A stretch of 64,000 bases of DNA from Woeseiaceae bacterium (GTDB taxonomy: Bacteria; Pseudomonadota; Gammaproteobacteria; Steroidobacterales; Woeseiaceae): positions 248,001 through 312,000 of the forward strand of contig JASJCQ010000004.1 of NCBI GenBank assembly GCA_030065915.1, given 5' to 3'. The notes under the pieces were generated by a model. The model had not been told where the DNA came from and ran no database searches. It saw nothing but the letters and a program-made list of their open reading frames with translations. Both the position numbers and the translations under genes were made by a program. Shown here piece by piece: positions 1 through 64,000 of the stretch (the first letter of the stretch is position 1; every line of letters begins with the position of its first letter).

Positions 1-1
1 G

Positions 2-640
2 TTCCCGGACTACCTTGCCGACCTGGATCAGCTGGTCGCCGCACTGGGTATCACCGAGCCGGTCAAGCTGATCGGTCACAGCATGGGCGCCAACGTCGCT
101 GGCCTTTACGCGGGCGCCGTGCCTGCGCGCGTCTCGCATTTCATCAATGTCGAAGGTTTCGGACTACCGGAGACGAACCCGGCTGATTCGCCCGCCCGCT
201 ATCGCGACTGGCTGCAACAGTCGCGCGAGACGCCGGCGTTTCGGCCGTACCCGGACTTCGGCGCGCTCGCGCGACACCTTAAGGGCCGGAGCCCGCTGAT
301 GACCGACGAGCGGGCTGAATTCGTGGCTCGACTGTGGGCCAGGGCAACAGGCGACGGCATCGAGCTACGGATGGACCCGAATCACAAGCTGCCGAATCCC
401 ATCCTGTACCGGCGAGCCGAGGCAGAGGCGTGCTGGCGGGCGGTCGAGGCTCGCGTGTTGCTGGTCATCGGCAACAAGAGTCGCTTCGCGAGACGCCTGA
501 AAGCGGACGAGGAATCGGGCGGCGGACAGCGGTTTTTCCCCGATGCCGAGACGTTGGTCGTCGATGGGGCTGGCCACATGATCCACTTCGAGGCCCCGGA
601 GACGTTGGCTTCGGCCATCGACCGATTCATGCGCTTGTAA
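2..640 (+). CDS. alpha/beta hydrolase (5' truncated by window edge)
   Basis: Reading frame continues upstream of the listed ATG at 83; nucleophile-elbow motif GHSMG and C-terminal GHMIHFEAPE typical of alpha/beta hydrolases. Confidence 0.85.
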   Translation, partial: FPDYLADLDQLVAALGITEPVKLIGHSMGANVAGLYAGAVPARVSHFINVEGFGLPETNPADSPARYRDWLQQSRETPAFRPYPDFGALARHLKGRSPLMTDERAEFVARLWARATGDGIELRMDPNHKLPNPILYRRAEAEACWRAVEARVLLVIGNKSRFARRLKADEESGGGQRFFPDAETLVVDGAGHMIHFEAPETLASAIDRFMRL

Positions 641-650
641 ATTTATCCAG

Positions 651-670
651 TACTGTATACAAATACAGTT
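651..670. promoter_or_regulatory. LexA (SOS) box TACTGTATACAAATACAGTT
   Basis: Exact CTGT-N8-ACAG (CTGT 653-656, ACAG 665-668) with AT-rich core, 18 nt upstream of the likely GTG start of the helicase. Confidence 0.85.
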
Positions 671-687
671 TTTACGCGAGGACCGTC

Positions 688-2736
688 GTGAGCGTCGCGG
701 AGTCGTATCTGGATAAACTGAACGAGGCGCAGCGCAGGGCCGCCGTGTTCGGCGCCGAGTCGCGCGACCCGCTGCTCGTGATTGCCGGGGCCGGGACCGG
801 CAAGACGATGACACTCGCGCACCGCGTCGCCTACCTGATCGACAAGGGTGCGGACCCGGAGCGTATCCTGCTGCTGACCTTCACGCGGCGCGCCGCCGAG
901 GAGATGACGCGCCGCGTCGAAGCCATCGTTCGAGAGTCCAGGCCGGGACAGCGCTGCGAACTTCCCTGGGCCGGCACGTTTCACTCCGTCGCTAACCGGC
1001 TGCTGCGACGGTTTGCGCCCAATCTCGGTCTGGATCCCGGCTTTTCGGTCCTGGACCAGGGCGACGCCGCGGACCTGATGGATGTCGTTCGCCACGAGCT
1101 GGCGTTGTCTTCGACGAGTCGACGATTTCCCGGCAAGGCCGCGTGCCTCGCGATGTATTCGCGCTGCATGAATACGATTCAACCGCTGGAAGTCGTCATT
1201 CGCGACAGCTTCCCCTGGTGCGTCGACTGGCCGCAGGAACTCGCGACGCTGTTTCGTGCCTATGTCGAGCGGAAGCAGACCAGCCAGTCGCTGGACTACG
1301 ATGACTTGCTGACTTACTGGAGCCACCTCGTGGCGGATGCCGGTTTCGCCACCGAGATCGGAGACTGGTTCGATTTCATTCTCGTCGACGAGTACCAGGA
1401 TACGAACGTCGTACAGGCAAACATCATTCGCGCGATGAAGCCCGGTGGCCTGGGCGTCACGGTGGTCGGTGACGATGCCCAGTCCATCTACTCTTTCCGC
1501 GCTGCGACGGTCGACAACATCCTCGAGTTTCCGGACCTGTGTTCGCCACGCGCCGAGGTCGTCACCCTCGAGCAGAACTACCGTTCCAGCCAGCCGATTT
1601 TAGACAGCGCCAACCTGCTGATCGCCGACAGCGAAAGACAGTTCGGCAAAAGGTTGTTCTCGAACAAGCCCGGCAGCGCCCGGCCGAGGTACGTCACCGT
1701 CGAGGACGCCGATGCCGAGGCGGACTGCGTCGTCGACGGCGTTCTCAAGAATCGTGAAGCCGGCCTGTTGCTGATGGACCAGGCTGTCCTGTTTCGAAAC
1801 TCTCATCACAGCGATCGTCTCGAGGTGGAGTTGGTCAGGCGCAACATCCCGTACGTCAAGTATGGCGGGCTGAAATTCCTGGAAGCGGCTCATGTGAAGG
1901 ATGTGATTTCGATCCTCAAGTGGGCGGACAATCCAAAGAACGAGGTCGCAGCCTTTCGCGTGCTGAAACTGCTGCAGGGCATGGGGCCGCGCTACGCAGC
2001 TCGCTGCTATGCGCATCTTCAGTCGGAAAGTTTCGACATGACGGCCCTGCGGGCATTCACGCCGCCGCCGGCCTGTCGCGACGAGTGGCTGCCGTTTTGT
2101 TCGCTGATGGAGCAACTGGCAGACAGCAAGCCGGAAGTTGCCTGGCAGTCCCAGTTCGCGCCGTTATCGACCTGGTACCGGCCGCAGCTCGAGCGCTTGT
2201 ACGAGTCGGCCGAGACGAGGCTGGCGGATGTGGAACAACTCGAACAGATATCGGCGCGTTACGCGACGCGAGAACGGTTCCTGACGGAGCTGACGCTTGA
2301 CCCGCCGTCGTCGTCCGGCGACCAGTCCGGTGCGCCAATGATCGATGAGGACTACCTGATCCTCTCGACAGTGCATTCGGCCAAGGGCCAGGAATGGGAG
2401 GCAGTCTTCGTATTGAACGTGACGGACGGCAACTTCCCGTCCGAGTTCGCAACCGGTGACCCGGCGGCCATCGACGAGGAACGACGGTTGCTCTACGTGG
2501 CGATGACGCGGGCAAAACAGTCGCTGTCTTTGTTATCGCCACTGAAATTCTTTGTCACGCAGCAGCACCGTCACGGCGATCGCCACGTGTACGGCGCTCG
2601 CAGCCGGTTTATGACCGATCGACTGATATCGAGCTTCGATGAGTGTTACTTCGGCGATTCGGAACGGCCTCGATCGCTCAAGCCGAGGACGGATCGGAAG
2701 ATCGACGTACAGGGCGCACTCAAACAGATGTGGTGA
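688..2736 (+). CDS. UvrD/Rep-family ATP-dependent DNA helicase
   Basis: Walker A AGAGTGKT, FILVDEYQDTN, VVGDDAQSIYSFR, QNYRSS, STVHSAKGQEW, LLYVAMTRAK. The ORF track start (334) overlaps the upstream hydrolase; GTG at 688 just after the LexA box is more plausible. Confidence 0.9.
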   Translation: MSVAESYLDKLNEAQRRAAVFGAESRDPLLVIAGAGTGKTMTLAHRVAYLIDKGADPERILLLTFTRRAAEEMTRRVEAIVRESRPGQRCELPWAGTFHSVANRLLRRFAPNLGLDPGFSVLDQGDAADLMDVVRHELALSSTSRRFPGKAACLAMYSRCMNTIQPLEVVIRDSFPWCVDWPQELATLFRAYVERKQTSQSLDYDDLLTYWSHLVADAGFATEIGDWFDFILVDEYQDTNVVQANIIRAMKPGGLGVTVVGDDAQSIYSFRAATVDNILEFPDLCSPRAEVVTLEQNYRSSQPILDSANLLIADSERQFGKRLFSNKPGSARPRYVTVEDADAEADCVVDGVLKNREAGLLLMDQAVLFRNSHHSDRLEVELVRRNIPYVKYGGLKFLEAAHVKDVISILKWADNPKNEVAAFRVLKLLQGMGPRYAARCYAHLQSESFDMTALRAFTPPPACRDEWLPFCSLMEQLADSKPEVAWQSQFAPLSTWYRPQLERLYESAETRLADVEQLEQISARYATRERFLTELTLDPPSSSGDQSGAPMIDEDYLILSTVHSAKGQEWEAVFVLNVTDGNFPSEFATGDPAAIDEERRLLYVAMTRAKQSLSLLSPLKFFVTQQHRHGDRHVYGARSRFMTDRLISSFDECYFGDSERPRSLKPRTDRKIDVQGALKQMW

Positions 2737-2744
2737 ATAAAAAA

Positions 2745-2766
2745 GGGCGGTGGAAGCCCACCGCCC
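2745..2766 (+). terminator. stem-loop GGGCGGTGG-AAGC-CCACCGCCC downstream of the helicase
   Basis: Perfect 9 bp stem 8 nt after the stop codon. Confidence 0.6.
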
Positions 2767-2955
2767 AATCCACGAAACAAACAGCATAAGGGAAGTTCAG
2801 TTTGTTACGTCAACGCGCTTCGAGTACCGGTTTCCGCGCGCGTCTCTCCTTTCGCTTTGAAAGATCACGGCTTTTTCGGTAATCGTTGACTATTTGATGC
2901 GTGAGCGGGCAGATTGGTTGCAATCAAAAAGGAATAAGTTCTTAAGCGTTCAAGC

Positions 2956-2975
2956 ATGACCGGTCGTCCGGTCAT
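2956..2975. promoter_or_regulatory. perfect inverted repeat ATGACCGG-TCGT-CCGGTCAT (candidate TetR-type operator)
   Basis: 8 bp perfect arms with 4 nt spacer, 15 nt upstream of the class II aldolase ATG. Confidence 0.5.
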
Positions 2976-2990
2976 AGCGGGAGATTCAAA

Positions 2991-3728
2991 ATGACTACGA
3001 GTGATGAAGAGCGCCAACTGCGAGTCGATCTCGCGGCATGTTATCGCCTGATTGCGATGTTTGGATGGGATGACCTCGTCTTTACGCATGTCTCTGCGCG
3101 CATTCCGGGTAGCGACGAGCACTTCCTGATCAATGCCTACGGCATGATGTTCGAAGAGATTACTGCGAGCAGCCTGATTCGAGTCGATGCCGAGGGCAAC
3201 AAGGTGTCCGAGTCCGACTTTCCGGTCAACCCGGCCGGATTTGTCATTCACAGCGCCGTCCACGCGGCCCGCCCCGATGTCGCCTGCGTGCTGCACACGC
3301 ACACGAAGGCGGGCGTCGCCGTCTCGGCGCAGAAAGACGGCTTATTGCCGTTGTCGCAGACCTCGCTGTTTCCCTACGCGTCGCTCGGTTACCACGATTA
3401 CGAGGGCGTAGCGCTCAACGACGATGAGAAACCGCGCCTCGTCGCCGACCTCGGGTCGAAGACCTGTCTTATCTTGAGGAATCACGGTTTGCTCACGGTC
3501 GGACCGACGATCGCCGACGCGTTCCTGATGATGTACGTGCTGGAGACTGCCTGCCAGATTCAGCTGATGGCGCAGTCCACGGGCAACGAACTGGTGCAGG
3601 TACCGTCGCCTATCGTCGCCGGTATACAGGCACAGGCCGAAGAGGTGACCAAGGGTCTCGGCGGACAGCTCGTCTGGCCGGGGCTGCTCAGGAAACTGGA
3701 CCGGCGAGATCCTTCTTACCGCGATTGA
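2991..3728 (+). CDS. class II aldolase/adducin family protein
   Basis: DDLVFTHVSARIPG, HTHTKAGVAVSA, LRNHGLLTVGPTIADAF motifs of class II aldolase/adducin proteins. Confidence 0.88.
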   Translation: MTTSDEERQLRVDLAACYRLIAMFGWDDLVFTHVSARIPGSDEHFLINAYGMMFEEITASSLIRVDAEGNKVSESDFPVNPAGFVIHSAVHAARPDVACVLHTHTKAGVAVSAQKDGLLPLSQTSLFPYASLGYHDYEGVALNDDEKPRLVADLGSKTCLILRNHGLLTVGPTIADAFLMMYVLETACQIQLMAQSTGNELVQVPSPIVAGIQAQAEEVTKGLGGQLVWPGLLRKLDRRDPSYRD

Positions 3729-3746
3729 ACGCTATCTCAATGGGCA

Positions 3747-5264
3747 CTATCTCAGGAAGATCGCGTAGGCCGGATTCTCGGTTTCTTCCCAATGGGGATA
3801 GCCCAGTCGCTCAAGGTGGGCTTCGAGCTCGTCCATGTCGTCTTCGGGCACGTCGATGCCAGCGAGTACGCGCCCGTAGTCGGAACCGTGATTGCGGTAG
3901 TGGAACAGGGTGATGTTCCAATCTGAGCCAACGGCTGCGAGGAAATCCAGCAGTGCCCCCGGCCGCTCCGGAAACTCGAAACGATAGAGCCGCTCGTTCT
4001 CGACGTCGGCCTGTCGCCCGCCAACCATGTGCCGCACGTGCAACTTGGCCAGCTCGTTGTCGCTCATGTCTTTCGCCCGGTAGCCGGCGTCGGCGAGCTG
4101 CTTGAGAATATCGCGGCGTTCGCTGACGCCTTGCCTCAGCTCGACGCCGGCGAAAATGTGCGCCTGGGCGGAATCGCCGTACCGGTAATTGAATTCAGTG
4201 ATGCTTCGCTTGCCCAGTGACTCACAGAACTTCTTGAAGCTGCCCGGTTCCTCGGGAATCTCCACGGCGATCAGCATCTCCTTTTCTTCGCCGACCGCGG
4301 CGCGCTCGACAATGTGCCTCAAGCGATCGAAATTGACGTTTGCTCCGCAGCTGATCGTGACGAATTGCCTGCCCTTGATGCCGTTCTCCGCAACGTACTT
4401 CTTCAGGCCCGCGACCGCGAGTCCGCCTGCCGGCTCGACGATCGAACGGGTGTCCTCGAAGATATCCTGGATACCCGCGCATATCTGGTCCGTATCGACC
4501 GTCAGGAACTCATCGACATAGGCTTGGCACAGTCGGAATGTCTCGTCACCGACTCTCTTGACGGCCACGCCGTCGGCGAAGATGCCTACGTGCGATAGCG
4601 TGACCGGAGCGCCCGCCGCGATCGACTCACGCATCGCCGCGGAGTCTTCCGGTTCGACGCCAATGATCCTGATACCCGGCTCGACCGATTTGATGTAGGC
4701 TGCGATGCCGGCTATCAATCCGCCGCCCCCGATCGGGACGAAGATGGCATCGACGGGTCCGTCCAGCTGCTTCAGTATCTCGGCGCCGATCGTGCCTTGC
4801 CCGGCGATGACGAAGGGATCATCGAAGGGGTGTATGAAGGTATATCTTTCCGACGCTTCCAGCGCTCGCGCATACTGTTGTGCCTCGTCGTAATTGTCGC
4901 CGTGCAAGACGACCACTCCCCCCAGTGCCCTGACCGCTTCCACCTTGATGCTGGGTGTCGTTACCGGCATCACGATGACCGCTCTCACACCACGCTCCCG
5001 CGCCGCCAACGCGACGCCCTGGGCGTGATTGCCCGCCGAACTACAGATCACGCCCTTCCCGAGTTCGTCCTCTTTTAGGGACGCGATCTTGTTGTAGGCG
5101 CCGCGCAGCTTGAACGAGAAAACGCTCTGCAAATCTTCGCGCTTCATCAGCACCCGGTTGTCCAGGCGAGCGGACAGCCGCTCGGCCGTTTCAAGCGGCG
5201 TTTCGATAGCGACGTCATAGACGCGAGCGTCTTCCGTCAGCGTTTTGTAGTCGGCATGCTGCAT
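3747..5264 (-). CDS. ilvA: threonine ammonia-lyase, biosynthetic
   Basis: PLP motif SVFSFKLRGAYNKI, GGGGLIAG, plus two C-terminal ACT-like regulatory regions (EIPEEPGSFKKF; EFPERPGALLDF). ORF track starts upstream; MQHADYKTL gives a typical length. Confidence 0.93.
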   Translation of the reverse strand: MQHADYKTLTEDARVYDVAIETPLETAERLSARLDNRVLMKREDLQSVFSFKLRGAYNKIASLKEDELGKGVICSSAGNHAQGVALAARERGVRAVIVMPVTTPSIKVEAVRALGGVVVLHGDNYDEAQQYARALEASERYTFIHPFDDPFVIAGQGTIGAEILKQLDGPVDAIFVPIGGGGLIAGIAAYIKSVEPGIRIIGVEPEDSAAMRESIAAGAPVTLSHVGIFADGVAVKRVGDETFRLCQAYVDEFLTVDTDQICAGIQDIFEDTRSIVEPAGGLAVAGLKKYVAENGIKGRQFVTISCGANVNFDRLRHIVERAAVGEEKEMLIAVEIPEEPGSFKKFCESLGKRSITEFNYRYGDSAQAHIFAGVELRQGVSERRDILKQLADAGYRAKDMSDNELAKLHVRHMVGGRQADVENERLYRFEFPERPGALLDFLAAVGSDWNITLFHYRNHGSDYGRVLAGIDVPEDDMDELEAHLERLGYPHWEETENPAYAIFLR

Positions 5265-5418
5265 CCTGATCGCGGTTATCGCACAGCGGTCGGTTGCTCG
5301 CAAAAGTTTCATCATGAACAAGACGGGCTGCCGTCGCCCACCAGTCCCGAATCTGATTGCAGAACCGGGAGCCAGTGGTACAGTGGACGGGGGGATCAGG
5401 CACTGGTTGAGGCCAGCC

Positions 5419-6759
5419 GTGAGCAAGCTACTGATAAAGAACGCCCGACTAATCAACGAGGGCGAGATTCGTGACGGCGACCTGCTGGTCAACGGGGAGC
5501 GCATCGAGAAAATCGCGGCGGAGATCCCTGCTGACGATTCGATGCAGGTCATCGACGCCGGGGGCAAATACCTGATGCCCGGGATGATCGACGACCAGGT
5601 TCACTTCCGCGAGCCGGGCCTGACGAACAAGGGCGATCTCGCGACAGAATCGGCGGCCGCGGCGGCCGGTGGTATCACCAGTTTCTTTGACATGCCCAAC
5701 GTCAACCCGCAGACAACGACTCGAGAGGCGCTGGCTGCCAAGCACGAGCTGGCCAAGGGTCGCTGCACGTCGAACTACGGTTTCTATTTCGGTGCGACGA
5801 ACCGAAATATCGAAGAGGTCAAAGCGCTCAAGGTCAACGACGGCTGCGGCATCAAGATCTTCATGGGCGCATCGACCGGGGACATGCTGGTCGACAACGA
5901 GGAGACGCTCGACGCCGTGTTCAAACACGCGCCGATCATCGCCGTGACCCACTGCGAGCACACGCCGACGATTCGTGACAACGAGGCATTAGCCAAGATG
6001 CAGTTCGGCGACAACGTGCCGATGTCGGAGCATCCGAAGATCCGGTCGGCCAATGCCTGCCTGCTGAGCTCGAGCAAGGCGATAGAACTGGCGCGACGGC
6101 ATGACGCGCTTCTGCAGATATTGCACCTGACGACCGCGGTGGAGATGGGCCTCTTTTCGAAGGCGCACCGCACGGAGAAGCGCATCACGGCCGAGGTCTG
6201 TGTCCATCACCTCTGGTTCGACGAGACCCACTACGATGCGCTCGGCACCAAGATCAAATGCAACCCCGCGATCAAGACCACGAAAGACAGGGATGCGCTG
6301 CGACAGGCGATCGTGGACGGACGACTGGACATCATCGCGACGGATCATGCACCGCACACGGCCGCAGAGAAAGCGCGCAGCTATTTCAAGGCGCCGGCCG
6401 GATTGCCTCTGGTACAACATGCCGTTCTTTCGCTGTTCGACCTGGCAGACCAGGGTGTGTTGACGCCGGAGCTGCTGGTCGACCGGGCCTGTCACGCGGC
6501 GGTCGACATCTTCGGCGTCGAAGAGCGCGGTTATCTGCGTGAGGGTTATTACGCCGATCTTGTCATCGTCGACCCGAACCGCCCGTACCGGGTCCAGAAG
6601 AGCAATCTGCTCGCGAAGTGTCACTGGTCACCTTTCGAGAATCACGAGTTTTCGGCGACCATCGACACCACTATCGTCAACGGCCAGATCGTCTACGCCG
6701 ACGGTGAGTTGACCGGAGCCATCCCCGGTCAGCGCCTGCAATTCTCGCGCGCACGCTAG
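5419..6759 (+). CDS. pyrC: dihydroorotase
   Basis: GMIDDQVHFREPGLTNKGDLATES, IKIFMGASTG, DIIATDHAPHT motifs. GTG start at 5419 is favoured over the extended ORF start. Confidence 0.85.
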   Translation: MSKLLIKNARLINEGEIRDGDLLVNGERIEKIAAEIPADDSMQVIDAGGKYLMPGMIDDQVHFREPGLTNKGDLATESAAAAAGGITSFFDMPNVNPQTTTREALAAKHELAKGRCTSNYGFYFGATNRNIEEVKALKVNDGCGIKIFMGASTGDMLVDNEETLDAVFKHAPIIAVTHCEHTPTIRDNEALAKMQFGDNVPMSEHPKIRSANACLLSSSKAIELARRHDALLQILHLTTAVEMGLFSKAHRTEKRITAEVCVHHLWFDETHYDALGTKIKCNPAIKTTKDRDALRQAIVDGRLDIIATDHAPHTAAEKARSYFKAPAGLPLVQHAVLSLFDLADQGVLTPELLVDRACHAAVDIFGVEERGYLREGYYADLVIVDPNRPYRVQKSNLLAKCHWSPFENHEFSATIDTTIVNGQIVYADGELTGAIPGQRLQFSRAR

Positions 6760-6877
6760 GCAGATATCCACATCGCATAAGGGGTTTACTTTGAATGCGA
6801 TGTAGTTATGCTTCAGCCATTGATTGTTATCGGGATGTTTATCCGCGCCGCGGGGGTAGCTTGGGCGCGATAGATAC

Positions 6878-8683
6878 ATGAAGCCGACCGACACTTCCAA
6901 TCCAGACTACTTCCACAAAGTCGTCGACTGTCAGTGGGCCTGCCCCGCACACACCGACGTACCGCTATACATTCGTCTCATCGCGCAGGGCAAATTCGGA
7001 GAGGCATACCTCGAGAACCGCAAGTCGAATGTGTTTCCTGCCATTCTGGGCCGCGTCTGTGACCGCCCGTGCGAACCCGCCTGCCGTCGCGGTCGGGTAG
7101 AGGAAAAACCGGTCGCCATCTGTCGGCTGAAACGCGTCGCTGCTGACAACCGCGGCGACATCAGCGAACACCTGCCGAAGCCACCCGTCGCCGAGAATGG
7201 CAAGAAGATCGCGCTCATCGGTTGCGGGTGTGCGTCACTGGCCGTCGCCAACGATCTTCGACCGATGGGCTACAGCGTGACCATCTTCGAGGCGCTGCCT
7301 GCGACGGGTGGCCTGATGCGAACCAATATTCCTCGCTTCCGTTTGCCGCCGGAGGTCCTCGATGAGGAGATCCAGACCATCCTCGACACCGGGGTCGACC
7401 TGAAGCTTAACCACCCGATCGAGAGCATGAAGGCGCTGCTCGACTCGAAGGAATTCGACGCCGTGTTTGTCGGTACCGGTGCGCCGCGCGGCAAGAATCT
7501 CGAGATCCCGGGTCGTTACGACAGCGACCGAATTCATATCGGTATCGAATGGCTGGAGTCGGTCGCGTTCGAACACATCGAAACGATTGGCGAACGCGTC
7601 CTGATCATCGGCGTTGGCAATACGGCGATGGACTGCTGCCGGACCTCGCTGCGCCTGGGCGCAAAGGACGTCAAGGTCATGGCGAGGAAGCCCCGCGGCT
7701 TCTTCAAGGCGTCCGACTGGGAGCTCGAAGATGCCGAGGAAGAAAACGTCGAGATTCTCGTCAATCACTCACCCAAGTCCTTCGTTATCGAGGACGGCAA
7801 GCTGACCGGCATGACCTTCGAACTGATGGAGTACCAGGTCGATGACAACGGCAGGATAGACCGCGGAACCGTCGTCGGCGAGACCGTCATTCCCTGCGAC
7901 GACGTTATCCTGGCGATCGGCCAGGACAACGCCTTCCCGTGGATCGAGCGTGACATTGGCATCGAGTTCGACCAATGGGACTGCCCGGTCGTCGATGAGA
8001 AGACGATGATGTGCGGTCGAGACGGCGTCTTCTTCGGCGGCGACGCCGCGTTCGGGCCCAAAAACATCATCTGGGCGGTGGCACACGGCCACGAGGCGGC
8101 TATCTCCATCCACCGGTACTGCCAGGGTCTCGACATCGAGGACCGACCGCCGCGCGGCGTGACGTTGAGCAGCCAGAAGATGGGCATGCACGAGTGGAGC
8201 TACTCCAACTATTACGAGGGTGCCGAGCGGCGCATCATGCCGCACGTCGACTTGAAGGAACGATTCAAGAATCTCGATATCGAAGTCGAACTCGGCTTCA
8301 CCGCCGAACAGGTCGCCAAGGAAGTCGAGCGCTGCCTGAACTGCGACATCCAGACCGTGTTTACCGACAAGCTGTGTATCGAATGCGACGCGTGCCTCGA
8401 CGTCTGCCCGGTGGACTGCCTGACGATCACCGAGAATGGCGAGGAGGCCGACCTGCGCACCCGCCTCCGGGCGCCGGCACCGAACCACGAGCAGGCCCTG
8501 TACGTGTCCGGCGAGTTGCCGCACACGAGGCGCGTCATGGTCAAAGACGAGGACCTGTGCGTGCACTGCGGCCTGTGCGCCGAGCGTTGCCCGACGGGCG
8601 CGTGGGACATGCAGCGTTCAGCGATACGATTGCCCTATGCGTCTGATGAAAGCGAGTCGGCCGCGACCGATACCGCTGCGTGA
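6878..8683 (+). CDS. GltD-like NAD(P)/FAD oxidoreductase with N-terminal FeS and C-terminal 2x[4Fe-4S] ferredoxin domains (KorC-like)
   Basis: GltB/GltD N-terminal Cys motifs (CQWACP, CDRPCEPACRRG), FAD/NAD binding GCGCASLAVA / GVGNTAMDCCR, and ferredoxin motifs CIECDACLDVCPVDC and CVHCGLCAERCP; operonic with korAB. Confidence 0.85.
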   Translation: MKPTDTSNPDYFHKVVDCQWACPAHTDVPLYIRLIAQGKFGEAYLENRKSNVFPAILGRVCDRPCEPACRRGRVEEKPVAICRLKRVAADNRGDISEHLPKPPVAENGKKIALIGCGCASLAVANDLRPMGYSVTIFEALPATGGLMRTNIPRFRLPPEVLDEEIQTILDTGVDLKLNHPIESMKALLDSKEFDAVFVGTGAPRGKNLEIPGRYDSDRIHIGIEWLESVAFEHIETIGERVLIIGVGNTAMDCCRTSLRLGAKDVKVMARKPRGFFKASDWELEDAEEENVEILVNHSPKSFVIEDGKLTGMTFELMEYQVDDNGRIDRGTVVGETVIPCDDVILAIGQDNAFPWIERDIGIEFDQWDCPVVDEKTMMCGRDGVFFGGDAAFGPKNIIWAVAHGHEAAISIHRYCQGLDIEDRPPRGVTLSSQKMGMHEWSYSNYYEGAERRIMPHVDLKERFKNLDIEVELGFTAEQVAKEVERCLNCDIQTVFTDKLCIECDACLDVCPVDCLTITENGEEADLRTRLRAPAPNHEQALYVSGELPHTRRVMVKDEDLCVHCGLCAERCPTGAWDMQRSAIRLPYASDESESAATDTAA

Positions 8684-8693
8684 CGAGGAAGCC

Positions 8694-10496
8694 GTGGCTA
8701 AAGTAAACGACGTCGTTATCAAGATCGGGACCGTTAACGGAACCGGCTCAGCCAGCGCCAACGGACTCTTGAGAAAAGCGATATTTCGCATGGGCGTCCC
8801 GGTCGTCGGCAAGAACTATTTCCCGTCCAACATCCAGGGACTGCCGACCTGGTACGAGATCCGGGTAACCGGAGACGGCTACCAGTCCCGGGCCAATCGG
8901 GTCGACATCATGGTTGCGATGAACGCGCAGACCTATGCGCGCGACATGGCGGAGGTATCGACCGACGGCATCCTGATTTACGACTCCACCTGGCCGCGCA
9001 GCAGCCTCCTGGACCGCAAGGACATCAACGTGCTCGGCGTCCCGCTGTCCCGGCTTTGCAACGAGCATTTCGACGGCGCCCGGACGCGGATCCTGATGAA
9101 GAACATCGCCTATGTCGGCGTCATCGCGGCACTGCTGGACATCGACCTCGACGTCATCAAGGGCCTGCTGGAAGAGACCTTCGCGGCCAAGCAGCACCTG
9201 ATCGGCTCCAATATGGATGCCATCAAGCTCGGCTACGACTATGCGACAGACCATTTCTCGTGCCCGCTGCCCTACAAGGTCGAGGCGATGGACGCGACGA
9301 ACAACCACATCGTCATCGACGGCAACACGGCGGCCGGACTGGGGTGTCTCTATGCCGGCGCGACAGTCGGCGCCTGGTACCCGATCACGCCGTCGACGTC
9401 GTTGATGGATGCATTTCGCACTTTCTGTCAGGAGTACCGAAAGGACCCGGAGACCGGTAAGCGAACCTACTGCATTATCCAGGCCGAGGATGAACTGGCG
9501 GCCATCGGTATGGTGCTGGGCGCGAGCTGGAACGGTGCGCGTGCATTCACGCCCACGAGCGGCCCCGGCATTTCACTGATGAGCGAATTCATCGGGTTCG
9601 CCTATTACGCCGAGATCCCCGCGGTCATTTTCAACGTGCAGCGCACTGGCCCATCGACCGGCATGCCCACCCGAACCCAGCAGTCCGACATGATGAGCTG
9701 TGCCTATGCCTCGCACGGCGATACCCGGCACGTGCTGCTGTTCCCGTCGGATCCCGGAGAGTGTTTTACGATGGCGCCAACGGCATTCGATCTCGCCGAG
9801 GGTCTGCAGACGCCGGTCATGGTGCTCTCGGACCTGGACATCGGCATGAACGACTGGATGGTGCCGGCCTTCGAGTGGGACGAGGACCGCACGTTCGACC
9901 GGGGCAAGGTCTACACGGCTGAGGACCTCGAGGAAATGGAGGCCTTTCATCGCTACCTCGACGTCGACGGTGATGGCGTCCCGTATCGAACGCTGCCAGG
10001 CCAACATCCCAAGGGTTCCTACTTCACCCGTGGCTCCGGTCACACGAAGCTCGGCGCCTACACCGAGGATGCCGACGAGTACCAGGAGGTCGTGGATCGG
10101 CTGCTGGTCAAGTGGGAGACGGCCAGGGAGAAGGTGCCCGAGCCGGAAATCGTCTACTCCAAGTTCAATACCGCCGCCATCCTGACGGTCGGCAGCGGCG
10201 ACGCCGCCTGCAAGGAGGCGATGGACCGGCTGTCCGAGCAGAACATCGGGCTCAACTACCTTCGAGTCCGGGCATTCCCCTTCAGCGACAGCGTACGGGA
10301 GTTTATCGATCAGCACGAGGTCATCTATGTCGTGGAGCAGAACCGCGATGCGCAGCTCAGATCGATGTTGATGCTCGACCTCGATGCGGACCCGAAGAAG
10401 CTGAAGCCGCTGCTGCACTACAACGGCATTCCGATCAATGCTGGCTTCGTCGTCGACGGCGTACTCGAAGAGATTGCAAAGGGCCGTGCGGCCTGA
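8694..10496 (+). CDS. korA: 2-oxoacid:ferredoxin oxidoreductase, gamma-alpha fusion subunit
   Basis: N-terminal gamma domain (IGTVNGTGSASANGLLRKAIFRMG) fused to alpha domain (YPITPSTS, EDELAAIGMVLGASWNGARAFTPTSGPGISLMSEFIG). GTG 8694 has a GAGGAA RBS; ATG 8637 is an alternative. Confidence 0.88.
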   Translation: MAKVNDVVIKIGTVNGTGSASANGLLRKAIFRMGVPVVGKNYFPSNIQGLPTWYEIRVTGDGYQSRANRVDIMVAMNAQTYARDMAEVSTDGILIYDSTWPRSSLLDRKDINVLGVPLSRLCNEHFDGARTRILMKNIAYVGVIAALLDIDLDVIKGLLEETFAAKQHLIGSNMDAIKLGYDYATDHFSCPLPYKVEAMDATNNHIVIDGNTAAGLGCLYAGATVGAWYPITPSTSLMDAFRTFCQEYRKDPETGKRTYCIIQAEDELAAIGMVLGASWNGARAFTPTSGPGISLMSEFIGFAYYAEIPAVIFNVQRTGPSTGMPTRTQQSDMMSCAYASHGDTRHVLLFPSDPGECFTMAPTAFDLAEGLQTPVMVLSDLDIGMNDWMVPAFEWDEDRTFDRGKVYTAEDLEEMEAFHRYLDVDGDGVPYRTLPGQHPKGSYFTRGSGHTKLGAYTEDADEYQEVVDRLLVKWETAREKVPEPEIVYSKFNTAAILTVGSGDAACKEAMDRLSEQNIGLNYLRVRAFPFSDSVREFIDQHEVIYVVEQNRDAQLRSMLMLDLDADPKKLKPLLHYNGIPINAGFVVDGVLEEIAKGRAA

Positions 10497-10513
10497 ACGG
10501 ACGGGGGAGTCTG

Positions 10514-11569
10514 ATGAGCTACATTCCGAAGCCGAAAGTTACCCACCCTCGCGCCGCGAGGAACGCGCTTGGCCTGACATCGAGAGACTATGAAGGCGCT
10601 GTGTCTACGCTCTGCGCCGGTTGCGGCCACGATTCGGTCACGGCGGCGATCGTACAGTCCGTATTCGAGCTGGACGTGGAGCCCCACAAGCTGGCCAAGA
10701 TGAGCGGCATCGGTTGCTCGTCCAAAACGCCGGCCTATTTCGTTAGCCAGTCGCACGGCTTCAATTCGGTCCACGGGCGCATGCCGTCCGTAACGACAGG
10801 CGCTTATGCGGCCAATGCGGACCTGATGTACATCGGTGTCTCAGGGGACGGCGATTCGCTGTCGATTGGCGTCGGGCAGTTCGTCCACGCAATTCGACGC
10901 AACCTGAACATGTGCTACATCATCGAGAACAACGGGGTCTACGGCCTGACGAAGGGGCAGTTCTCAGCGTCCGCGGATATCGGCAGCAAGCCCAAGAAGG
11001 GCCTGCCGAACCAGCAGGAGCCGATCGACCCGGTCAGCACCGCAATCAGCCTGGGCGCCAGCTATGTCGCTCGAAGCTTCTCCGGCGACAAGGAACAGCT
11101 GGTCCCGTTGATCAAAGGTGCGCTGTTGCACCCGGGCTTCGCGCTCGTCGATGTCATCAGTCCCTGCGTCACATTCAACGATCACGAAGGCTCGACCAAG
11201 AGCTACGAGCACACGCGCCAGTTCTATCACCACGTAACCGACATCGACTACATTCCCCCGGCGAAGGAGATTGTCGCGGAGTATGACAAGGGCGCGGTCA
11301 TGCCCGTCGAGTTGCATGACGGTTCACGGATTCTGCTTCGAAAGGTCGATGACCGCTACGACCCGACCAGCCGCGCCGCCGCCTTCAAGTACCTGCGCGA
11401 ACACTTCAATGCGGGTGAGATCACGACCGGCCTGCTGTACTTCGACGAGCAAAGAAAAGAAATGCACGAGTTGATGGGCAACGTCGAAGTCCCGTTCGCG
11501 GAGTTGCCGCTGGACAGCCTTCGGCCACCCAGCGGCGAGCTGCAGAACATCCTCAGCAAATACCGGTAG
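10514..11569 (+). CDS. korB: 2-oxoacid:ferredoxin oxidoreductase, beta subunit (TPP-binding)
   Basis: CAGCGHDSVTAAI, GIGCSSKTPAYF, GVSGDGDSLSIGVGQFVHAIRRNLNMCYIIENNGVYGLTKGQ. Confidence 0.92.
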   Translation: MSYIPKPKVTHPRAARNALGLTSRDYEGAVSTLCAGCGHDSVTAAIVQSVFELDVEPHKLAKMSGIGCSSKTPAYFVSQSHGFNSVHGRMPSVTTGAYAANADLMYIGVSGDGDSLSIGVGQFVHAIRRNLNMCYIIENNGVYGLTKGQFSASADIGSKPKKGLPNQQEPIDPVSTAISLGASYVARSFSGDKEQLVPLIKGALLHPGFALVDVISPCVTFNDHEGSTKSYEHTRQFYHHVTDIDYIPPAKEIVAEYDKGAVMPVELHDGSRILLRKVDDRYDPTSRAAAFKYLREHFNAGEITTGLLYFDEQRKEMHELMGNVEVPFAELPLDSLRPPSGELQNILSKYR

Positions 11570-11572
11570 CCG

Positions 11573-11741
11573 CTAGCCCGAATTTCTCACCGATTCGTGG
11601 GTAAGATCGGTAAGCCCATTGTCTGCACAAGGGATTCTCCGATTGAGCGGAATACCAGGTTGTGTTTCCGAGTGAGGAAAAGGTCCTGTACGGACAATGG
11701 GCTAGCGAGAGCCCGCGCAATCGGTGAGATATTCGGGCTAG
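11573..11741. repeat. 169 bp MITE-like imperfect inverted repeat
   Basis: Terminal arms CTAGCCCGAATTTCTCACCGATT (11573-11595) and the reverse complement of AATCGGTGAGATATTCGGGCTAG (11719-11741), 22/23 identical. An inner pair (AGCCCATTGTC / GACAATGGGCT-like) also pairs. Confidence 0.65.
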
Positions 11742-13066
11742 TTCCAGATCGTCTTCCACCACGGCTCGTCGACCTGCTGCGGCAGCCCCGGGATCTGTGC
11801 GCGGATGTCGTTGATATCCCAGCCCGTCAGGCTCGCCAGCATCTTCGCCTCGCGTTCCTGGCGCTCGATGAGAGAAGCGCGATACTCCTCGGCCATGCCG
11901 CAGGTATCGGCACCTTCGAATGCGTGACGAACAATGTAGCGACCCTGGAAGTTCTCCCGATCGCCCGTCTCCTGCAGCATCAAATCCTCGGGGAAGTGCT
12001 CCGCGTCGTAGCGAACATGGAGCCGTGTGACAAAGACGTTCTGCGCCTGCGGTGCCATGCCTCGACGAGGAGAGTTCCCGGTCGGCTTGTCCAGCCAGAA
12101 TACACCCAGTGATCGCAGTTCATCCGCGGTCAGCGGGTCCGCCGCACAGGGGTCGCACCAGGCCATGTCCCACGCATACTCGAGGAACACGCCGCGCTCG
12201 TTCGCCAGCTCGGTCTGCTTCGCAAACATCGTGCGGTAGAAGTCGCCGAACTGTCCTTTAACATGCACCGGGAGCTCGACGTTGCTCGGCAATCGTACCG
12301 TGCGGTAGTTCGTCGTCTCAACGCGACCGGTGCGCGTCAGCGTGTAGACATACATGTCCTGCTTGCCTTTTGCGTTCAGCGTACCGAGGCGTATCGGCAG
12401 CATGAATTTCTCCGACTCGAAAGCGACCTGTAACGGACGGAGGTTGGAGAAACCGGACTTCTGCTGTTCTTCGAGGTTCACCTTGGCGACAAAGAAGCGC
12501 ATGCCCTGCTTCAGGTAGCTGCCGATCACGCGTTCGGCGCCAGCCGGGATTCGATACTGGTTCTCATTCAACCACCGGATCAGGCCATCACTCTCTTTGG
12601 CCGACAGGATCAGGATGTCGTACTCACCGACCGTGTAGCTCGCTTCCACCGTGACGCCCAGTGACTTCTGGCGCCTGACGGCGGCCTCGTCAAAGTCCAT
12701 TCGCGCACTCGGCGCTGCCATCTCGTAGACCACACGATGACAGGGGTCGGAGTCGAAGTACTCGACCAACCGGGGTGCCGTGTAGGCGTCGAGGTGGTCG
12801 ACGACTGCCTGGTTGCCGACGTTGATCTGCTCACGCTCGATGAAGGTGGGCACGGGTACGACCATGGCGAACTCGCTGACGTCGCCCTTGAAGTCATTGA
12901 CCATCGTAATGACGGTGCGTTTACCGTCCCTGACCAGCACGACCTGCGACGCTTCGTTGAATAGTTCGCTGTCCGCTTTCGCGACGTAGAAACCGCAGAA
13001 TGCCTGTGCCGTAGCGCCGACAAAGAACGTGAGCAATGTCACGGAGACTAAAACAAGGCTACGCAT
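11738..13066 (-). CDS. DUF2330 domain-containing exported protein
   Basis: Signal peptide then CGFYVAKADSELFNEASQVVLVRDGKRTVITMVNDFKGDVSEFAMVVPVP, characteristic of DUF2330. Confidence 0.85.
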   Translation of the reverse strand: MRSLVLVSVTLLTFFVGATAQAFCGFYVAKADSELFNEASQVVLVRDGKRTVITMVNDFKGDVSEFAMVVPVPTFIEREQINVGNQAVVDHLDAYTAPRLVEYFDSDPCHRVVYEMAAPSARMDFDEAAVRRQKSLGVTVEASYTVGEYDILILSAKESDGLIRWLNENQYRIPAGAERVIGSYLKQGMRFFVAKVNLEEQQKSGFSNLRPLQVAFESEKFMLPIRLGTLNAKGKQDMYVYTLTRTGRVETTNYRTVRLPSNVELPVHVKGQFGDFYRTMFAKQTELANERGVFLEYAWDMAWCDPCAADPLTADELRSLGVFWLDKPTGNSPRRGMAPQAQNVFVTRLHVRYDAEHFPEDLMLQETGDRENFQGRYIVRHAFEGADTCGMAEEYRASLIERQEREAKMLASLTGWDINDIRAQIPGLPQQVDEPWWKTIWN

Positions 13067-13895
13067 TGGAGACTCCTTTCGATGTTTGAGAGATCGCCGT
13101 CGATGGCCGCCATTGGTAGTGGAGACCCTTCGACAGCAGGTCGATCAGGGGAACCAGCGGCGCGGCGAAAGCCAGCGCAATGACCGCTCCGTTGGGTATG
13201 AAGAAGACGAACTGGATGACGTAGGCGAGCGCGGCGACCAGCGCGGCATAGCACCAGCGCCCGGTCGCGGTATCCGGCGTCGTTTTCGGGTCCGAGATCA
13301 TGAAGAACGCAAACACCAGCAGCGCGCCGTTTTGCAACTGGTGTAGGGGGATGCTCATCGGATCGCCGAGCCAGACGGCACGAGCTAATAGCAGTGACGA
13401 GAACGCGACGAGAAAACCGATCGTCGTTTCGGCACGCTTCGCCCGGGTCAACACGAGGAGCCCGAGACCGATCAGCAATACGGCGGAGATCGTCGTGCTG
13501 CCCCACTGTCCGGATGAAATCCACGCGCGGTCGCTCGAGAACATCAGTGACACGATGGCGATGTTGGCCGGGTTGAACACGTGCTTGCCACGCACGCGAA
13601 TAACGAACTTGCTCGCAATCGCAATGAAACCTGCGAGCGCGGCGAGCAGGGCGACGTCAGTGCGGAACAGCAGCGTCAGCGACAGCGAGGTTATGATCGC
13701 GCTCAGCGGATCGAAGGACGATCGTGTCAGCAGCACGGTGCCGAGGTACTGGGTGGCCAGTGCAACCACGACAATCGACAGCGCATTCTCCCAGTGGATG
13801 CCGAAGCCCAGTGTCGTGGTTCCATAGACGACCAGCGTGCTCAGCACGGCGATCTGGTAGTAGCGTGGATCGATGAACGGGATTCGAGGGCTCAT
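13059..13895 (-). CDS. stand-alone RnfD/NqrB-like membrane protein
   Basis: Multi-TM protein with RnfD-like segments (KHVFNPANIAI, FFMISDPKTTPDTATGR); overlaps the DUF2330 gene start by 8 nt. Confidence 0.75.
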   Translation of the reverse strand: MSPRIPFIDPRYYQIAVLSTLVVYGTTTLGFGIHWENALSIVVVALATQYLGTVLLTRSSFDPLSAIITSLSLTLLFRTDVALLAALAGFIAIASKFVIRVRGKHVFNPANIAIVSLMFSSDRAWISSGQWGSTTISAVLLIGLGLLVLTRAKRAETTIGFLVAFSSLLLARAVWLGDPMSIPLHQLQNGALLVFAFFMISDPKTTPDTATGRWCYAALVAALAYVIQFVFFIPNGAVIALAFAAPLVPLIDLLSKGLHYQWRPSTAISQTSKGVSNA

Positions 13896-14092
13896 GGTCG
13901 TGCTAACGGCAGGCGGACCCGTTCGGGGTTTCGATTCGGCTAAGAGCTGCGTGTAATCCGAGTGCCACTGGCCACTGCTGGAAGCTATAAGTTATTGTTT
14001 TATATGGTTAGGGAAATAATTGCATCCAAAACGACTATTCGAGCCATCTATAGGCTGACAGTGCGGAAAACCCGCCAACAAGGAGTTTGAAG

Positions 14093-14461
14093 ATGAGTCC
14101 AGCAACACTAGATGCCCTGATCCCTATCGTCCTATTTGTGTCAATAGCGGTCGTCGTCGGCCTGTTCCTGTATTTCAAGAACAAGTCAAAGCGAGAAATG
14201 CAGAAAACCATGCGAACTGCAATCGAGAAGGGTCAGGAACTGACGCCGGAAGTGATCGAGCGTCTCGGCTCGCCGCCTGCGGCGAAGAACCGCGACCTGC
14301 GGCGAGGCATTATCAGCCTGGCCATCGGTGCCGGCTTCATCGCGCTGGGCCTGGCGATTCCCGAGGAGGAAGCCGTGCGAGTGATGCTCGGCGTCTCGTC
14401 ATTCCCGATCGCGCTCGGCCTCGGCTTCCTGTTGATGCACAAGCTGTCGCCGGCTGAATAA
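14093..14461 (+). CDS. DUF6249-like small membrane protein
   Basis: TM helix, basic linker KNKSKREMQKTMRTAIEKGQELTPEVIERLG, two further TM segments; AAGGAG RBS before ATG 14093. Confidence 0.65.
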   Translation: MSPATLDALIPIVLFVSIAVVVGLFLYFKNKSKREMQKTMRTAIEKGQELTPEVIERLGSPPAAKNRDLRRGIISLAIGAGFIALGLAIPEEEAVRVMLGVSSFPIALGLGFLLMHKLSPAE

Positions 14462-14471
14462 CGGCTAACAC

Positions 14472-15011
14472 GTGACCGATGACACCTTGCTCGTCGCGCG
14501 GGTCGTCGCCAGCCAGGATACCCGGGCTTATGGCGAGCTGATCCGTCGGCACCAGTCGCAGATTCGGAATTTCCTCCGGCGGCTGACTCGCGACGATGCG
14601 ATGGCGGATGACCTGTCGCAGGACACGTTCCTGCATGGCTGGAACAAGATCCACACCTACTCGGGCAAGGGGTCGTTCATCGGCTGGTTATTGAAAGTGG
14701 CGTATACGACGTTTCTGCAGAGCAAGAGAAAGACTGACCGTTACCAGGAGGTACTGGCGGAGGTCGGCGAGTCTGGCGGATCTGTCAGCTACACGACACC
14801 TTCGGACGAGGCGACCGACCTGGACAAGTTCATGGCGGTACTGAACGAACAGGAGCGTGCTGTGATGGTTCTATCCTATGCTTGCGGGCTGTCGCACCGG
14901 GAGATCAGCGAGACAACCGAGCTCCCGGCGGGCACCGTCAAGTCGATAATTTTTCGTGCAAAAGATAAGATTCGAGAACAGTTTGATATCCAACATCATC
15001 AACATGGCTGA
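14472..15011 (+). CDS. ECF RNA polymerase sigma factor
   Basis: Sigma region 2 (DDLSQDTFLHGWNKIHTYSGKGSFIGWLLKVAY) and region 4 (GLSHREISETTELPAGTVKSIIFRAKDKIRE). Confidence 0.9.
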   Translation: MTDDTLLVARVVASQDTRAYGELIRRHQSQIRNFLRRLTRDDAMADDLSQDTFLHGWNKIHTYSGKGSFIGWLLKVAYTTFLQSKRKTDRYQEVLAEVGESGGSVSYTTPSDEATDLDKFMAVLNEQERAVMVLSYACGLSHREISETTELPAGTVKSIIFRAKDKIREQFDIQHHQHG

Positions 15012-15342
15012 TAAGACGACTGACAGAGAGGACCGGTTGCTTGCGTCGCTGTTCGCGGCAGAACCCGTCGAAGACGACGGATTCAGCGATCGCGTGCTTC
15101 GCAAGCTGCGCGTACGCATCTGGATCCAGCGACTGACCTTGCCGGTCGCAGCGCTGATCGGATTCGCTGTCGCGATCAATCCGCTCATGGACCTGCTCGC
15201 ATTGATGCCGTCGCTCGCGTCCCTGGTCCCGGCCCGGTTTGCGCTCGATATCGGCTCGGTGCTTCCGGCGACGCAGTCGCTGGTCATCGGCGGGCTGCTG
15301 CTGGTCGCGGGCCTCGGCGCGTTGCAACTGCTGGACGACTGA
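15004..15342 (+). CDS. small membrane protein co-transcribed with the ECF sigma factor (candidate anti-sigma/accessory)
   Basis: Start overlaps the sigma gene stop by 8 nt; acidic N-terminus plus two predicted TM segments. Confidence 0.6.
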   Translation: MADKTTDREDRLLASLFAAEPVEDDGFSDRVLRKLRVRIWIQRLTLPVAALIGFAVAINPLMDLLALMPSLASLVPARFALDIGSVLPATQSLVIGGLLLVAGLGALQLLDD

Positions 15343-15441
15343 AGCCCCAAAATCCCTGCTCGTCAGCAACCGACGTCGCGCTTTGTCGAATAATGGCACT
15401 GTGTCGTTGTTTCGGCCCCGGCGCTCGGCTACAGTGCATGC

Positions 15442-15648
15442 ATGTCACTTCGAGACCAGGTTGAACAACTGCTGCCGAACTGGGAACGCTGGTATCCCAG
15501 CCTGTTTGATGCAGCCAGCGATCTCGGCATTATCAAGGCCGAGGTCTGCGATCCTGACTCCCTGTTGCTGACCCGCCGACACGCGAAAATAAGACAGCGC
15601 GCCGAAGACGCGCACCGTGAGAAGTGGGGCGGAAAAGCACAGGACTGA
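15442..15648 (+). CDS. hypothetical small soluble protein (68 aa)
   Basis: Open frame in the + gene series; no family recognised. Confidence 0.4.
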   Translation: MSLRDQVEQLLPNWERWYPSLFDAASDLGIIKAEVCDPDSLLLTRRHAKIRQRAEDAHREKWGGKAQD

Positions 15649-15700
15649 GCGCGCCGCGCCAGGCAACTCAATATCAACATCACGCCCGGGGGGAGGGTGT

Positions 15701-16975
15701 ATGAACCCAGATGTCGACGCGATTCGCGCTCGTTTTCCGTCGTTGTCCACGCAGGACAACGGCGTTTCACGAATCTATTTCGATAATCCCGCGGGCACGC
15801 AGGTCCCGGCCAGCGTCGCAAAGGCTGTCGCGGACAGCATGATCGACTCTTGTGCGAACCAGGGAGGGCCGTTCAGGACATCCCGGTTGGTCAACGAGCT
15901 GATCAAGGATGCGAGGCACGCGATGGCGGACCTGCTGAATGCGGAGTCCGTTGACGAGATCATTTTTGGCCAAAGCATGACGGCGCTGACGTTCAGCCTG
16001 TCACGATCAATCGGGCCAACGCTTGAAGCCGGTGACGAGATCGTCGTGTCGCAGATGGACCACGACGCGAACATCACGCCATGGGTCATGATGGCCCGCG
16101 ATCACGACCTCAGGATCCGCTGGTTGCCGTTTAGCACGGAGACCTATGAATTCGACCTCGCTGACCTCGATGAGTTATTGACCGATCGCACGCGCATGGT
16201 CTGCGTCGGCGGCGCGTCCAACCTGACCGGGACGCTGCACGACATCAGGACTATCTGCGCGAAGGCGCGCGACGCCGGCGCGATGAGTTTCATCGACGGG
16301 GTTCAATCGGTTCCCCATGTGCCGACGGACGTTCAGGACATCGGTTGCGACTTTCTCGCATGCTCGGCCTACAAGTTCTTCGGTCCGCACCAGGGCGTAC
16401 TCTGGGGTCGTCGAGAGGCCTTCGCCCCGCTGACGGCCTACCAGGTCCGCCCGGCGTCGCCGGTCATTCCCGGCAACTTCGAGACCGGCACGCCGAGTTT
16501 CGAACTGATGGCCGGCACCAAAGCGGCGGTCGAGTACTTCGACTGGATCGGCACGAGCATGGCGGCCGATTACCTGGATCGCTACAAGCACCTGGCGGGT
16601 CGTCGTCAGCGACTGCACGCTGCCATGGCTCTGTTGACCGACTACGAGCAGGAGCTGTCATCGCACCTGATCGCAGGGCTGCAGTCGATCCGTGGGATCA
16701 CCGTGCACGGCGTCACCGACGCCGACGCGATGCGACGGCGCGTGCCGACGGTCTCCTTCACGTCTGGGCAGAAAGACCCACAGACGATCGCCGAGGCGCT
16801 CGCCGAGGAGAATATGTTCGTCTGGCACGGGCACAACTACGCGGTCGAGGTTGTGAAGACGCTCGGCCTGGACGATAGCGGCGGCGTTGTCCGCGTTGGG
16901 CCCGTTCATTACAACACGCAGTCCGAACTGGATCGGCTGCTGGACTCACTGGAGTCCCGCGTGCTCAGAGCGTAA
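15701..16975 (+). CDS. cysteine desulfurase-like aminotransferase class V protein (VC1184-type subfamily)
   Basis: Class V aminotransferase fold motifs, PLP-lysine region CDFLACSAYKFFGPHQGVLWGRR; start MNPDVDAIRARFPSL. Confidence 0.85.
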   Translation: MNPDVDAIRARFPSLSTQDNGVSRIYFDNPAGTQVPASVAKAVADSMIDSCANQGGPFRTSRLVNELIKDARHAMADLLNAESVDEIIFGQSMTALTFSLSRSIGPTLEAGDEIVVSQMDHDANITPWVMMARDHDLRIRWLPFSTETYEFDLADLDELLTDRTRMVCVGGASNLTGTLHDIRTICAKARDAGAMSFIDGVQSVPHVPTDVQDIGCDFLACSAYKFFGPHQGVLWGRREAFAPLTAYQVRPASPVIPGNFETGTPSFELMAGTKAAVEYFDWIGTSMAADYLDRYKHLAGRRQRLHAAMALLTDYEQELSSHLIAGLQSIRGITVHGVTDADAMRRRVPTVSFTSGQKDPQTIAEALAEENMFVWHGHNYAVEVVKTLGLDDSGGVVRVGPVHYNTQSELDRLLDSLESRVLRA

Positions 16976-16992
16976 ATAACTGATTTTTATGC

Positions 16993-16998
16993 TATAAT
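16993..16998 (+). promoter_or_regulatory. extended -10 (TGC-TATAAT) upstream of the 17049 gene
   Basis: Exact TATAAT preceded by TGC, about 50 nt before ATG 17049; no convincing -35. Confidence 0.5.
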
Positions 16999-17048
16999 TG
17001 CCCTATGTGGCGTTCAGTCACCTAACAAAAAAAACTAAGGGGATAACA

Positions 17049-17810
17049 ATGAAAGCATTGGGGATAGCGCTCGGCGCTTGCGTCCTGACCGTGGCGCCGG
17101 CCTGGGCCGATAATGAAGAAGAAAGCGAAGGCCGTGAGTTCGTGCCGGTAGAGACCTACACCTGTAACTACCTAGACGGCAAAGGTCCCGAAGACCTGAA
17201 CGAAGCGACGGAATACTGGAACGATTGGGCGGACAAGAACGGCCTCGACAGTTACTACGCTATTACGGTCACGCCCGTGTATCACGGCGCAGAGACCTTC
17301 GACGTCGGCTGGCTGGGTGTATGGCCGAGCGGTGCGGAGATGGGCAAGAGCGGAGACCTGTGGATGGCCAAGGGTAGCGAAGCCGCCGCCAGGTTCGCCG
17401 AGGTCGTCAAATGCGACACGCACAGCAATTTCGCGACCACGCAGATGAAGGCGCCGCCCGACACCGATCCGGATAACTTCCTGCTCGCGTTCTCGGACTG
17501 CGATGTCCGCGATGCGGCTGCCTGGGACCAGGTCATGGGCGGGCTCGAACAGTGGTCCGCCTACCAGGCCGAGAACGGCTATGAAAACGGCACCTGGATG
17601 ATGTTTGCGGCTTACGGCGGCGGCGACGAGGAATTCGACTTCAAGCTGGTCGAGACCTACGACACGATGACGGATCTCGGTGAGGCTTACGACATGTACG
17701 GCACCGGCGGTGACTGGGCCGTGCGCGGAGAGATGATGGGTGATTCGTTGTCCTGCGACGCATCCCGACTCTACATGGCGACCGTCAGGCGGCGCGCTGC
17801 AGAAGAGTAA
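17049..17810 (+). CDS. exported hypothetical acidic protein
   Basis: Signal peptide MKALGIALGACVLTVAPAWA; GGATAAC leader; no family recognised. Confidence 0.65.
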   Translation: MKALGIALGACVLTVAPAWADNEEESEGREFVPVETYTCNYLDGKGPEDLNEATEYWNDWADKNGLDSYYAITVTPVYHGAETFDVGWLGVWPSGAEMGKSGDLWMAKGSEAAARFAEVVKCDTHSNFATTQMKAPPDTDPDNFLLAFSDCDVRDAAAWDQVMGGLEQWSAYQAENGYENGTWMMFAAYGGGDEEFDFKLVETYDTMTDLGEAYDMYGTGGDWAVRGEMMGDSLSCDASRLYMATVRRRAAEE

Positions 17811-17839
17811 ACCGTTCCGGCTTGGTCTCAGGCAAAAAG

Positions 17840-17864
17840 AAAGGCCGCGCACTGCGCGGCCTTT
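17840..17864 (-). terminator. bidirectional rho-independent terminator AAAGGCCGCGC-ACT-GCGCGGCCTTT
   Basis: Perfect 11 bp stem with 3 nt loop. The U-tract is best on the minus strand (TTTCTTTTT), i.e. downstream of the 17890-17970 small ORF. Confidence 0.8.
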
Positions 17865-17889
17865 CGTGAGATTGGTACCTGAAAACCGG

Positions 17890-17970
17890 TCAAAGGACGG
17901 AGAAGAGTGACTCCATCATCCGGTCAAGACCCTGCGGTTTTTCACGTACCTCAATAATCTCACTAGACAT
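17890..17970 (-). CDS. 26-aa microprotein MSSEIIEVREKPQGLDRMMESLFSVL (not in ORF track)
   Basis: ATG preceded by GAAAGGAGGTGATCC, which is complementary to the 16S 3' end, at optimal spacing. Followed by TGA and a strong terminator; promoter TTGGTT-N17-GATACT with A/T-rich UP-like tract upstream. Confidence 0.7.
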   Translation of the reverse strand: MSSEIIEVREKPQGLDRMMESLFSVL

Positions 17971-18003
17971 GGATCACCTCCTTTCAATAGTCAGCCCAAC
18001 GCA

Positions 18004-18032
18004 AGTATCGCTTGGAAGCTACTGAAAACCAA
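18004..18032 (-). promoter_or_regulatory. candidate sigma70 promoter for the 26-aa ORF: TTGGTT-17 nt-GATACT
   Basis: Read on the minus strand; AAAATTTTTTCT tract immediately upstream of the -35 resembles an UP element. Confidence 0.5.
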
Positions 18033-18123
18033 GAAAAAATTTTCTAGCAAAAGTCTGTGTTCAACGCGGCAATTCTCGGTTATGCTTGAGCGCTGCCCCG
18101 AAAAAAGCCACCACCCAGGCGGA

Positions 18124-19488
18124 ATGAAGAACAAGGCGGGTAATGTGAGTAACGACGCTACGACTGCGCTGCCGGACGAGCCAGAGGCTCCCGCGCCGAT
18201 TCGTTCGTCCGAGCGTTTTCAATCCATGGATACGCTGCGGGGAGTCGCTGTCCTCGGCATCCTCGTCATGAACATCTACGCGTTCGCGATGCCCTTCGCG
18301 GCCTACAGCAATCCGCTAGCCATGGGTGGTACTGACCCGCTCAACATGGGCACCTGGTTCGTCACGCACATCCTGTTCGACCAGAAGTTCCTGTCGATAT
18401 TCGCGATGCTCTACGGCGCGGGTATGGTCATGATGACCGATCGAGCAGAGGCGAAGGGAGCGAAGATAACCCGCGTCTTTTATCGTCGCAGCTTCTGGTT
18501 GCTGGTTATCGGAATCCTGCACGGCTACCTGATCTGGGTAGGTGATATCCTGTTTGCCTACGCGGCGATCGGCATGCTGATGTTCCTGCTGCGAAAGCGC
18601 AGTCCGACGACGCTGATTGTCATCGGGGTGCTGATGCTGCCGATGGCGAACGTGCTGGGGGCGCTCGGCGGAGCTTATACGATAGAGCTCCGGGATCAGG
18701 CCATCGAGCTCGAAGCGCGGCAGGCGGCCGGCGATGAGCTGACCGACTCAGAGCTTGCAAAAATCAAGGAATGGAACCTGTCGGCGGCATTCATGGCGCC
18801 GGACGCCGAGGACATCCAACGCGACATCGATGCTTATCGAGGGACCTACGCCGATGCGCTCGAGTACCGAATTCCGGTCATTGCGATGCTGCAAACGCAG
18901 GGCACGTTCTTCTACCTGCTCTGGCGCGCAGGCGGCCTGATGCTGATCGGCATGGCGTTAATGAAGCTTGGCGTGCTGAAGGCGCAGCGTAGCAGCCGGT
19001 TTTACCGCAACATGATGCTGCTCGGCTATGGCATCGGTTTGCCGATCATGGCGTTCAGCGCCATCGATCTCTACAACCATGACTTCGACGGTCTGTACGC
19101 GTTCAAGACCGGCATGATATCCAACTACTGGGGCAGCATATTCGTCGCGCTGGGCCATGTTGGCCTCGTCATGAGCCTGGTTCGTGCCGGCGCACTGGTG
19201 GCGCTGCAGAAGCGCTTCGCCGCCGTGGGGCGTATGGCTTTCACCAACTACCTGATGCATTCGCTCGTAATGACCACGATCTTCTACGGCCACGGCTTCA
19301 ATCTGTACACGGAGGTTCCGCGCTTCTACCAGATGGGCTTCGTCGTCGCGTTAATCGGGCTGCAGCTGCTATACAGTCCCTGGTGGCTGCAGCGGTTTCG
19401 CTTCGGGCCGGCAGAATGGCTCTGGCGTTCCATGACTTACTGGCGGCTGCAGCCGATGCGACAGCCGGCTGGCCAGGGGGCTGGCTAG
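18124..19488 (+). CDS. DUF418 domain-containing membrane protein
   Basis: RFQSMDTLRGVAVLGILVMNIYAFAMP start, multi-TM, C-terminal GRMAFTNYLMHSLVMTTIFYGHGF and SPWWLQRFRFGPAEWLWRSMTYWR typical of DUF418. Confidence 0.88.
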   Translation: MKNKAGNVSNDATTALPDEPEAPAPIRSSERFQSMDTLRGVAVLGILVMNIYAFAMPFAAYSNPLAMGGTDPLNMGTWFVTHILFDQKFLSIFAMLYGAGMVMMTDRAEAKGAKITRVFYRRSFWLLVIGILHGYLIWVGDILFAYAAIGMLMFLLRKRSPTTLIVIGVLMLPMANVLGALGGAYTIELRDQAIELEARQAAGDELTDSELAKIKEWNLSAAFMAPDAEDIQRDIDAYRGTYADALEYRIPVIAMLQTQGTFFYLLWRAGGLMLIGMALMKLGVLKAQRSSRFYRNMMLLGYGIGLPIMAFSAIDLYNHDFDGLYAFKTGMISNYWGSIFVALGHVGLVMSLVRAGALVALQKRFAAVGRMAFTNYLMHSLVMTTIFYGHGFNLYTEVPRFYQMGFVVALIGLQLLYSPWWLQRFRFGPAEWLWRSMTYWRLQPMRQPAGQGAG

Positions 19489-19501
19489 GGGCTGGCCAGG
19501 G
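19467..19501 (+). repeat. three tandem 12-mers GGCTGGC(C/T)AGGG spanning the DUF418 stop codon
   Basis: 19467-19478, 19479-19490, 19491-19501 (last copy 11 nt); the TAG stop lies in the second copy. Confidence 0.7.
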
Positions 19502-19672
19502 AGGCGCGTCGCCGGCGACTACGGGCCGGATAAGGCGGGCACGAGCCCCTCCTGCTGCGGCCTGATTCTTGGCGCCGCGGCCATGACAGCAGCCTAATCC
19601 CGTGTATACTTTGACCCTCGCTTCGCTGTGCGAAGTGACTCGAATAACCAAAACGACAAGAGTGAGAATCTA

Positions 19673-20119
19673 ATGGCAATCGCAGATCTCAAGAATGTAC
19701 TGAGTATTTTCGGCGGCTCCGATATCGGCGAGGACAAGCAGAATGAATTGTTCAAGGAAGTGCTGCTGATGACGCTGGCGCGCGCAGCAGACGCCGACAT
19801 CAACATCCAGTCCGCTGAGGTAGAGCGAATCCAGGAGATTCTCAAGGAAAAGACCGGCGAAGAATTCAGCTCCGCCGACATTCGCGTTGCCGCACGTGAC
19901 GAACTGTACGCCGTCGCGGGTCTTAGGAAATACCTGTCAACCTGCGTGCACAAGTTGAAAGACGAGCATCGGGCAGCCGTCGTTCAGGCGCTCGCGGATG
20001 TCTTCCGCAGCGACAAGAACGTTGGCGTGCTGGAGATCGACTTCTTTAATCGCGTCGCTGAACGACTGCAGGTCACGCCGGCCCAGATTGCGGGCCTCGT
20101 CCCGGGCGACGTCGAGTAA
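19673..20119 (+). CDS. TerB-like (tellurite resistance/DjlA N-terminal) family protein
   Basis: All-helical TerB-like pattern LLMTLARAADADINIQSAEVERIQEILKE; upstream TATACT -10 near 19605. Confidence 0.65.
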   Translation: MAIADLKNVLSIFGGSDIGEDKQNELFKEVLLMTLARAADADINIQSAEVERIQEILKEKTGEEFSSADIRVAARDELYAVAGLRKYLSTCVHKLKDEHRAAVVQALADVFRSDKNVGVLEIDFFNRVAERLQVTPAQIAGLVPGDVE

Positions 20120-20137
20120 CATCACCCGCCCGTCGCG

Positions 20138-21091
20138 TTAACGCCTGGCTCTCAATCGCACACGACGCGACAGCGTAGCCGCTGTCGCCGTCAGCGCGCG
20201 CATGTAACGCGCCGCCATCGGACTGCCTGCCTCGCGATAGGCGACAAACAGACCCGACCCGGCAATGATCAACGCCCCGACAACGGTGGACCGGTCCGGG
20301 ACCTCACCCCAGATGAGGAATCCCGCAATCGCGCCGGCTACCAGCGCCGTGTACTCGAAAGGCGCAAGCGTGGCGGGTGAGGCTCTCCTGTAGCCGCCTA
20401 CTATACCGATCCACGCCAGCACCGAGCAGACGCCGGCAACGACAAACAACATCCAGCCGGCCATATCCGGCGCCGCCCAGCCGGAGCCCGACATCATTAC
20501 GATGGCGATAAGGATCGGGCCGGACAGCACGTAGAACGACAGTGACAGGCTTGATTCCTCGCTGGCCAGAAAGCGCGATGTGATCGCAAGGCACGCGTAG
20601 CAAAAAGCAGCGAAGAGAATCGTGATCGACGCGAAGCTCCAGGTCTCTGCGCCCGGCCTGAGCATGATCAGCACGCCGGCAAAACCGACGAACACAGCCG
20701 TCCAGCGTCGCCAGCCGACCTTGTCTTGCAGGAACAGGGCCGATAACGCCGTCATCATCAACGGTGCCGTGTAACCCAGCGTCAGCGCGTCGATCAGGGG
20801 CATCTGCGACAGGCCGTAGAAAAACCCGAACAGCGCGCCGCAGGACAGCAGGGTTCGAAGCGCGTGCCAGCCATAGTTCTTCGTGCTGAGCGTTTTCAAG
20901 CCGCCAAACTGCGTCGAGATCATCAACAACAACACGGCGCCGATCAGTGTCCTTACGAAGACGAACTGTTCCAGCGAGTAGGTCGCAAGCAGCTGCTTGG
21001 CGCACAGGTCCAGGCCCAGCCCGGCCATGACGCCGCCAAGCAGGTACAAGATCGCTTTGCTCTCCTGTGCACTGTTTGCCTCACTCACCAT
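20138..21091 (-). CDS. DMT family (EamA) transporter
   Basis: Ten-TM hydrophobic protein with two EamA halves (GVMAGLGLDLCAKQL..., GYTAPLMMTALSALFLQDKVGWRRW). Confidence 0.88.
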   Translation of the reverse strand: MVSEANSAQESKAILYLLGGVMAGLGLDLCAKQLLATYSLEQFVFVRTLIGAVLLLMISTQFGGLKTLSTKNYGWHALRTLLSCGALFGFFYGLSQMPLIDALTLGYTAPLMMTALSALFLQDKVGWRRWTAVFVGFAGVLIMLRPGAETWSFASITILFAAFCYACLAITSRFLASEESSLSLSFYVLSGPILIAIVMMSGSGWAAPDMAGWMLFVVAGVCSVLAWIGIVGGYRRASPATLAPFEYTALVAGAIAGFLIWGEVPDRSTVVGALIIAGSGLFVAYREAGSPMAARYMRALTATAATLSRRVRLRARR

Positions 21092-21199
21092 AATCTCCCG
21101 TCTCGCTGTCGCGGATCATCGCACGCACGTATTCATTATTCAGCTTCAATTCATGCGCCCTGCGCTGTAATCGAATCGTGGAATAGCGAGGAACACGTC

Positions 21200-21994
21200 A
21201 TGAAGACTCAGTTTTTACCTGGCGCCCGCCTGTCGGCGCTCATTCTTTCCCTGACGCTGGTCACGGCGATGTGCGCACTACAGACGGCAAAAGCCGATGA
21301 CGGCGAGCGTGTCGTCGAGTCGACGCATTACACGTCGGGCGGCAGAGACGCGAGACAGGTCATCAGGACGTCGCGCGACACCTTTGCCGCGACACAGGGC
21401 GTCGACAAGTCGGTGAAACGCGATGTCGCCAAGAGCGGCCAGCAGGCCAGCCAGTCAGCCAACCAGGATTTCTGGTTCTATTCGGCGGACATCATCCTGT
21501 TTGGTGACGCCGATTTCGACGGCTTTTATTCCGGCATCGATCTGCTGTTCGACGCCGACACCATTTACGCCGAAGCCGACGTATATGCGGTTGTCTATCT
21601 CAGCTTCGAGGGCGGAGCGTGGGAGGAATACGCTGTCACGGACACGTTCACGATTTTCGGGGCATCGGATAACGACGACTATTCGGTCGTCACGGACCTG
21701 GTATCCGGCTACCCGACCGGCAGCTACGATGTCCTGATCGAACTCTTCGATGCGTTCAATGACGATTTCCTGGCCTTCATCGGCCCCGATGACACGTCGG
21801 AACTGAGCTTCCTGCCGCTCGAGGACATCGGTCGCGATACGCCTCCGGAAACGACCGTCGTCATCAACAACGAAGGCGGTGGCGGTTCGGCCGGACTCTT
21901 GAGCCTGTTCGGACTCTGCCTGCTCGTCCTCCTGTCTCGTCGGCTCAGGCCGACGAGCTCGAGGCGAGTGGCCGTTTCTGCGCCGCGCGCTTGA
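21200..21994 (+). CDS. choice-of-anchor H-like exported protein with GlyGly-CTERM-like tail
   Basis: Signal peptide; DFWFYSADIILFGDADFDGFYSGIDLLFDADT and C-terminal GGGGSAGLLSLFGLCLLVLLSRRLRP (Gly-rich, TM, basic). Confidence 0.7.
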   Translation: MKTQFLPGARLSALILSLTLVTAMCALQTAKADDGERVVESTHYTSGGRDARQVIRTSRDTFAATQGVDKSVKRDVAKSGQQASQSANQDFWFYSADIILFGDADFDGFYSGIDLLFDADTIYAEADVYAVVYLSFEGGAWEEYAVTDTFTIFGASDNDDYSVVTDLVSGYPTGSYDVLIELFDAFNDDFLAFIGPDDTSELSFLPLEDIGRDTPPETTVVINNEGGGGSAGLLSLFGLCLLVLLSRRLRPTSSRRVAVSAPRA

Positions 21995-24900
21995 CCTTAC
22001 GGCCCCAGGCGGCGAGCGAATCGAAGTAGATGTACAGCGCCGGGACAACAAGCAGCGATACGACCGTCGAGAACGCAAGGCCGCCAATGATCGCCCGGGC
22101 CATCGGGTAGTAGGGCGGTCCGCCATCGCCACCGACCTGCGTAGTGCCCATCGCCAGAGGCGTCAGGCCCACAATCGTCGTCGCGACCGTCATCAGGATT
22201 GGCCTAAGCCTGTCTCGCCCGGCCTCGATGATCGCGTCGTTCCTGTGCATTCCGCCGACCCTGAGGTTGTTTATGTGATCGACCAGAACGATACCGTTAT
22301 TCACGACGACCCCGATCAGGATCATGATGCCGATCATCGCCATGAACGAGAATGTCGTACCGGTCGCAGCGAAGAACAGGAATACGCCGAAGATCGAGAA
22401 GACGATGGACCCCAGGATGATCGAGAAGGGCAGCAACAGCGACTCGAACAGGGCTGCCATGACGAGGAATATGCAGGCGATACCCAACATCAGATTGGTC
22501 ATCATGACGGCCTGGGTCTCGTCGTTGCGCTGGAAACCGCGACCGAACTTCCAGCTGTAGCCTGGCGGCAGCTCGATCTGGTTCATCAGTTTGTCGACGT
22601 CGGGCCGGACACTGTCCATCGTCGCGTCATCCGCGAGTGTTGCGTTGATGACGACAGAGGTCTGGCGGTCCATTCGCCGAATCGTCTCCGCTGATCGGCC
22701 GAATTCGAGCCGCGCAATGCTGCCCAGCGTGATGCGTTCTCCGCTGGCCGCAAACAACGGCATGTTCGTCAGCTGATCGATGTTCTGCCGGTCGTTCTCC
22801 CGGAACGCCATGCGCACGCCGACCTCGCCGTCGTCACCGCGGAATTCACTGAGGTTTTCCCCACGCATGGCGATACTGATCATCTGCGCGATCTGCTCTC
22901 CGGTCAGGCCGACATTCGCTGCACGATCACGATCGATGACGACCCTGATCTCCCGTTCACCGGACTCGGCGTCGGTGCGTGCGTCCTTGAGGCCTTCGAA
23001 AGACTCGAGCAGCCTGACGACCTCGTCACCGATCTCATTCAGCACCGTCGTAGAGTCGCCCGAGACCTGCAGGCTGAAGCCTTCGCCACCGCCCTGCTGG
23101 TTGCGTTCGAAGCTCGGCTTGCCGATCGCGATATCAGGCAGCCCCTCTTCGATCTTATTGATGATCTCGGTCGTCGAGAGCGTGACATCGTCGTCCTTGC
23201 TCAGCAGCAGGATCGTGTGTGCGTATTCCTGGTTGTAGAAACTCAGCATCGATTCGATGTCCAGGTCTTCCTTGTTGTCGTCAAGATAGGCTTCGATGTC
23301 GTTGACTGCCTTCTCGACGGTCTCGAGAGCATGTTGTCCCTCGACCTGGTACGGCATGTACAAGCGTCTCCGCTCATCCCTTGGCCACATGTCGACCTTG
23401 ACGAGCTCAAGCACCATCGGGCTGATGCCGATGACGCAGATCATCAGGATTCCGAGACCGCTCCAGCGCGGGTGGTTGACGACCCATCGCAGTGCCCGGG
23501 CATAACCGTCCGTCAGTTTGCCCATCCAGTTTCCTGGTTTGGCGGTCGGCGGATTCTTCAGTCGCGCTGCCAGCATCGGTACGAGCGTCTGGGCGATCGC
23601 CAGCGATGCGATGAGTGCCACGATGATGGTCACCGCCACGTGTGTCAGGAATACCATCATCTCGGATTTCACTCCGACGATGATCGGTGCGAAGACGATG
23701 ATCGTCGTCGCGGTTCCTGCCACGACGGCAAGGCCAACCTCATTGACACCGGCGAGTGTCGCCTTCTCCGGATCGTCCGGATGCTTTTCCCGGTAGCGGA
23801 AGATGCTTTCCGAGACGACGACGGCATTGTCGACGAGCATGCCGACGGCGAGCATGATGCCCATCATCGACAGGATGTTCAGCGACAGTCCGGCGAAATA
23901 CAGCGCGCCCAGTGTAATCAGAAGGGAAAAAGGCACCGCGGCGATAACGATCAGCGTCGTCGACAGCTGGCGCAGGAACAGGTAGAGCACGATGATCGCG
24001 AGTAGTCCGCCGAGCAACCCCGCATTGAACAGGTCCGACAGCGATTCCTTCACGTTGTCGCCCTGGTTATCGACTGGCAGGAAGTTAATGCCACGCATCT
24101 GTGGCAGCTGCTGTATCTCTTCAAGCTCCTCGATGACGGCATCGGTGACGGCGACGAGATTGGCGCCGGTATTCTTGGTCACTGCTACCGTCACGGAGTC
24201 CTCGCCGTCCAGGCGGCGCCCGTAGTCCCGTTCCGGAGCGATCAGTTCAATTTCCGAGACGTCGCCGAGGCGCAGACCCTGGCGATTGATCACCAGCGAA
24301 CGAATCTCTTCGATCGACTGGAACTCGCCCGTCGGGCGGACACTGAACGTCTCGTTGGACGCCGTCAGCTTGCCGGCGCTGACTGAGAAGTTGCTTCGTG
24401 TGAGAAGCTCCCTCAGCGCCAGCAGGTCCACGTCGTAGGCTGCGAGGCGATCCGCCTTCAACAGTATGCGCACCTCTCGCTCGTCCACGCCCCACAGATC
24501 GACTTTCGAGACGCCGTCGATTCGCTCGAGGCGCCGCTTGACGAACTTGTCGAGGAGTTCATAGCTGTCGGCGAGGTCCCGCTCGGCGGAGAGAATGACC
24601 TCGATGACCGGCTGGTCGCCGATCGAACCGGTGTAGACGAACACGCGGCGCACATCCTCAGGCAGCAGGTGACGGATACTGTCGACCTTGGCCCGGGCCT
24701 CGATGCCCTTGGCTCCCATGCTCTGGTCCCAGCTGAACTCGAGGACGATCTGGGAGCGGTTTTCACTGGAGTAGGAGCGCATGCGCTCAACGCCTGACAG
24801 CGTCGCGAGCGCCTCCTCAATGGGCCGCGTGATCGTCCGCTCCACCTCCTCAGGCGTCGAACCCTCGTACGGTACCTCTACATAAATCCCGGGCCACTCG

Positions 24901-25019
24901 ATGTCCGGGAACATCTCGAGCGGCAACAATCTCGACGCCAGGAGCCCGATGAGCGACAGGGCGACAAATACGACGACGGTCGTTACCGGGCGCTTTAGCG
25001 CGATTTCTGTGTGCTTCAT
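21945..25019 (-). CDS. RND efflux transporter permease (second)
   Basis: AcrB/MdtB-type: IALKRPVTTVVVFVALSLIG, NEVGLAVVAGTATTIIVFAPI, FSFMAMIGIMILIGVVVNNGIVLVDHINNLR. Confidence 0.93.
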   Translation of the reverse strand: MKHTEIALKRPVTTVVVFVALSLIGLLASRLLPLEMFPDIEWPGIYVEVPYEGSTPEEVERTITRPIEEALATLSGVERMRSYSSENRSQIVLEFSWDQSMGAKGIEARAKVDSIRHLLPEDVRRVFVYTGSIGDQPVIEVILSAERDLADSYELLDKFVKRRLERIDGVSKVDLWGVDEREVRILLKADRLAAYDVDLLALRELLTRSNFSVSAGKLTASNETFSVRPTGEFQSIEEIRSLVINRQGLRLGDVSEIELIAPERDYGRRLDGEDSVTVAVTKNTGANLVAVTDAVIEELEEIQQLPQMRGINFLPVDNQGDNVKESLSDLFNAGLLGGLLAIIVLYLFLRQLSTTLIVIAAVPFSLLITLGALYFAGLSLNILSMMGIMLAVGMLVDNAVVVSESIFRYREKHPDDPEKATLAGVNEVGLAVVAGTATTIIVFAPIIVGVKSEMMVFLTHVAVTIIVALIASLAIAQTLVPMLAARLKNPPTAKPGNWMGKLTDGYARALRWVVNHPRWSGLGILMICVIGISPMVLELVKVDMWPRDERRRLYMPYQVEGQHALETVEKAVNDIEAYLDDNKEDLDIESMLSFYNQEYAHTILLLSKDDDVTLSTTEIINKIEEGLPDIAIGKPSFERNQQGGGEGFSLQVSGDSTTVLNEIGDEVVRLLESFEGLKDARTDAESGEREIRVVIDRDRAANVGLTGEQIAQMISIAMRGENLSEFRGDDGEVGVRMAFRENDRQNIDQLTNMPLFAASGERITLGSIARLEFGRSAETIRRMDRQTSVVINATLADDATMDSVRPDVDKLMNQIELPPGYSWKFGRGFQRNDETQAVMMTNLMLGIACIFLVMAALFESLLLPFSIILGSIVFSIFGVFLFFAATGTTFSFMAMIGIMILIGVVVNNGIVLVDHINNLRVGGMHRNDAIIEAGRDRLRPILMTVATTIVGLTPLAMGTTQVGGDGGPPYYPMARAIIGGLAFSTVVSLLVVPALYIYFDSLAAWGRKVKRAAQKRPLASSSSA

Positions 25020-25023
25020 GTGA

Positions 25024-28000
25024 CTACCCCTGCGCCGGCGCCGTGACGCCAACCGGCCAGCGTTTTCTGTCCATCAGTGAGTACACGACGGGGATGACGA
25101 TCAGCGTCAGCAGCGTAGAGACGGTGAGGCCGCCGATGACCGTGATCGCCATCGGTGCGCGTATCTCGGAGCCTTCGCCGAAGCCGAGCGCCATCGGCAG
25201 AAGGCCGAGTGCGGTCGTCAGCGACGTCATGAGGATTGGCCGGAGCCGAGCCCGACCCGCTTCGAGGATCGCATCGGTCTTGTCTTTGCCCTGCGCTCTA
25301 AGCTGGTTGATCAGGTCGACAAGGACGATCGCGTTATTCACGACGATTCCGGCGAGCATGATCACGCCAATCAGCGCAACGATATTGATCGTTGTACCGG
25401 TGATGAACAGCGCGACGACGGCCCCCACCAGCGCCAGCGGTATCGTGAAAAGGATAACGAAGGGGTGTATCAGCGACTCGAACTGCGACGCCATGACCAG
25501 GTAGACGAGGAACACGGCCAGCGCCAGTGCAAACTGCAGTGACTGGAAGGAGGCCTGCATTTCCTCGCTCTGCCCCGACACGACGGCGGCGACGTCGTTC
25601 GGCATGGGTATCTGGTTGAGGATCTGGCGCGCCTCATCGGCCGCGGCCCCGAGGTCGCCGTAGGATACGTTCGCCGAGATGACCGCAACGCGTTCCTGTG
25701 CGATTCGTCGGATTTCCGCGGGGCCCATGGCTACGCGGACGTCCGCTATGGCGTCCAGCGTGATCGGGCGGTCCGAGCTGGGGTTGACAATCAGTGATCG
25801 GACTTCTTCGATACTCGACTGCCGGGAGTCGATACTCCGGACGAGTACGTCGATCTTCTTGTCACGCCACGTATATCGGGTCGCCAGTTCGCCGCGGACG
25901 TTCGCAACGACGCGGTCTGCGATGTCGCGTACGGACAGGCCCAGTTTGGCGGCGCGCTCCTGGTCGAACTCGATCTGAATCTCGGGGTTGCCGCCTTCGA
26001 CGGTCGTCTTGATGTCGGCGAATCGCGTCGACGCATTCATCGCGCGAACGATCTCCGAGCTGACGCGCTCGAGGTCGTCCAGGTCGTATCCGGACACTTC
26101 GACCTGCAGCGGGCTCGAGAAACTCATCAGCGACGGTCGAGAGAACTCATACTGCAAGCCCGGTACGGTCGCGAGTCGTTCGCGAATGGTATTCATCGCC
26201 CGCGTCTCGTCTTCCCGCGTGGCGCCCGGCGCCAGCGCAATACTCAGCGTACCCGTGTGATCGCCGGCATCCACCGGGTTGGCGTCGAGCCGGTTACCCG
26301 TACCCGTCACGGAGTAGTCGAGTGAGACCGATTCAATCTCACTCGCAGCCTGCTGGGCCGTCTGCACGGCACGATCTGTCGCGTCCAGCGGTGTGCCGGG
26401 CGACAGCCTGAGTTCAACGTTGAATTCGCCCTGGGACAGCTGCGGTATCAGTTCTGTACCCAGCCGAGGCACCAGTGCCATGGTGCCCGCGAATATCAAA
26501 GCTGCGAGTCCCACGACCGCACCGCGATGCTCGAGCGCCCAGCGCAACATCGGCGCATAGATCGCCGCCGCAGCGGCATTGAATTTCTGGAACAGCCACG
26601 TCGGTGGGGTCAGTATCAGCCGGAGCACGATTCCGACGGCGCGGAACAGGAACATAACAATACGTACGGTCCAGACGACGATGAAGTTGAACAACCAGCT
26701 GATGAAACCGAGGATTCGCTTGACGATTCGGCCAAACCTGCTCTTCGGCGCCCATTCCGGCGAGCTCGTTTCCGGATCGTTGCTGTAACGGCCAGCGGTG
26801 CCAGTCGACGCGAGCATCGGTATCAGTGTCAGGGCGACGACGAGCGAGAACAGCAGCGCGAACGTCACGGTCAGCGCCTGGTCCTTGAACAACTGGCCGG
26901 CCACGCCCGGCACGAAGACCATCGGGAAGAAGACGGCCACGGTCGTCAGCGTCGCTGCTACAACTGCGCTCGCCACCTCGCTGGTGCCGTTCTGTGCTGC
27001 TTTGAGTATGGATTCGCCCTGTTCTCGTTTTCTGACGATGTTTTCGAGCACGACGATCGAATTGTCGACGAGCATACCGACGGCCAGCGCGATGCCGCCC
27101 AGGGACATGATGTTTAGTGACACCCCATTCATATACATGAGCAGGAATGTGCCGATAACCGACACCGGGATTGCGATTCCGATGATCGTCGTCGCACGCG
27201 CGTCGCGAAGGAACCCGAACAGGACGACGATGGCGATGATGCCGCCGAGAATCGCCGCGTTCTTCACGTTGGCTACCGCCGACGAAATGAAGCGCGACTG
27301 GTCGTAGACCTTCTCGAGTGTGATGGTCTCCGGCAACGATTGCTTGAGACTGTCGAGACGGCGTTCGATGCGGCTGGCAACCTGCACCGTGTTGGCATCA
27401 CCCTCCTTGTAAACGGCCAGCTCCACAGACTCGCGTCCATTGACTCGCGTGATTGCCTCGCGCTCCTTGTAGCCTCGAGTGACGGTCGCCACATCACGCA
27501 GGTAGACGGAGCGCCCCGCGACGTTGGCGACGATCGCATCGCGGAACTCATCGACCGTCTCGTACTCATTCAGCGTGCGAACAAGGAAGCGTTGGCTGCC
27601 TTCCTCGAGTCGTCCACCGGACAGGTTGACGTTCTCCGAGCGAATCCGGTCGGCGATGTTCTCGATGCTCAGGCCAAGCTGCGACAGCTTCTGCTGGTCG
27701 ACCTGTATCTGTACTTCATCCTCGAGGCCGCCGCTGACCTTTACAGCCGCCGTTCCTTCGATGGCTTCGATATCCGTTTTCAGGCGATCTTCGGCCAGGC
27801 GGCGCAGTGATTTCAGTTGGTTTTCACTGGCCGCGATCGACTCGTCGCCATACATCAGCCCGAGCCGCATAATGGGTTCGGAGGACGGATCGAAACGCAG
27901 CAGCAATGGTCGCGATGCCTCCAGCGGAAGAAAGAGGATATCCAGCTTTTCGCGGACATCGACGCCGGCGATGTCCATGTCGGTACCCCACAGGAACTCC

Positions 28001-28281
28001 AACGTCACATCGGACTGGCCGGATCGTGAGACTGAACGAACGAGCCGTACGTTGCGGATAACGCCGACGGCCTCTTCGATCGGTTTCGTAATCAGGTTCT
28101 CGATCTCGACGGGCGCCGCGCCGGTCAGCTCGGTTCGTATCGTCAGCGTCGGGTAGGAGATGTCCGGCAGCAGGTTCAGGCTCAGGCGCGACAGCGAGAC
28201 CAGGCCGAACAGGACGATTGCGACCATGAACATGATGATCGTAACGCGACGCTCGGTCGCGATTTCAACGAGGCGCTTCAT
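25024..28281 (-). CDS. RND efflux transporter permease (first)
   Basis: MLVDNSIVVLENIVR, TSEVASAVVAATLTTVAVFFPMVFV, IALIGVIMLAGIVVNNAIVLVDLINQLR-type motifs. Confidence 0.93.
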   Translation of the reverse strand: MKRLVEIATERRVTIIMFMVAIVLFGLVSLSRLSLNLLPDISYPTLTIRTELTGAAPVEIENLITKPIEEAVGVIRNVRLVRSVSRSGQSDVTLEFLWGTDMDIAGVDVREKLDILFLPLEASRPLLLRFDPSSEPIMRLGLMYGDESIAASENQLKSLRRLAEDRLKTDIEAIEGTAAVKVSGGLEDEVQIQVDQQKLSQLGLSIENIADRIRSENVNLSGGRLEEGSQRFLVRTLNEYETVDEFRDAIVANVAGRSVYLRDVATVTRGYKEREAITRVNGRESVELAVYKEGDANTVQVASRIERRLDSLKQSLPETITLEKVYDQSRFISSAVANVKNAAILGGIIAIVVLFGFLRDARATTIIGIAIPVSVIGTFLLMYMNGVSLNIMSLGGIALAVGMLVDNSIVVLENIVRKREQGESILKAAQNGTSEVASAVVAATLTTVAVFFPMVFVPGVAGQLFKDQALTVTFALLFSLVVALTLIPMLASTGTAGRYSNDPETSSPEWAPKSRFGRIVKRILGFISWLFNFIVVWTVRIVMFLFRAVGIVLRLILTPPTWLFQKFNAAAAAIYAPMLRWALEHRGAVVGLAALIFAGTMALVPRLGTELIPQLSQGEFNVELRLSPGTPLDATDRAVQTAQQAASEIESVSLDYSVTGTGNRLDANPVDAGDHTGTLSIALAPGATREDETRAMNTIRERLATVPGLQYEFSRPSLMSFSSPLQVEVSGYDLDDLERVSSEIVRAMNASTRFADIKTTVEGGNPEIQIEFDQERAAKLGLSVRDIADRVVANVRGELATRYTWRDKKIDVLVRSIDSRQSSIEEVRSLIVNPSSDRPITLDAIADVRVAMGPAEIRRIAQERVAVISANVSYGDLGAAADEARQILNQIPMPNDVAAVVSGQSEEMQASFQSLQFALALAVFLVYLVMASQFESLIHPFVILFTIPLALVGAVVALFITGTTINIVALIGVIMLAGIVVNNAIVLVDLINQLRAQGKDKTDAILEAGRARLRPILMTSLTTALGLLPMALGFGEGSEIRAPMAITVIGGLTVSTLLTLIVIPVVYSLMDRKRWPVGVTAPAQG

Positions 28282-29441
28282 GATTCGACGTCTCCGGAGG
28301 CTTCGGCGACGGCCTCATCCACCGACTCCTCGTTGGCCTCTTCGTCGGCCTCCTCGTCCTCTTCGCCGATGACACTGACCCTGGCGCCCTCTGACAGGCC
28401 CAGTTGGCCAACGGTGACAATTCTCTCGTCCTCCGATATTCCAGAGACGATCTCGATCATGCCACGATCGCTATAACCGATCTCGACCTCCCGCTGCGAT
28501 GCGACGCCGTCTTCCACAACGTAGACGCTTGTCGTCGCATCGTCCTCGAGCAGCGCGCTGCGAGGTATGCGAAGCGTGTTCTCACGCTCGTCAACCACGA
28601 CGCCGATGCGGGCGAACATGCCGGGTTTGATGCGGCGCGTCTCGTCCGAGATTTCAATGGTCAGTTTGAACGTGCCGGTCTCCGGGTCGATAACGGGACT
28701 CATGCGCGTTACCGAGGCGAATATCGTGGTGTCACCCAATGCGTCAATCTGGATGCCGACGGGTTTGCCGGTTTCGATGCGGCGATACTCCCGCTCCGGT
28801 ACGAACAGGTATGCCACCAGCGGGTCGAGGCTGGTCACCCGGAACAACGGATCGCCGATCTCGACCGTGTTGCCCACCCGGACGAAGCGTTCCGAAACCA
28901 CACCTGCTATGGGTGCGCGTATTGACGTGTAATCGAGTTCGAGTTTCGCCAGGTTGTACGAGGCCTCGAGTGCTTCCAGCTCATATTTGAGCTTGTCGAA
29001 GTCGCCCTCGCTGATCAGTCCCTTCTCTCGAAGATTGACGTTGCGCGTAAAGTCACTCTTCAGTTTGTCGAGGCGGGCTCGGGACTCGCTGAGCTCCAGG
29101 GCCAGGCGATCGCCGTCGAGTTTTGCAAGCACCGCACCTTCGCCAACAGATTCGCCTTCCTCAGTCAGTAGTTCCCGGACCTCGCCGGCCACTTTGGCAA
29201 CGACATCCGCCTCCGCGAACGCCTCGATCGGCGCCGTTCCGCTAAACAGGTCGTAGACGTCGCCACGATCGGGCAACGCTACTTCGACAGGTATCGGGGG
29301 AGCCTCGTCTTCTTGTTCTTCTTCGTTCTCGGCGGCTGATGACTGCTCGTCGGAGTTCTGGCTCTCCGAGTCCTCGCCTGATCCACAAGCAGCCAGAAGC
29401 AGTAGCCAGGCGAAAAGCGCTAGGCCGGTCATGCGAGACAT
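28278..29441 (-). CDS. RND efflux periplasmic adaptor (MFP) lipoprotein
   Basis: Lipobox LLAAC; GEVRELLTEEGESVGEGAVLAKLDGDRLALEL biotinyl-lipoyl-like; overlaps next gene by 4 nt. Confidence 0.9.
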   Translation of the reverse strand: MSRMTGLALFAWLLLLAACGSGEDSESQNSDEQSSAAENEEEQEDEAPPIPVEVALPDRGDVYDLFSGTAPIEAFAEADVVAKVAGEVRELLTEEGESVGEGAVLAKLDGDRLALELSESRARLDKLKSDFTRNVNLREKGLISEGDFDKLKYELEALEASYNLAKLELDYTSIRAPIAGVVSERFVRVGNTVEIGDPLFRVTSLDPLVAYLFVPEREYRRIETGKPVGIQIDALGDTTIFASVTRMSPVIDPETGTFKLTIEISDETRRIKPGMFARIGVVVDERENTLRIPRSALLEDDATTSVYVVEDGVASQREVEIGYSDRGMIEIVSGISEDERIVTVGQLGLSEGARVSVIGEEDEEADEEANEESVDEAVAEASGDVES

Positions 29442-29498
29442 GTTTTTCTCCCTTATGCCGCCGCGATCAGAAGGTCACGGCGTTGAAACATGCTGGAA

Positions 29499-30566
29499 TT
29501 ATCCAGTGAAGCGATCGGATGCCGGGGTCTGAGCCAGCACCCGGGCGCCGTCGCGAAGTGAAGAATGCCCTACAACGACGACCTGCTCATCGGCGGCCAG
29601 CCCTTCCAGGATCTCTACGTCATTCATGTACTTGATGCCGACTCTGACACTGCGTCGTTCGACTTCGTTGTTCTTGACGACAAAGACGTAGCGTTCGTCG
29701 TCTTCCTCCACGATTGCCTGCTCCGGGATCGTCAGCGCGCCATCGTGTTTCTCGTAGGCGACGGTGAACCTGCCGAACATGCCCGGCGCCAGCAGCCCGA
29801 TTGTGTTGTCGATGACGACTGTCGCGCGGAATGTGCCACTCCGCGTATCGATCGTCGGACTTATACGCCGGACGACTGAATAGAAGGGCACGTCCGGCAA
29901 GGCATCGACACTCAACATGGCCTTATCACCCATGTCGAATTTGCCAAGTTCGCCCTGCGGAATCTGCAGGTAGGCGACCAGCTCACTGGTATCGGCAATC
30001 TGGAATGCGAGCTGATTCGTCGCCAGCGTCTGCCCAGCCTTGATGTCACGTGAAGTGACGACCCCGGAGATCGGCGCACGAATGCTCGAATAGTCATAGT
30101 TCAAGGCCGCCAGTTTGTAGACGGCCTTCAGCGCTTCGACGTCGTATTTCATACCTTCGTACATCGATGCGCTGATCAGCCCACGGGCGTGCATGGCCTG
30201 GTGTCGCGCGTATTCGTCACGTGCCTGGTCGAGGTCAGCCTTGGCCGCAAGCATCTCGAGCCGCAGCCGCTCACCGTCAAGTACGGCGAGGACGTCACCG
30301 GCGGCAACAAACTGGCCTTCTTCTACGACGATGTCGACGACCTGGCCAGGGACACGTGCCAGCGCGTTCGCGACGTTGTCAGTCTCGATCGTGGCGGTCG
30401 ACTCATAGGTCGCGTAGAGATCCGTACGTTCCGGGCGAGTTACCTCCACCGGAATAGGCAGGGTCGCGTCGCTGGCCTCGGCCACGCTCGCTTCGCCCAC
30501 GCCGCAACCCGTCAGGATGCCCGGGAGCAGGAGTGCCAGTACCGCAATGCCGTGTTGTGTTTTCAT
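29499..30566 (-). CDS. RND efflux periplasmic adaptor (MFP) lipoprotein, second copy
   Basis: Lipobox LTGC; VPGQVVDIVVEEGQFVAAGDVLAVLDGERLRLEM; start MKTQHGIAVLALLLPG rather than the ORF track start. Confidence 0.9.
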   Translation of the reverse strand: MKTQHGIAVLALLLPGILTGCGVGEASVAEASDATLPIPVEVTRPERTDLYATYESTATIETDNVANALARVPGQVVDIVVEEGQFVAAGDVLAVLDGERLRLEMLAAKADLDQARDEYARHQAMHARGLISASMYEGMKYDVEALKAVYKLAALNYDYSSIRAPISGVVTSRDIKAGQTLATNQLAFQIADTSELVAYLQIPQGELGKFDMGDKAMLSVDALPDVPFYSVVRRISPTIDTRSGTFRATVVIDNTIGLLAPGMFGRFTVAYEKHDGALTIPEQAIVEEDDERYVFVVKNNEVERRSVRVGIKYMNDVEILEGLAADEQVVVVGHSSLRDGARVLAQTPASDRFTG

Positions 30567-30604
30567 CCTCGAGATCTCTAGATGTCGGTTTAGTGTTGTA
30601 GTTA

Positions 30605-30632
30605 AGTATAACACTAGATAACTATAACGCAA
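30605..30632 (-). promoter_or_regulatory. candidate promoter of efflux operon TTGCGT-16 nt-TATACT, overlapped by direct repeats GTTATA(G/C)TTA(T/A)CTA
   Basis: Read on the minus strand; two 14-mers spaced 16 bp apart cover the spacer and -10. Confidence 0.45.
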
Positions 30633-30859
30633 CAAGCTGTTCTCCAATTGCTGCTTGAGCAATAAAAACAACAGCTTAAAGGATTTTGACCTGATTTCCC
30701 CTAACGCGAACTGAACCGGTTCTAGGTTCAGACAGGTAATTCTCACATCGGTTCTGGTAAATCGGGAACAGTCCGCCTTTCACCCTTTAGATGCGTGCGG
30801 GCGGGATTTGGATGCAATACCGGAGAATTAAAGTGGAATGTGTATCGGAAGGATCCCGA

Positions 30860-32215
30860 TTATCTGAAATATTGGGACAGAAACGGGTTCAGCAGTCGAT
30901 TATCCGCGTCCAGCTTTCGCCGCATGGCGACGAAATTATTCAGCGCGTCGCCGTAAACGCGTTGCGCATAACCGGAGCGAACGGCCCGTGTCTGGTTGAA
31001 TACCGGCACTCCGCCATGGGCCTCGGCGAAATCGGCGAGGTCGATGACGAAATCCTCCCAGCCGTCCGTCCGAGTCGAACTTGTTTGCAGGGCGATCATT
31101 GCCCGTGACCTTGATGGCGACATCAGTGCGCTTGGGTCCTTCGCAACCCGAAACCCAACGGTGGGCAGGTCCGCCCGGTAGCCGGTTCTCTCGAACAGCG
31201 ACTGGCAAAACTCGATGTAGTCCTCGGCTATCTCACTCGCGCGTGATGCGGAAAATAGCCAGGTCGAGTAGTTTGCTGTGTCAGACGTGCTTCCGGTCTG
31301 GCGGTAACCGGCCGCTACCGAGTACGAGCCGGTCTCGAACAAGCGACTCTGGCTCAGATCCTTGGTGATTCCCGAAACACCATCGATCAGTCGATACCGA
31401 AGCGTCGGCATCGGTACGACTTTATTCAGCGACCGGAAGATCGTCGGCAGTACGACGGTTTCCCCCCAGTCTTTCGCTTTCCAGAACCTGTCGTGGATGC
31501 TTCTTGTCGACTCGGTCTGTCGGAGCACCTCGAGGTACGCTCGATCCCGGTGCGGCAGCACAAAGAACTTCAGGCCGATCGGCAGATCGGCGAGTGTCTC
31601 GAGTGTCCTCAGCAACTGCTCATGCGAGACCTTCTTATAGGTGCGGTCGAAGACTCTCTTGGGCCGCACCCGGAAACAGACTTCGGCGATGACGCCCAGC
31701 AGACCGTAACTTGCGCGAAACAGCGGCATGAATCGGCTGTCGTCAGCCGATATGGAAACGAGCTCACCGGAAGGGGTTACGATCTTCATACTGATGATCT
31801 GCCGCGCAAGGCTGGCGGCATCTTCGCCGACTCCGGGGCCGAAGCATGGGGCGGCAACGGCGCCTCCAACGGTGTGGCGGTACAGATCGAAGCAGCCCGG
31901 CAGCTCGAGTCCGAATTCGTCGAGTGCGTTGACGAGGTCCTGCAGTCGTACGCCGGCTTCGACGGTAACGCGCTGGTTGTCGGGGTCGATGATGAGAATG
32001 CGGTTGAGCCCGGTCGTCTCGATGACGAGCCCCCCGGAAGACGTGTTGCAGTCGGTGGACGCTGTGCAACCGCCACGGGGTCTGAGCGGGAAGGGAACGG
32101 CAACGCCGGGGTCGATACACTGTTGAAGTTCGTCGATGCTCTCCGGTCGGAGTGCCTTTGCCAACGAAACCCGGTTCGCCTGGTAACTTCTTGCCGCTGC
32201 CGTCATCCCTGTCTC
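30860..32215 (-). CDS. FAD-binding oxidoreductase (FAD_binding_4 / ALO-type C-terminus)
   Basis: RPRGGCTASTDCNTSSGGLVIETTGLNRILIIDPDNQRVTVEAGVRLQDL; C-terminal KLDADNRLLNPFLSQYF. Start uncertain (32230 or 32203-32215). Confidence 0.8.
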   Translation of the reverse strand, partial: ETGMTAAARSYQANRVSLAKALRPESIDELQQCIDPGVAVPFPLRPRGGCTASTDCNTSSGGLVIETTGLNRILIIDPDNQRVTVEAGVRLQDLVNALDEFGLELPGCFDLYRHTVGGAVAAPCFGPGVGEDAASLARQIISMKIVTPSGELVSISADDSRFMPLFRASYGLLGVIAEVCFRVRPKRVFDRTYKKVSHEQLLRTLETLADLPIGLKFFVLPHRDRAYLEVLRQTESTRSIHDRFWKAKDWGETVVLPTIFRSLNKVVPMPTLRYRLIDGVSGITKDLSQSRLFETGSYSVAAGYRQTGSTSDTANYSTWLFSASRASEIAEDYIEFCQSLFERTGYRADLPTVGFRVAKDPSALMSPSRSRAMIALQTSSTRTDGWEDFVIDLADFAEAHGGVPVFNQTRAVRSGYAQRVYGDALNNFVAMRRKLDADNRLLNPFLSQYFR

Positions 32216-32546
32216 CTGCGCATAAATCACAACAAAGACAGGCGCCGGTAGCGCTAAGTATCGGCGGCCCCGCTATCCAGGTTGTAACTTCACCCTGGAC
32301 CGGAGGCTTTGCGACACTGCCTTACGACAGCTGTGCCTTTGTCGAACCCGGTCGATGCTGCATGCATCGGTCAAGGCTCGCAAGCCGACGAAAGCGCAGA
32401 TGACATAATCCCGGACTGTCGCTGCTAAGCGACTGATTCCAAGGGAAGTGCCGGATGCCGTGCAACGTCGCTCTGCTGAAGCAATCGCACATAATCTTGT
32501 ATCCTGCGTAAGCCGTACCGAAGCACAAGGCGGGAGAAACCAGACA

Positions 32547-33533
32547 GTGATCGACCAGGCAATGACTCCGGACCGGGTAGCCGCAGAATCGAGGCTTGCC
32601 CTCGACCGGATTGGATCGTTGGCGAGGCACACGCCGCTCGCTATCGCTCCCTGGCTGGCAGCGTCGCCTGGCAGCCAGGTATTCCTGAAACTGGAGAACC
32701 GGCAAACGACCGGGTCGTTCAAGCTACGAGGGGCGCTGAATCGATTGATGACGCTGACCGACGAACAGCGACGTCGCGGTTGCGTCGCCGCGTCCAGCGG
32801 AAATCACGGAGCGGCCGTCGCATGGGCGCAGAAGAACCTCGGTATCCACGGGACCATATTCGTACCCGAACACACGTCGTCGTCGAAGATCGACAAGATC
32901 AGGGAGTTCGGTGGAAAGGTACAGACCTTCGGCACGGACGGTCTCGATACCGAGCAACACGCGCGAGCCTATGCGGCCGAGCACGGGCAATTCTACGTGT
33001 CTCCCTACAACGACCCGCAGGTCGTCGCAGGGCAGGGCACGATCGGTGTTGAGCTACTCGATGACCTGCAGGACATTGACCGGGTCTTTGTCGCTGTGGG
33101 CGGCGGCGGACTGATCAGCGGAATAGCCAGCGTGTTGCGTTCGGCAAACCCGTCTGTCGAGGTTATCGGCTGTCAGCCAGCCGAGTCTGCCGTCATGGCG
33201 GCATCGGTGGATGCCGGTCGCATCGTCGAACTCGAGAGCGGGGAAACGCTGTCCGACGGGACGGCGGGTGGCATAGAAAGTGACTCGGTCACCTTTGCTC
33301 TGTGCCGGGAACTTGTCGACGAGTTCATTATCGTCGACGAGAGCGAGATCGCCGCCGCCATGCGTGACTACCGGGCAGCCGAAGGCGAGCGTGTAGAGGG
33401 TGCCGCCGGCGTTGCGATCGCTGCCGTCAAAAAGCACGCTGGCGACGTCAGCGGCAACTCGATCGTCATCATTTGCGGAGGCAACGTGTCAGATGCGACA
33501 TGGGCGAGTGTTACCTCGAGCGAGGACTCGTGA
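32547..33533 (+). CDS. PLP-dependent threonine/serine dehydratase-family enzyme
   Basis: FLKLENRQTTGSFKLRGALNRL, ASSGNHGAAVAWA, GGGGLISGIASVL. Start GTG 32547 or ATG 32562. Confidence 0.87.
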   Translation: MIDQAMTPDRVAAESRLALDRIGSLARHTPLAIAPWLAASPGSQVFLKLENRQTTGSFKLRGALNRLMTLTDEQRRRGCVAASSGNHGAAVAWAQKNLGIHGTIFVPEHTSSSKIDKIREFGGKVQTFGTDGLDTEQHARAYAAEHGQFYVSPYNDPQVVAGQGTIGVELLDDLQDIDRVFVAVGGGGLISGIASVLRSANPSVEVIGCQPAESAVMAASVDAGRIVELESGETLSDGTAGGIESDSVTFALCRELVDEFIIVDESEIAAAMRDYRAAEGERVEGAAGVAIAAVKKHAGDVSGNSIVIICGGNVSDATWASVTSSEDS

Positions 33534-33646
33534 GGCGAGATAGAAGGTTCTGGTCAAGAGTCGAACGGACCCGCCGCCACGAACGCAAGGGAAAGATGGA
33601 ACTTGCCCGCGAGCAACTGTTCAAACTCCAGCTCCGGAGGTCGACA

Positions 33647-34978
33647 ATGAAGAAGTTCCTGTTGCTCGCATCGCTGGCACTGCCGGCAGCCTATGCAGAG
33701 ACAACGGTCTTCGTGAATGTCAACGTCGTGCCAATGAGTGACGAGTCAGTCGTCGCCAATCAAACCGTCATCGTCGTCGACAAGCGCATCGAGTCGATCG
33801 GGCATGTCGACGAAGTACCGGTACCCGAAGGCAGCGTATTGGTCGACGGGACTAATCGATACCTGATGCCTGGCCTCGCTGAGATGCATGCACACATACC
33901 GCCAGCGAGCGCCAATTCCCTGGAGCGAGTCCTGGCGCTGTTCGCGCTGAACGGTGTTACCACGGTTCGGGGCATGCTTGGGCACCCCAGTCATATCGAG
34001 CTTACGAAGGCCATCGAGTCCGGCGAGGTTTTTGGTCCGCAGTTATACACCTCCGGACCGTCACTGAACGGAAACTCCGTATCGGGGGCGGCCGATGCGC
34101 GGCAGCAAGTCAGGGATCAAAAGGCCGGCGGCTATGGCTTTCTGAAGCTGCATCCGGGCCTGAGCCTCGCAGAATTCGATGCGATTGCCGAGACCGCCAG
34201 GCAGGTCGGCATCCCGTTTGCGGGACACGTCTCGGTTGCCGTCGGGGTCCGGCATGCGCTGGCATCAGGGATGGCGAGCATCGAACATCTTGACGGCTAT
34301 TTCGTCGCCTCGCTGAGTGAAGGGGCCGAACAGTCAGGCGGATACGGCGGGTTTTTCGATGTACTGCTCGCCGCCTACGTGGACCCGGACAAGATCGCCG
34401 CGCTGGCCGCGGAGACGGCCAGCACAGACACATGGAATGCACCGACCCAGGTCTTGTTCGAGAACGTCGTCTCCGCGGAGTCGGCCGAAGACCTCGGCGG
34501 TCGGCCAGAGATGCGCTACATGCCGATGTTCGTTGTCAACGGCTGGATCAGCAGCAAGCGTCAGTTCCACGCGGACGATTACGATCCGGACGTCGCAGCG
34601 CGTTCTATCGAACTGCGCAGGCGACTCATCAAAGCGCTGCATGATAACGGCGCGAAGTTGCTGCTGGCTTCTGACGCGCCACAGATATTCAACGTGCCGG
34701 GTTTTTCGATTCACAGGGAGCTCCAGAGTCTCGTCGATGCCGGACTCACGCCATTCGAAGCGCTGCAGACCGGCACGACGAACGCCGCGCTCTTCCTCGA
34801 TGGGAACTTCGGGCGTGTGGAGCCCGGCTACCGCGCCGACCTGGTGTTGCTCGACGATAATCCGCTGGAAGACATCGCCAACACGCGACGGGTGCACGGA
34901 ATCGTCCTGAACGGGACATGGGTTTCTTCGCCGGAGCGGGAGCAGCGTCTCGAATCCTTCCGCCGCTCGGACCAATAG
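33647..34978 (+). CDS. exported amidohydrolase family protein
   Basis: Signal peptide MKKFLLLASLALPAAYA; YLMPGLAEMHAHIPP, FAGHVSVAVGVRHALASGMASIEHLDGYF, LASDAPQIF. Confidence 0.87.
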   Translation: MKKFLLLASLALPAAYAETTVFVNVNVVPMSDESVVANQTVIVVDKRIESIGHVDEVPVPEGSVLVDGTNRYLMPGLAEMHAHIPPASANSLERVLALFALNGVTTVRGMLGHPSHIELTKAIESGEVFGPQLYTSGPSLNGNSVSGAADARQQVRDQKAGGYGFLKLHPGLSLAEFDAIAETARQVGIPFAGHVSVAVGVRHALASGMASIEHLDGYFVASLSEGAEQSGGYGGFFDVLLAAYVDPDKIAALAAETASTDTWNAPTQVLFENVVSAESAEDLGGRPEMRYMPMFVVNGWISSKRQFHADDYDPDVAARSIELRRRLIKALHDNGAKLLLASDAPQIFNVPGFSIHRELQSLVDAGLTPFEALQTGTTNAALFLDGNFGRVEPGYRADLVLLDDNPLEDIANTRRVHGIVLNGTWVSSPEREQRLESFRRSDQ

Positions 34979-35026
34979 GCACCGACACGATGCACAGACT
35001 AGAGACTTGAGTAACAGAAGGTACAG

Positions 35027-35758
35027 GTGAGCGAGATGAGGATTCTGATTGTTTCCATCGTATTGGCAAGCGCGGCCGTCTGGGCCAGCGATCGTGACGA
35101 TGACTATTCGGAGGACCGGGTGCTGGCCGTCGACAGCGACGGCGTCGAGCTGCTCGACATCGACGCAGGTGCAGGCAGCCTGAAGATCGTCGGCACCGAG
35201 AGCCCCGACGACGGCATCGTCGTCCTCGCCGTTGTCCGCGTGGATACCGACGACGAGGATAAAGCCAGGGACTTCATCAGGAAGCGACTCGAGCTGACGC
35301 TTGATCGCGACGGTGACAAGGCCAGGCTCGTCAGCAGGTTCAATACGGGACTTCGCATGTGGAGTCCGAACGGACGCATCGACCTGGAAGTGAAGCTGCC
35401 AAAAGGCACAGCGATCAACATCGACGACGGATCCGGCAGTCTCGTCGTAGACGGCGTCGCCGGCGATCTCAGGATTGATGACGGCTCCGGTTCGCTAAGA
35501 CTCGGCAACGTCGGAAACGTCGAGATCGACGATGGCTCCGGTGGCATCGAGGTGTCGAACGTGACGGGCGACGTTCTGATCGACGACGGCTCCGGTGGCA
35601 TGACGGTCAAGTCGGTCGCCGGCAACATCACGATCAGTGACGGGTCCGGTGGCATTACCGTTGACGACGTGCGGGGGGACCTGACCATCGAAGAGGAGGG
35701 CAGCGGTTCGGTTCACATCTCGAACGTGGATGGCGTGGTCACCAGGAACGATGAGTGA
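35027..35758 (+). CDS. exported DUF4097-like repeat protein with IDDGSG(S/G) repeats
   Basis: Signal peptide plus at least five tandem ~18-aa units x-I-D-D-G-S-G-[SG]-. Confidence 0.75.
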   Translation: MSEMRILIVSIVLASAAVWASDRDDDYSEDRVLAVDSDGVELLDIDAGAGSLKIVGTESPDDGIVVLAVVRVDTDDEDKARDFIRKRLELTLDRDGDKARLVSRFNTGLRMWSPNGRIDLEVKLPKGTAINIDDGSGSLVVDGVAGDLRIDDGSGSLRLGNVGNVEIDDGSGGIEVSNVTGDVLIDDGSGGMTVKSVAGNITISDGSGGITVDDVRGDLTIEEEGSGSVHISNVDGVVTRNDE

Positions 35759-35802
35759 CCGCGTTGGCCGCCGACTGTCTCCCGGGCTACACTGAGAGTG
35801 TC

Positions 35803-36315
35803 ATGAGAAAGCTAGCGGTCCATCTTGTCCTGGCGTTCGTCATCCTGGCGTCGACACCTGTTGGAGCCGACGACGAATCCTCGCGAGTCGTCATCGGACC
35901 GTCGAATCCCAACCTGTTCGATGGGGCAGCGGCACTGATCGCCGGCGACCCGGAGACCGGCGTGCGGCTGACTCACCTCGGCTTGAGCATGGCGACCAAT
36001 CGCAGGGAGAGACTGGTGGGTTTATCCAACCTGTGTGCCGGCTACCTGTTGCTGGAGCAGTTGGACGTCGCACTGGATTTCTGCAACCAGGCGCTCGAGA
36101 TCAATGATCGTCACTGGCGGAGTTACAGTAATCGCGCGTTGATTTATCTGAAACTCAAGCGCTACGAAGAAGCCGAGCAGGACCTGGAGCGAGGCCTGAC
36201 GATTGCGCCGGATTCGGCGAAACTGAAGACGGTCAGGGCGCAGTTGCTGGATGAGATCGATCCGGTGTCGCCGCGCATCACGATCGATGAGCGGCGCGGC
36301 GAGCCCGATCAATGA
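35803..36315 (+). CDS. exported tetratricopeptide repeat protein
   Basis: Signal peptide MRKLAVHLVLAFVILASTPVGA; TPR units LDVALDFCNQALEINDRHWRSYSNRALIYLKLKRYEEAEQDLERGLTIAPD. Confidence 0.8.
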   Translation: MRKLAVHLVLAFVILASTPVGADDESSRVVIGPSNPNLFDGAAALIAGDPETGVRLTHLGLSMATNRRERLVGLSNLCAGYLLLEQLDVALDFCNQALEINDRHWRSYSNRALIYLKLKRYEEAEQDLERGLTIAPDSAKLKTVRAQLLDEIDPVSPRITIDERRGEPDQ

Positions 36316-36689
36316 ACCTGCGCTGGACGTTGCCGCTCGTTGTCAGCGTATTCGGCCTTCCCGCATTGACCATGGCGCAGTCCGTGGACGAGCCCGTCGT
36401 CAGCGAGATCGAACGAGTACCATTGCACACCGTTGTGCCTGAGTACCCGAAGGAAGCGCGCCGCGACCGAATCGAAGGTGAGGTCGAGGTCTGTTTCAAC
36501 GTTGATCGCAAGGGTCGGCCATCGCGAATAGGGGTTCGACGGAGCACGCATCGCGTATTCGAAAAGGCCGCCATCAGAGCCGTTCGGGCATCGAGATACA
36601 TCCCGCTCAAGCGTTCAGAGCCGGTACCTTCGATAAAGACCTGTCGAACGTTCAGTTTCTCCCTGGAAAAGGGAGCGCCCAACGGCTAG
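36312..36689 (+). CDS. TonB C-terminal domain protein with cleavable-type signal peptide
   Basis: PEYPKEARRDRIEGEVEVCFNVDRKGRPSRIGVRRS is a TonB C-terminal signature; 4 nt overlap with the TPR gene. Confidence 0.85.
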   Translation: MNLRWTLPLVVSVFGLPALTMAQSVDEPVVSEIERVPLHTVVPEYPKEARRDRIEGEVEVCFNVDRKGRPSRIGVRRSTHRVFEKAAIRAVRASRYIPLKRSEPVPSIKTCRTFSFSLEKGAPNG

Positions 36690-36698
36690 ATCACTGAG

Positions 36699-37589
36699 CT
36701 AGTCCGCAAGTCCGGCCCGAGCCGATCGAAGCGTGTTGTGCATCAGCATGATAATCGTCATCGGACCGACACCACCCGGGACCGGTGTAATTGCCAGCGC
36801 TTTCTCGCTGGCCTCAGCGTAGTTGACGTCTCCGACCAGCACCGACTTCTCTTCGCCGTCTACGACCCGCTCGACGCGATTGATGCCGACGTCGATAACG
36901 ACCGCACCGGGCTTGATCCAGTCGCCACCCACCATCTCCGGCCGGCCCACAGCCGCGACCACGATGTCAGCTTCACGCACCACCGCCGCGAGGTTCTTTG
37001 TCCGACTGTGCGTCACGGTAACCGTCGCATTGGCGGCGAGTAGCAGCGCCGCCATCGGCTTACCGACAATATTGGAGCGACCGATGATGACCGCCGACAA
37101 GCCGGAAAGGTCGTCGCCCAGCTCACGTCTGATCATCAGCATGCAGCCGGCGGGGGTACACGGAATGAACGCGTCGTCCGTATCGCCGGTGCTGAGTTTG
37201 CCCACGTTGACGTAGTGGAAACCGTCCACGTCCTTGCTTGGATCGATCGACTGAGTGATCGTTTTTTCGTCAAGATGCGAGGGCAGCGGCAGCTGAACGA
37301 GGATGCCGTGAATGTCCTCGTTGCTATTCAACTCATCGATTAGAGCCAGCAGGGAATCCTGGTCCACGTCGGCGGGTAGCGAGTGCTGGACCGAGTTAAA
37401 CCCACAGCTCTCGGCGCGGCGTTTCTTGTTTCGGACATACACCTGGCTCGCCGGATCTTCGCCAACGATGACAACCGCGAGGCCGGGTTTGATGCCGTGC
37501 TGTTCGAGTAGCTCGCGGGTCTCAGACGCAATGGTCTCTGACATTTCGGCTGCAAGGGCTTTGCCATCGATTCGTTTGGCGTCAGGCAT
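36699..37589 (-). CDS. folD: bifunctional methylenetetrahydrofolate dehydrogenase/methenyltetrahydrofolate cyclohydrolase
   Basis: [63 protein letters not shown]. Confidence 0.97.
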
Positions 37590-37674
37590 TGGAAAGTCTC
37601 GGCGTTGGAAGGCTCGGAATGGTACCGTTCGGGTCGACCAGCGTAAACAGGATGACCGCGCCGCAGGCAGCACA

Positions 37675-38286
37675 ATGCATGATGAATGGTTGAATCGATG
37701 GCAGGAAGGCCGGATCGGATGGCACGAGGCGGCGGGCAACCGCGCGCTCAAAACGCACTGGACCGCGACCGGCCGCAATGTACTCGTCCCGCTGTGCGGC
37801 AAGTCGCCGGATCTGATGTGGTTGTGCCAGCAGGGCAACACCGTGACCGGCGTGGAATTGTCCTCGATTGCCGCGACCGAGTTCTTCGCGGAACACGGAC
37901 TCGAGCATCGTGAGAAAGACGGGGTCTTCGAGGCGCTCGACAAACCGCTGCGCATCGTCGTCGGTGACTACTTTGGGTTTAGCGAGACGGGCTTTAATGC
38001 CCTCTACGACCGGGCAGCGTTGGTAGCGTTGCCGGGCTCAGTCCGGCCGGCGTACGCGGCCCATACGCAGAAGCTGGTCGATGACGGCGCCTTTCATTTG
38101 CTGGTAACGCTCGAATACGACCAGTCGCGCGCGGCTGGCCCGCCATACTCGGTAGGCGGCGACGAGCTCGCAGCCTACTGGCCCGAACTTCGTCGCATCG
38201 AGTCGAGGAGCGATATCGAAAACAGCCCACCCAAATTCCGTTCTCTGGATGCGCTGGACGAAGTCGTGTGGCTGGGCGGTTCCTGA
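37675..38286 (+). CDS. tpm: thiopurine S-methyltransferase
   Basis: [64 protein letters not shown]. Confidence 0.95.
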
Positions 38287-38292
38287 TACCGG

Positions 38293-38535
38293 TCAGATAC
38301 CCATCTTGCCGAGAGAATCGATGATCACGCGGGCGATGCGCTCGGCAACCGGATGGTTCGCCGCAAACCGGGTCTCGAGTTCCTTGGCCCTCTCCAGCGT
38401 CGAGACGTGATTGCCCTTGTCCAGATCGCTGTTGATCTCCTTCAAGAGCTGTCTGACCGCAGGGTCCAGTTCGCCCGCAGCCTGGAGTTCCTGACGCAAT
38501 TCCGCCAGTAGTTCCCGTGTCTTCTCGTCACTCAT
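38293..38535 (-). CDS. DUF4404 family protein
   Basis: 80 aa; MSDEKTRELLAELRQELQ...RFAANHPVAERIARVIIDSLGKMGI. Confidence 0.85.
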   Translation of the reverse strand: MSDEKTRELLAELRQELQAAGELDPAVRQLLKEINSDLDKGNHVSTLERAKELETRFAANHPVAERIARVIIDSLGKMGI

Positions 38536-38676
38536 CTGCGTGTCCTTTCCTCTGTCCGGCCTTACGGTTCCCGTAATCCCACGCTAACGTAACGCCGCCA
38601 AGCGGGCAAGCCGTTTGCCCTCTCCCAGCCGAAGGTTCAGACTACGCAGCCTGTTGCACGTTGTTGAGCCCACCTG

Positions 38677-39597
38677 TTGCGAAATATCCGCGGAATCATT
38701 GTCTTTACCGCCTTTACGGTGAACACGCTGATCTGGTTCACGCCATTGTTCTTACTGGCGATCGTCAAGCTGATCATTCCGATTTCGGCGGTGCGCCGAC
38801 CATTGACTTCCGTCTTGATGTCGATCGGCGAAAACTGGATATCAGTCAACGCCATGATTTTGTCGCCGGTAGGCAGCGGTGGGTGGAACACGAGCTTGAG
38901 CGAGCGTATCAGGGATGATGGGTGGTACCTCGTCATGTCGAATCACCAGACCTGGGTCGATATTGTCGTGCTGCAGACGGCCTTCAATCGGCGTATCCCC
39001 TTCCTGAAGTTCTTCATCAAGCAACAGCTGATCTGGTTTCCGCTCCTGGGAATCGCCTGGTGGGCACTGGACATGCCGTTTATGAAGCGGTACTCGCCGT
39101 CCTATCTTGCAAAACACCCCGAGAAGAAGGGCCGGGATCTCGAGGCAACACGAAAGGCCTGCGAAAAGTTCAAGGACAAGCCGACGTCGGTGATCAATTT
39201 CGTCGAAGGAACCCGGTTTACCGCGGAGAAGCGCGACAAGCGGCGCTCACCCTACCGGAACCTGCTGATGCCGCGCGCCGGCGGCATCGCCGTTGCCCTG
39301 GATTCTATGGGACACATGTTCGACGCAGTCCTCGATGTCACCATTTACTATCCCGACGGCCCCCGGTCCTTCTGGGAGATGTGCTGCGGCGATTTCATAC
39401 GAGCGGACATACATGTCGAGGAGCGTTCCATCGATGACAGCCTGCTCGATGGTGACTACACGAATGACCGGCATTTCCGGAAACAGGTTCACGCGTGGCT
39501 TGCCGATATCTGGGCTGACAAGGATGCAAGGCTCGATCAACTCGCGGGGTCACTTCAGGTGAACGGGCATTCGCCAAGCGATACCCCCGTATCGTAG
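38677..39597 (+). CDS. PlsC-like acyltransferase (YihG type)
   Basis: SNHQTWVDI (HX4D), INFVEGTRFT, two N-terminal TM segments. TTG start uncertain. Confidence 0.87.
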   Translation: MRNIRGIIVFTAFTVNTLIWFTPLFLLAIVKLIIPISAVRRPLTSVLMSIGENWISVNAMILSPVGSGGWNTSLSERIRDDGWYLVMSNHQTWVDIVVLQTAFNRRIPFLKFFIKQQLIWFPLLGIAWWALDMPFMKRYSPSYLAKHPEKKGRDLEATRKACEKFKDKPTSVINFVEGTRFTAEKRDKRRSPYRNLLMPRAGGIAVALDSMGHMFDAVLDVTIYYPDGPRSFWEMCCGDFIRADIHVEERSIDDSLLDGDYTNDRHFRKQVHAWLADIWADKDARLDQLAGSLQVNGHSPSDTPVS

Positions 39598-39628
39598 ACT
39601 GTCAATCGTAATTTTTTCGAGGATCGCC

Positions 39629-40000
39629 ATGTCGACAGACCACCACTACGACACCGTCGCCTTCGACGTCCGAGACAACACGACGATGTTGTTTTTCGCC
39701 AAGACCGCGGAACCTGGTGATATCAACGACTATCTTTTACTGATGCGTACGATCGGCGACGATTTCGATGAGACGCTCACCATCGAGATCAACGAGGAGC
39801 AGGTCAGTGGCCCTGAGCTGATTGAGGATGCTCAGCTGATCGGCAACACGCTGAAGCTGACGCTGGATGATTCAGTCTCAGACTGGAAGGGCGCCCGGGA
39901 ACTGGTGTTGACCTTCGAGGAAACCGCCGAGAATTTCGCAAGCATCGAGGCCGGCGCTTTCCGTGTCCTGGGTGATTCCCTGTCCGGAGGCCATGCCTGA
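39629..40000 (+). CDS. hypothetical acidic protein (123 aa)
   Basis: ATG after AGGATCGCC; overlaps the GIY-YIG gene start. Confidence 0.6.
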   Translation: MSTDHHYDTVAFDVRDNTTMLFFAKTAEPGDINDYLLLMRTIGDDFDETLTIEINEEQVSGPELIEDAQLIGNTLKLTLDDSVSDWKGARELVLTFEETAENFASIEAGAFRVLGDSLSGGHA

Positions 40001-40292
40001 CGGCTCGCAAGTGCCCGGTTGTTACAGCCTCTATATCCTGAGCTGTGCCGACGGAAGTCTGTACACCGGTATCGCGCTCGACGTCAGTCAGCGGCTAAGG
40101 CAGCATGAAGAAGGCCGTAATGGCGCGAAGTACCTGCGCGGTCGACAGCCCTTCAAACTTGTCTTCGAAGAGGTCATCGGTGATCGCTCCGAGGCGAGCA
40201 GGGCGGAGTACAGGCTCAAGCGCCTCAGCCGCGCCGACAAGCTTTCCCTGATCGCAGGCTCAGTGAGCCTCTCCGAACTGGCCGTGACCTGA
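39993..40292 (+). CDS. GIY-YIG nuclease family protein
   Basis: YSLYILSCADGSLYTGIALDVSQRLRQHEEGRNGAKYLRGRQPFKLVFEE. Confidence 0.92.
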   Translation: MPDGSQVPGCYSLYILSCADGSLYTGIALDVSQRLRQHEEGRNGAKYLRGRQPFKLVFEEVIGDRSEASRAEYRLKRLSRADKLSLIAGSVSLSELAVT

Positions 40293-40305
40293 GAGGGTTG
40301 GCAAC

Positions 40306-41343
40306 TCAGGCTTCCGGCGCCTCCCGCTCATACAGCACGAAGGTCTCGCCAAATCCCGGCAGGTAGAGGCTGACGTCATTGTCCCAATATGACTGAAACT
40401 GCTTGAGCCAGCCTACCGTCTTTCCGAAGTCGTCAACGAAGCGCGGGAATAGCCGGACCTCGCCGAACGGCTGAGTGTAGTCGTCGAAGTGCATCGGAAT
40501 GACGGTGTGCGCGCCGGTCGATGTCACCATATTCAGCCAGTAGGCTTCGGCGTACTGCCGGCCAAGGCCTTCGAGCATCCCGGTGCCCATCATGACGACG
40601 TCAGCATCGACGTCGGCGAGTGCCCCATCCGTAAAACCTGCGCTGGTCTGTACCAGCGTTGTACCCTGTGGGTGCACGATGACGATCGTAAAGTTCTTGC
40701 CGACGCGCCAGGCACTGGCAGGAGCCGGGCCGATGATCGGAGACTCGATACTGCCATCGAAAGGCACGGAGCCGCGCCAGCCGAACGGAATGTGCGGCGT
40801 TTCAATCAGAGTCACTGAAAACTGGCCGAACTCGCGGGTCGCGGTGTCTGTAACGATAGAGATCTGATCCTCGGGCACTCCGGCACCGCGTGCGAGCTCG
40901 GCAGCGGACGGCGAGCCGAAAATGACGGCGCCTGTACGGGCCGCGATTGCGGCGGTATCCAAAGCGTGATCGAAATGCGTGTGCGATGGCACGATCGCCG
41001 CGACCCGATCCATGCGAAACCGGTTGATCGCCCGATTGACGTCGGCTGCACTGCTCTCGATCGGCCGACTCAGCAGCAGGTCCGCAAGTGTCGGTCGACT
41101 CATGAATCCGTCAATCAGTATCTGGGTGTCACCATCGTCGAACAACAAGGTCGTCACACCGAGCCATGTCACGGTTACGCTGTCCGGTGCGCGATCCCTG
41201 GTCGGCCAGCCTGGCAGCGGCACATTCTCGACGTCGTCCCGCTGTTGCCATGCCCAAGCCAGGAAGCCCGCGACAAGCAACAAGACGAATGACCCTATGA
41301 GCGCAGCGCGCTTCGCCAGCATCTTTAGCCGGTCAATCGTCAT
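40306..41343 (-). CDS. MBL-fold metallo-hydrolase with N-terminal TM
   Basis: VPSHTHFDHALDTAAIA; TLLFDDGDTQILIDGF; IPMHFDDY. Confidence 0.85.
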   Translation of the reverse strand: MTIDRLKMLAKRAALIGSFVLLLVAGFLAWAWQQRDDVENVPLPGWPTRDRAPDSVTVTWLGVTTLLFDDGDTQILIDGFMSRPTLADLLLSRPIESSAADVNRAINRFRMDRVAAIVPSHTHFDHALDTAAIAARTGAVIFGSPSAAELARGAGVPEDQISIVTDTATREFGQFSVTLIETPHIPFGWRGSVPFDGSIESPIIGPAPASAWRVGKNFTIVIVHPQGTTLVQTSAGFTDGALADVDADVVMMGTGMLEGLGRQYAEAYWLNMVTSTGAHTVIPMHFDDYTQPFGEVRLFPRFVDDFGKTVGWLKQFQSYWDNDVSLYLPGFGETFVLYEREAPEA

Positions 41344-41351
41344 GGTTTCGA

Positions 41352-42587
41352 CTACTGCCCTGCCGCGATGCGAGCGAGATGGGCGGCCAGTGGCGCGAGG
41401 TAATTGCCGAGGGCGTACCCGAGCAGCGCCATCAGTATCGAGACGGGCACGAGGCTGGGACGATGGTGGGCGGCGACAATCGGTGCCGATGCTGCCGCGC
41501 CGATATTTGCCGCCGAGGCGATAGCGACGCTGTGCACGTCGACCCGGAACAGCCAGGCGCCGGCGAGACAGAAGGCCCCGTGAATCGCGATCCAGATGAA
41601 TGCGCCCAGGACAAAAGCCGGGGCCTCCGCCAGTCCCGAAATGGAGGCACGTGCGCCCATGGCGGCGACGAACAGGTACACCAGCGCCGTGCCGATGGCT
41701 GTCGTGTTGGGAAGCTTCGAGATTGGCGTTGTCGACAATATGAGTGCGATCGTCGTTACGACCAGCACCCGGACCGTAGACTCCGAGAAGACGGGCTTAA
41801 GGAACTCAACATTATTCGCGATGCCTGATGTGATCGCCGGGGCGATCGTTTGTGCGAGCCACGTCACGCCGAAGACGATGGCGGCGATGAACAGATAGTC
41901 GCGCATCTCCGGCGCTTTGTCCGCTTCGACATGCATCTGCGCGGCGGAGTCCATCATGCTCAGGCGCTCCGGGTGCACCCGCGCCCATCGATTGAACTGG
42001 TCGGCGAAATTGCGGGACATCAGCAGTATCGGCAACCAGACGACATAGATGACATTGTCGGCGATGACGGCAAGCCCGATTTGCTCTTCGGACGTACCGA
42101 GCATCTGGCTGGTCGCGAGCAGGTTGGAAGTGCCTCCGATCCAGCTGCCGGCCAGTGCACCGTAGCCTTTCCACGCATCGTCAGACAACCATTGGTGCAC
42201 GATCAGGTAAGAAACGACGGCGCCGACGACGACACCGGCTGTACCCATCAGCATAACGAGTACGCCACGCCCCATGACGCGGACGACGGCGGGAATGTTG
42301 ACCTTGATCAACATCAGGACAATGAAAGCCGGCAGGGCGTACTGGCTGAGACCCGAGTAGACGACGGATGAGTTCGGGATCATGACGCGGGACTCGCCGC
42401 CCCAGCCGAATTGCAGGTTGCCAAGGATGACCGGTGTCGCGTAGATGAACAGCAACGGCGGCAGGTAATGAAATAGCCTGGCGTTGGTCTGTTTTTCCAG
42501 CCAGAAGAAGAAGCCCGCGATAAAGGCCAGCATAGAGAAGACGCCCAGCGGGCTCTGGATGACTACGCTCGGATCTACGGACGTCAT
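41352..42587 (-). CDS. DUF819 family membrane protein
   Basis: 12-TM-type protein with DUF819 features (WIGGTSNLLATSQMLGTSEEQIGLAVIADNVIYVVW; HGAFCLAGAWLFRVDVHSVAIASAANIGAAASAPIVAA). Confidence 0.87.
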   Translation of the reverse strand: MTSVDPSVVIQSPLGVFSMLAFIAGFFFWLEKQTNARLFHYLPPLLFIYATPVILGNLQFGWGGESRVMIPNSSVVYSGLSQYALPAFIVLMLIKVNIPAVVRVMGRGVLVMLMGTAGVVVGAVVSYLIVHQWLSDDAWKGYGALAGSWIGGTSNLLATSQMLGTSEEQIGLAVIADNVIYVVWLPILLMSRNFADQFNRWARVHPERLSMMDSAAQMHVEADKAPEMRDYLFIAAIVFGVTWLAQTIAPAITSGIANNVEFLKPVFSESTVRVLVVTTIALILSTTPISKLPNTTAIGTALVYLFVAAMGARASISGLAEAPAFVLGAFIWIAIHGAFCLAGAWLFRVDVHSVAIASAANIGAAASAPIVAAHHRPSLVPVSILMALLGYALGNYLAPLAAHLARIAAGQ

Positions 42588-42645
42588 TGGCGAGGCTTTG
42601 CTATCAGCATCCCGGCCGAGTATAGATCATCGACGACCCGGGCCT

Positions 42646-43347
42646 CTAACAGAAACCGATCTGCGCCTGGTAGTCCTTGCGGGTGTCTTCGTCGGTTATC
42701 GCAACCTCGCCGAGTCTCCGCCACGCGCCGTTGACGTCGTCGATGGCATCAGACTCTCGTACGTACTTGTCGATCCATGCCGAGAGGTCTCCCAGCCGTA
42801 TGACGTTCGACATCGTTTCGGAGACTATCTGCGCGGGCCCGGTAAACACGACGAGGTTTACCACCGGCACCGATGGGAGTGCCGATGACAGCCCACGGCG
42901 ACGTCCTTCGTTCTGTATCAGCGGGTTCAAAAACCTGCGCCGTCGACCACCGCTGACGTGAAACCATTGCGCGTCGTCAGCCGAGCCGAACACTTTCCCG
43001 TGCTGATGCGCCGCCCGGATGCAGACCAGGCCGGCCGGTGTCAGCAGCGCATGGTCTATTTTCGACAGTCCGCCGTAGGCGCCGGGTACGATGAAGTCAC
43101 TCATCAGGTACTCGCTGCTCCCGAGCAGCGTCTTACGCAAGCGATACTCGCCGACGATGTCCGCCAAGGCGTTCAGAAGACGGAACGCTGCCCGGCGGAA
43201 CAGCAGGGTCAGAATCAGAGCGACCGCGACCGCGAACAGCGCCCCGGCAAGCCCAATGCCGTCCGCCCCGTTCATGCCCTGCGCGACCATGGCAGGTGTC
43301 ATGACCAGCGGGAGGGCTGTGAGCAGGGTTGCGATCGCACGATACAT
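42646..43347 (-). CDS. NERD (nuclease-related domain) membrane-anchored protein
   Basis: KIDHALLTPAGLVCIRAAHQHGKVFGSADDAQWFHVSGGRRRRFLNPLIQNEGRR; two N-terminal TM segments. Confidence 0.75.
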   Translation of the reverse strand: MYRAIATLLTALPLVMTPAMVAQGMNGADGIGLAGALFAVAVALILTLLFRRAAFRLLNALADIVGEYRLRKTLLGSSEYLMSDFIVPGAYGGLSKIDHALLTPAGLVCIRAAHQHGKVFGSADDAQWFHVSGGRRRRFLNPLIQNEGRRRGLSSALPSVPVVNLVVFTGPAQIVSETMSNVIRLGDLSAWIDKYVRESDAIDDVNGAWRRLGEVAITDEDTRKDYQAQIGFC

Positions 43348-43423
43348 ACCCTGAGCATAGGCTCGTCAGTTCCCTGTAATCAGGATGCAGATCACGTTTT
43401 AAGACATTGATAAATAGGGTCTT

Positions 43424-44212
43424 CTAGCCTGGGTAGGCGAGATAATGGCCGTCGATTTCGGCCACTGTGATGGGTGTCTCATAAACCTCCGACAGCAAAG
43501 TGCCGGTCAGCACCTCTTTCTTGCTGCCATCGGCCGCGATTTCGCCGTCCTTGAGAACGACGACACGGTCGATCTCGGGCGGCACCTCGTTCAGGTGATG
43601 CGTCACGAGGATGACATTGCAGTCCTGTAATCGCCTGATTCGACTCAGAAAATCGAAGCTCGCGGCGAAATCCAGGCCGGATGTCGGTTCATCGAGTATC
43701 AGGGTCTTCGGTCGATGCACCAGCGCCCTCGCTAGCAGGCAGCGGCGCTGCTGGCCCGTCGACATCTTCTTAAGCGGCGTTTCGTGGTGGTCGTGCATAT
43801 CGAGGTCGTCCAGAACCTCGGCGGCCCGAGACCGCTGATCATCGTCGACTCTGGAAGCGACCGTCCCGTGCACGCCAATGCTCGAGTGAAAGCCCGACGT
43901 CACCACGTCTATCGCTCTCGTCCCCGGCGGATAGCGCTGTTGCAGGTCGTGCGACAGGATGCCGATGTGCTTTCTCAAGTCCCAGACGTTCCAGTCCGAT
44001 CTGCCCAGGATTCTGACGTACGAGTCCGGCTCAACGACGGGATAGATCTCACGGTTGATGGTCTTTAGCAGCGTCGTCTTGCCGGAACCGTTCGGGCCGA
44101 GGATGGCTATGCGTTCGCCTTGCCGGATCGTCAGATCCAGTCCGCAAAACACGCGCGTTGAGCCACGCCAAAGCGTCGCGTTGCGAATTTCGATGAGCGG
44201 TACGTCTTGCAT
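43424..44212 (-). CDS. ABC transporter ATP-binding protein
   Basis: Walker A LGPNGSGKTTLL, signature MSTGQQRRCLLARAL, Walker B TLILDEPTSGLD. Confidence 0.93.
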   Translation of the reverse strand: MQDVPLIEIRNATLWRGSTRVFCGLDLTIRQGERIAILGPNGSGKTTLLKTINREIYPVVEPDSYVRILGRSDWNVWDLRKHIGILSHDLQQRYPPGTRAIDVVTSGFHSSIGVHGTVASRVDDDQRSRAAEVLDDLDMHDHHETPLKKMSTGQQRRCLLARALVHRPKTLILDEPTSGLDFAASFDFLSRIRRLQDCNVILVTHHLNEVPPEIDRVVVLKDGEIAADGSKKEVLTGTLLSEVYETPITVAEIDGHYLAYPG

Positions 44213-44373
44213 CGGCTGCCCAGGGCTTCAGATCATGGTCGTGCGCTGCGAAGCTTGGTCGGCGGGCACGACCGCCGACAGGCAGTCTAGCCGAGAGCGC
44301 GAACCGGCGCGATGCGTGGCATCGCTGTGCCGATATGCCATGATGCGATGCGTAGTCGCCTCGGGAATACATC

Positions 44374-44523
44374 GTGCCTTCCGGTTTGCTGCCTGTACTG
44401 ATACTGATCGCGGTGATCGTCATCTACGTCATCGCCAAGGTCGTGACCTATGCGCGAATCAGCGAAGAGCAGTGGAAGCAGGTCGACAAGAGCAAGTTGA
44501 GGGAATGGGAAGACGACGACTGA
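44374..44523 (+). CDS. 49-aa single-pass membrane small protein (not in ORF track)
   Basis: GTG start; VPSGLLPVLILIAVIVIYVIAKVVTYARISEEQWKQVDKSKLREWEDDD: one TM helix and an amphipathic charged C-terminus. Confidence 0.6.
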   Translation: MPSGLLPVLILIAVIVIYVIAKVVTYARISEEQWKQVDKSKLREWEDDD

Positions 44524-44707
44524 CCCCGGCCCGGGCACCCGCACCTAAAGTCAATGTTCGCCGCCGAACCCGGCACGGCAGAAAGCGTCGTGCCGGCGAT
44601 CGTTCAGGCACGAACGAACGCAGCCCCGGTGGCACGAATTCCAATTCGTAGCTCCGAAACTGCGACTGATCCCTCAAGGCAGGTGCGAAGTCCGTTGACC
44701 GGCAAAC

Positions 44708-44887
44708 CTACTTCGGATCTTTCGCGTCCTTGCCCGACTCGTCGCCGTCGACCGTAAACTTGTCGGGCAGACCGTCTCCTGCTCGCCTCAATTGCAGCAG
44801 CCTGCGATTGGGGTTTGTTCGCTGCCGGTCAGCCAACTTGTTGGCATGATCGATCGTACAGATTTTGCCACCGTGTTTTTTCGCCAT
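44708..44887 (-). CDS. 59-aa basic small protein (not in ORF track)
   Basis: ATG with GTGGAG RBS; MAKKHGGKICTIDHANKLADRQRTNPNRRLLQLRRAGDGLPDKFTVDGDESGKDAKDPK. Confidence 0.5.
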   Translation of the reverse strand: MAKKHGGKICTIDHANKLADRQRTNPNRRLLQLRRAGDGLPDKFTVDGDESGKDAKDPK

Positions 44888-44935
44888 AGCTCCACTCGGG
44901 TGCCTTTCGATGGCACCTTCATGATCTAGAAGCGC

Positions 44936-44955
44936 AAAAGGCGATCAAATCGCCT
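44936..44955 (-). terminator. rho-independent terminator AGGCGAT-TTG-ATCGCCT-TTT (minus strand)
   Basis: 7 bp stem, 3 nt loop, short U-tract, 19 nt past the stop of the 44974-45174 gene. Confidence 0.6.
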
Positions 44956-44973
44956 CACACGGATGAAAAAAAA

Positions 44974-45174
44974 CTACTGTTCGTCGCGAGCCCTGTTAGC
45001 AACCAGCTCAACCGCTGGTCTCTCGATCGTCGCGCTGGCAGCCTGAGTATCGTTGTCGCCGTTGCCCATCATCATCGTCGCGGCAATGACACCGAGCACC
45101 GCTCCGCCGAATCCGCCAGCGGCGGCGGCAATTGCGGTTGTTGAAGGTGGAGGCGGTTCGCTTGCTTCTGGCAT
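44974..45174 (-). CDS. small Ala/Gly-rich membrane protein
   Basis: MPEASEPPPPSTTAIAAAAGGFGGAVLGVIAATMMMGNGDND...; one TM-like segment. Confidence 0.5.
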   Translation of the reverse strand: MPEASEPPPPSTTAIAAAAGGFGGAVLGVIAATMMMGNGDNDTQAASATIERPAVELVANRARDEQ

Positions 45175-45319
45175 GGTAGCAGTCCTTTTTCTGAAGACAT
45201 CAAAACACCGTGCCAGTCTAATTGCAGACAGGGTGGCCCGCCAGTCTGAGCACGTCATTGCGGTGCTTTGACCGATTTGCTATCAAGATGGCAACCCGGT
45301 TCTTGCTGACGTTCAACAA

Positions 45320-45877
45320 ATGACTTCCACTCCTTCTGTCACGACGCTGCTGCGAGCATGGTGCTCGGGTGACAAGGAAGCTTTGGACGAACTTACGCCG
45401 CTGATTTACGACGAACTGCGGCGTATCGCGAACCGTCACCTGCAATCGGAGCGCTCCGGACACACGTTGCAGGCAACTGCGTTGGTCAATGAGGCGTTCG
45501 TGCGCTTGTCCGATGCGGAGCTGGAAATCCAGGATCGCGCGCATTTTCTGTCTGTCGCAGCGCGAACAATGCGTCGCATCCTGGCTGACTACGGCCGTGC
45601 GCGGCGAAGTCAGAAGCGCGGCGGCGGCCAGTCGCCCGTTACCTTGCATGAAGAGATCGTTGCCGATGGCAGGGCGGCGGACATCGTAGATATCGATGAC
45701 GCGCTGAGCAGACTCGAACAGGTCGACGCCCGCAGATGCGATGTTCTGGTTCTGCACTATTTCGGTGGTATGACATTCGAGGAAACATCGCAGGCACTGG
45801 GTATTTCGGCGGCAACCGTCGACAGAGACCTGCGATTCGCAAAGGCATGGCTGGCCAATGAGCTCAAAGACATCTGA
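45320..45877 (+). CDS. ECF-type RNA polymerase sigma factor (TIGR02999-like)
   Basis: LTPLIYDELRRIANRHLQSERSGHTLQATALVNEAFVRL; GGMTFEETSQALGISAATVDRDLRFAKAWL. Confidence 0.92.
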   Translation: MTSTPSVTTLLRAWCSGDKEALDELTPLIYDELRRIANRHLQSERSGHTLQATALVNEAFVRLSDAELEIQDRAHFLSVAARTMRRILADYGRARRSQKRGGGQSPVTLHEEIVADGRAADIVDIDDALSRLEQVDARRCDVLVLHYFGGMTFEETSQALGISAATVDRDLRFAKAWLANELKDI

Positions 45878-48551
45878 GCTGGATGCAGAGCGCTGGCGTC
45901 GGGTCGCCGACGTTTTCGCGCATGCCGTCGAGCTCGAGCCCGGGCGCCGGGAGGACTACCTGAACTCGGCCTGCGGCGACGACGCCGGGTTGCTTGAGTA
46001 CGTCCGGGACCTGCTGCGTGCGGACGCCACGGTCGAGACCGTTGTCGAACGAACGATAGTCAATACGGTACGCGATGCGTTCGTCGACGACGCCGCAAGA
46101 CCTGAGCAGATGAAAGGGCAGATGATCGGTCCTTACCGGGTCGAACGCTTGCTCGGTTCTGGCGGTATGGGAATGGTTTACCTGGCGCGGCGCGCGGACG
46201 ACCAGTTTGACCAGCAGGTCGCGATCAAGCTCGGTCGCCACCGCCTCGCAGATCCGCAGACGGAGCTTCGCCTGCGCCACGAGCGACAGTTTCTGGCCGA
46301 CCTGGACCACCCGAACATCGCTCGTCTCTTCGATGGCGGCACGACCGACGATGGTGTTCCGTACCTCGTCATGGAGTTCATCGACGGCATACGCATCGAC
46401 ACCTATTGCGACTTGCATCGCCTCAATGTGACCCAGCGCCTGCGGCTGTTCCAGACGATCTGCCGGGCTGTCCACTATGCGCACCAGAACCTGATCATTC
46501 ACCGGGACATCAAGGCAACGAACATACTCGTTGCAAACGACGGCACGCCCAAGCTGCTGGACTTCGGGATCGCCAAGTTGAGCGATGCTGAAGGGGCTGC
46601 AACGGACGGGCTGACGCGCGACGGGGCCGTCATCATGACGCCGTCAAACGGTGCTCCGGAGCAGATCAACGGCCAGAACATCACGACGGCTACCGACGTC
46701 TATGGACTCGGTCTGTTGCTGTATGACCTGTTGTCCGGCCTGCGGGCCTATGACACAGAAGGGCTTACGCCTACCCAGGCAGCACGCGTCATCGTAGAGG
46801 AAACGGCGCCTGGTCCAAGTCGCCGACTGGCGCAAAAGAAGGCAGCCGTTCACGACAGCAAGGATACTGCGTCGCTCCGCGAGCTTGAGCAAATAGCGTC
46901 CGACCGCAGTACCAGCCTGGATCGTCTCCGGCGCCAGCTTCGCGGCGATCTTGACGTTATCGTATTGAAGGCCCTGCGCAAGGAGCCGGAAAGACGTTAT
47001 CGATCTGCGAACGCGATCGCTGACGACATAGACCTGCACCTGAGGGCGATGCCGATCGTCGCGCGTACCGACTCATGGGGCTATCGCGCGGGCAAGTTCG
47101 TGCAACGACATTTCGCCGCTGTGGGAGCGTCAGTGCTGGTTGTCGCCATGCTCGCCGCGTTTACGGTCTTGCTGTCTGTGCAAAACAGGACGGTAATAAA
47201 AGAACGCGACACCGCCCGGGAGGTTATTCAGTTCCTCGAGGATATCTTCATGGCCCACGATCCGTCGCGCGCTCGTGGCGTCGAAGTGACCGCAGAAGAG
47301 ATCCTTGCTGAGGGCGCGACGCGAATTCGCAACAATCTGAGCGAACGTCCCGAGATCCAGTCTTCACTGATGGGGACGATAGGTCGCGTTTATTACAACC
47401 TGGGAGAGTACCAACCATCGGAAGATATGCTGGAGCAGGCGCTCGAGCTCCGGCTCAGAACCTACGGAGACTCGCATCCCGCCGTTGCGGCAGCGAGAAA
47501 CGACCTGGCCGAAGTCCTGATACGGCGTGCGCAGTACAGCCGCGCTACCGAGCTATTGCAGAAGTCACTGGCGGTGAATCAGCTCAGCAATGACGGAACG
47601 TCTCCGCTGGTCGCCACCAATCTCTTCAATCTTGCCAACGTTCACCTGGCGACCGGCAATCTCGACGAGGCCGAATCTGCTGTGCGATCCAGCATCGCGA
47701 TTTTCCGACAGATTCGCGACGAGTACAGCCTCGACCTCGCCGAAGCCGTAGGAGCCCTGGCACGGGTGCTGCAGGTACGGGGTGAACTCGACCAGACGGA
47801 GGTGCTGTTGCTGGAGGCGATCGACATCATCAACACGTCGCAGGGACCGGACCATCCCTACATGGCTTACTACCTGCAGAATCTCGGCGTCTTGCAGCGG
47901 TCGAAAGGGGACCTCGACGCCGCCGAACAAACCTTCCATTCGGCGATCAATGCGATCCAGCGCATACTCGGTGACAAGCACGACCTGTTAGCAGTCGCAC
48001 TGGTCGATCAGGGCAGACTGTTGCACATGAAGGGCGAATACGATGAAGCGGAGCGCATGATTCGTGAGGCGCTGGATCTCGGTATCGAGATTCACGGCAC
48101 CGCGCATCCTCGACTCGGTCTTCACAAGACGATTCTCGGCATGCTGCTTCACGACAAGTCCGAACTGGGCGACGCCGAGAAGGAACTGCGGGAGGCACTC
48201 ACGGTCTTCGATCAGGTGCTCGATGAGGATCATCAGTACATTGCGTCGGCACTCACCGAGCTCGGGGCCGTACTCAATACGTCGGGCCGCGCGGAGCAGG
48301 GTCGCGAGCTGCTCGAGAAAGCGCTGCAGATGCGACTTGACGATTACCCGCCGGGCCATGTGCTGGTAGCCGCCACTCAGGTTGAGTACGGCGACTCATT
48401 AACGCGACTCGGCCGCTTCGAAGAAGCCGAGCCTTTGCTCACAGAGGGATTCCTCGTACTGAACGAGACCGTCAGCCGGAGGTCACGGCGCGCCGCCGAA
48501 GCGCTCGAACGTTATCGAACACTGGCGGCGAATTCCGACCTGATGCGCTAG
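45858..48551 (+). CDS. Ser/Thr protein kinase with TM helix and TPR sensor region
   Basis: LLGSGGMGMVYLARR, VAIKLGR, IIHRDIKATNILV, LLDFGIAKL, then TM VVAMLAAFTVLLSV and many TPR units. Confidence 0.93.
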   Translation: MSSKTSELDAERWRRVADVFAHAVELEPGRREDYLNSACGDDAGLLEYVRDLLRADATVETVVERTIVNTVRDAFVDDAARPEQMKGQMIGPYRVERLLGSGGMGMVYLARRADDQFDQQVAIKLGRHRLADPQTELRLRHERQFLADLDHPNIARLFDGGTTDDGVPYLVMEFIDGIRIDTYCDLHRLNVTQRLRLFQTICRAVHYAHQNLIIHRDIKATNILVANDGTPKLLDFGIAKLSDAEGAATDGLTRDGAVIMTPSNGAPEQINGQNITTATDVYGLGLLLYDLLSGLRAYDTEGLTPTQAARVIVEETAPGPSRRLAQKKAAVHDSKDTASLRELEQIASDRSTSLDRLRRQLRGDLDVIVLKALRKEPERRYRSANAIADDIDLHLRAMPIVARTDSWGYRAGKFVQRHFAAVGASVLVVAMLAAFTVLLSVQNRTVIKERDTAREVIQFLEDIFMAHDPSRARGVEVTAEEILAEGATRIRNNLSERPEIQSSLMGTIGRVYYNLGEYQPSEDMLEQALELRLRTYGDSHPAVAAARNDLAEVLIRRAQYSRATELLQKSLAVNQLSNDGTSPLVATNLFNLANVHLATGNLDEAESAVRSSIAIFRQIRDEYSLDLAEAVGALARVLQVRGELDQTEVLLLEAIDIINTSQGPDHPYMAYYLQNLGVLQRSKGDLDAAEQTFHSAINAIQRILGDKHDLLAVALVDQGRLLHMKGEYDEAERMIREALDLGIEIHGTAHPRLGLHKTILGMLLHDKSELGDAEKELREALTVFDQVLDEDHQYIASALTELGAVLNTSGRAEQGRELLEKALQMRLDDYPPGHVLVAATQVEYGDSLTRLGRFEEAEPLLTEGFLVLNETVSRRSRRAAEALERYRTLAANSDLMR

Positions 48552-48640
48552 GCTCGCAGGACTGTACGGTTGGTTTCCATGAGTTCGGAACTTCGCCTTC
48601 CAAGGTCTCGACCAGCAAGAGCAGAGCCTGAAGTGTTGCC

Positions 48641-49147
48641 ATGAAGTTGTTTCCGTCCGTCATTGAAGCGCCACTGCCTGAACAGGCGCTGTTAAATGAG
48701 TTCGTCGAGCGTGGCGAGTACACGGATTGTTTCGTCACGCGTGTTGACCGTGTCGCCACATTCCCGGCGTTTGTCGAGTCGTTCTATACAACTCGCTTGT
48801 TCAAGCTGGAACGGCTGATACTGAAATGGCTGATTTCCCGGCCATCCTCAGACGAAGAGGCCCGGCAACTCGCGCGGGATGAGATTCACGTATTCGCCGC
48901 GTGGCACGAACACAGTCGCAGCGACGATCAGCTCATAATGATGGATTTTCGGCAGCAGACGTGCTCCTGGTTCATGCTGGTAGGCGATGAGCGCGCCAGC
49001 CACCTGTACTTCGGTTCCGCGGTCATGCGCGATGTTGACGAGTCGTCTGGCAAAAAGATGAAGTGGACATACCGCGCCCTGTTGGGCTTTCACCGACTGT
49101 ACTCGCGAGCGTTGTTACACGCAGCGGCCCGGCAGCTCAGTCGATAA
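48641..49147 (+). CDS. hypothetical protein (168 aa)
   Basis: Open frame with ATG after GAAGTGTTGCC; no family recognised with confidence. Confidence 0.6.
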   Translation: MKLFPSVIEAPLPEQALLNEFVERGEYTDCFVTRVDRVATFPAFVESFYTTRLFKLERLILKWLISRPSSDEEARQLARDEIHVFAAWHEHSRSDDQLIMMDFRQQTCSWFMLVGDERASHLYFGSAVMRDVDESSGKKMKWTYRALLGFHRLYSRALLHAAARQLSR

Positions 49148-49173
49148 ATCGTGCCCGCCGGGCTCGCCTCGCG

Positions 49174-51318
<2,145 letters not shown>

Positions 51319-51522
51319 CGCCGTCTCCCCGGGTACGCGCCGTATCGATCAGCAGCATCGTCGACCCCCGTACGACGATGCCAAGGCGCATGACGAATTC
51401 TTCGTCCGTATCCTACCAGTGAGAACTCCCGTTCGCCCGGCGTCGGCAGACCTTCGGAACGAAGGAGCTTGGCTCGAGAGGTTTCCAACGTCGCCACGCC
51501 CTGCACAGGGCGGCGGCGCTCG

Positions 51523-51768
51523 CTACGCTGCGTTTGCTTGCAGTATCGCGTACAGCTTGTCTTTCAGCGCAACGCGCCTGAATTTGAGCTCTTCGGCATG
51601 CTCGTCGGTCACATTGGTGCCATTCTCCTCGATCTCATAGATCTCCGCGTCGAGCGCCGTGTATTCATCCATCAGGGTGGCGAAGTCCTGATTGGTCTCA
51701 TGCAGCTCCTTTATCAGAGCAGCATGCTCCGGGAACTCGGTCGGCAGATCATGGCGGTCACCAAACAT
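51523..51768 (-). CDS. DUF465/YdcH family protein
   Basis: 81 aa; FPEHAALIKELHETNQDFATLMDEYTALDAEIYEIE...LKFRRVALKDKLYAIL. Confidence 0.88.
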   Translation of the reverse strand: MFGDRHDLPTEFPEHAALIKELHETNQDFATLMDEYTALDAEIYEIEENGTNVTDEHAEELKFRRVALKDKLYAILQANAA

Positions 51769-51978
51769 CTCGATCTCCTTTAGCGTTGTTGTGATTTCTG
51801 GCCAGGAACGACGGCGCGCTAGTTACATCCCCGCCCCGGGTGCGTCACAACCATGATAAAGCCGGCAGTCCATGGCTGCATTGCGATGACTACCTAGTTT
51901 CATCCAGTCAAGAGAGTCGTATCGTTACATATCGGTTAACAGGCTCCTCATTAATTGCCAAGAACGACGGAGGTGTTG

Positions 51979-54027
51979 ATGCCACGTTATTCCTCCACTG
52001 CGATCCGCAACATCTGCCTCGTTGGCCAGAGCGCTTGCGGCAAGACCACACTCGTCGAGGCCCTGCTCGAGGCGGGCGGTGTGATCAAGACCCCCGGCAC
52101 GATCGAGCGCGGCAACACGGTCAGCGACTTCGATCCCCTCGAGAAGCAGTACCTGCACTCGCTCTCGTCGAGCGTCGTGAGCTTCGACCACGACGATATC
52201 CACATTAACCTCATCGATACGCCAGGAATGCCGGACTTCATCGGTCAGGCCATTGCCTCGTTCCCGGCCGTCGAGACCGTCGCCGTCGTCATCAACGCCC
52301 GGGAAGGTGTCGAACTCGTCTCCCGACGCATGCTCGAGTGGGCGGCCGAGCGCAAGCTCTGCCGTATGATTATCGTCAACCAGATCGATGCCGATGACGT
52401 GCATCTGCCGGCGCTCGTTGACTCGATTCGCGAAGAGTTCGGGTCAGAGTGCCTGCCCATCAACCTGCCAGCGGACGGCGGCAGCCAGGTCGTGGATTGT
52501 TTCTATCAGCCTGACGGCGATGCCGACTTTTCATCGGTCGCAGAGGCCCACTCGACGATCATCGACCAGGTCGTCGAGGTCGACGAGGAACTGATGGAGT
52601 TGTACCTGGAGCAGGGACAGGACCTGAAGCCCGACCAGTTGCACGATCCGTTTGAACAGGCACTGCGCGAGGGTCACCTGGTACCGATCTGCTTCACATC
52701 GGCGAAGACCGGTGCGGGGGTGGATGAGTTGCTGTCGTTGTGCGAACGCCTGATGCCGAACCCGATGGAAGGCAACCCCAGGCCATTCCAGATCGGCGAG
52801 GGCGACGAGGCCACCGATTTCGCGGCGGAGCCGGACCCCGACAAGCACGTCGTCGCGCATGTCTTCAAAGTCATGGCGGATCCCTTCGTCGGCAAGCTCG
52901 GTATTTTCCGGATTCACCAGGGGACCGTGACCAAAGAAAAGCAGCTGTTCATCAACGACGGGCGCAAGCCGTTCAAGGTCTCGCACCTCTTCAAGCTGGT
53001 CGGCAAGGAGCAGGTCGAGGTCGATGCCGGTATCCCGGGCGACATTTGCGCCGTGGCCAAGGTCGACGGACTGCATTTCGATGCCGTGCTGCACGATTCG
53101 CACGAGGAGGACTACCTGCACCTCGTGCCGCTGCCGTTCCCGGTCCCGATCTTCGGGCTCGCGGTCGGCGCACGCTCCCGCGGCGATGAGCAACGCCTGT
53201 CCAGCTCGCTGGAGAGAATCGCCGATGAAGATCCGTGTCTCGTCATCGAACACGACATCCAGCAAAACGAAACCGTATTGCGTGGCATGGGTGAGCTGCA
53301 CCTGCGCATCGCGCTCGAGCAGATGAAACAACGCTTCAAGGTCGATGCGGACACGCGGCCGCCGCGCATTCCGTATCGCGAGACAATTTCGTCGAATGGT
53401 GACGGCCAGTACCGTCACAAGAAGCAGACGGGAGGCGCGGGACAGTTCGGCGAGGTCTGGCTGCGCGTCGCGCCCCGCGAGCGCGGCGCCGGCTTCAGAT
53501 TCGTCGACCAGGTCAAGGGCGGTGTCATCCCGCACCAGTTCATCCCGGCCGTTGAGAAAGGCGTCCAGCAGGCGATGGCCGAGGGTGCCGTCGCCGGCTA
53601 CCCGATGCAGGACATCGAGGTGACGGTCTATGACGGCAAGCATCACCCGGTCGACTCCAAGGAGGTCGCATTCGTCGCCGCCGGCAAGCGCGCCTTCCAG
53701 GCCGCGGTCGCGACGGCGAAACCGCTGGTTCTGGAGCCTCTCGTCAACCTCGAACTCGCCATACCGGCCGACGCAATGGGCAACGTCTGCGGCGACATCA
53801 CGTCCCGCCGCGGCCACGTCATGGGAACGCGGGCATTACCGCGTGGCGACCTGAGCATCAAGGCGCTGGCGCCACTCTCGGAAATCAGTGATTTTGCGGG
53901 CCGCTTCAAGTCGCTGACCGGCGGCCACGGCAGCTACACGGTCGTTTTCAGCCACTACGAGCGCACTCCCGATACGCTGCAGGCGGAGCTTGCCGCCGAG
54001 TGGTCGGGACACGCTGAGGAGGCCTAG
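51979..54027 (+). CDS. elongation factor G-like GTPase (EF-G2/FusA2 type paralogue)
   Basis: P-loop VGQSACGKTTL, DTPGMPDF, NQID; domain IV/V RGHVMGTRALPRGD, GHGSYTVVFSHYE. Confidence 0.9.
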   Translation: MPRYSSTAIRNICLVGQSACGKTTLVEALLEAGGVIKTPGTIERGNTVSDFDPLEKQYLHSLSSSVVSFDHDDIHINLIDTPGMPDFIGQAIASFPAVETVAVVINAREGVELVSRRMLEWAAERKLCRMIIVNQIDADDVHLPALVDSIREEFGSECLPINLPADGGSQVVDCFYQPDGDADFSSVAEAHSTIIDQVVEVDEELMELYLEQGQDLKPDQLHDPFEQALREGHLVPICFTSAKTGAGVDELLSLCERLMPNPMEGNPRPFQIGEGDEATDFAAEPDPDKHVVAHVFKVMADPFVGKLGIFRIHQGTVTKEKQLFINDGRKPFKVSHLFKLVGKEQVEVDAGIPGDICAVAKVDGLHFDAVLHDSHEEDYLHLVPLPFPVPIFGLAVGARSRGDEQRLSSSLERIADEDPCLVIEHDIQQNETVLRGMGELHLRIALEQMKQRFKVDADTRPPRIPYRETISSNGDGQYRHKKQTGGAGQFGEVWLRVAPRERGAGFRFVDQVKGGVIPHQFIPAVEKGVQQAMAEGAVAGYPMQDIEVTVYDGKHHPVDSKEVAFVAAGKRAFQAAVATAKPLVLEPLVNLELAIPADAMGNVCGDITSRRGHVMGTRALPRGDLSIKALAPLSEISDFAGRFKSLTGGHGSYTVVFSHYERTPDTLQAELAAEWSGHAEEA

Positions 54028-54045
54028 ACGGTCGGCGTGCCGGCA

Positions 54046-56196
<2,151 letters not shown>

Positions 56197-56300
56197 CCGG
56201 CCGATTCTAGCGTTTTCCGCGTGTGTCCGACGGTTTGATCCCGAATGTGCGAGGTATGGCCGCTCGAGCAATCGCGGTCGAAAAGCCCCACTCAACAGGC

Positions 56301-56334
56301 AATAAAGGGCCGAGCCGCTCCTGCGGCTCGGCCC
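56301..56334 (-). terminator. rho-independent terminator, 12 bp perfect stem GGGCCGAGCCGC-AGGA-GCGGCTCGGCCC-TTTATT (minus strand)
   Basis: Directly downstream of the minus-strand lipoprotein stop at 56351. Confidence 0.8.
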
Positions 56335-56350
56335 AAGGGTCAGCAAATCG

Positions 56351-58042
56351 TCAAAAGGCGCTGCTTTGAGAGGGTTCCTCCGTTGCGGCGGGACTGACCG
56401 TGAACCAGGTGCCGTAAACGCCGTTCACATCCGTGGTTGTCGCGTCGCCTGAGAAGAAGTACAGCGGATCGCCCTGGTAGGTCCACTGGCGTGAGCCGTC
56501 CTCGCGGTCAATGATTGCAAAGTCACCCTGCGGTTTGTCGCTTGCGCCGGCGTAGAGCGGCGGCCAGGTCACGGCGCACCCGCCGTTGCAGTCAGAATCG
56601 CCCGCACCGTCGCCATCGGCGTCATTGCGGTCGTTATCGAAGCGATACAGCGTGAAGCCGGTGCGGTCGCTGAGCGTTTCTGCCCGCTCACCGTTGTCGT
56701 CGACGTCATAGATCATGCCGCGCGCCTCGAAGATCGTTCCGGTCGAGTCGTCGGTGACGGCCTGCAGCGGTGCCGTGCGAGCGAGATGCCAGACGCCGCC
56801 AACTTCGTCGCCGGTGACGTCGCCCGGCGCAACGTCATTAGCGAAGAAATAGAGCGGCTCGGCTTTGAAAGCCCATTGGCGGCTCCCGTCGTCGCGGTTC
56901 ACCAGCGAGAAGTTGCCGCCTGGCGTTGCGCCTGCGTCGGCAAAAACCGGCGGCCAGGTCACGGCGCATCCGCCGTTGCAGTCTGAATCACCGGTGCCAT
57001 CGAGGCCCGAGTCGTTGGCGTCATTGTCAAACACGTACAGGCTGAAGCCAGCCAGCTCTGCACGGTCGAAGGTCTTCTCGCCGTTGGCATCTACGCCCGG
57101 GACGGATGTCGCGCCAGAGAGTATCGGGCCGAGCGACGAGTCGGATGCCTCGATCGGCGCCGGACGGGCGACGTACCAGACGTCGCCGGCGCCTTCGCCG
57201 CGTGTTTCGCCGGGCGCCTGGTCCGGTGCATAGAAGTACAGCGGCAGTCCGTTCAATGCCCACTGCCGAGTCCCGTCGTCACGATCGACGATCGTAAACG
57301 CACCACCGTCGGTTGCGGCCGCATCGGCATACAGCGGTGGCCAGACTTCGGCGCAGCCGGCGTTACAATCGGAGTCGCCGGCGCCGTCACCGTCGGTATC
57401 GTTGCGATCGTTCTCAAACGTGTACAACGTGAAACCCTCGCGATCGAGTCGCTCTGTCGCCTGCCCGCCGGTTCCGTCCGTGTTGAGGACGCTGCCGCGA
57501 CCGACAAACAGAATGCCCTTTGCCGTGTCGTCAACGGCGGCCTGTTGGTACGGGTTCGGCCGCGCGACAAACCAGGCGTCGCCGGAGCCTTCGCCGTTGA
57601 CATCCCCACTCGCGGAATCGCCCGAGAAGGTATACAGCGGCAGTCCCTTGAACGCCCACTGCAGGCTCGTACCGTCGTCACGCGTAATGATCGTGAAAAA
57701 GCCCTCTGCAACCGAGGTCTCGTCGGCCAGCAGCGGTGGCCACGTCGTTGCGCAGGCATCGTTGCAGTCGGAGTCGCCGTTACCGTCGCCGCCCGTGTCG
57801 TTACGATCGTTCTCGAACGTGTACAACGTCAGGCCGTCGCCGGCCTTGCTGAATACGTCGCCGATCGTCGTCGCGGCAGTCGTGCCCGGCGCAGCGACCT
57901 GCGGTGTGTTGGTCAGGGTCGGCTCCGGGTCTTCCGCGGGAGGGGAGTTGCCGGAGTCGTCCGAAGAGCTGGAGCAGCCCGTAAGTACCAGGCTCAAGCC
58001 GGCCGCAAGAAGCGCCAGCGGGCGCAGTGTCGAAACAGTCAT
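56351..58042 (-). CDS. lipoprotein with four tandem PF03640-like (Lipoprotein_15, COG4315-like) repeats
   Basis: Lipobox LTGC; four repeats of GFTLYxFxNDxNDxDGDGxGDSDCNxGCAxxWPPLxA...RDDGxRQWAxxGxPLYFF. Confidence 0.85.
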
Positions 58043-58110
58043 GGTCGTGTCCTCTTGGCAGTATGCGAGCAGCACTCGCTGTTGTTGATGCCTGCGTTAA
58101 TGCGCTCGAA

Positions 58111-58126
58111 CGAGAAAATGGTTCAA
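58111..58126 (-). promoter_or_regulatory. candidate ECF -35 element TTGAACCATTTTCTCG upstream of the lipoprotein
   Basis: Shares TTGAACC-N-TTTT with the divergent element at 58172-58185. Confidence 0.45.
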
Positions 58127-58171
58127 CGCGAGACGGCTGTTGTTGTTTCAGGACGTTTCCGTGCGAACCCG

Positions 58172-58185
58172 TTGAACCTTTTTCC
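58172..58185 (+). promoter_or_regulatory. candidate ECF -35 element TTGAACCTTTTTCC upstream of the sigma factor
   Basis: GAACC-type ECF -35 with a TACGTA/CGGGTA-like -10 region about 16 nt downstream. Confidence 0.5.
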
Positions 58186-58230
58186 TGAATACGGGTACGT
58201 ACCGTGCAAGGAAGACACTGGAATGGCACG

Positions 58231-58821
58231 ATGACGGCACTGTCATTGGCAAATACGGACCACGCTTTGGGCATGACGGCCGCGACGACAGACAATGATG
58301 AGCGTTCCCTGATCGCCCGCATTGCAGATGCGCGTGACACCGCCGCGTTCGAGCGGATGTATCACGACTACCGACGTCGGTTGGGCCCGTTCGTGTATCG
58401 AATGATCCGCGACCCGGCCGCCAACGACGAGGTGTTTAACGACGTCATGCTGGCCGTCTGGCGAAATGCGGCGAGCTTCACCGGCAAGTCGAAGGTGTCG
58501 ACGTGGGTTTTTGGCATCGCATACCGGCAGTGCCTGAAGCATCTACGTGCTCGCCGGTCCACGGTGGAACTCGACGAGTCCATGCACGACGGCGTCGACG
58601 AACGTAAGACGATCGAGCGGCAGGATCTCGTATTGCGCGCCGTCGCAGGTTTGTCGCCTGAACAGCGGCTGGTTATCGAGCTGTCGTACTTCCAGGGCAA
58701 CACCTACGGTGAGATCGCCGAGATCGCCGGCTGTCCCGAAAACACCGTCAAGACGCGGGTGTTTCACGCACGCCGTCGACTGAAAGCCATCATGGTCGAG
58801 CTCGGCGAGCAGGCTCCTTAA
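58231..58821 (+). CDS. ECF RNA polymerase sigma factor
   Basis: FNDVMLAVWRNAASFTGKSKVSTWVFGIAYRQCLKHLR; TYGEIAEIAGCPENTVKTRVFHARRRLK. Start could also be ATG 58273. Confidence 0.93.
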   Translation: MTALSLANTDHALGMTAATTDNDERSLIARIADARDTAAFERMYHDYRRRLGPFVYRMIRDPAANDEVFNDVMLAVWRNAASFTGKSKVSTWVFGIAYRQCLKHLRARRSTVELDESMHDGVDERKTIERQDLVLRAVAGLSPEQRLVIELSYFQGNTYGEIAEIAGCPENTVKTRVFHARRRLKAIMVELGEQAP

Positions 58822-58835
58822 GAGGAACAGTGAAG

Positions 58836-59447
58836 ATGAGCAACAACGTAAGCCAAATGCACTCACGCGAAGCTATCGATAATGAGCTGGAACTCGTCGA
58901 CTACGCGGCCGGTCGCTTGAGCGACGAACAGGCAAGAGCGTTCGAGGCGCGTTTGGCGGTTGATACCGAGTTGGCTGGCAGGCTCGAAGATGAGTACGCA
59001 TTGCGCGAGTCTCTTGAGACGCTTGAATCGACCGGTATGCCGCCAGCCAGGTCTTTCGACGCGATCGCAGGCAAGCTCAACGCGGAGCCCAGGCGCTCTT
59101 CATGGCTGCCGGCAATCGCGGCAGGTATCGTCGCCGTCATTGCGATTGCTTTCGTGATGCAGACCCCGAATGAATCGACAATCGTCCGGGATGGTTTCGA
59201 GACTTTATCGAATGACGGCGCAATGCCTGTAGACGCTGGCAGCCGTATTCGCATCGTGTTTGCTGACAACGTCGATGCGTCCTCTCGCGATGCTGCTGCC
59301 GTGGCTCTTGGGTTCGATATTGTGTCCGGTCCCGGCACGGGCGGCGCTTTCGTCGTAGAGACATCGCAACCGGTGAGTCGCGATCAGCTGCTCGAATGGC
59401 GACAGGATGAGCGCATCGAGCTCGCCGAGCCCATACGCTACGATTGA
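58836..59447 (+). CDS. single-pass anti-sigma factor-like protein
   Basis: N-terminal ELVDYAAGRLSDEQARAFEARLAVDTELAGRLEDEYALRESL (anti-sigma-like helices), TM AIAAGIVAVIAIAFVMQ, extracytoplasmic C-domain. Confidence 0.8.
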   Translation: MSNNVSQMHSREAIDNELELVDYAAGRLSDEQARAFEARLAVDTELAGRLEDEYALRESLETLESTGMPPARSFDAIAGKLNAEPRRSSWLPAIAAGIVAVIAIAFVMQTPNESTIVRDGFETLSNDGAMPVDAGSRIRIVFADNVDASSRDAAAVALGFDIVSGPGTGGAFVVETSQPVSRDQLLEWRQDERIELAEPIRYD

Positions 59448-59451
59448 GACC

Positions 59452-60696
59452 ATGATCAGCTTCCGCTCCATCGCCGCCCTGATTGTCGTCGGACTGCTCG
59501 TCGGTGTAGCTGACATGCGGGCAGTCATTGCAGACGAGGCTGACGAATCCAGGGCGGACGAGTGGATCGTTGTTATGACCGACACGCGGTCGAGCCGGCG
59601 CAAGGGTTGGTCGTCCGGCGTCGGCTACTCCGGCAGCTACAACTATGCCAATGATCCGAAGCTCAAGCGTCTTGCGACGAAACTCGCCAGTGACTATAAG
59701 CTCGAAGTCCGGAATCAATGGCCGGTACGTGCGCTTAACGTGCACTGCGTGGTCGTCAAGATCAGCGACGACGTGCAGGCTACCGTCGCGGCGCTCGAGG
59801 AAGACAAGCGCGTCGAGTGGGTCCAGCCCCTGCACGAGTTCGAAGGGCTGGCGGTTGCAACGGGTGAAGCGGCTCCCGCGGCGGAGCCTTATCGGCACCT
59901 TCAATCGTCGCTGGACATCATGAATATCACCGCGCTGGACGATGGATTAAGTGGTGCCGGCATACACATCGCTGTCGTGGACTCGGGTGTCGAGCAGGAT
60001 CACCCTGACATACAGCATGCGTTGGCCGAGCATCACGACTTCGTCGGTACCGGTAGCAGCTCGGAGCGACACGGAACCGGCATCGCCGGGGTCCTCGTCG
60101 CGCATAATCGTAACGGCGTTGGGATCAGCGGGGTCGCGCCGGGCGCGCAGCTACATGCCTATCGGGCGTGCTGGGAATCCGACGACGGTAAGACACGCTG
60201 CAACAGCCTGACACTGTCACTGGCGCTGGACCAGGTCGTAGACGCCGCACCGCATATCGTAAACCTGAGTCTGACGGGTCCGAGAGACCGCCTGTTGGAC
60301 AGGCTCGTCGACCGTATCCTCGAGAACGGCTCGATTGTCGTCGTTGCCCATGATGGAACGACACCGGCTAACAACCGGTTCCCGTCACCACGCCCGGGCA
60401 TCGTTACCGTTCGCGACGGGTCCAAGACAACCAACAATGAACGCGGCGTATTCGCGCCGGGCGACGCCGTGCTGACGGCGCAGCCCGGACACTCGTATGA
60501 CTACATGACCGGAACCTCACTGTCCGCTGCGCACGTCTCCGGCGTCGTGGCGCTGATGCTCGAAGCGAACCCCGAGGTAGACGTCGTCGAGGCATCCACG
60601 ATGCTGGCCGACAGCATTCGCTCGAACGGGGAGGGAGCCAGCATAGACGCCTGCGCAGCGGTTAGTTCCGCCACAGGCAGGGTGCGGTGTCGCTAA
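59452..60696 (+). CDS. S8 (subtilisin-like) serine peptidase with N-terminal propeptide
   Basis: Catalytic Asp IAVVDSGVEQDHPD, His RHGTGIAGVL, Ser GTSLSAAHVSGVVALML; I9-like propeptide DEWIVVMTD...VVVKISDD...RVEWVQP. Confidence 0.92.
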   Translation: MISFRSIAALIVVGLLVGVADMRAVIADEADESRADEWIVVMTDTRSSRRKGWSSGVGYSGSYNYANDPKLKRLATKLASDYKLEVRNQWPVRALNVHCVVVKISDDVQATVAALEEDKRVEWVQPLHEFEGLAVATGEAAPAAEPYRHLQSSLDIMNITALDDGLSGAGIHIAVVDSGVEQDHPDIQHALAEHHDFVGTGSSSERHGTGIAGVLVAHNRNGVGISGVAPGAQLHAYRACWESDDGKTRCNSLTLSLALDQVVDAAPHIVNLSLTGPRDRLLDRLVDRILENGSIVVVAHDGTTPANNRFPSPRPGIVTVRDGSKTTNNERGVFAPGDAVLTAQPGHSYDYMTGTSLSAAHVSGVVALMLEANPEVDVVEASTMLADSIRSNGEGASIDACAAVSSATGRVRCR

Positions 60697-61364
60697 TACA
60701 CCAGGTAGCTTAGACGCAGCGCGAACGTCGTTCGGCCCGTAACGAAAATGCGCTCAGACTCTTCGTCAACGGCGCTCAGGCCCAGCGACACATCGAATCG
60801 ACCTGCGCGATAGCCGATACCCGCTTCCGCGTAGTAGATGCTCGTATCCCAGGGACCTGTCAGGTAACCGACTCCGCCCGCGAGCAACAGGTACGACGAT
60901 ACCGAAAGCTCGGGCCGCCAGTTGCCTGAAACGATGACGCTGTCGGCGTCCCGGCCGTAATAGTCAGGCGACCACGTTAGCGATGCGGACAACTCCGGGT
61001 TCAGGTGGTAGCTGCCGCGGAGCTCCGTGTAGTCCCAGTTGGAGATATCGAGGAAACGGCTTCGAGCGACGGATAGCTCGACAGCACGATCTCTGTCGAG
61101 TTCGTGAAACCAGCCGACGAAGGCATTCCAGTTCCGCGTCCTTGAAGCATCCAGCGGCGACTCGTTTGAGTAAAAGCCGCTGAGACCAGCGAACCAGCCG
61201 GCAGGTGCGTCGTAGCTTGCGCTTACGCCAAGCGCCGGGCCGCCGTCCGTCAGGCTCTGGCCTCGCTCAACAACATCGGAGAACAGGTGTACCTCAGCGG
61301 ACAGCTCAGCGGAGGCGGGTTGCCACAGCCAGGCGAACAGGAGCAGTGAGCAGCGTTTGAGCAT
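60693..61364 (-). CDS. TorF/Gcw_chp-like putative outer-membrane beta-barrel protein
   Basis: Signal peptide then ELSAEVHLFSDVVERGQSLTDGGPALGVSASYDAPAGWFAGLSGF; alternating amphipathic strands; C-terminal aromatic. Confidence 0.75.
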   Translation of the reverse strand: MLKRCSLLLFAWLWQPASAELSAEVHLFSDVVERGQSLTDGGPALGVSASYDAPAGWFAGLSGFYSNESPLDASRTRNWNAFVGWFHELDRDRAVELSVARSRFLDISNWDYTELRGSYHLNPELSASLTWSPDYYGRDADSVIVSGNWRPELSVSSYLLLAGGVGYLTGPWDTSIYYAEAGIGYRAGRFDVSLGLSAVDEESERIFVTGRTTFALRLSYLVY

Positions 61365-61388
61365 GGTGTCGGCAGTATAGTACCCGTA

Positions 61389-62306
61389 CTACCTGCCGTC
61401 CCCGAAGTGATATCGGCTTGACCATGCCTCGGTCTCGCCCGGCGCGATCTTCAATCGTATGAAAGGCTCAGGGCAGGCCGCGCGCTCGACGGCCCAGAAC
61501 ACCATGCGAGTGACGGGTGCGTCGCCAATGAACTCAATCGATGCGCCGCTCGGCTCGTGTTTGATCAATGCCCGGTTGTACTCGACGCGCCCTGCGCCTT
61601 CGAATAGCGGAATCCACAGCGACCGGTCGCCCAGTGGCTCCGGAACCTCGACCGTGTTGCCGCGGAACCAGGCGAACTGATTGATGCGTATCGGGATCAT
61701 CGTCGTGAACGGGAATTCGACGCGGTAGTCCGGGCCGTAAGGCAGGTTGTCGATCAGGCTGAAGTTGTGATTGTAGTTGTTGATACTGATCTTCTTTTCG
61801 CCGGAGTTTTCCAACCTGTGAGCGATGATCAGCTCGGATTTCCCGGGCACGAGTGCGATGGTTTTTGTATAGGTGTAGCCCCATCCGCGATCGCCAGCGA
61901 GCTCCTGGGAGAATTCCACACTGTCCGGCGCGTGCCGGATGTCCCACTCTCCGGCTCGAACGATGCGATAGTCGCCTGCGAACTGGTACTCGTCGTCGTT
62001 GCCTTTCTCCAACAGGCCAACGCCGATCTTGACGAACGTCTCCCCTCGGCGGGCCTCGGCAAACCCCATTGGCTCGAACATCGCGAACTCTTCGGCCGGT
62101 CCGCTGACGCAGTCATGGCGCATTGGATCGTGAGTCACGTGCAACGGCGAGTAAAACCGATGCCTGGCCGTTTCGACGTGCTCGATCATGCCGGACCAGT
62201 CGAAGCGCGGCCCACGGTAATAGCCATGCTCGGCATCCGGCACGTAGACGGAGACGCGAAGCCTGCCGTTATCCAGTTCGAGTCGCGGGTAGTCCGTTGC
62301 CGGCAT
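61389..62306 (-). CDS. galactose mutarotase-like fold protein
   Basis: GRLRVSVYVPDAEHGYYRGPRFDWSGMI; LENSGEKKISINNYNHNF; carbohydrate-binding/aldose-epimerase-like layout. Confidence 0.6.
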   Translation of the reverse strand: MPATDYPRLELDNGRLRVSVYVPDAEHGYYRGPRFDWSGMIEHVETARHRFYSPLHVTHDPMRHDCVSGPAEEFAMFEPMGFAEARRGETFVKIGVGLLEKGNDDEYQFAGDYRIVRAGEWDIRHAPDSVEFSQELAGDRGWGYTYTKTIALVPGKSELIIAHRLENSGEKKISINNYNHNFSLIDNLPYGPDYRVEFPFTTMIPIRINQFAWFRGNTVEVPEPLGDRSLWIPLFEGAGRVEYNRALIKHEPSGASIEFIGDAPVTRMVFWAVERAACPEPFIRLKIAPGETEAWSSRYHFGDGR

Positions 62307-62329
62307 TGTGGCGCGAGTGAGAAAGCCGT

Positions 62330-64000
62330 TTAGCGTTCGTAGACGATGTTGCCGTCAACGATCGTCATCAGGATCCTGCCGTTGAGTAGCCGGGCGGGGT
62401 CTTCGTCGGCTAGCACGAACGGATCGATATCCATGACCGTCAGGTCGGCCCAGCGACCCACCTCGATGATGCCAGTGTCGTCCTCGCGGAAACTCGCATA
62501 CGCCGACCAGTTCGTGTACGCACGCACCGATTCGTCGGCAGTCAGTCTCTGTTCCGCGTACCAGCCGCCCTCGGGCTCGAAGTTCTTGTCCTGTCGGGTG
62601 ATAGCCGAGTGCAGCCCGTAGAAGATGCTGTGGTCCGAGCCCGGGTTGTCCGAGTTAAACGTGATATCTGCGCCGGACTTGCGCAACGAGCGCCACGCGT
62701 AGGCGCCCAGAATCCTCCGGGGCCCCAGGCGGGCCTCGGCCCATGTCTTGTCTTCCATCGCATGAGGCGGTTCCATCGAAGCGACTATGCCCAGCTGCCC
62801 CAGGCGAGGAATATCGTCCGGGTGTATGACCTGCGCGTGCTCGATACGGTGACGATTGTTTCGGGTTACCGGGTCTTCTTTGAACACGCCTTCGAGGATA
62901 TCGAGCGCTTCGCGGTTGCCGGCGTCGCCGATGGCATGAATCGCGACCTGGAAACCAACCTTCATAGCTTCGGCATTCAGCGCCTGGTCGAAGCCGTAGT
63001 CGTCGCCGCTGACGCCGCGATGGCCGGGCATGTCGGCGTAGTCGTAGAGAAGTCGCGCGCCTCGCGAGCCCAGAGCACCGTCGTAGTAGGCCTTTACTGT
63101 ACGTGTGACCAGCATGCTGTCGTTGTCCGTGTCGGGACCTTTTTCGATCCACTTCCGAATCAGTGGCTCATCGCGGAGCGACAGCATCGCGTAAACGCGG
63201 ATCGGCAGCCGATCTTCCTTCTCGAGCTGTTCGAGGACATCCATCATGCGCGAGTCGAGGCCCGCATCGTGTACGGCGACGTAACCATCTTCCGCCATCT
63301 GTGTCAGAGCGAGCAGGACGCGGTCTATCAGCGTCTCTCTTGGAGGCGGCGGCACGATGGCGTCCAGCATCGTCGTCGCACGGTTTATGAACAGCCCGTT
63401 GGGTTCGCCGTCTTCACCGAGACGCATCTCGCCGCCGACGGGGATCTCGCTGTCCGCGGTGATGCCGCCGGCGTCGAGCGCCGCCTGGTTCGCCCAGGCC
63501 GCAAAGCCGTGCAGGCTGTCGAGAAACACCGGGTGGTTCGGGACGGCGGCGGTCAACAGCACCTTGTCCGGGTATCGATTGGCCCACGCGCCTTCGTCCC
63601 ATCCGGCGCCGATGATCCATTCACCGTCGGGGACAGACTTCGCTCGCTCTGCGACCAACGCGACCGCCTCTTCTTCCGTGTCGATGCCCGTCAGGTCGAC
63701 CGTGTCGAGCTTGGCGCCGAGATCGAATATGTGCGTGTGCGAATCGACGAGGCCCGGAATGAGTGTGGCACCCGCCAAATCGACGACGCGGGTAGTCTCG
63801 CCCGCGAGTTCCAGCGCCGCTTCATTGCTGCCGACGAACAGTATTTCGCCGCCCTTCGTCGCCACGGCCTCGGCGTCGGGTTCCCATCCCCCATCGGAGA
63901 CCGGCGCGTCGTCGGCGACTTCGCCGCCCGGCCCGGGTTCTCCCCAGTCCAGCGTGTAGACGCGTGCATTGGTCAGTACGAGGTCGGCGCTATCCGCGGC
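62330..64000 (-). CDS. YtcJ-like amidohydrolase family protein (5' end beyond window)
   Basis: TLIPGLVDSHTHIFDLG, AIHAIGDAGNREALDILE, HRIEHAQVIHPDD, DNPGSDHS, WADLTVMDIDPF. Frame remains open to the window edge upstream of M at 63865. Confidence 0.9.
   Translation of the reverse strand, partial: AADSADLVLTNARVYTLDWGEPGPGGEVADDAPVSDGGWEPDAEAVATKGGEILFVGSNEAALELAGETTRVVDLAGATLIPGLVDSHTHIFDLGAKLDTVDLTGIDTEEEAVALVAERAKSVPDGEWIIGAGWDEGAWANRYPDKVLLTAAVPNHPVFLDSLHGFAAWANQAALDAGGITADSEIPVGGEMRLGEDGEPNGLFINRATTMLDAIVPPPPRETLIDRVLLALTQMAEDGYVAVHDAGLDSRMMDVLEQLEKEDRLPIRVYAMLSLRDEPLIRKWIEKGPDTDNDSMLVTRTVKAYYDGALGSRGARLLYDYADMPGHRGVSGDDYGFDQALNAEAMKVGFQVAIHAIGDAGNREALDILEGVFKEDPVTRNNRHRIEHAQVIHPDDIPRLGQLGIVASMEPPHAMEDKTWAEARLGPRRILGAYAWRSLRKSGADITFNSDNPGSDHSIFYGLHSAITRQDKNFEPEGGWYAEQRLTADESVRAYTNWSAYASFREDDTGIIEVGRWADLTVMDIDPFVLADEDPARLLNGRILMTIVDGNIVYER

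Follow-up and report, generated by a model that had tools for sequence, protein, structure and literature searches.

Small messenger RNAs in which an extended Shine-Dalgarno (SD) sequence precedes a very short open reading frame (ORF) have already been seen in Alphaproteobacteria. We take this class, including the CC2171-type relatives discussed below, to be the rreB/rreR class that Hahn and co-workers reportedly described in 2017. rreB is said to belong to the Bradyrhizobiaceae and to encode 14 amino acids, rreR to the Rhodobacter/Roseobacter lineage and to encode 18, and both reportedly carry 16 or more (16–17) nucleotides complementary to the 3' end of 16S rRNA upstream of the small ORF. 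The rreB RNA is said to bind the 30S subunit strongly, to be translated weakly and to have a stability that depends on ribosomes; replacement of its start codon by a stop codon reportedly stabilised it. A 14-amino-acid small protein of B. japonicum and an 18-amino-acid one of Dinoroseobacter have been found to be unstructured by NMR (PMC7217052). We infer that these are the products of rreB and rreR.

In this study we describe a tiny gene missed by annotation on the minus strand of a 64,000-nucleotide stretch of Woeseiaceae DNA, here called the window. Its RNA resembles rreB and rreR in being a small free-standing mRNA with an SD over most of the 16S tail and a very short, conserved ORF. It differs from them in that it is gammaproteobacterial, encodes 26 amino acids from an ATG and has 13–15 instead of 16–17 complementary nucleotides. 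With dual-function sRNAs that contain small ORFs, such as rnTrpL/peTrpL (PMC7298713), it shares a short terminated RNA and a translated micro-ORF, but it does not attenuate a biosynthetic gene, it is not leaderless and its structure spans the ORF.

Read in order from 18032 to 17833, the locus comprises a promoter, the extended SD AAAGGAGGTGATCC, an ATG, 26 codons, a TGA and a 12-bp terminator. The first-pass annotation had described a complete minus-strand transcription unit at this place, and every element of it was found. The −35 element TTGGTT (18027..18032), with a T/A-rich tract just upstream, is separated by a 17-nt spacer from the −10 element GATACT (18004..18009), and across the genus the promoter is kept as CTTGGAATTT-N-AGACATACT, the respective consensus sequences of the two elements. 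It was not listed in a generic promoter scan because TTGGTT falls under the 9-of-12 threshold; the earlier description of all elements as near consensus was generous for this −35, although the promoter itself is present and conserved in the genus. A short leader (17985..18003; genus consensus GGGCAAACAA... from the alignment) follows, in which transcription is predicted to start near 17996–17998, approx. 12–15 nt 5' of AAAGGAGG. The SD occupies 17971..17984 and the ORF, MSSEIIEVREKPQGLDRMMESLFSVL plus TGA, 17890..17970, with the ATG at 17970 and the TGA at 17892–17890. The intrinsic terminator hairpin (17839..17865) has 12 pairs, not the 11 stated earlier, with a 3-nt loop and the expected T tract to 17833, and no gene on the same strand stands directly behind it. 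From its sequence we regard the locus as a real and conserved free-standing small transcription unit with a predicted RNA of approx. 160 nt.

The 14-mer AAAGGAGGTGATCC is the sole match within ≤2 mismatches in the 64-kb window, where 0.29 were expected, and the sole exact match in the 3.96-Mb genome. A 16S rRNA gene had no match in the host assembly, and the complementarity is therefore stated against the standard bacterial tail: 13 nt (AAGGAGGTGATCC) and the A of the ATG fit it, and 1–2 more depend on the tail of the host. Against this standard tail the SD fits the earlier description as nearly the full complement of the 16S 3' end. A second GGATCACCTCCTT in the congener L200 was considered as a 16S tail and rejected, its surroundings not being 16S-like. 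That the ORF segment AUGGAGCA(A)CC might mask the SD and the start codon is a weak idea, the mean duplex z being only about −1.1 to −1.4.

The closest curated family is CC2171 (Rfam RF01867), filed as a Caulobacter sRNA. The model aligned over its full length (1–159) to the window RNA with 35.6 bits (E = 8e-6), which is under the gathering threshold of 75 bits; other congeneric loci scored 34–38 bits, and matches were also obtained in relatives from the same order and from another family. The order of SD-like GAAAGGAGGUGAUCC, closing helix and terminator that characterises CC2171 was found in the window RNA. The match lies on the right strand, and the two RNAs have in common an A/C-rich leader, GAAAGGAGGUGAUCCA-(G)UGUCU and a helix that starts at about ORF nucleotide 7 and closes just 5' of the terminator. 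In contrast, the window RNA has one nucleotide fewer before its start codon, which is ATG and not GTG, the closing helix P1 reads GTGAGAT/ATCTCAC instead of CATTGTC/GACAATG, the peptides differ, and Rfam names no ORF in CC2171 where the window RNA carries one of 26 codons. That the window RNA is a gammaproteobacterial relative or variant of the CC2171-type RNAs seems to us far more certain than any mechanism proposed below.

When 299 genomes of the phylum were surveyed with the CC2171 model, 61 of the genomes had a match at E ≤ 0.01, and in 10 it exceeded the cut-off; the named control, Caulobacter vibrioides, matched. Among 30 hits that were fetched, 27 had AGGAGGTGATC and the other three AGGAGGTGGTC, and the ORFs, where read, comprised 14 to 27 codons encoding lineage-specific peptides. 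The alphaproteobacterial hits include 14-aa GTG ORFs (for example VSYTKRCHLAGIAR) and 18-aa ORFs (VSREVLENGVGTAWEVRL), which agree with the descriptions of rreB and rreR. Relatives across Alphaproteobacteria and other Gammaproteobacteria have the extended SD and a micro-ORF of 11–42 aa (mode 26), with a terminator in nearly all. One further family of the order was widely positive and a large one gave none; elsewhere in the class, one family has an ORF that likewise comprises 26 aa and begins MSSEI. The kind of RNA has been seen before; new are its branch in Gammaproteobacteria, a rod that covaries and a frame that is kept while the peptide drifts. The finding links an RNA filed as non-coding in Rfam to the extended-SD small mRNAs and extends their set into Gammaproteobacteria. 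A literature search by sequence or family identifier returned passing mentions only.

The shortest ORF, of 11 aa (MS(D/N)GCIEVLTG), was seen after the same SD and with a terminator in two loci of another gammaproteobacterial family (L051, L052). Three MAG records titled Klebsiella pneumoniae (L066, L107, L109) also carry the RNA; these labels are probably wrong, because the ORFs resemble those of environmental gammaproteobacterial MAGs.

A tblastn-type search with the 26-codon ORF, the check proposed in the first-pass annotation, was performed without imposing the SD. It returned 12 true loci, of which 11 lie in congeners and one is that of the window, and all 12 had promoter, extended SD, ATG, 26 codons and terminator. 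The SD-ATG signature was present in 63 of 73 congeneric genomes and in 29 of the 31 good assemblies, nearly always in single copy, and the named records with a locus of the Woeseiaceae type were Woeseiaceae MAGs. Because the pattern used to fetch the large locus set already specifies the SD and codons 1–5, SD conservation was judged solely from the searches that did not impose it (the tblastn-type search and the Rfam-model survey). Synteny is largely kept in the genus, with convergent downstream and divergent upstream genes. From this conservation, the single copy and the kept synteny we concluded that the gene is free-standing and is passed on with the chromosome. The window RNA was searched for in phages and the Agrobacterium copy in plasmids, neither was found, and cargo of phages or plasmids was ruled out on these grounds.

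To follow the RNA structure, 54 loci of the Woeseiaceae type were aligned and four helices, P1, P2, P3 and the terminator, were tested. P1 pairs nucleotides 8–14 of the ORF with ATCTCAC adjoining the terminator; in the window its arms are GTGAGATT (17956..17963, ORF nt 8–15) and AATCTCAC (17866..17873), the latter directly 5' of the terminator. The P2 arms GGTAC (17946..17950) and GTACC (17874..17878) were placed from alignment and fold, and P3 pairs codons 14–15 with the stop-codon region. Pairing was found in 91.8% of the helix cells and fell to 40–48% when partners were slid by 1–3 columns. Compensatory cells numbered 119, against 36 ± 10 in shuffles, they occurred in P1, P2, P3 and the terminator, and 16 of 28 pairs had two-sided changes. 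Deriving the structure from the same alignment biases the test in its favour, a bias that does not account for the two-sided changes in P2 and the terminator. As the fetching pattern largely fixes the 5' arm of P1, support for this helix was drawn from other lineages and from its 3' arm: 73% of the loci reached 6 consecutive pairs with their own partner and 44% with swapped partners, and other loci have the distinct arms CATTGTC/GACAATG and CATGGTT/GACCATG. The window RNA itself folds with −66.9 kcal/mol (z −5.4), a stability reached by none of 200 shuffles. The covariation and the fold indicate that the RNA is a conserved rod closed by P1.

The frame had been described as unannotated for its length, and it is maintained: exactly 26 codons were counted in 54 of 55 loci of the Woeseiaceae type and 31 in the remaining one. 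Conservation of the frame in relatives, on which the first-pass annotation had staked its reading beforehand, was clear. Codons 7–26 contained no in-frame stop in any of 54 loci, whereas the other two frames had stops in 43 and 29; column permutation gave a mean of 33 of 54 loci with a stop and reached zero in none of 5000 trials. In the same codons pN/pS was 0.77 in the true frame and 0.80 and 0.99 in the wrong ones, a test that spans approx. 20 free codons and has limited power, and variability was nearly equal at the three codon positions (0.375, 0.389, 0.428). Close pairs gave approx. 0.66–0.9 (0.66 in one clade, 0.7–0.9 for independent pairs), which would fit a modest constraint on the peptide, at most a weak one, and the picture was alike in other lineages. 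Since the frame is kept and pN/pS resembles that of wrong frames, being translated appears to be selected and the peptide sequence to be at most weakly constrained. The locus is a case of conserved frame and RNA fold with a drifting peptide sequence.

The earlier proposal of an abundantly made microprotein or peptide precursor fared less well, as purifying selection was not above the wrong-frame controls. A functional microprotein gene, in which the 26-aa peptide matters and the extended SD merely raises expression, would account for a frame and a length that are shared by 54 of the 55 loci, for the MSSEI...(E)QPS pattern recognisable in both Alpha- and Gammaproteobacteria and for those close pairs with pN/pS below 1. 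It is nevertheless an unlikely explanation: overall pN/pS is no lower than in wrong frames, and alphaproteobacterial peptides are unrelated past the N-terminus though SD, P1 and terminator persist. Moreover several of the most conserved positions, namely codons 1–5, the GL of codons 14–15 and the stop, fall on arms of the covarying helices, and a Pfam scan of the peptide gave no match. A PqqA or other RiPP precursor had been argued against from the start, and rightly so, considering this absence of a Pfam match and that the four tested neighbours (Aminotran_5, one unmatched protein, DUF418 and TerB by Pfam) include neither a radical-SAM gene nor another maturase. A trans-acting sRNA that pairs with other mRNAs and is translated only incidentally would agree with the filing of CC2171 as an sRNA and with a structured, terminator-ended, free-standing transcript; one Woeseiaceae clade also has a conserved CCTCCTTTTC 3' of the stop that is complementary to SDs. 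Neither the window copy nor most of the MSS clade has this stretch, however, and the stop-free frame would be needless, so that we consider such a role quite improbable. The resemblance of a small ORF with a terminator to a leader peptide or attenuator does not carry far, as downstream genes are convergent in nearly all loci of the genus and neighbours vary between lineages; a leader role is largely refuted and was ruled out. Chance assembly of near-consensus elements could be entertained from a single genome and from nothing beyond it, and is refuted by the 63 positive congeners of 73 with their compensatory base changes.

We favour, with a probability of roughly 55%, a structured small mRNA that combines capture of 30S subunits, gating by P1 and decay coupled to translation, the peptide being probably secondary. 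The long SD would capture 30S subunits very tightly, and P1, lying within the 30S footprint, would slow accommodation on the start codon, so that the RNA would persist as a 30S-RNA complex that is translated only slowly. Every passing ribosome would unfold the rod and expose the RNA to decay, by which the RNA level would become coupled to ribosome availability and the act of translation would count for more than its product. It counts against this explanation that the SD is predicted to be only approx. 40–50% unpaired in single-sequence ensembles. The comparisons made here suggest that the peptide is under less selection than the RNA and its being read. If it is translation as such that is under selection, the finding matters for the question of how free ribosomal subunits are used or sensed in the cell. 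A further step, in which the RNA of both classes would act on free 30S subunits in trans, sensing or buffering them, with SD and P1 as the trap and translation of any peptide setting the lifetime, is speculative and seems doubtful to us. The first-pass annotation had recognised a genuine free-standing unit and overlooked the structure of its RNA, the match to CC2171 and the breadth of the family across Alpha- and Gammaproteobacteria.

In several Woeseiaceae clades (for example L005, L016, L007) a conserved TAATNATAACCC-like stretch lies approx. 70 nt upstream of the −10 element, 5' of a T-rich tract, and is possibly an activator site. The MSR clade (for example L005, L016, L129) has a strongly conserved CCCTCCTTTTCAGATAC just 3' of the ORF stop, absent in the window copy; it contains the anti-SD CCTCCTTTT, which could pair with the clade's own SD or with other mRNAs. 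Elsewhere in the window, a c-di-GMP-I-GGC riboswitch was detected at 32259–32346 on the minus strand (59.5 bits, gathering score 59); immediately downstream of it lies a 456-aa ORF (32230–30860) that by eye is FAD-linked oxidase-like.

Follow-up and report, generated by a model that had tools for sequence, protein, structure and literature searches.

In the window, i.e., the whole stretch of 64,000 nucleotides from a marine gammaproteobacterium that has been analysed here, three closely spaced forward-strand genes encode an ECF sigma factor, an anti-sigma factor and a subtilase that carries a signal peptide and a prodomain. The sigma and anti-sigma genes are separated by 14 bp, and 4 bp lie between the anti-sigma stop and the subtilase. 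Above the Pfam cutoffs, Sigma70_r2/r4 have been found in the sigma factor and Peptidase_S8 in the subtilase; the anti-sigma factor has matched no Pfam family. This trio had been proposed in the initial annotation, and both its composition and its coordinates have been borne out by the ORF positions and Pfam. The genes and their surroundings are arranged as follows:

56351..58042, minus strand: divergent Lipoprotein_15 repeat protein (Pfam 3e-74; same neighbour in the loci L110 and L111)
58115..58127, minus strand: second copy of the promoter element, GTTGAACCATTTT, toward the divergent lipoprotein gene (motif comparison, genome count)
58171..58183, plus strand: candidate ECF-type -35 element of the sigma operon, GTTGAACCTTTTT (conserved upstream in three genomes)
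58231..58821, plus strand: ECF sigma factor, 196 aa (ATG at 58231; Pfam Sigma70_r2 2e-12, r4_2 7e-16)
58836..59447, plus strand: anti-sigma factor, 203 aa (ATG at 58836; NCBIfam antisigma 8e-7, residues 20-112)
59452..60696, plus strand: secreted S8 subtilase, 414 aa (ATG at 59452; Pfam Peptidase_S8 1.3e-27)
60693..61364, minus strand: TorF/Gcw_chp-family putative porin (NCBIfam gcw_chp 4.9e-11, just under the curated cutoff)

The window's three closest genomes have GTTGAACCTTTT in common upstream of the sigma gene, and in the same three genomes an inverted TTGAACC core precedes the divergent Lipoprotein_15 gene. In the genome, GTTGAACC(A/T)TTTT is matched exactly at these two sites only, the motif having been defined on those copies. 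Since the conserved -35-like element is shared, the regulon probably includes the sigma operon and the divergent Lipoprotein_15 gene. Of 20 wider loci, 8 (L110-L112, L116, L117, L119, L122, L126) have a relative of the TorF/Gcw_chp porin on one side or the other of the sigma/anti-sigma/S8 module, and genes for secreted CxxCH-type proteins lie divergently next to the module in L114, L116 and L117, which come from relatives in the window's genus.

The anti-sigma factor consists of an N-terminal anti-sigma domain, one transmembrane segment (about residues 89-110) and a periplasmic end of 90 residues. In this layout and in the position of its gene after that of an ECF sigma factor, it agrees with the class I (ZAS-type) anti-sigma factors; the NCBIfam antisigma match on the N-terminal half is weak and lies under the family's full-length cutoff. 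The HxxxCxxC zinc motif is missing and the whole protein contains no Cys, so that the absence of zinc-binding cysteines pointed out in the initial annotation is correct, but it is a trait of the lineage, as HxxxCxxC has been kept by many related anti-sigmas (e.g., L004, L009, L016). The periplasmic end and the subtilase have been resolved into the following parts:

59241..59444, plus strand: prodomain-like C-domain of the anti-sigma factor, ending at the protein's C-terminus (AF2, Foldseek, PF22148 family matches)
59560..59829, plus strand: subtilase prodomain, residues 37-126 (AF2 b-a-b-b-a-b; weak Pfam Fervidolysin_NPro match, 0.041; where the C-domain profile aligns best in hhalign)
59953..60627, plus strand: catalytic domain with the triad D177 (59980), H207 (60070) and S356 (60517)
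60346..60360, plus strand: A-H-D-G-T where the AAGN motif of the oxyanion hole would be expected (14 type-A proteases aligned)

The AF2 model of the window C-domain (ma39611f886de, pLDDT about 90) shows a beta-alpha-beta-beta-alpha-beta fold, and this topology, which had been predicted for both the anti-sigma end and the subtilase propeptide, has been confirmed by AlphaFold2 for the two domains. When the C-domain model was searched against 350,542 PDB chains with Foldseek, the top match was the PC1/3 prodomain bound to furin and the second the free PC1/3 prodomain, while the top 19 also included the subtilisin BPN' prosegment, pro-subtilisin E, POIA1, the Tk-subtilisin propeptide and S1P. The prodomains have been superimposed with an rmsd of mostly 2-3 Å, compared to 4-8 Å for ribosomal S6 and most other ferredoxin-like folds. 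The E-values are modest (best 0.013), which is to be expected of so small a domain. With this topology and with prodomains as its nearest structures, the C-domain has the fold of a subtilase prodomain.

At the level of families, the C-domains of related anti-sigmas have been scanned singly against all Pfam, and 14 of 52 have matched PF22148 (Fervidolysin_NPro-like; sets 8/25 and 6/28, best 6e-6), which is the commonest Pfam match, the next families matching one or two members each. The C-domain of L031 reaches 26.9 bits against a curated cutoff of 21, and the other singly scored anti-sigmas stay under it. Among 19 control ends, taken from proteins encoded after unrelated ECF sigmas, PF22148 has not appeared in the best 25 of 29 families listed, where families were ranked by members and E-value and those outside the best 25 were weaker than 0.2. 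The window C-domain alone has matched no Pfam family, so that its assignment depends on fold and family. When the C-domain family was moved along the protease alignment with hhalign, the match was strongest at the prodomain of the protease (E 6.5e-5), and windows in the catalytic domain mostly gave E 0.3-0.5 (best 0.006); an earlier hhalign run with 8 rows had reached a probability of 56% with an alignment that was doubtful except in the last 40 columns. For two prodomain types that are more distant (B and Meso), no alignment with the C-domain profiles has been obtained, which makes the link between C-domain and prodomain clear but remote, and a search of the profile against PDB sequences has returned three unrelated weak matches and no prodomain. 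Homology of the anti-sigma C-domain to subtilase prodomains is supported by PF22148, Foldseek and hhalign together; the kinship proposed in the initial annotation holds in this sense, but the propeptide had been called I9-like, and the Pfam family that is matched is PF22148 and not Inhibitor_I9 itself. As the C-domain forms the C-terminus of a separate anti-sigma factor and does not precede an S8 catalytic domain within one chain, it is related to the prodomain family without being an ordinary prodomain.

The by-eye alignment from which this kinship had originally been proposed is by itself at chance level. BLASTP of the window C-domain against the subtilase prodomain gave E 0.032 over 12 residues, and the Smith-Waterman score of 31 was equalled by 237 of 2000 shuffles (12%), so that the pairwise alignment has been rejected as proof of kinship; what sustains the kinship is the family evidence from Pfam, Foldseek and profile-profile comparison. 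The shared ending D-x-R-(I/V)-E-x2-(E/Q)-P is real, but the preceding L-x3-D is not: the anti-sigma factor has L-x4-D and the prodomain L-x2-D. Anti-sigmas that have the conserved AEP run on for 0-17 residues beyond it and then end, which is roughly the position at which a processed propeptide ends after cleavage. A product-like anti-sigma tail lying in the protease cleft would be compatible with this position, but its spread is wide.

A related domain has also been observed outside anti-sigma factors. At L029:1480-1896, a free-standing lipoprotein carries a domain of the C-domain type that scores over the PF22148 cutoff, and it is encoded directly before an S8 gene whose product has its own prodomain. 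The lipoprotein is probably a dedicated inhibitor or chaperone, and it shows, as a bridge, that the domain is used as a separate, membrane-tethered, propeptide-like protein.

C-domains have been gathered through sequence and profile searches of 99 relatives, 369 genomes of Gammaproteobacteria and 399 of Pseudomonadota. When the C-domain alone is the query, anti-sigmas are recovered across Alpha- and Gammaproteobacteria, and an S8 gene adjoins 48 of 55 such loci, although the search profile was free of protease sequence (L035, a false positive, L029, not an anti-sigma, and L034, which could not be judged, are omitted from this tally; the S8 gene of L032 is cut by the contig end and was judged from its N-terminal part). 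Among 40 ECF or zf-HC2 loci, S8 genes stand beside 5/5 with a C-domain versus 0/35 of the others. The S8 linkage is conserved far outside this genome, though gene order varies: the S8 gene is found downstream in some loci, upstream in others (L043/L136, L046/L137) and, in L056, on the far side of a divergent gap, and as the linked proteases are of several types, the linkage outlasts changes of both gene order and protease type. The window sigma and the other C-domain-linked sigmas group together, and the branch that separates them from RpoE6 and 26 background ECFs has a support of 100/96; with one contig-edge background row falling inside the group, they represent essentially one clade. Consequently, the linkage reflects long retention and not many independent gains. 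In the near-complete genomes G188 and G410, no S8 gene has been found anywhere, although the C-domain has been kept. There and in G310 (L127-L129), the C-domain anti-sigma without an adjacent S8 lies in conserved housekeeping synteny (by appearance carAB, greA, dnaK and dapB). At L133 in G691, the gene of an anti-sigma with the C-domain overlaps a gene of caspase-like appearance in the place of S8, and more caspase-like proteins are encoded nearby, both judged by eye from the sequence. The S8-free genomes and the caspase-like gene of G691 indicate that the C-domain can outlive its partner or serve another.

The subtilase itself is a member of peptidase family S8 by its Asp-His-Ser triad, which is invariant in 14 relatives, and by its Pfam score over cutoff, and its AF2 model, prodomain included, corresponds to pro-subtilisin E in the unautoprocessed state (3whi, E 1e-25). 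The oxyanion Asn is absent from the window protease and from 12 of the 14 aligned type-A sequences, 2 of which retain it. In the window protease and among its type-A relatives (L002-L004, L011, L016, L019-L022, L044, L045, L048-L050), AAGN has been replaced by AHDG, AAPR, PRVA, SQTD and others; AAGN is retained by other protease types in the same gene arrangement. Type-A subtilases further share invariant Cys residues in the prodomain (C99) and in the catalytic domain (C240, C250). Proteases of the window type may be slow or poor enzymes, and if so, a role in binding or in a single turnover would be favoured.

We lean, if only slightly, toward a mechanism in which the C-domain docks in trans on its cognate subtilase as a propeptide does, so that the state of the protease controls the sigma factor, which is released on engagement. 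The C-domain would be bound to the active-site face of the co-encoded subtilase, as the propeptide is in cis, and the free C-terminus of the docked anti-sigma factor would come to lie near the substrate cleft. Upon an envelope signal, the subtilase would mature, lose its own prodomain and engage the C-domain; engagement or cleavage would then open the anti-sigma factor to further proteolysis, presumably with follow-up by an intramembrane protease, and the freed sigma factor would raise its own operon including the protease, and probably the divergent lipoprotein too. Docking is supported by the fold and family of the C-domain and by its hhalign match to the prodomain, by the conserved S8 linkage as the functional argument, by the L029 lipoprotein, by the position at which the anti-sigmas end, and by the precedents of propeptide-like inhibitors in trans and of S1P that are described below. 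Counting against it are the origin of the linked sigmas in one clade, the caspase-like gene of G691, the modest Foldseek E-values, the missing Pfam match of the window C-domain and the failure to align with prodomain types B and Meso. Moreover, a simple protease switch is complicated by the loss of the oxyanion Asn in type A and by the C-domains in S8-free genomes.

The main rival assumes the same docking with the opposite sign: a slow or nearly inactive subtilase would cap the C-domain and guard the anti-sigma factor from ordinary site-1 proteases, until substrates or ligands titrate the subtilase away. The loss of the oxyanion Asn in most type-A proteases, with triad and fold kept, is in line with such a shield, the C-terminal tail of the anti-sigma factor could resemble a bound product, and an outer-membrane transducer has been reported to protect an anti-sigma factor from proteolysis (PMC11637429). 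We nevertheless regard this as rather unlikely, as AAGN has been kept in linked proteases of other types, and the invariance of the triad speaks for retained catalysis.

The C-domain might instead report or limit the free mature protease of its own operon, as inhibitor or folding helper, and thereby hold the protease level constant with no external signal passing through cleavage. Such feedback would agree with the position of the protease gene within a sigma operon that has a conserved candidate promoter, with propeptides acting as chaperones and inhibitors (PMC10580911), and with Sinorhizobium meliloti, in which overexpressed RpoE6 activates the divergent serine protease gene SMa0142 (PMC6180224), an S8 gene by the present analysis. 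But the protease already has its own prodomain, and RpoE6 stands outside this sigma clade with an anti-sigma factor that is devoid of the domain, which leaves the feedback reading improbable. Finally, only shared ancestry or a ferredoxin-like fold might connect the two domains, the C-domain sensing something else and the protease being just a regulon member. Ferredoxin-like folds are common, and the retention of the C-domain in genomes without any S8 and the caspase-like gene in one lineage would be explained; this is nonetheless very improbable in view of the 48/55 linked loci, which extend over different classes, gene orders and types of protease, and of the prodomain being the commonest Pfam match and dominating the best Foldseek matches.

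Site-1/site-2 cleavage of anti-sigma factors is established for RseA-DegS-RseP and MucA-AlgW. These systems resemble the present locus in their membrane-anchored anti-sigma factor with a periplasmic domain, in the sigma gene upstream in the operon and in proteolysis as the likely trigger, but their site-1 enzymes are PDZ or Prc proteases and not subtilases, and we know of none among them whose substrate resembles its own propeptide. A subtilase that makes the first cut in a membrane-anchored regulator under prodomain control is found in eukaryotic S1P with SPRING, where removal of the inhibitory prodomain licenses S1P to start a signalling cascade (PMC11231238); the substrate, however, is unrelated, and control is exerted by displacement of the protease's own prodomain. 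Propeptide-like inhibitors of subtilases acting in trans are likewise established (PMC6993865). POIA1 (PDB 1itp, 1v5i) and the malaria SUB1 propeptide-like protein share with the C-domain the prodomain fold used in trans, but both are free inhibitors that have neither an anti-sigma nor a membrane-signalling part.

Among ECF systems with neighbouring proteases, S. meliloti RpoE6-EcfR6 has an ECF sigma and anti-sigma beside the divergent SMa0142 gene, in an arrangement called widely conserved in ECF26 (PMC6180224). It differs in that EcfR6 has no C-domain match, the sigma falls outside the clade and no propeptide relation has been reported. An assignment of the window sigma to ECF26 has been rejected, as RpoE6 lies beyond the 100/96 branch and EcfR6 lacks a C-domain match, one ECF26 member having been compared. 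ECF54 sigmas also have subtilase genes nearby, or CHAT or carboxypeptidase genes, but there no anti-sigma factor takes part, and the proposal is that the sigma factor itself is degraded by the proteases (PMC8999054). In the open-access literature, no prior description of an anti-sigma factor with a prodomain-like domain has been found.

For most ECF/anti-sigma pairs, the signal is, to our knowledge, not known. The anatomy described here names a signal partner, namely a protease from the same operon whose inhibitor resembles the outer domain of the anti-sigma factor. Tentatively, and with less confidence than we place in docking itself, one may postulate that a dedicated subtilase, as site-1 protease, switches a whole ECF clade of Alpha- and Gammaproteobacteria, with a captured propeptide on the anti-sigma factor as recognition or decoy module, i.e., a bacterial counterpart of S1P/SREBP in which the inhibitor has been moved onto the regulator. 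If true, this would provide a general and testable rule for the clade, including the loci in large-genome Alphaproteobacteria, and it would add a new class of site-1 protease. Evolution would then have made a receptor out of the inhibitor that is built into a protease.
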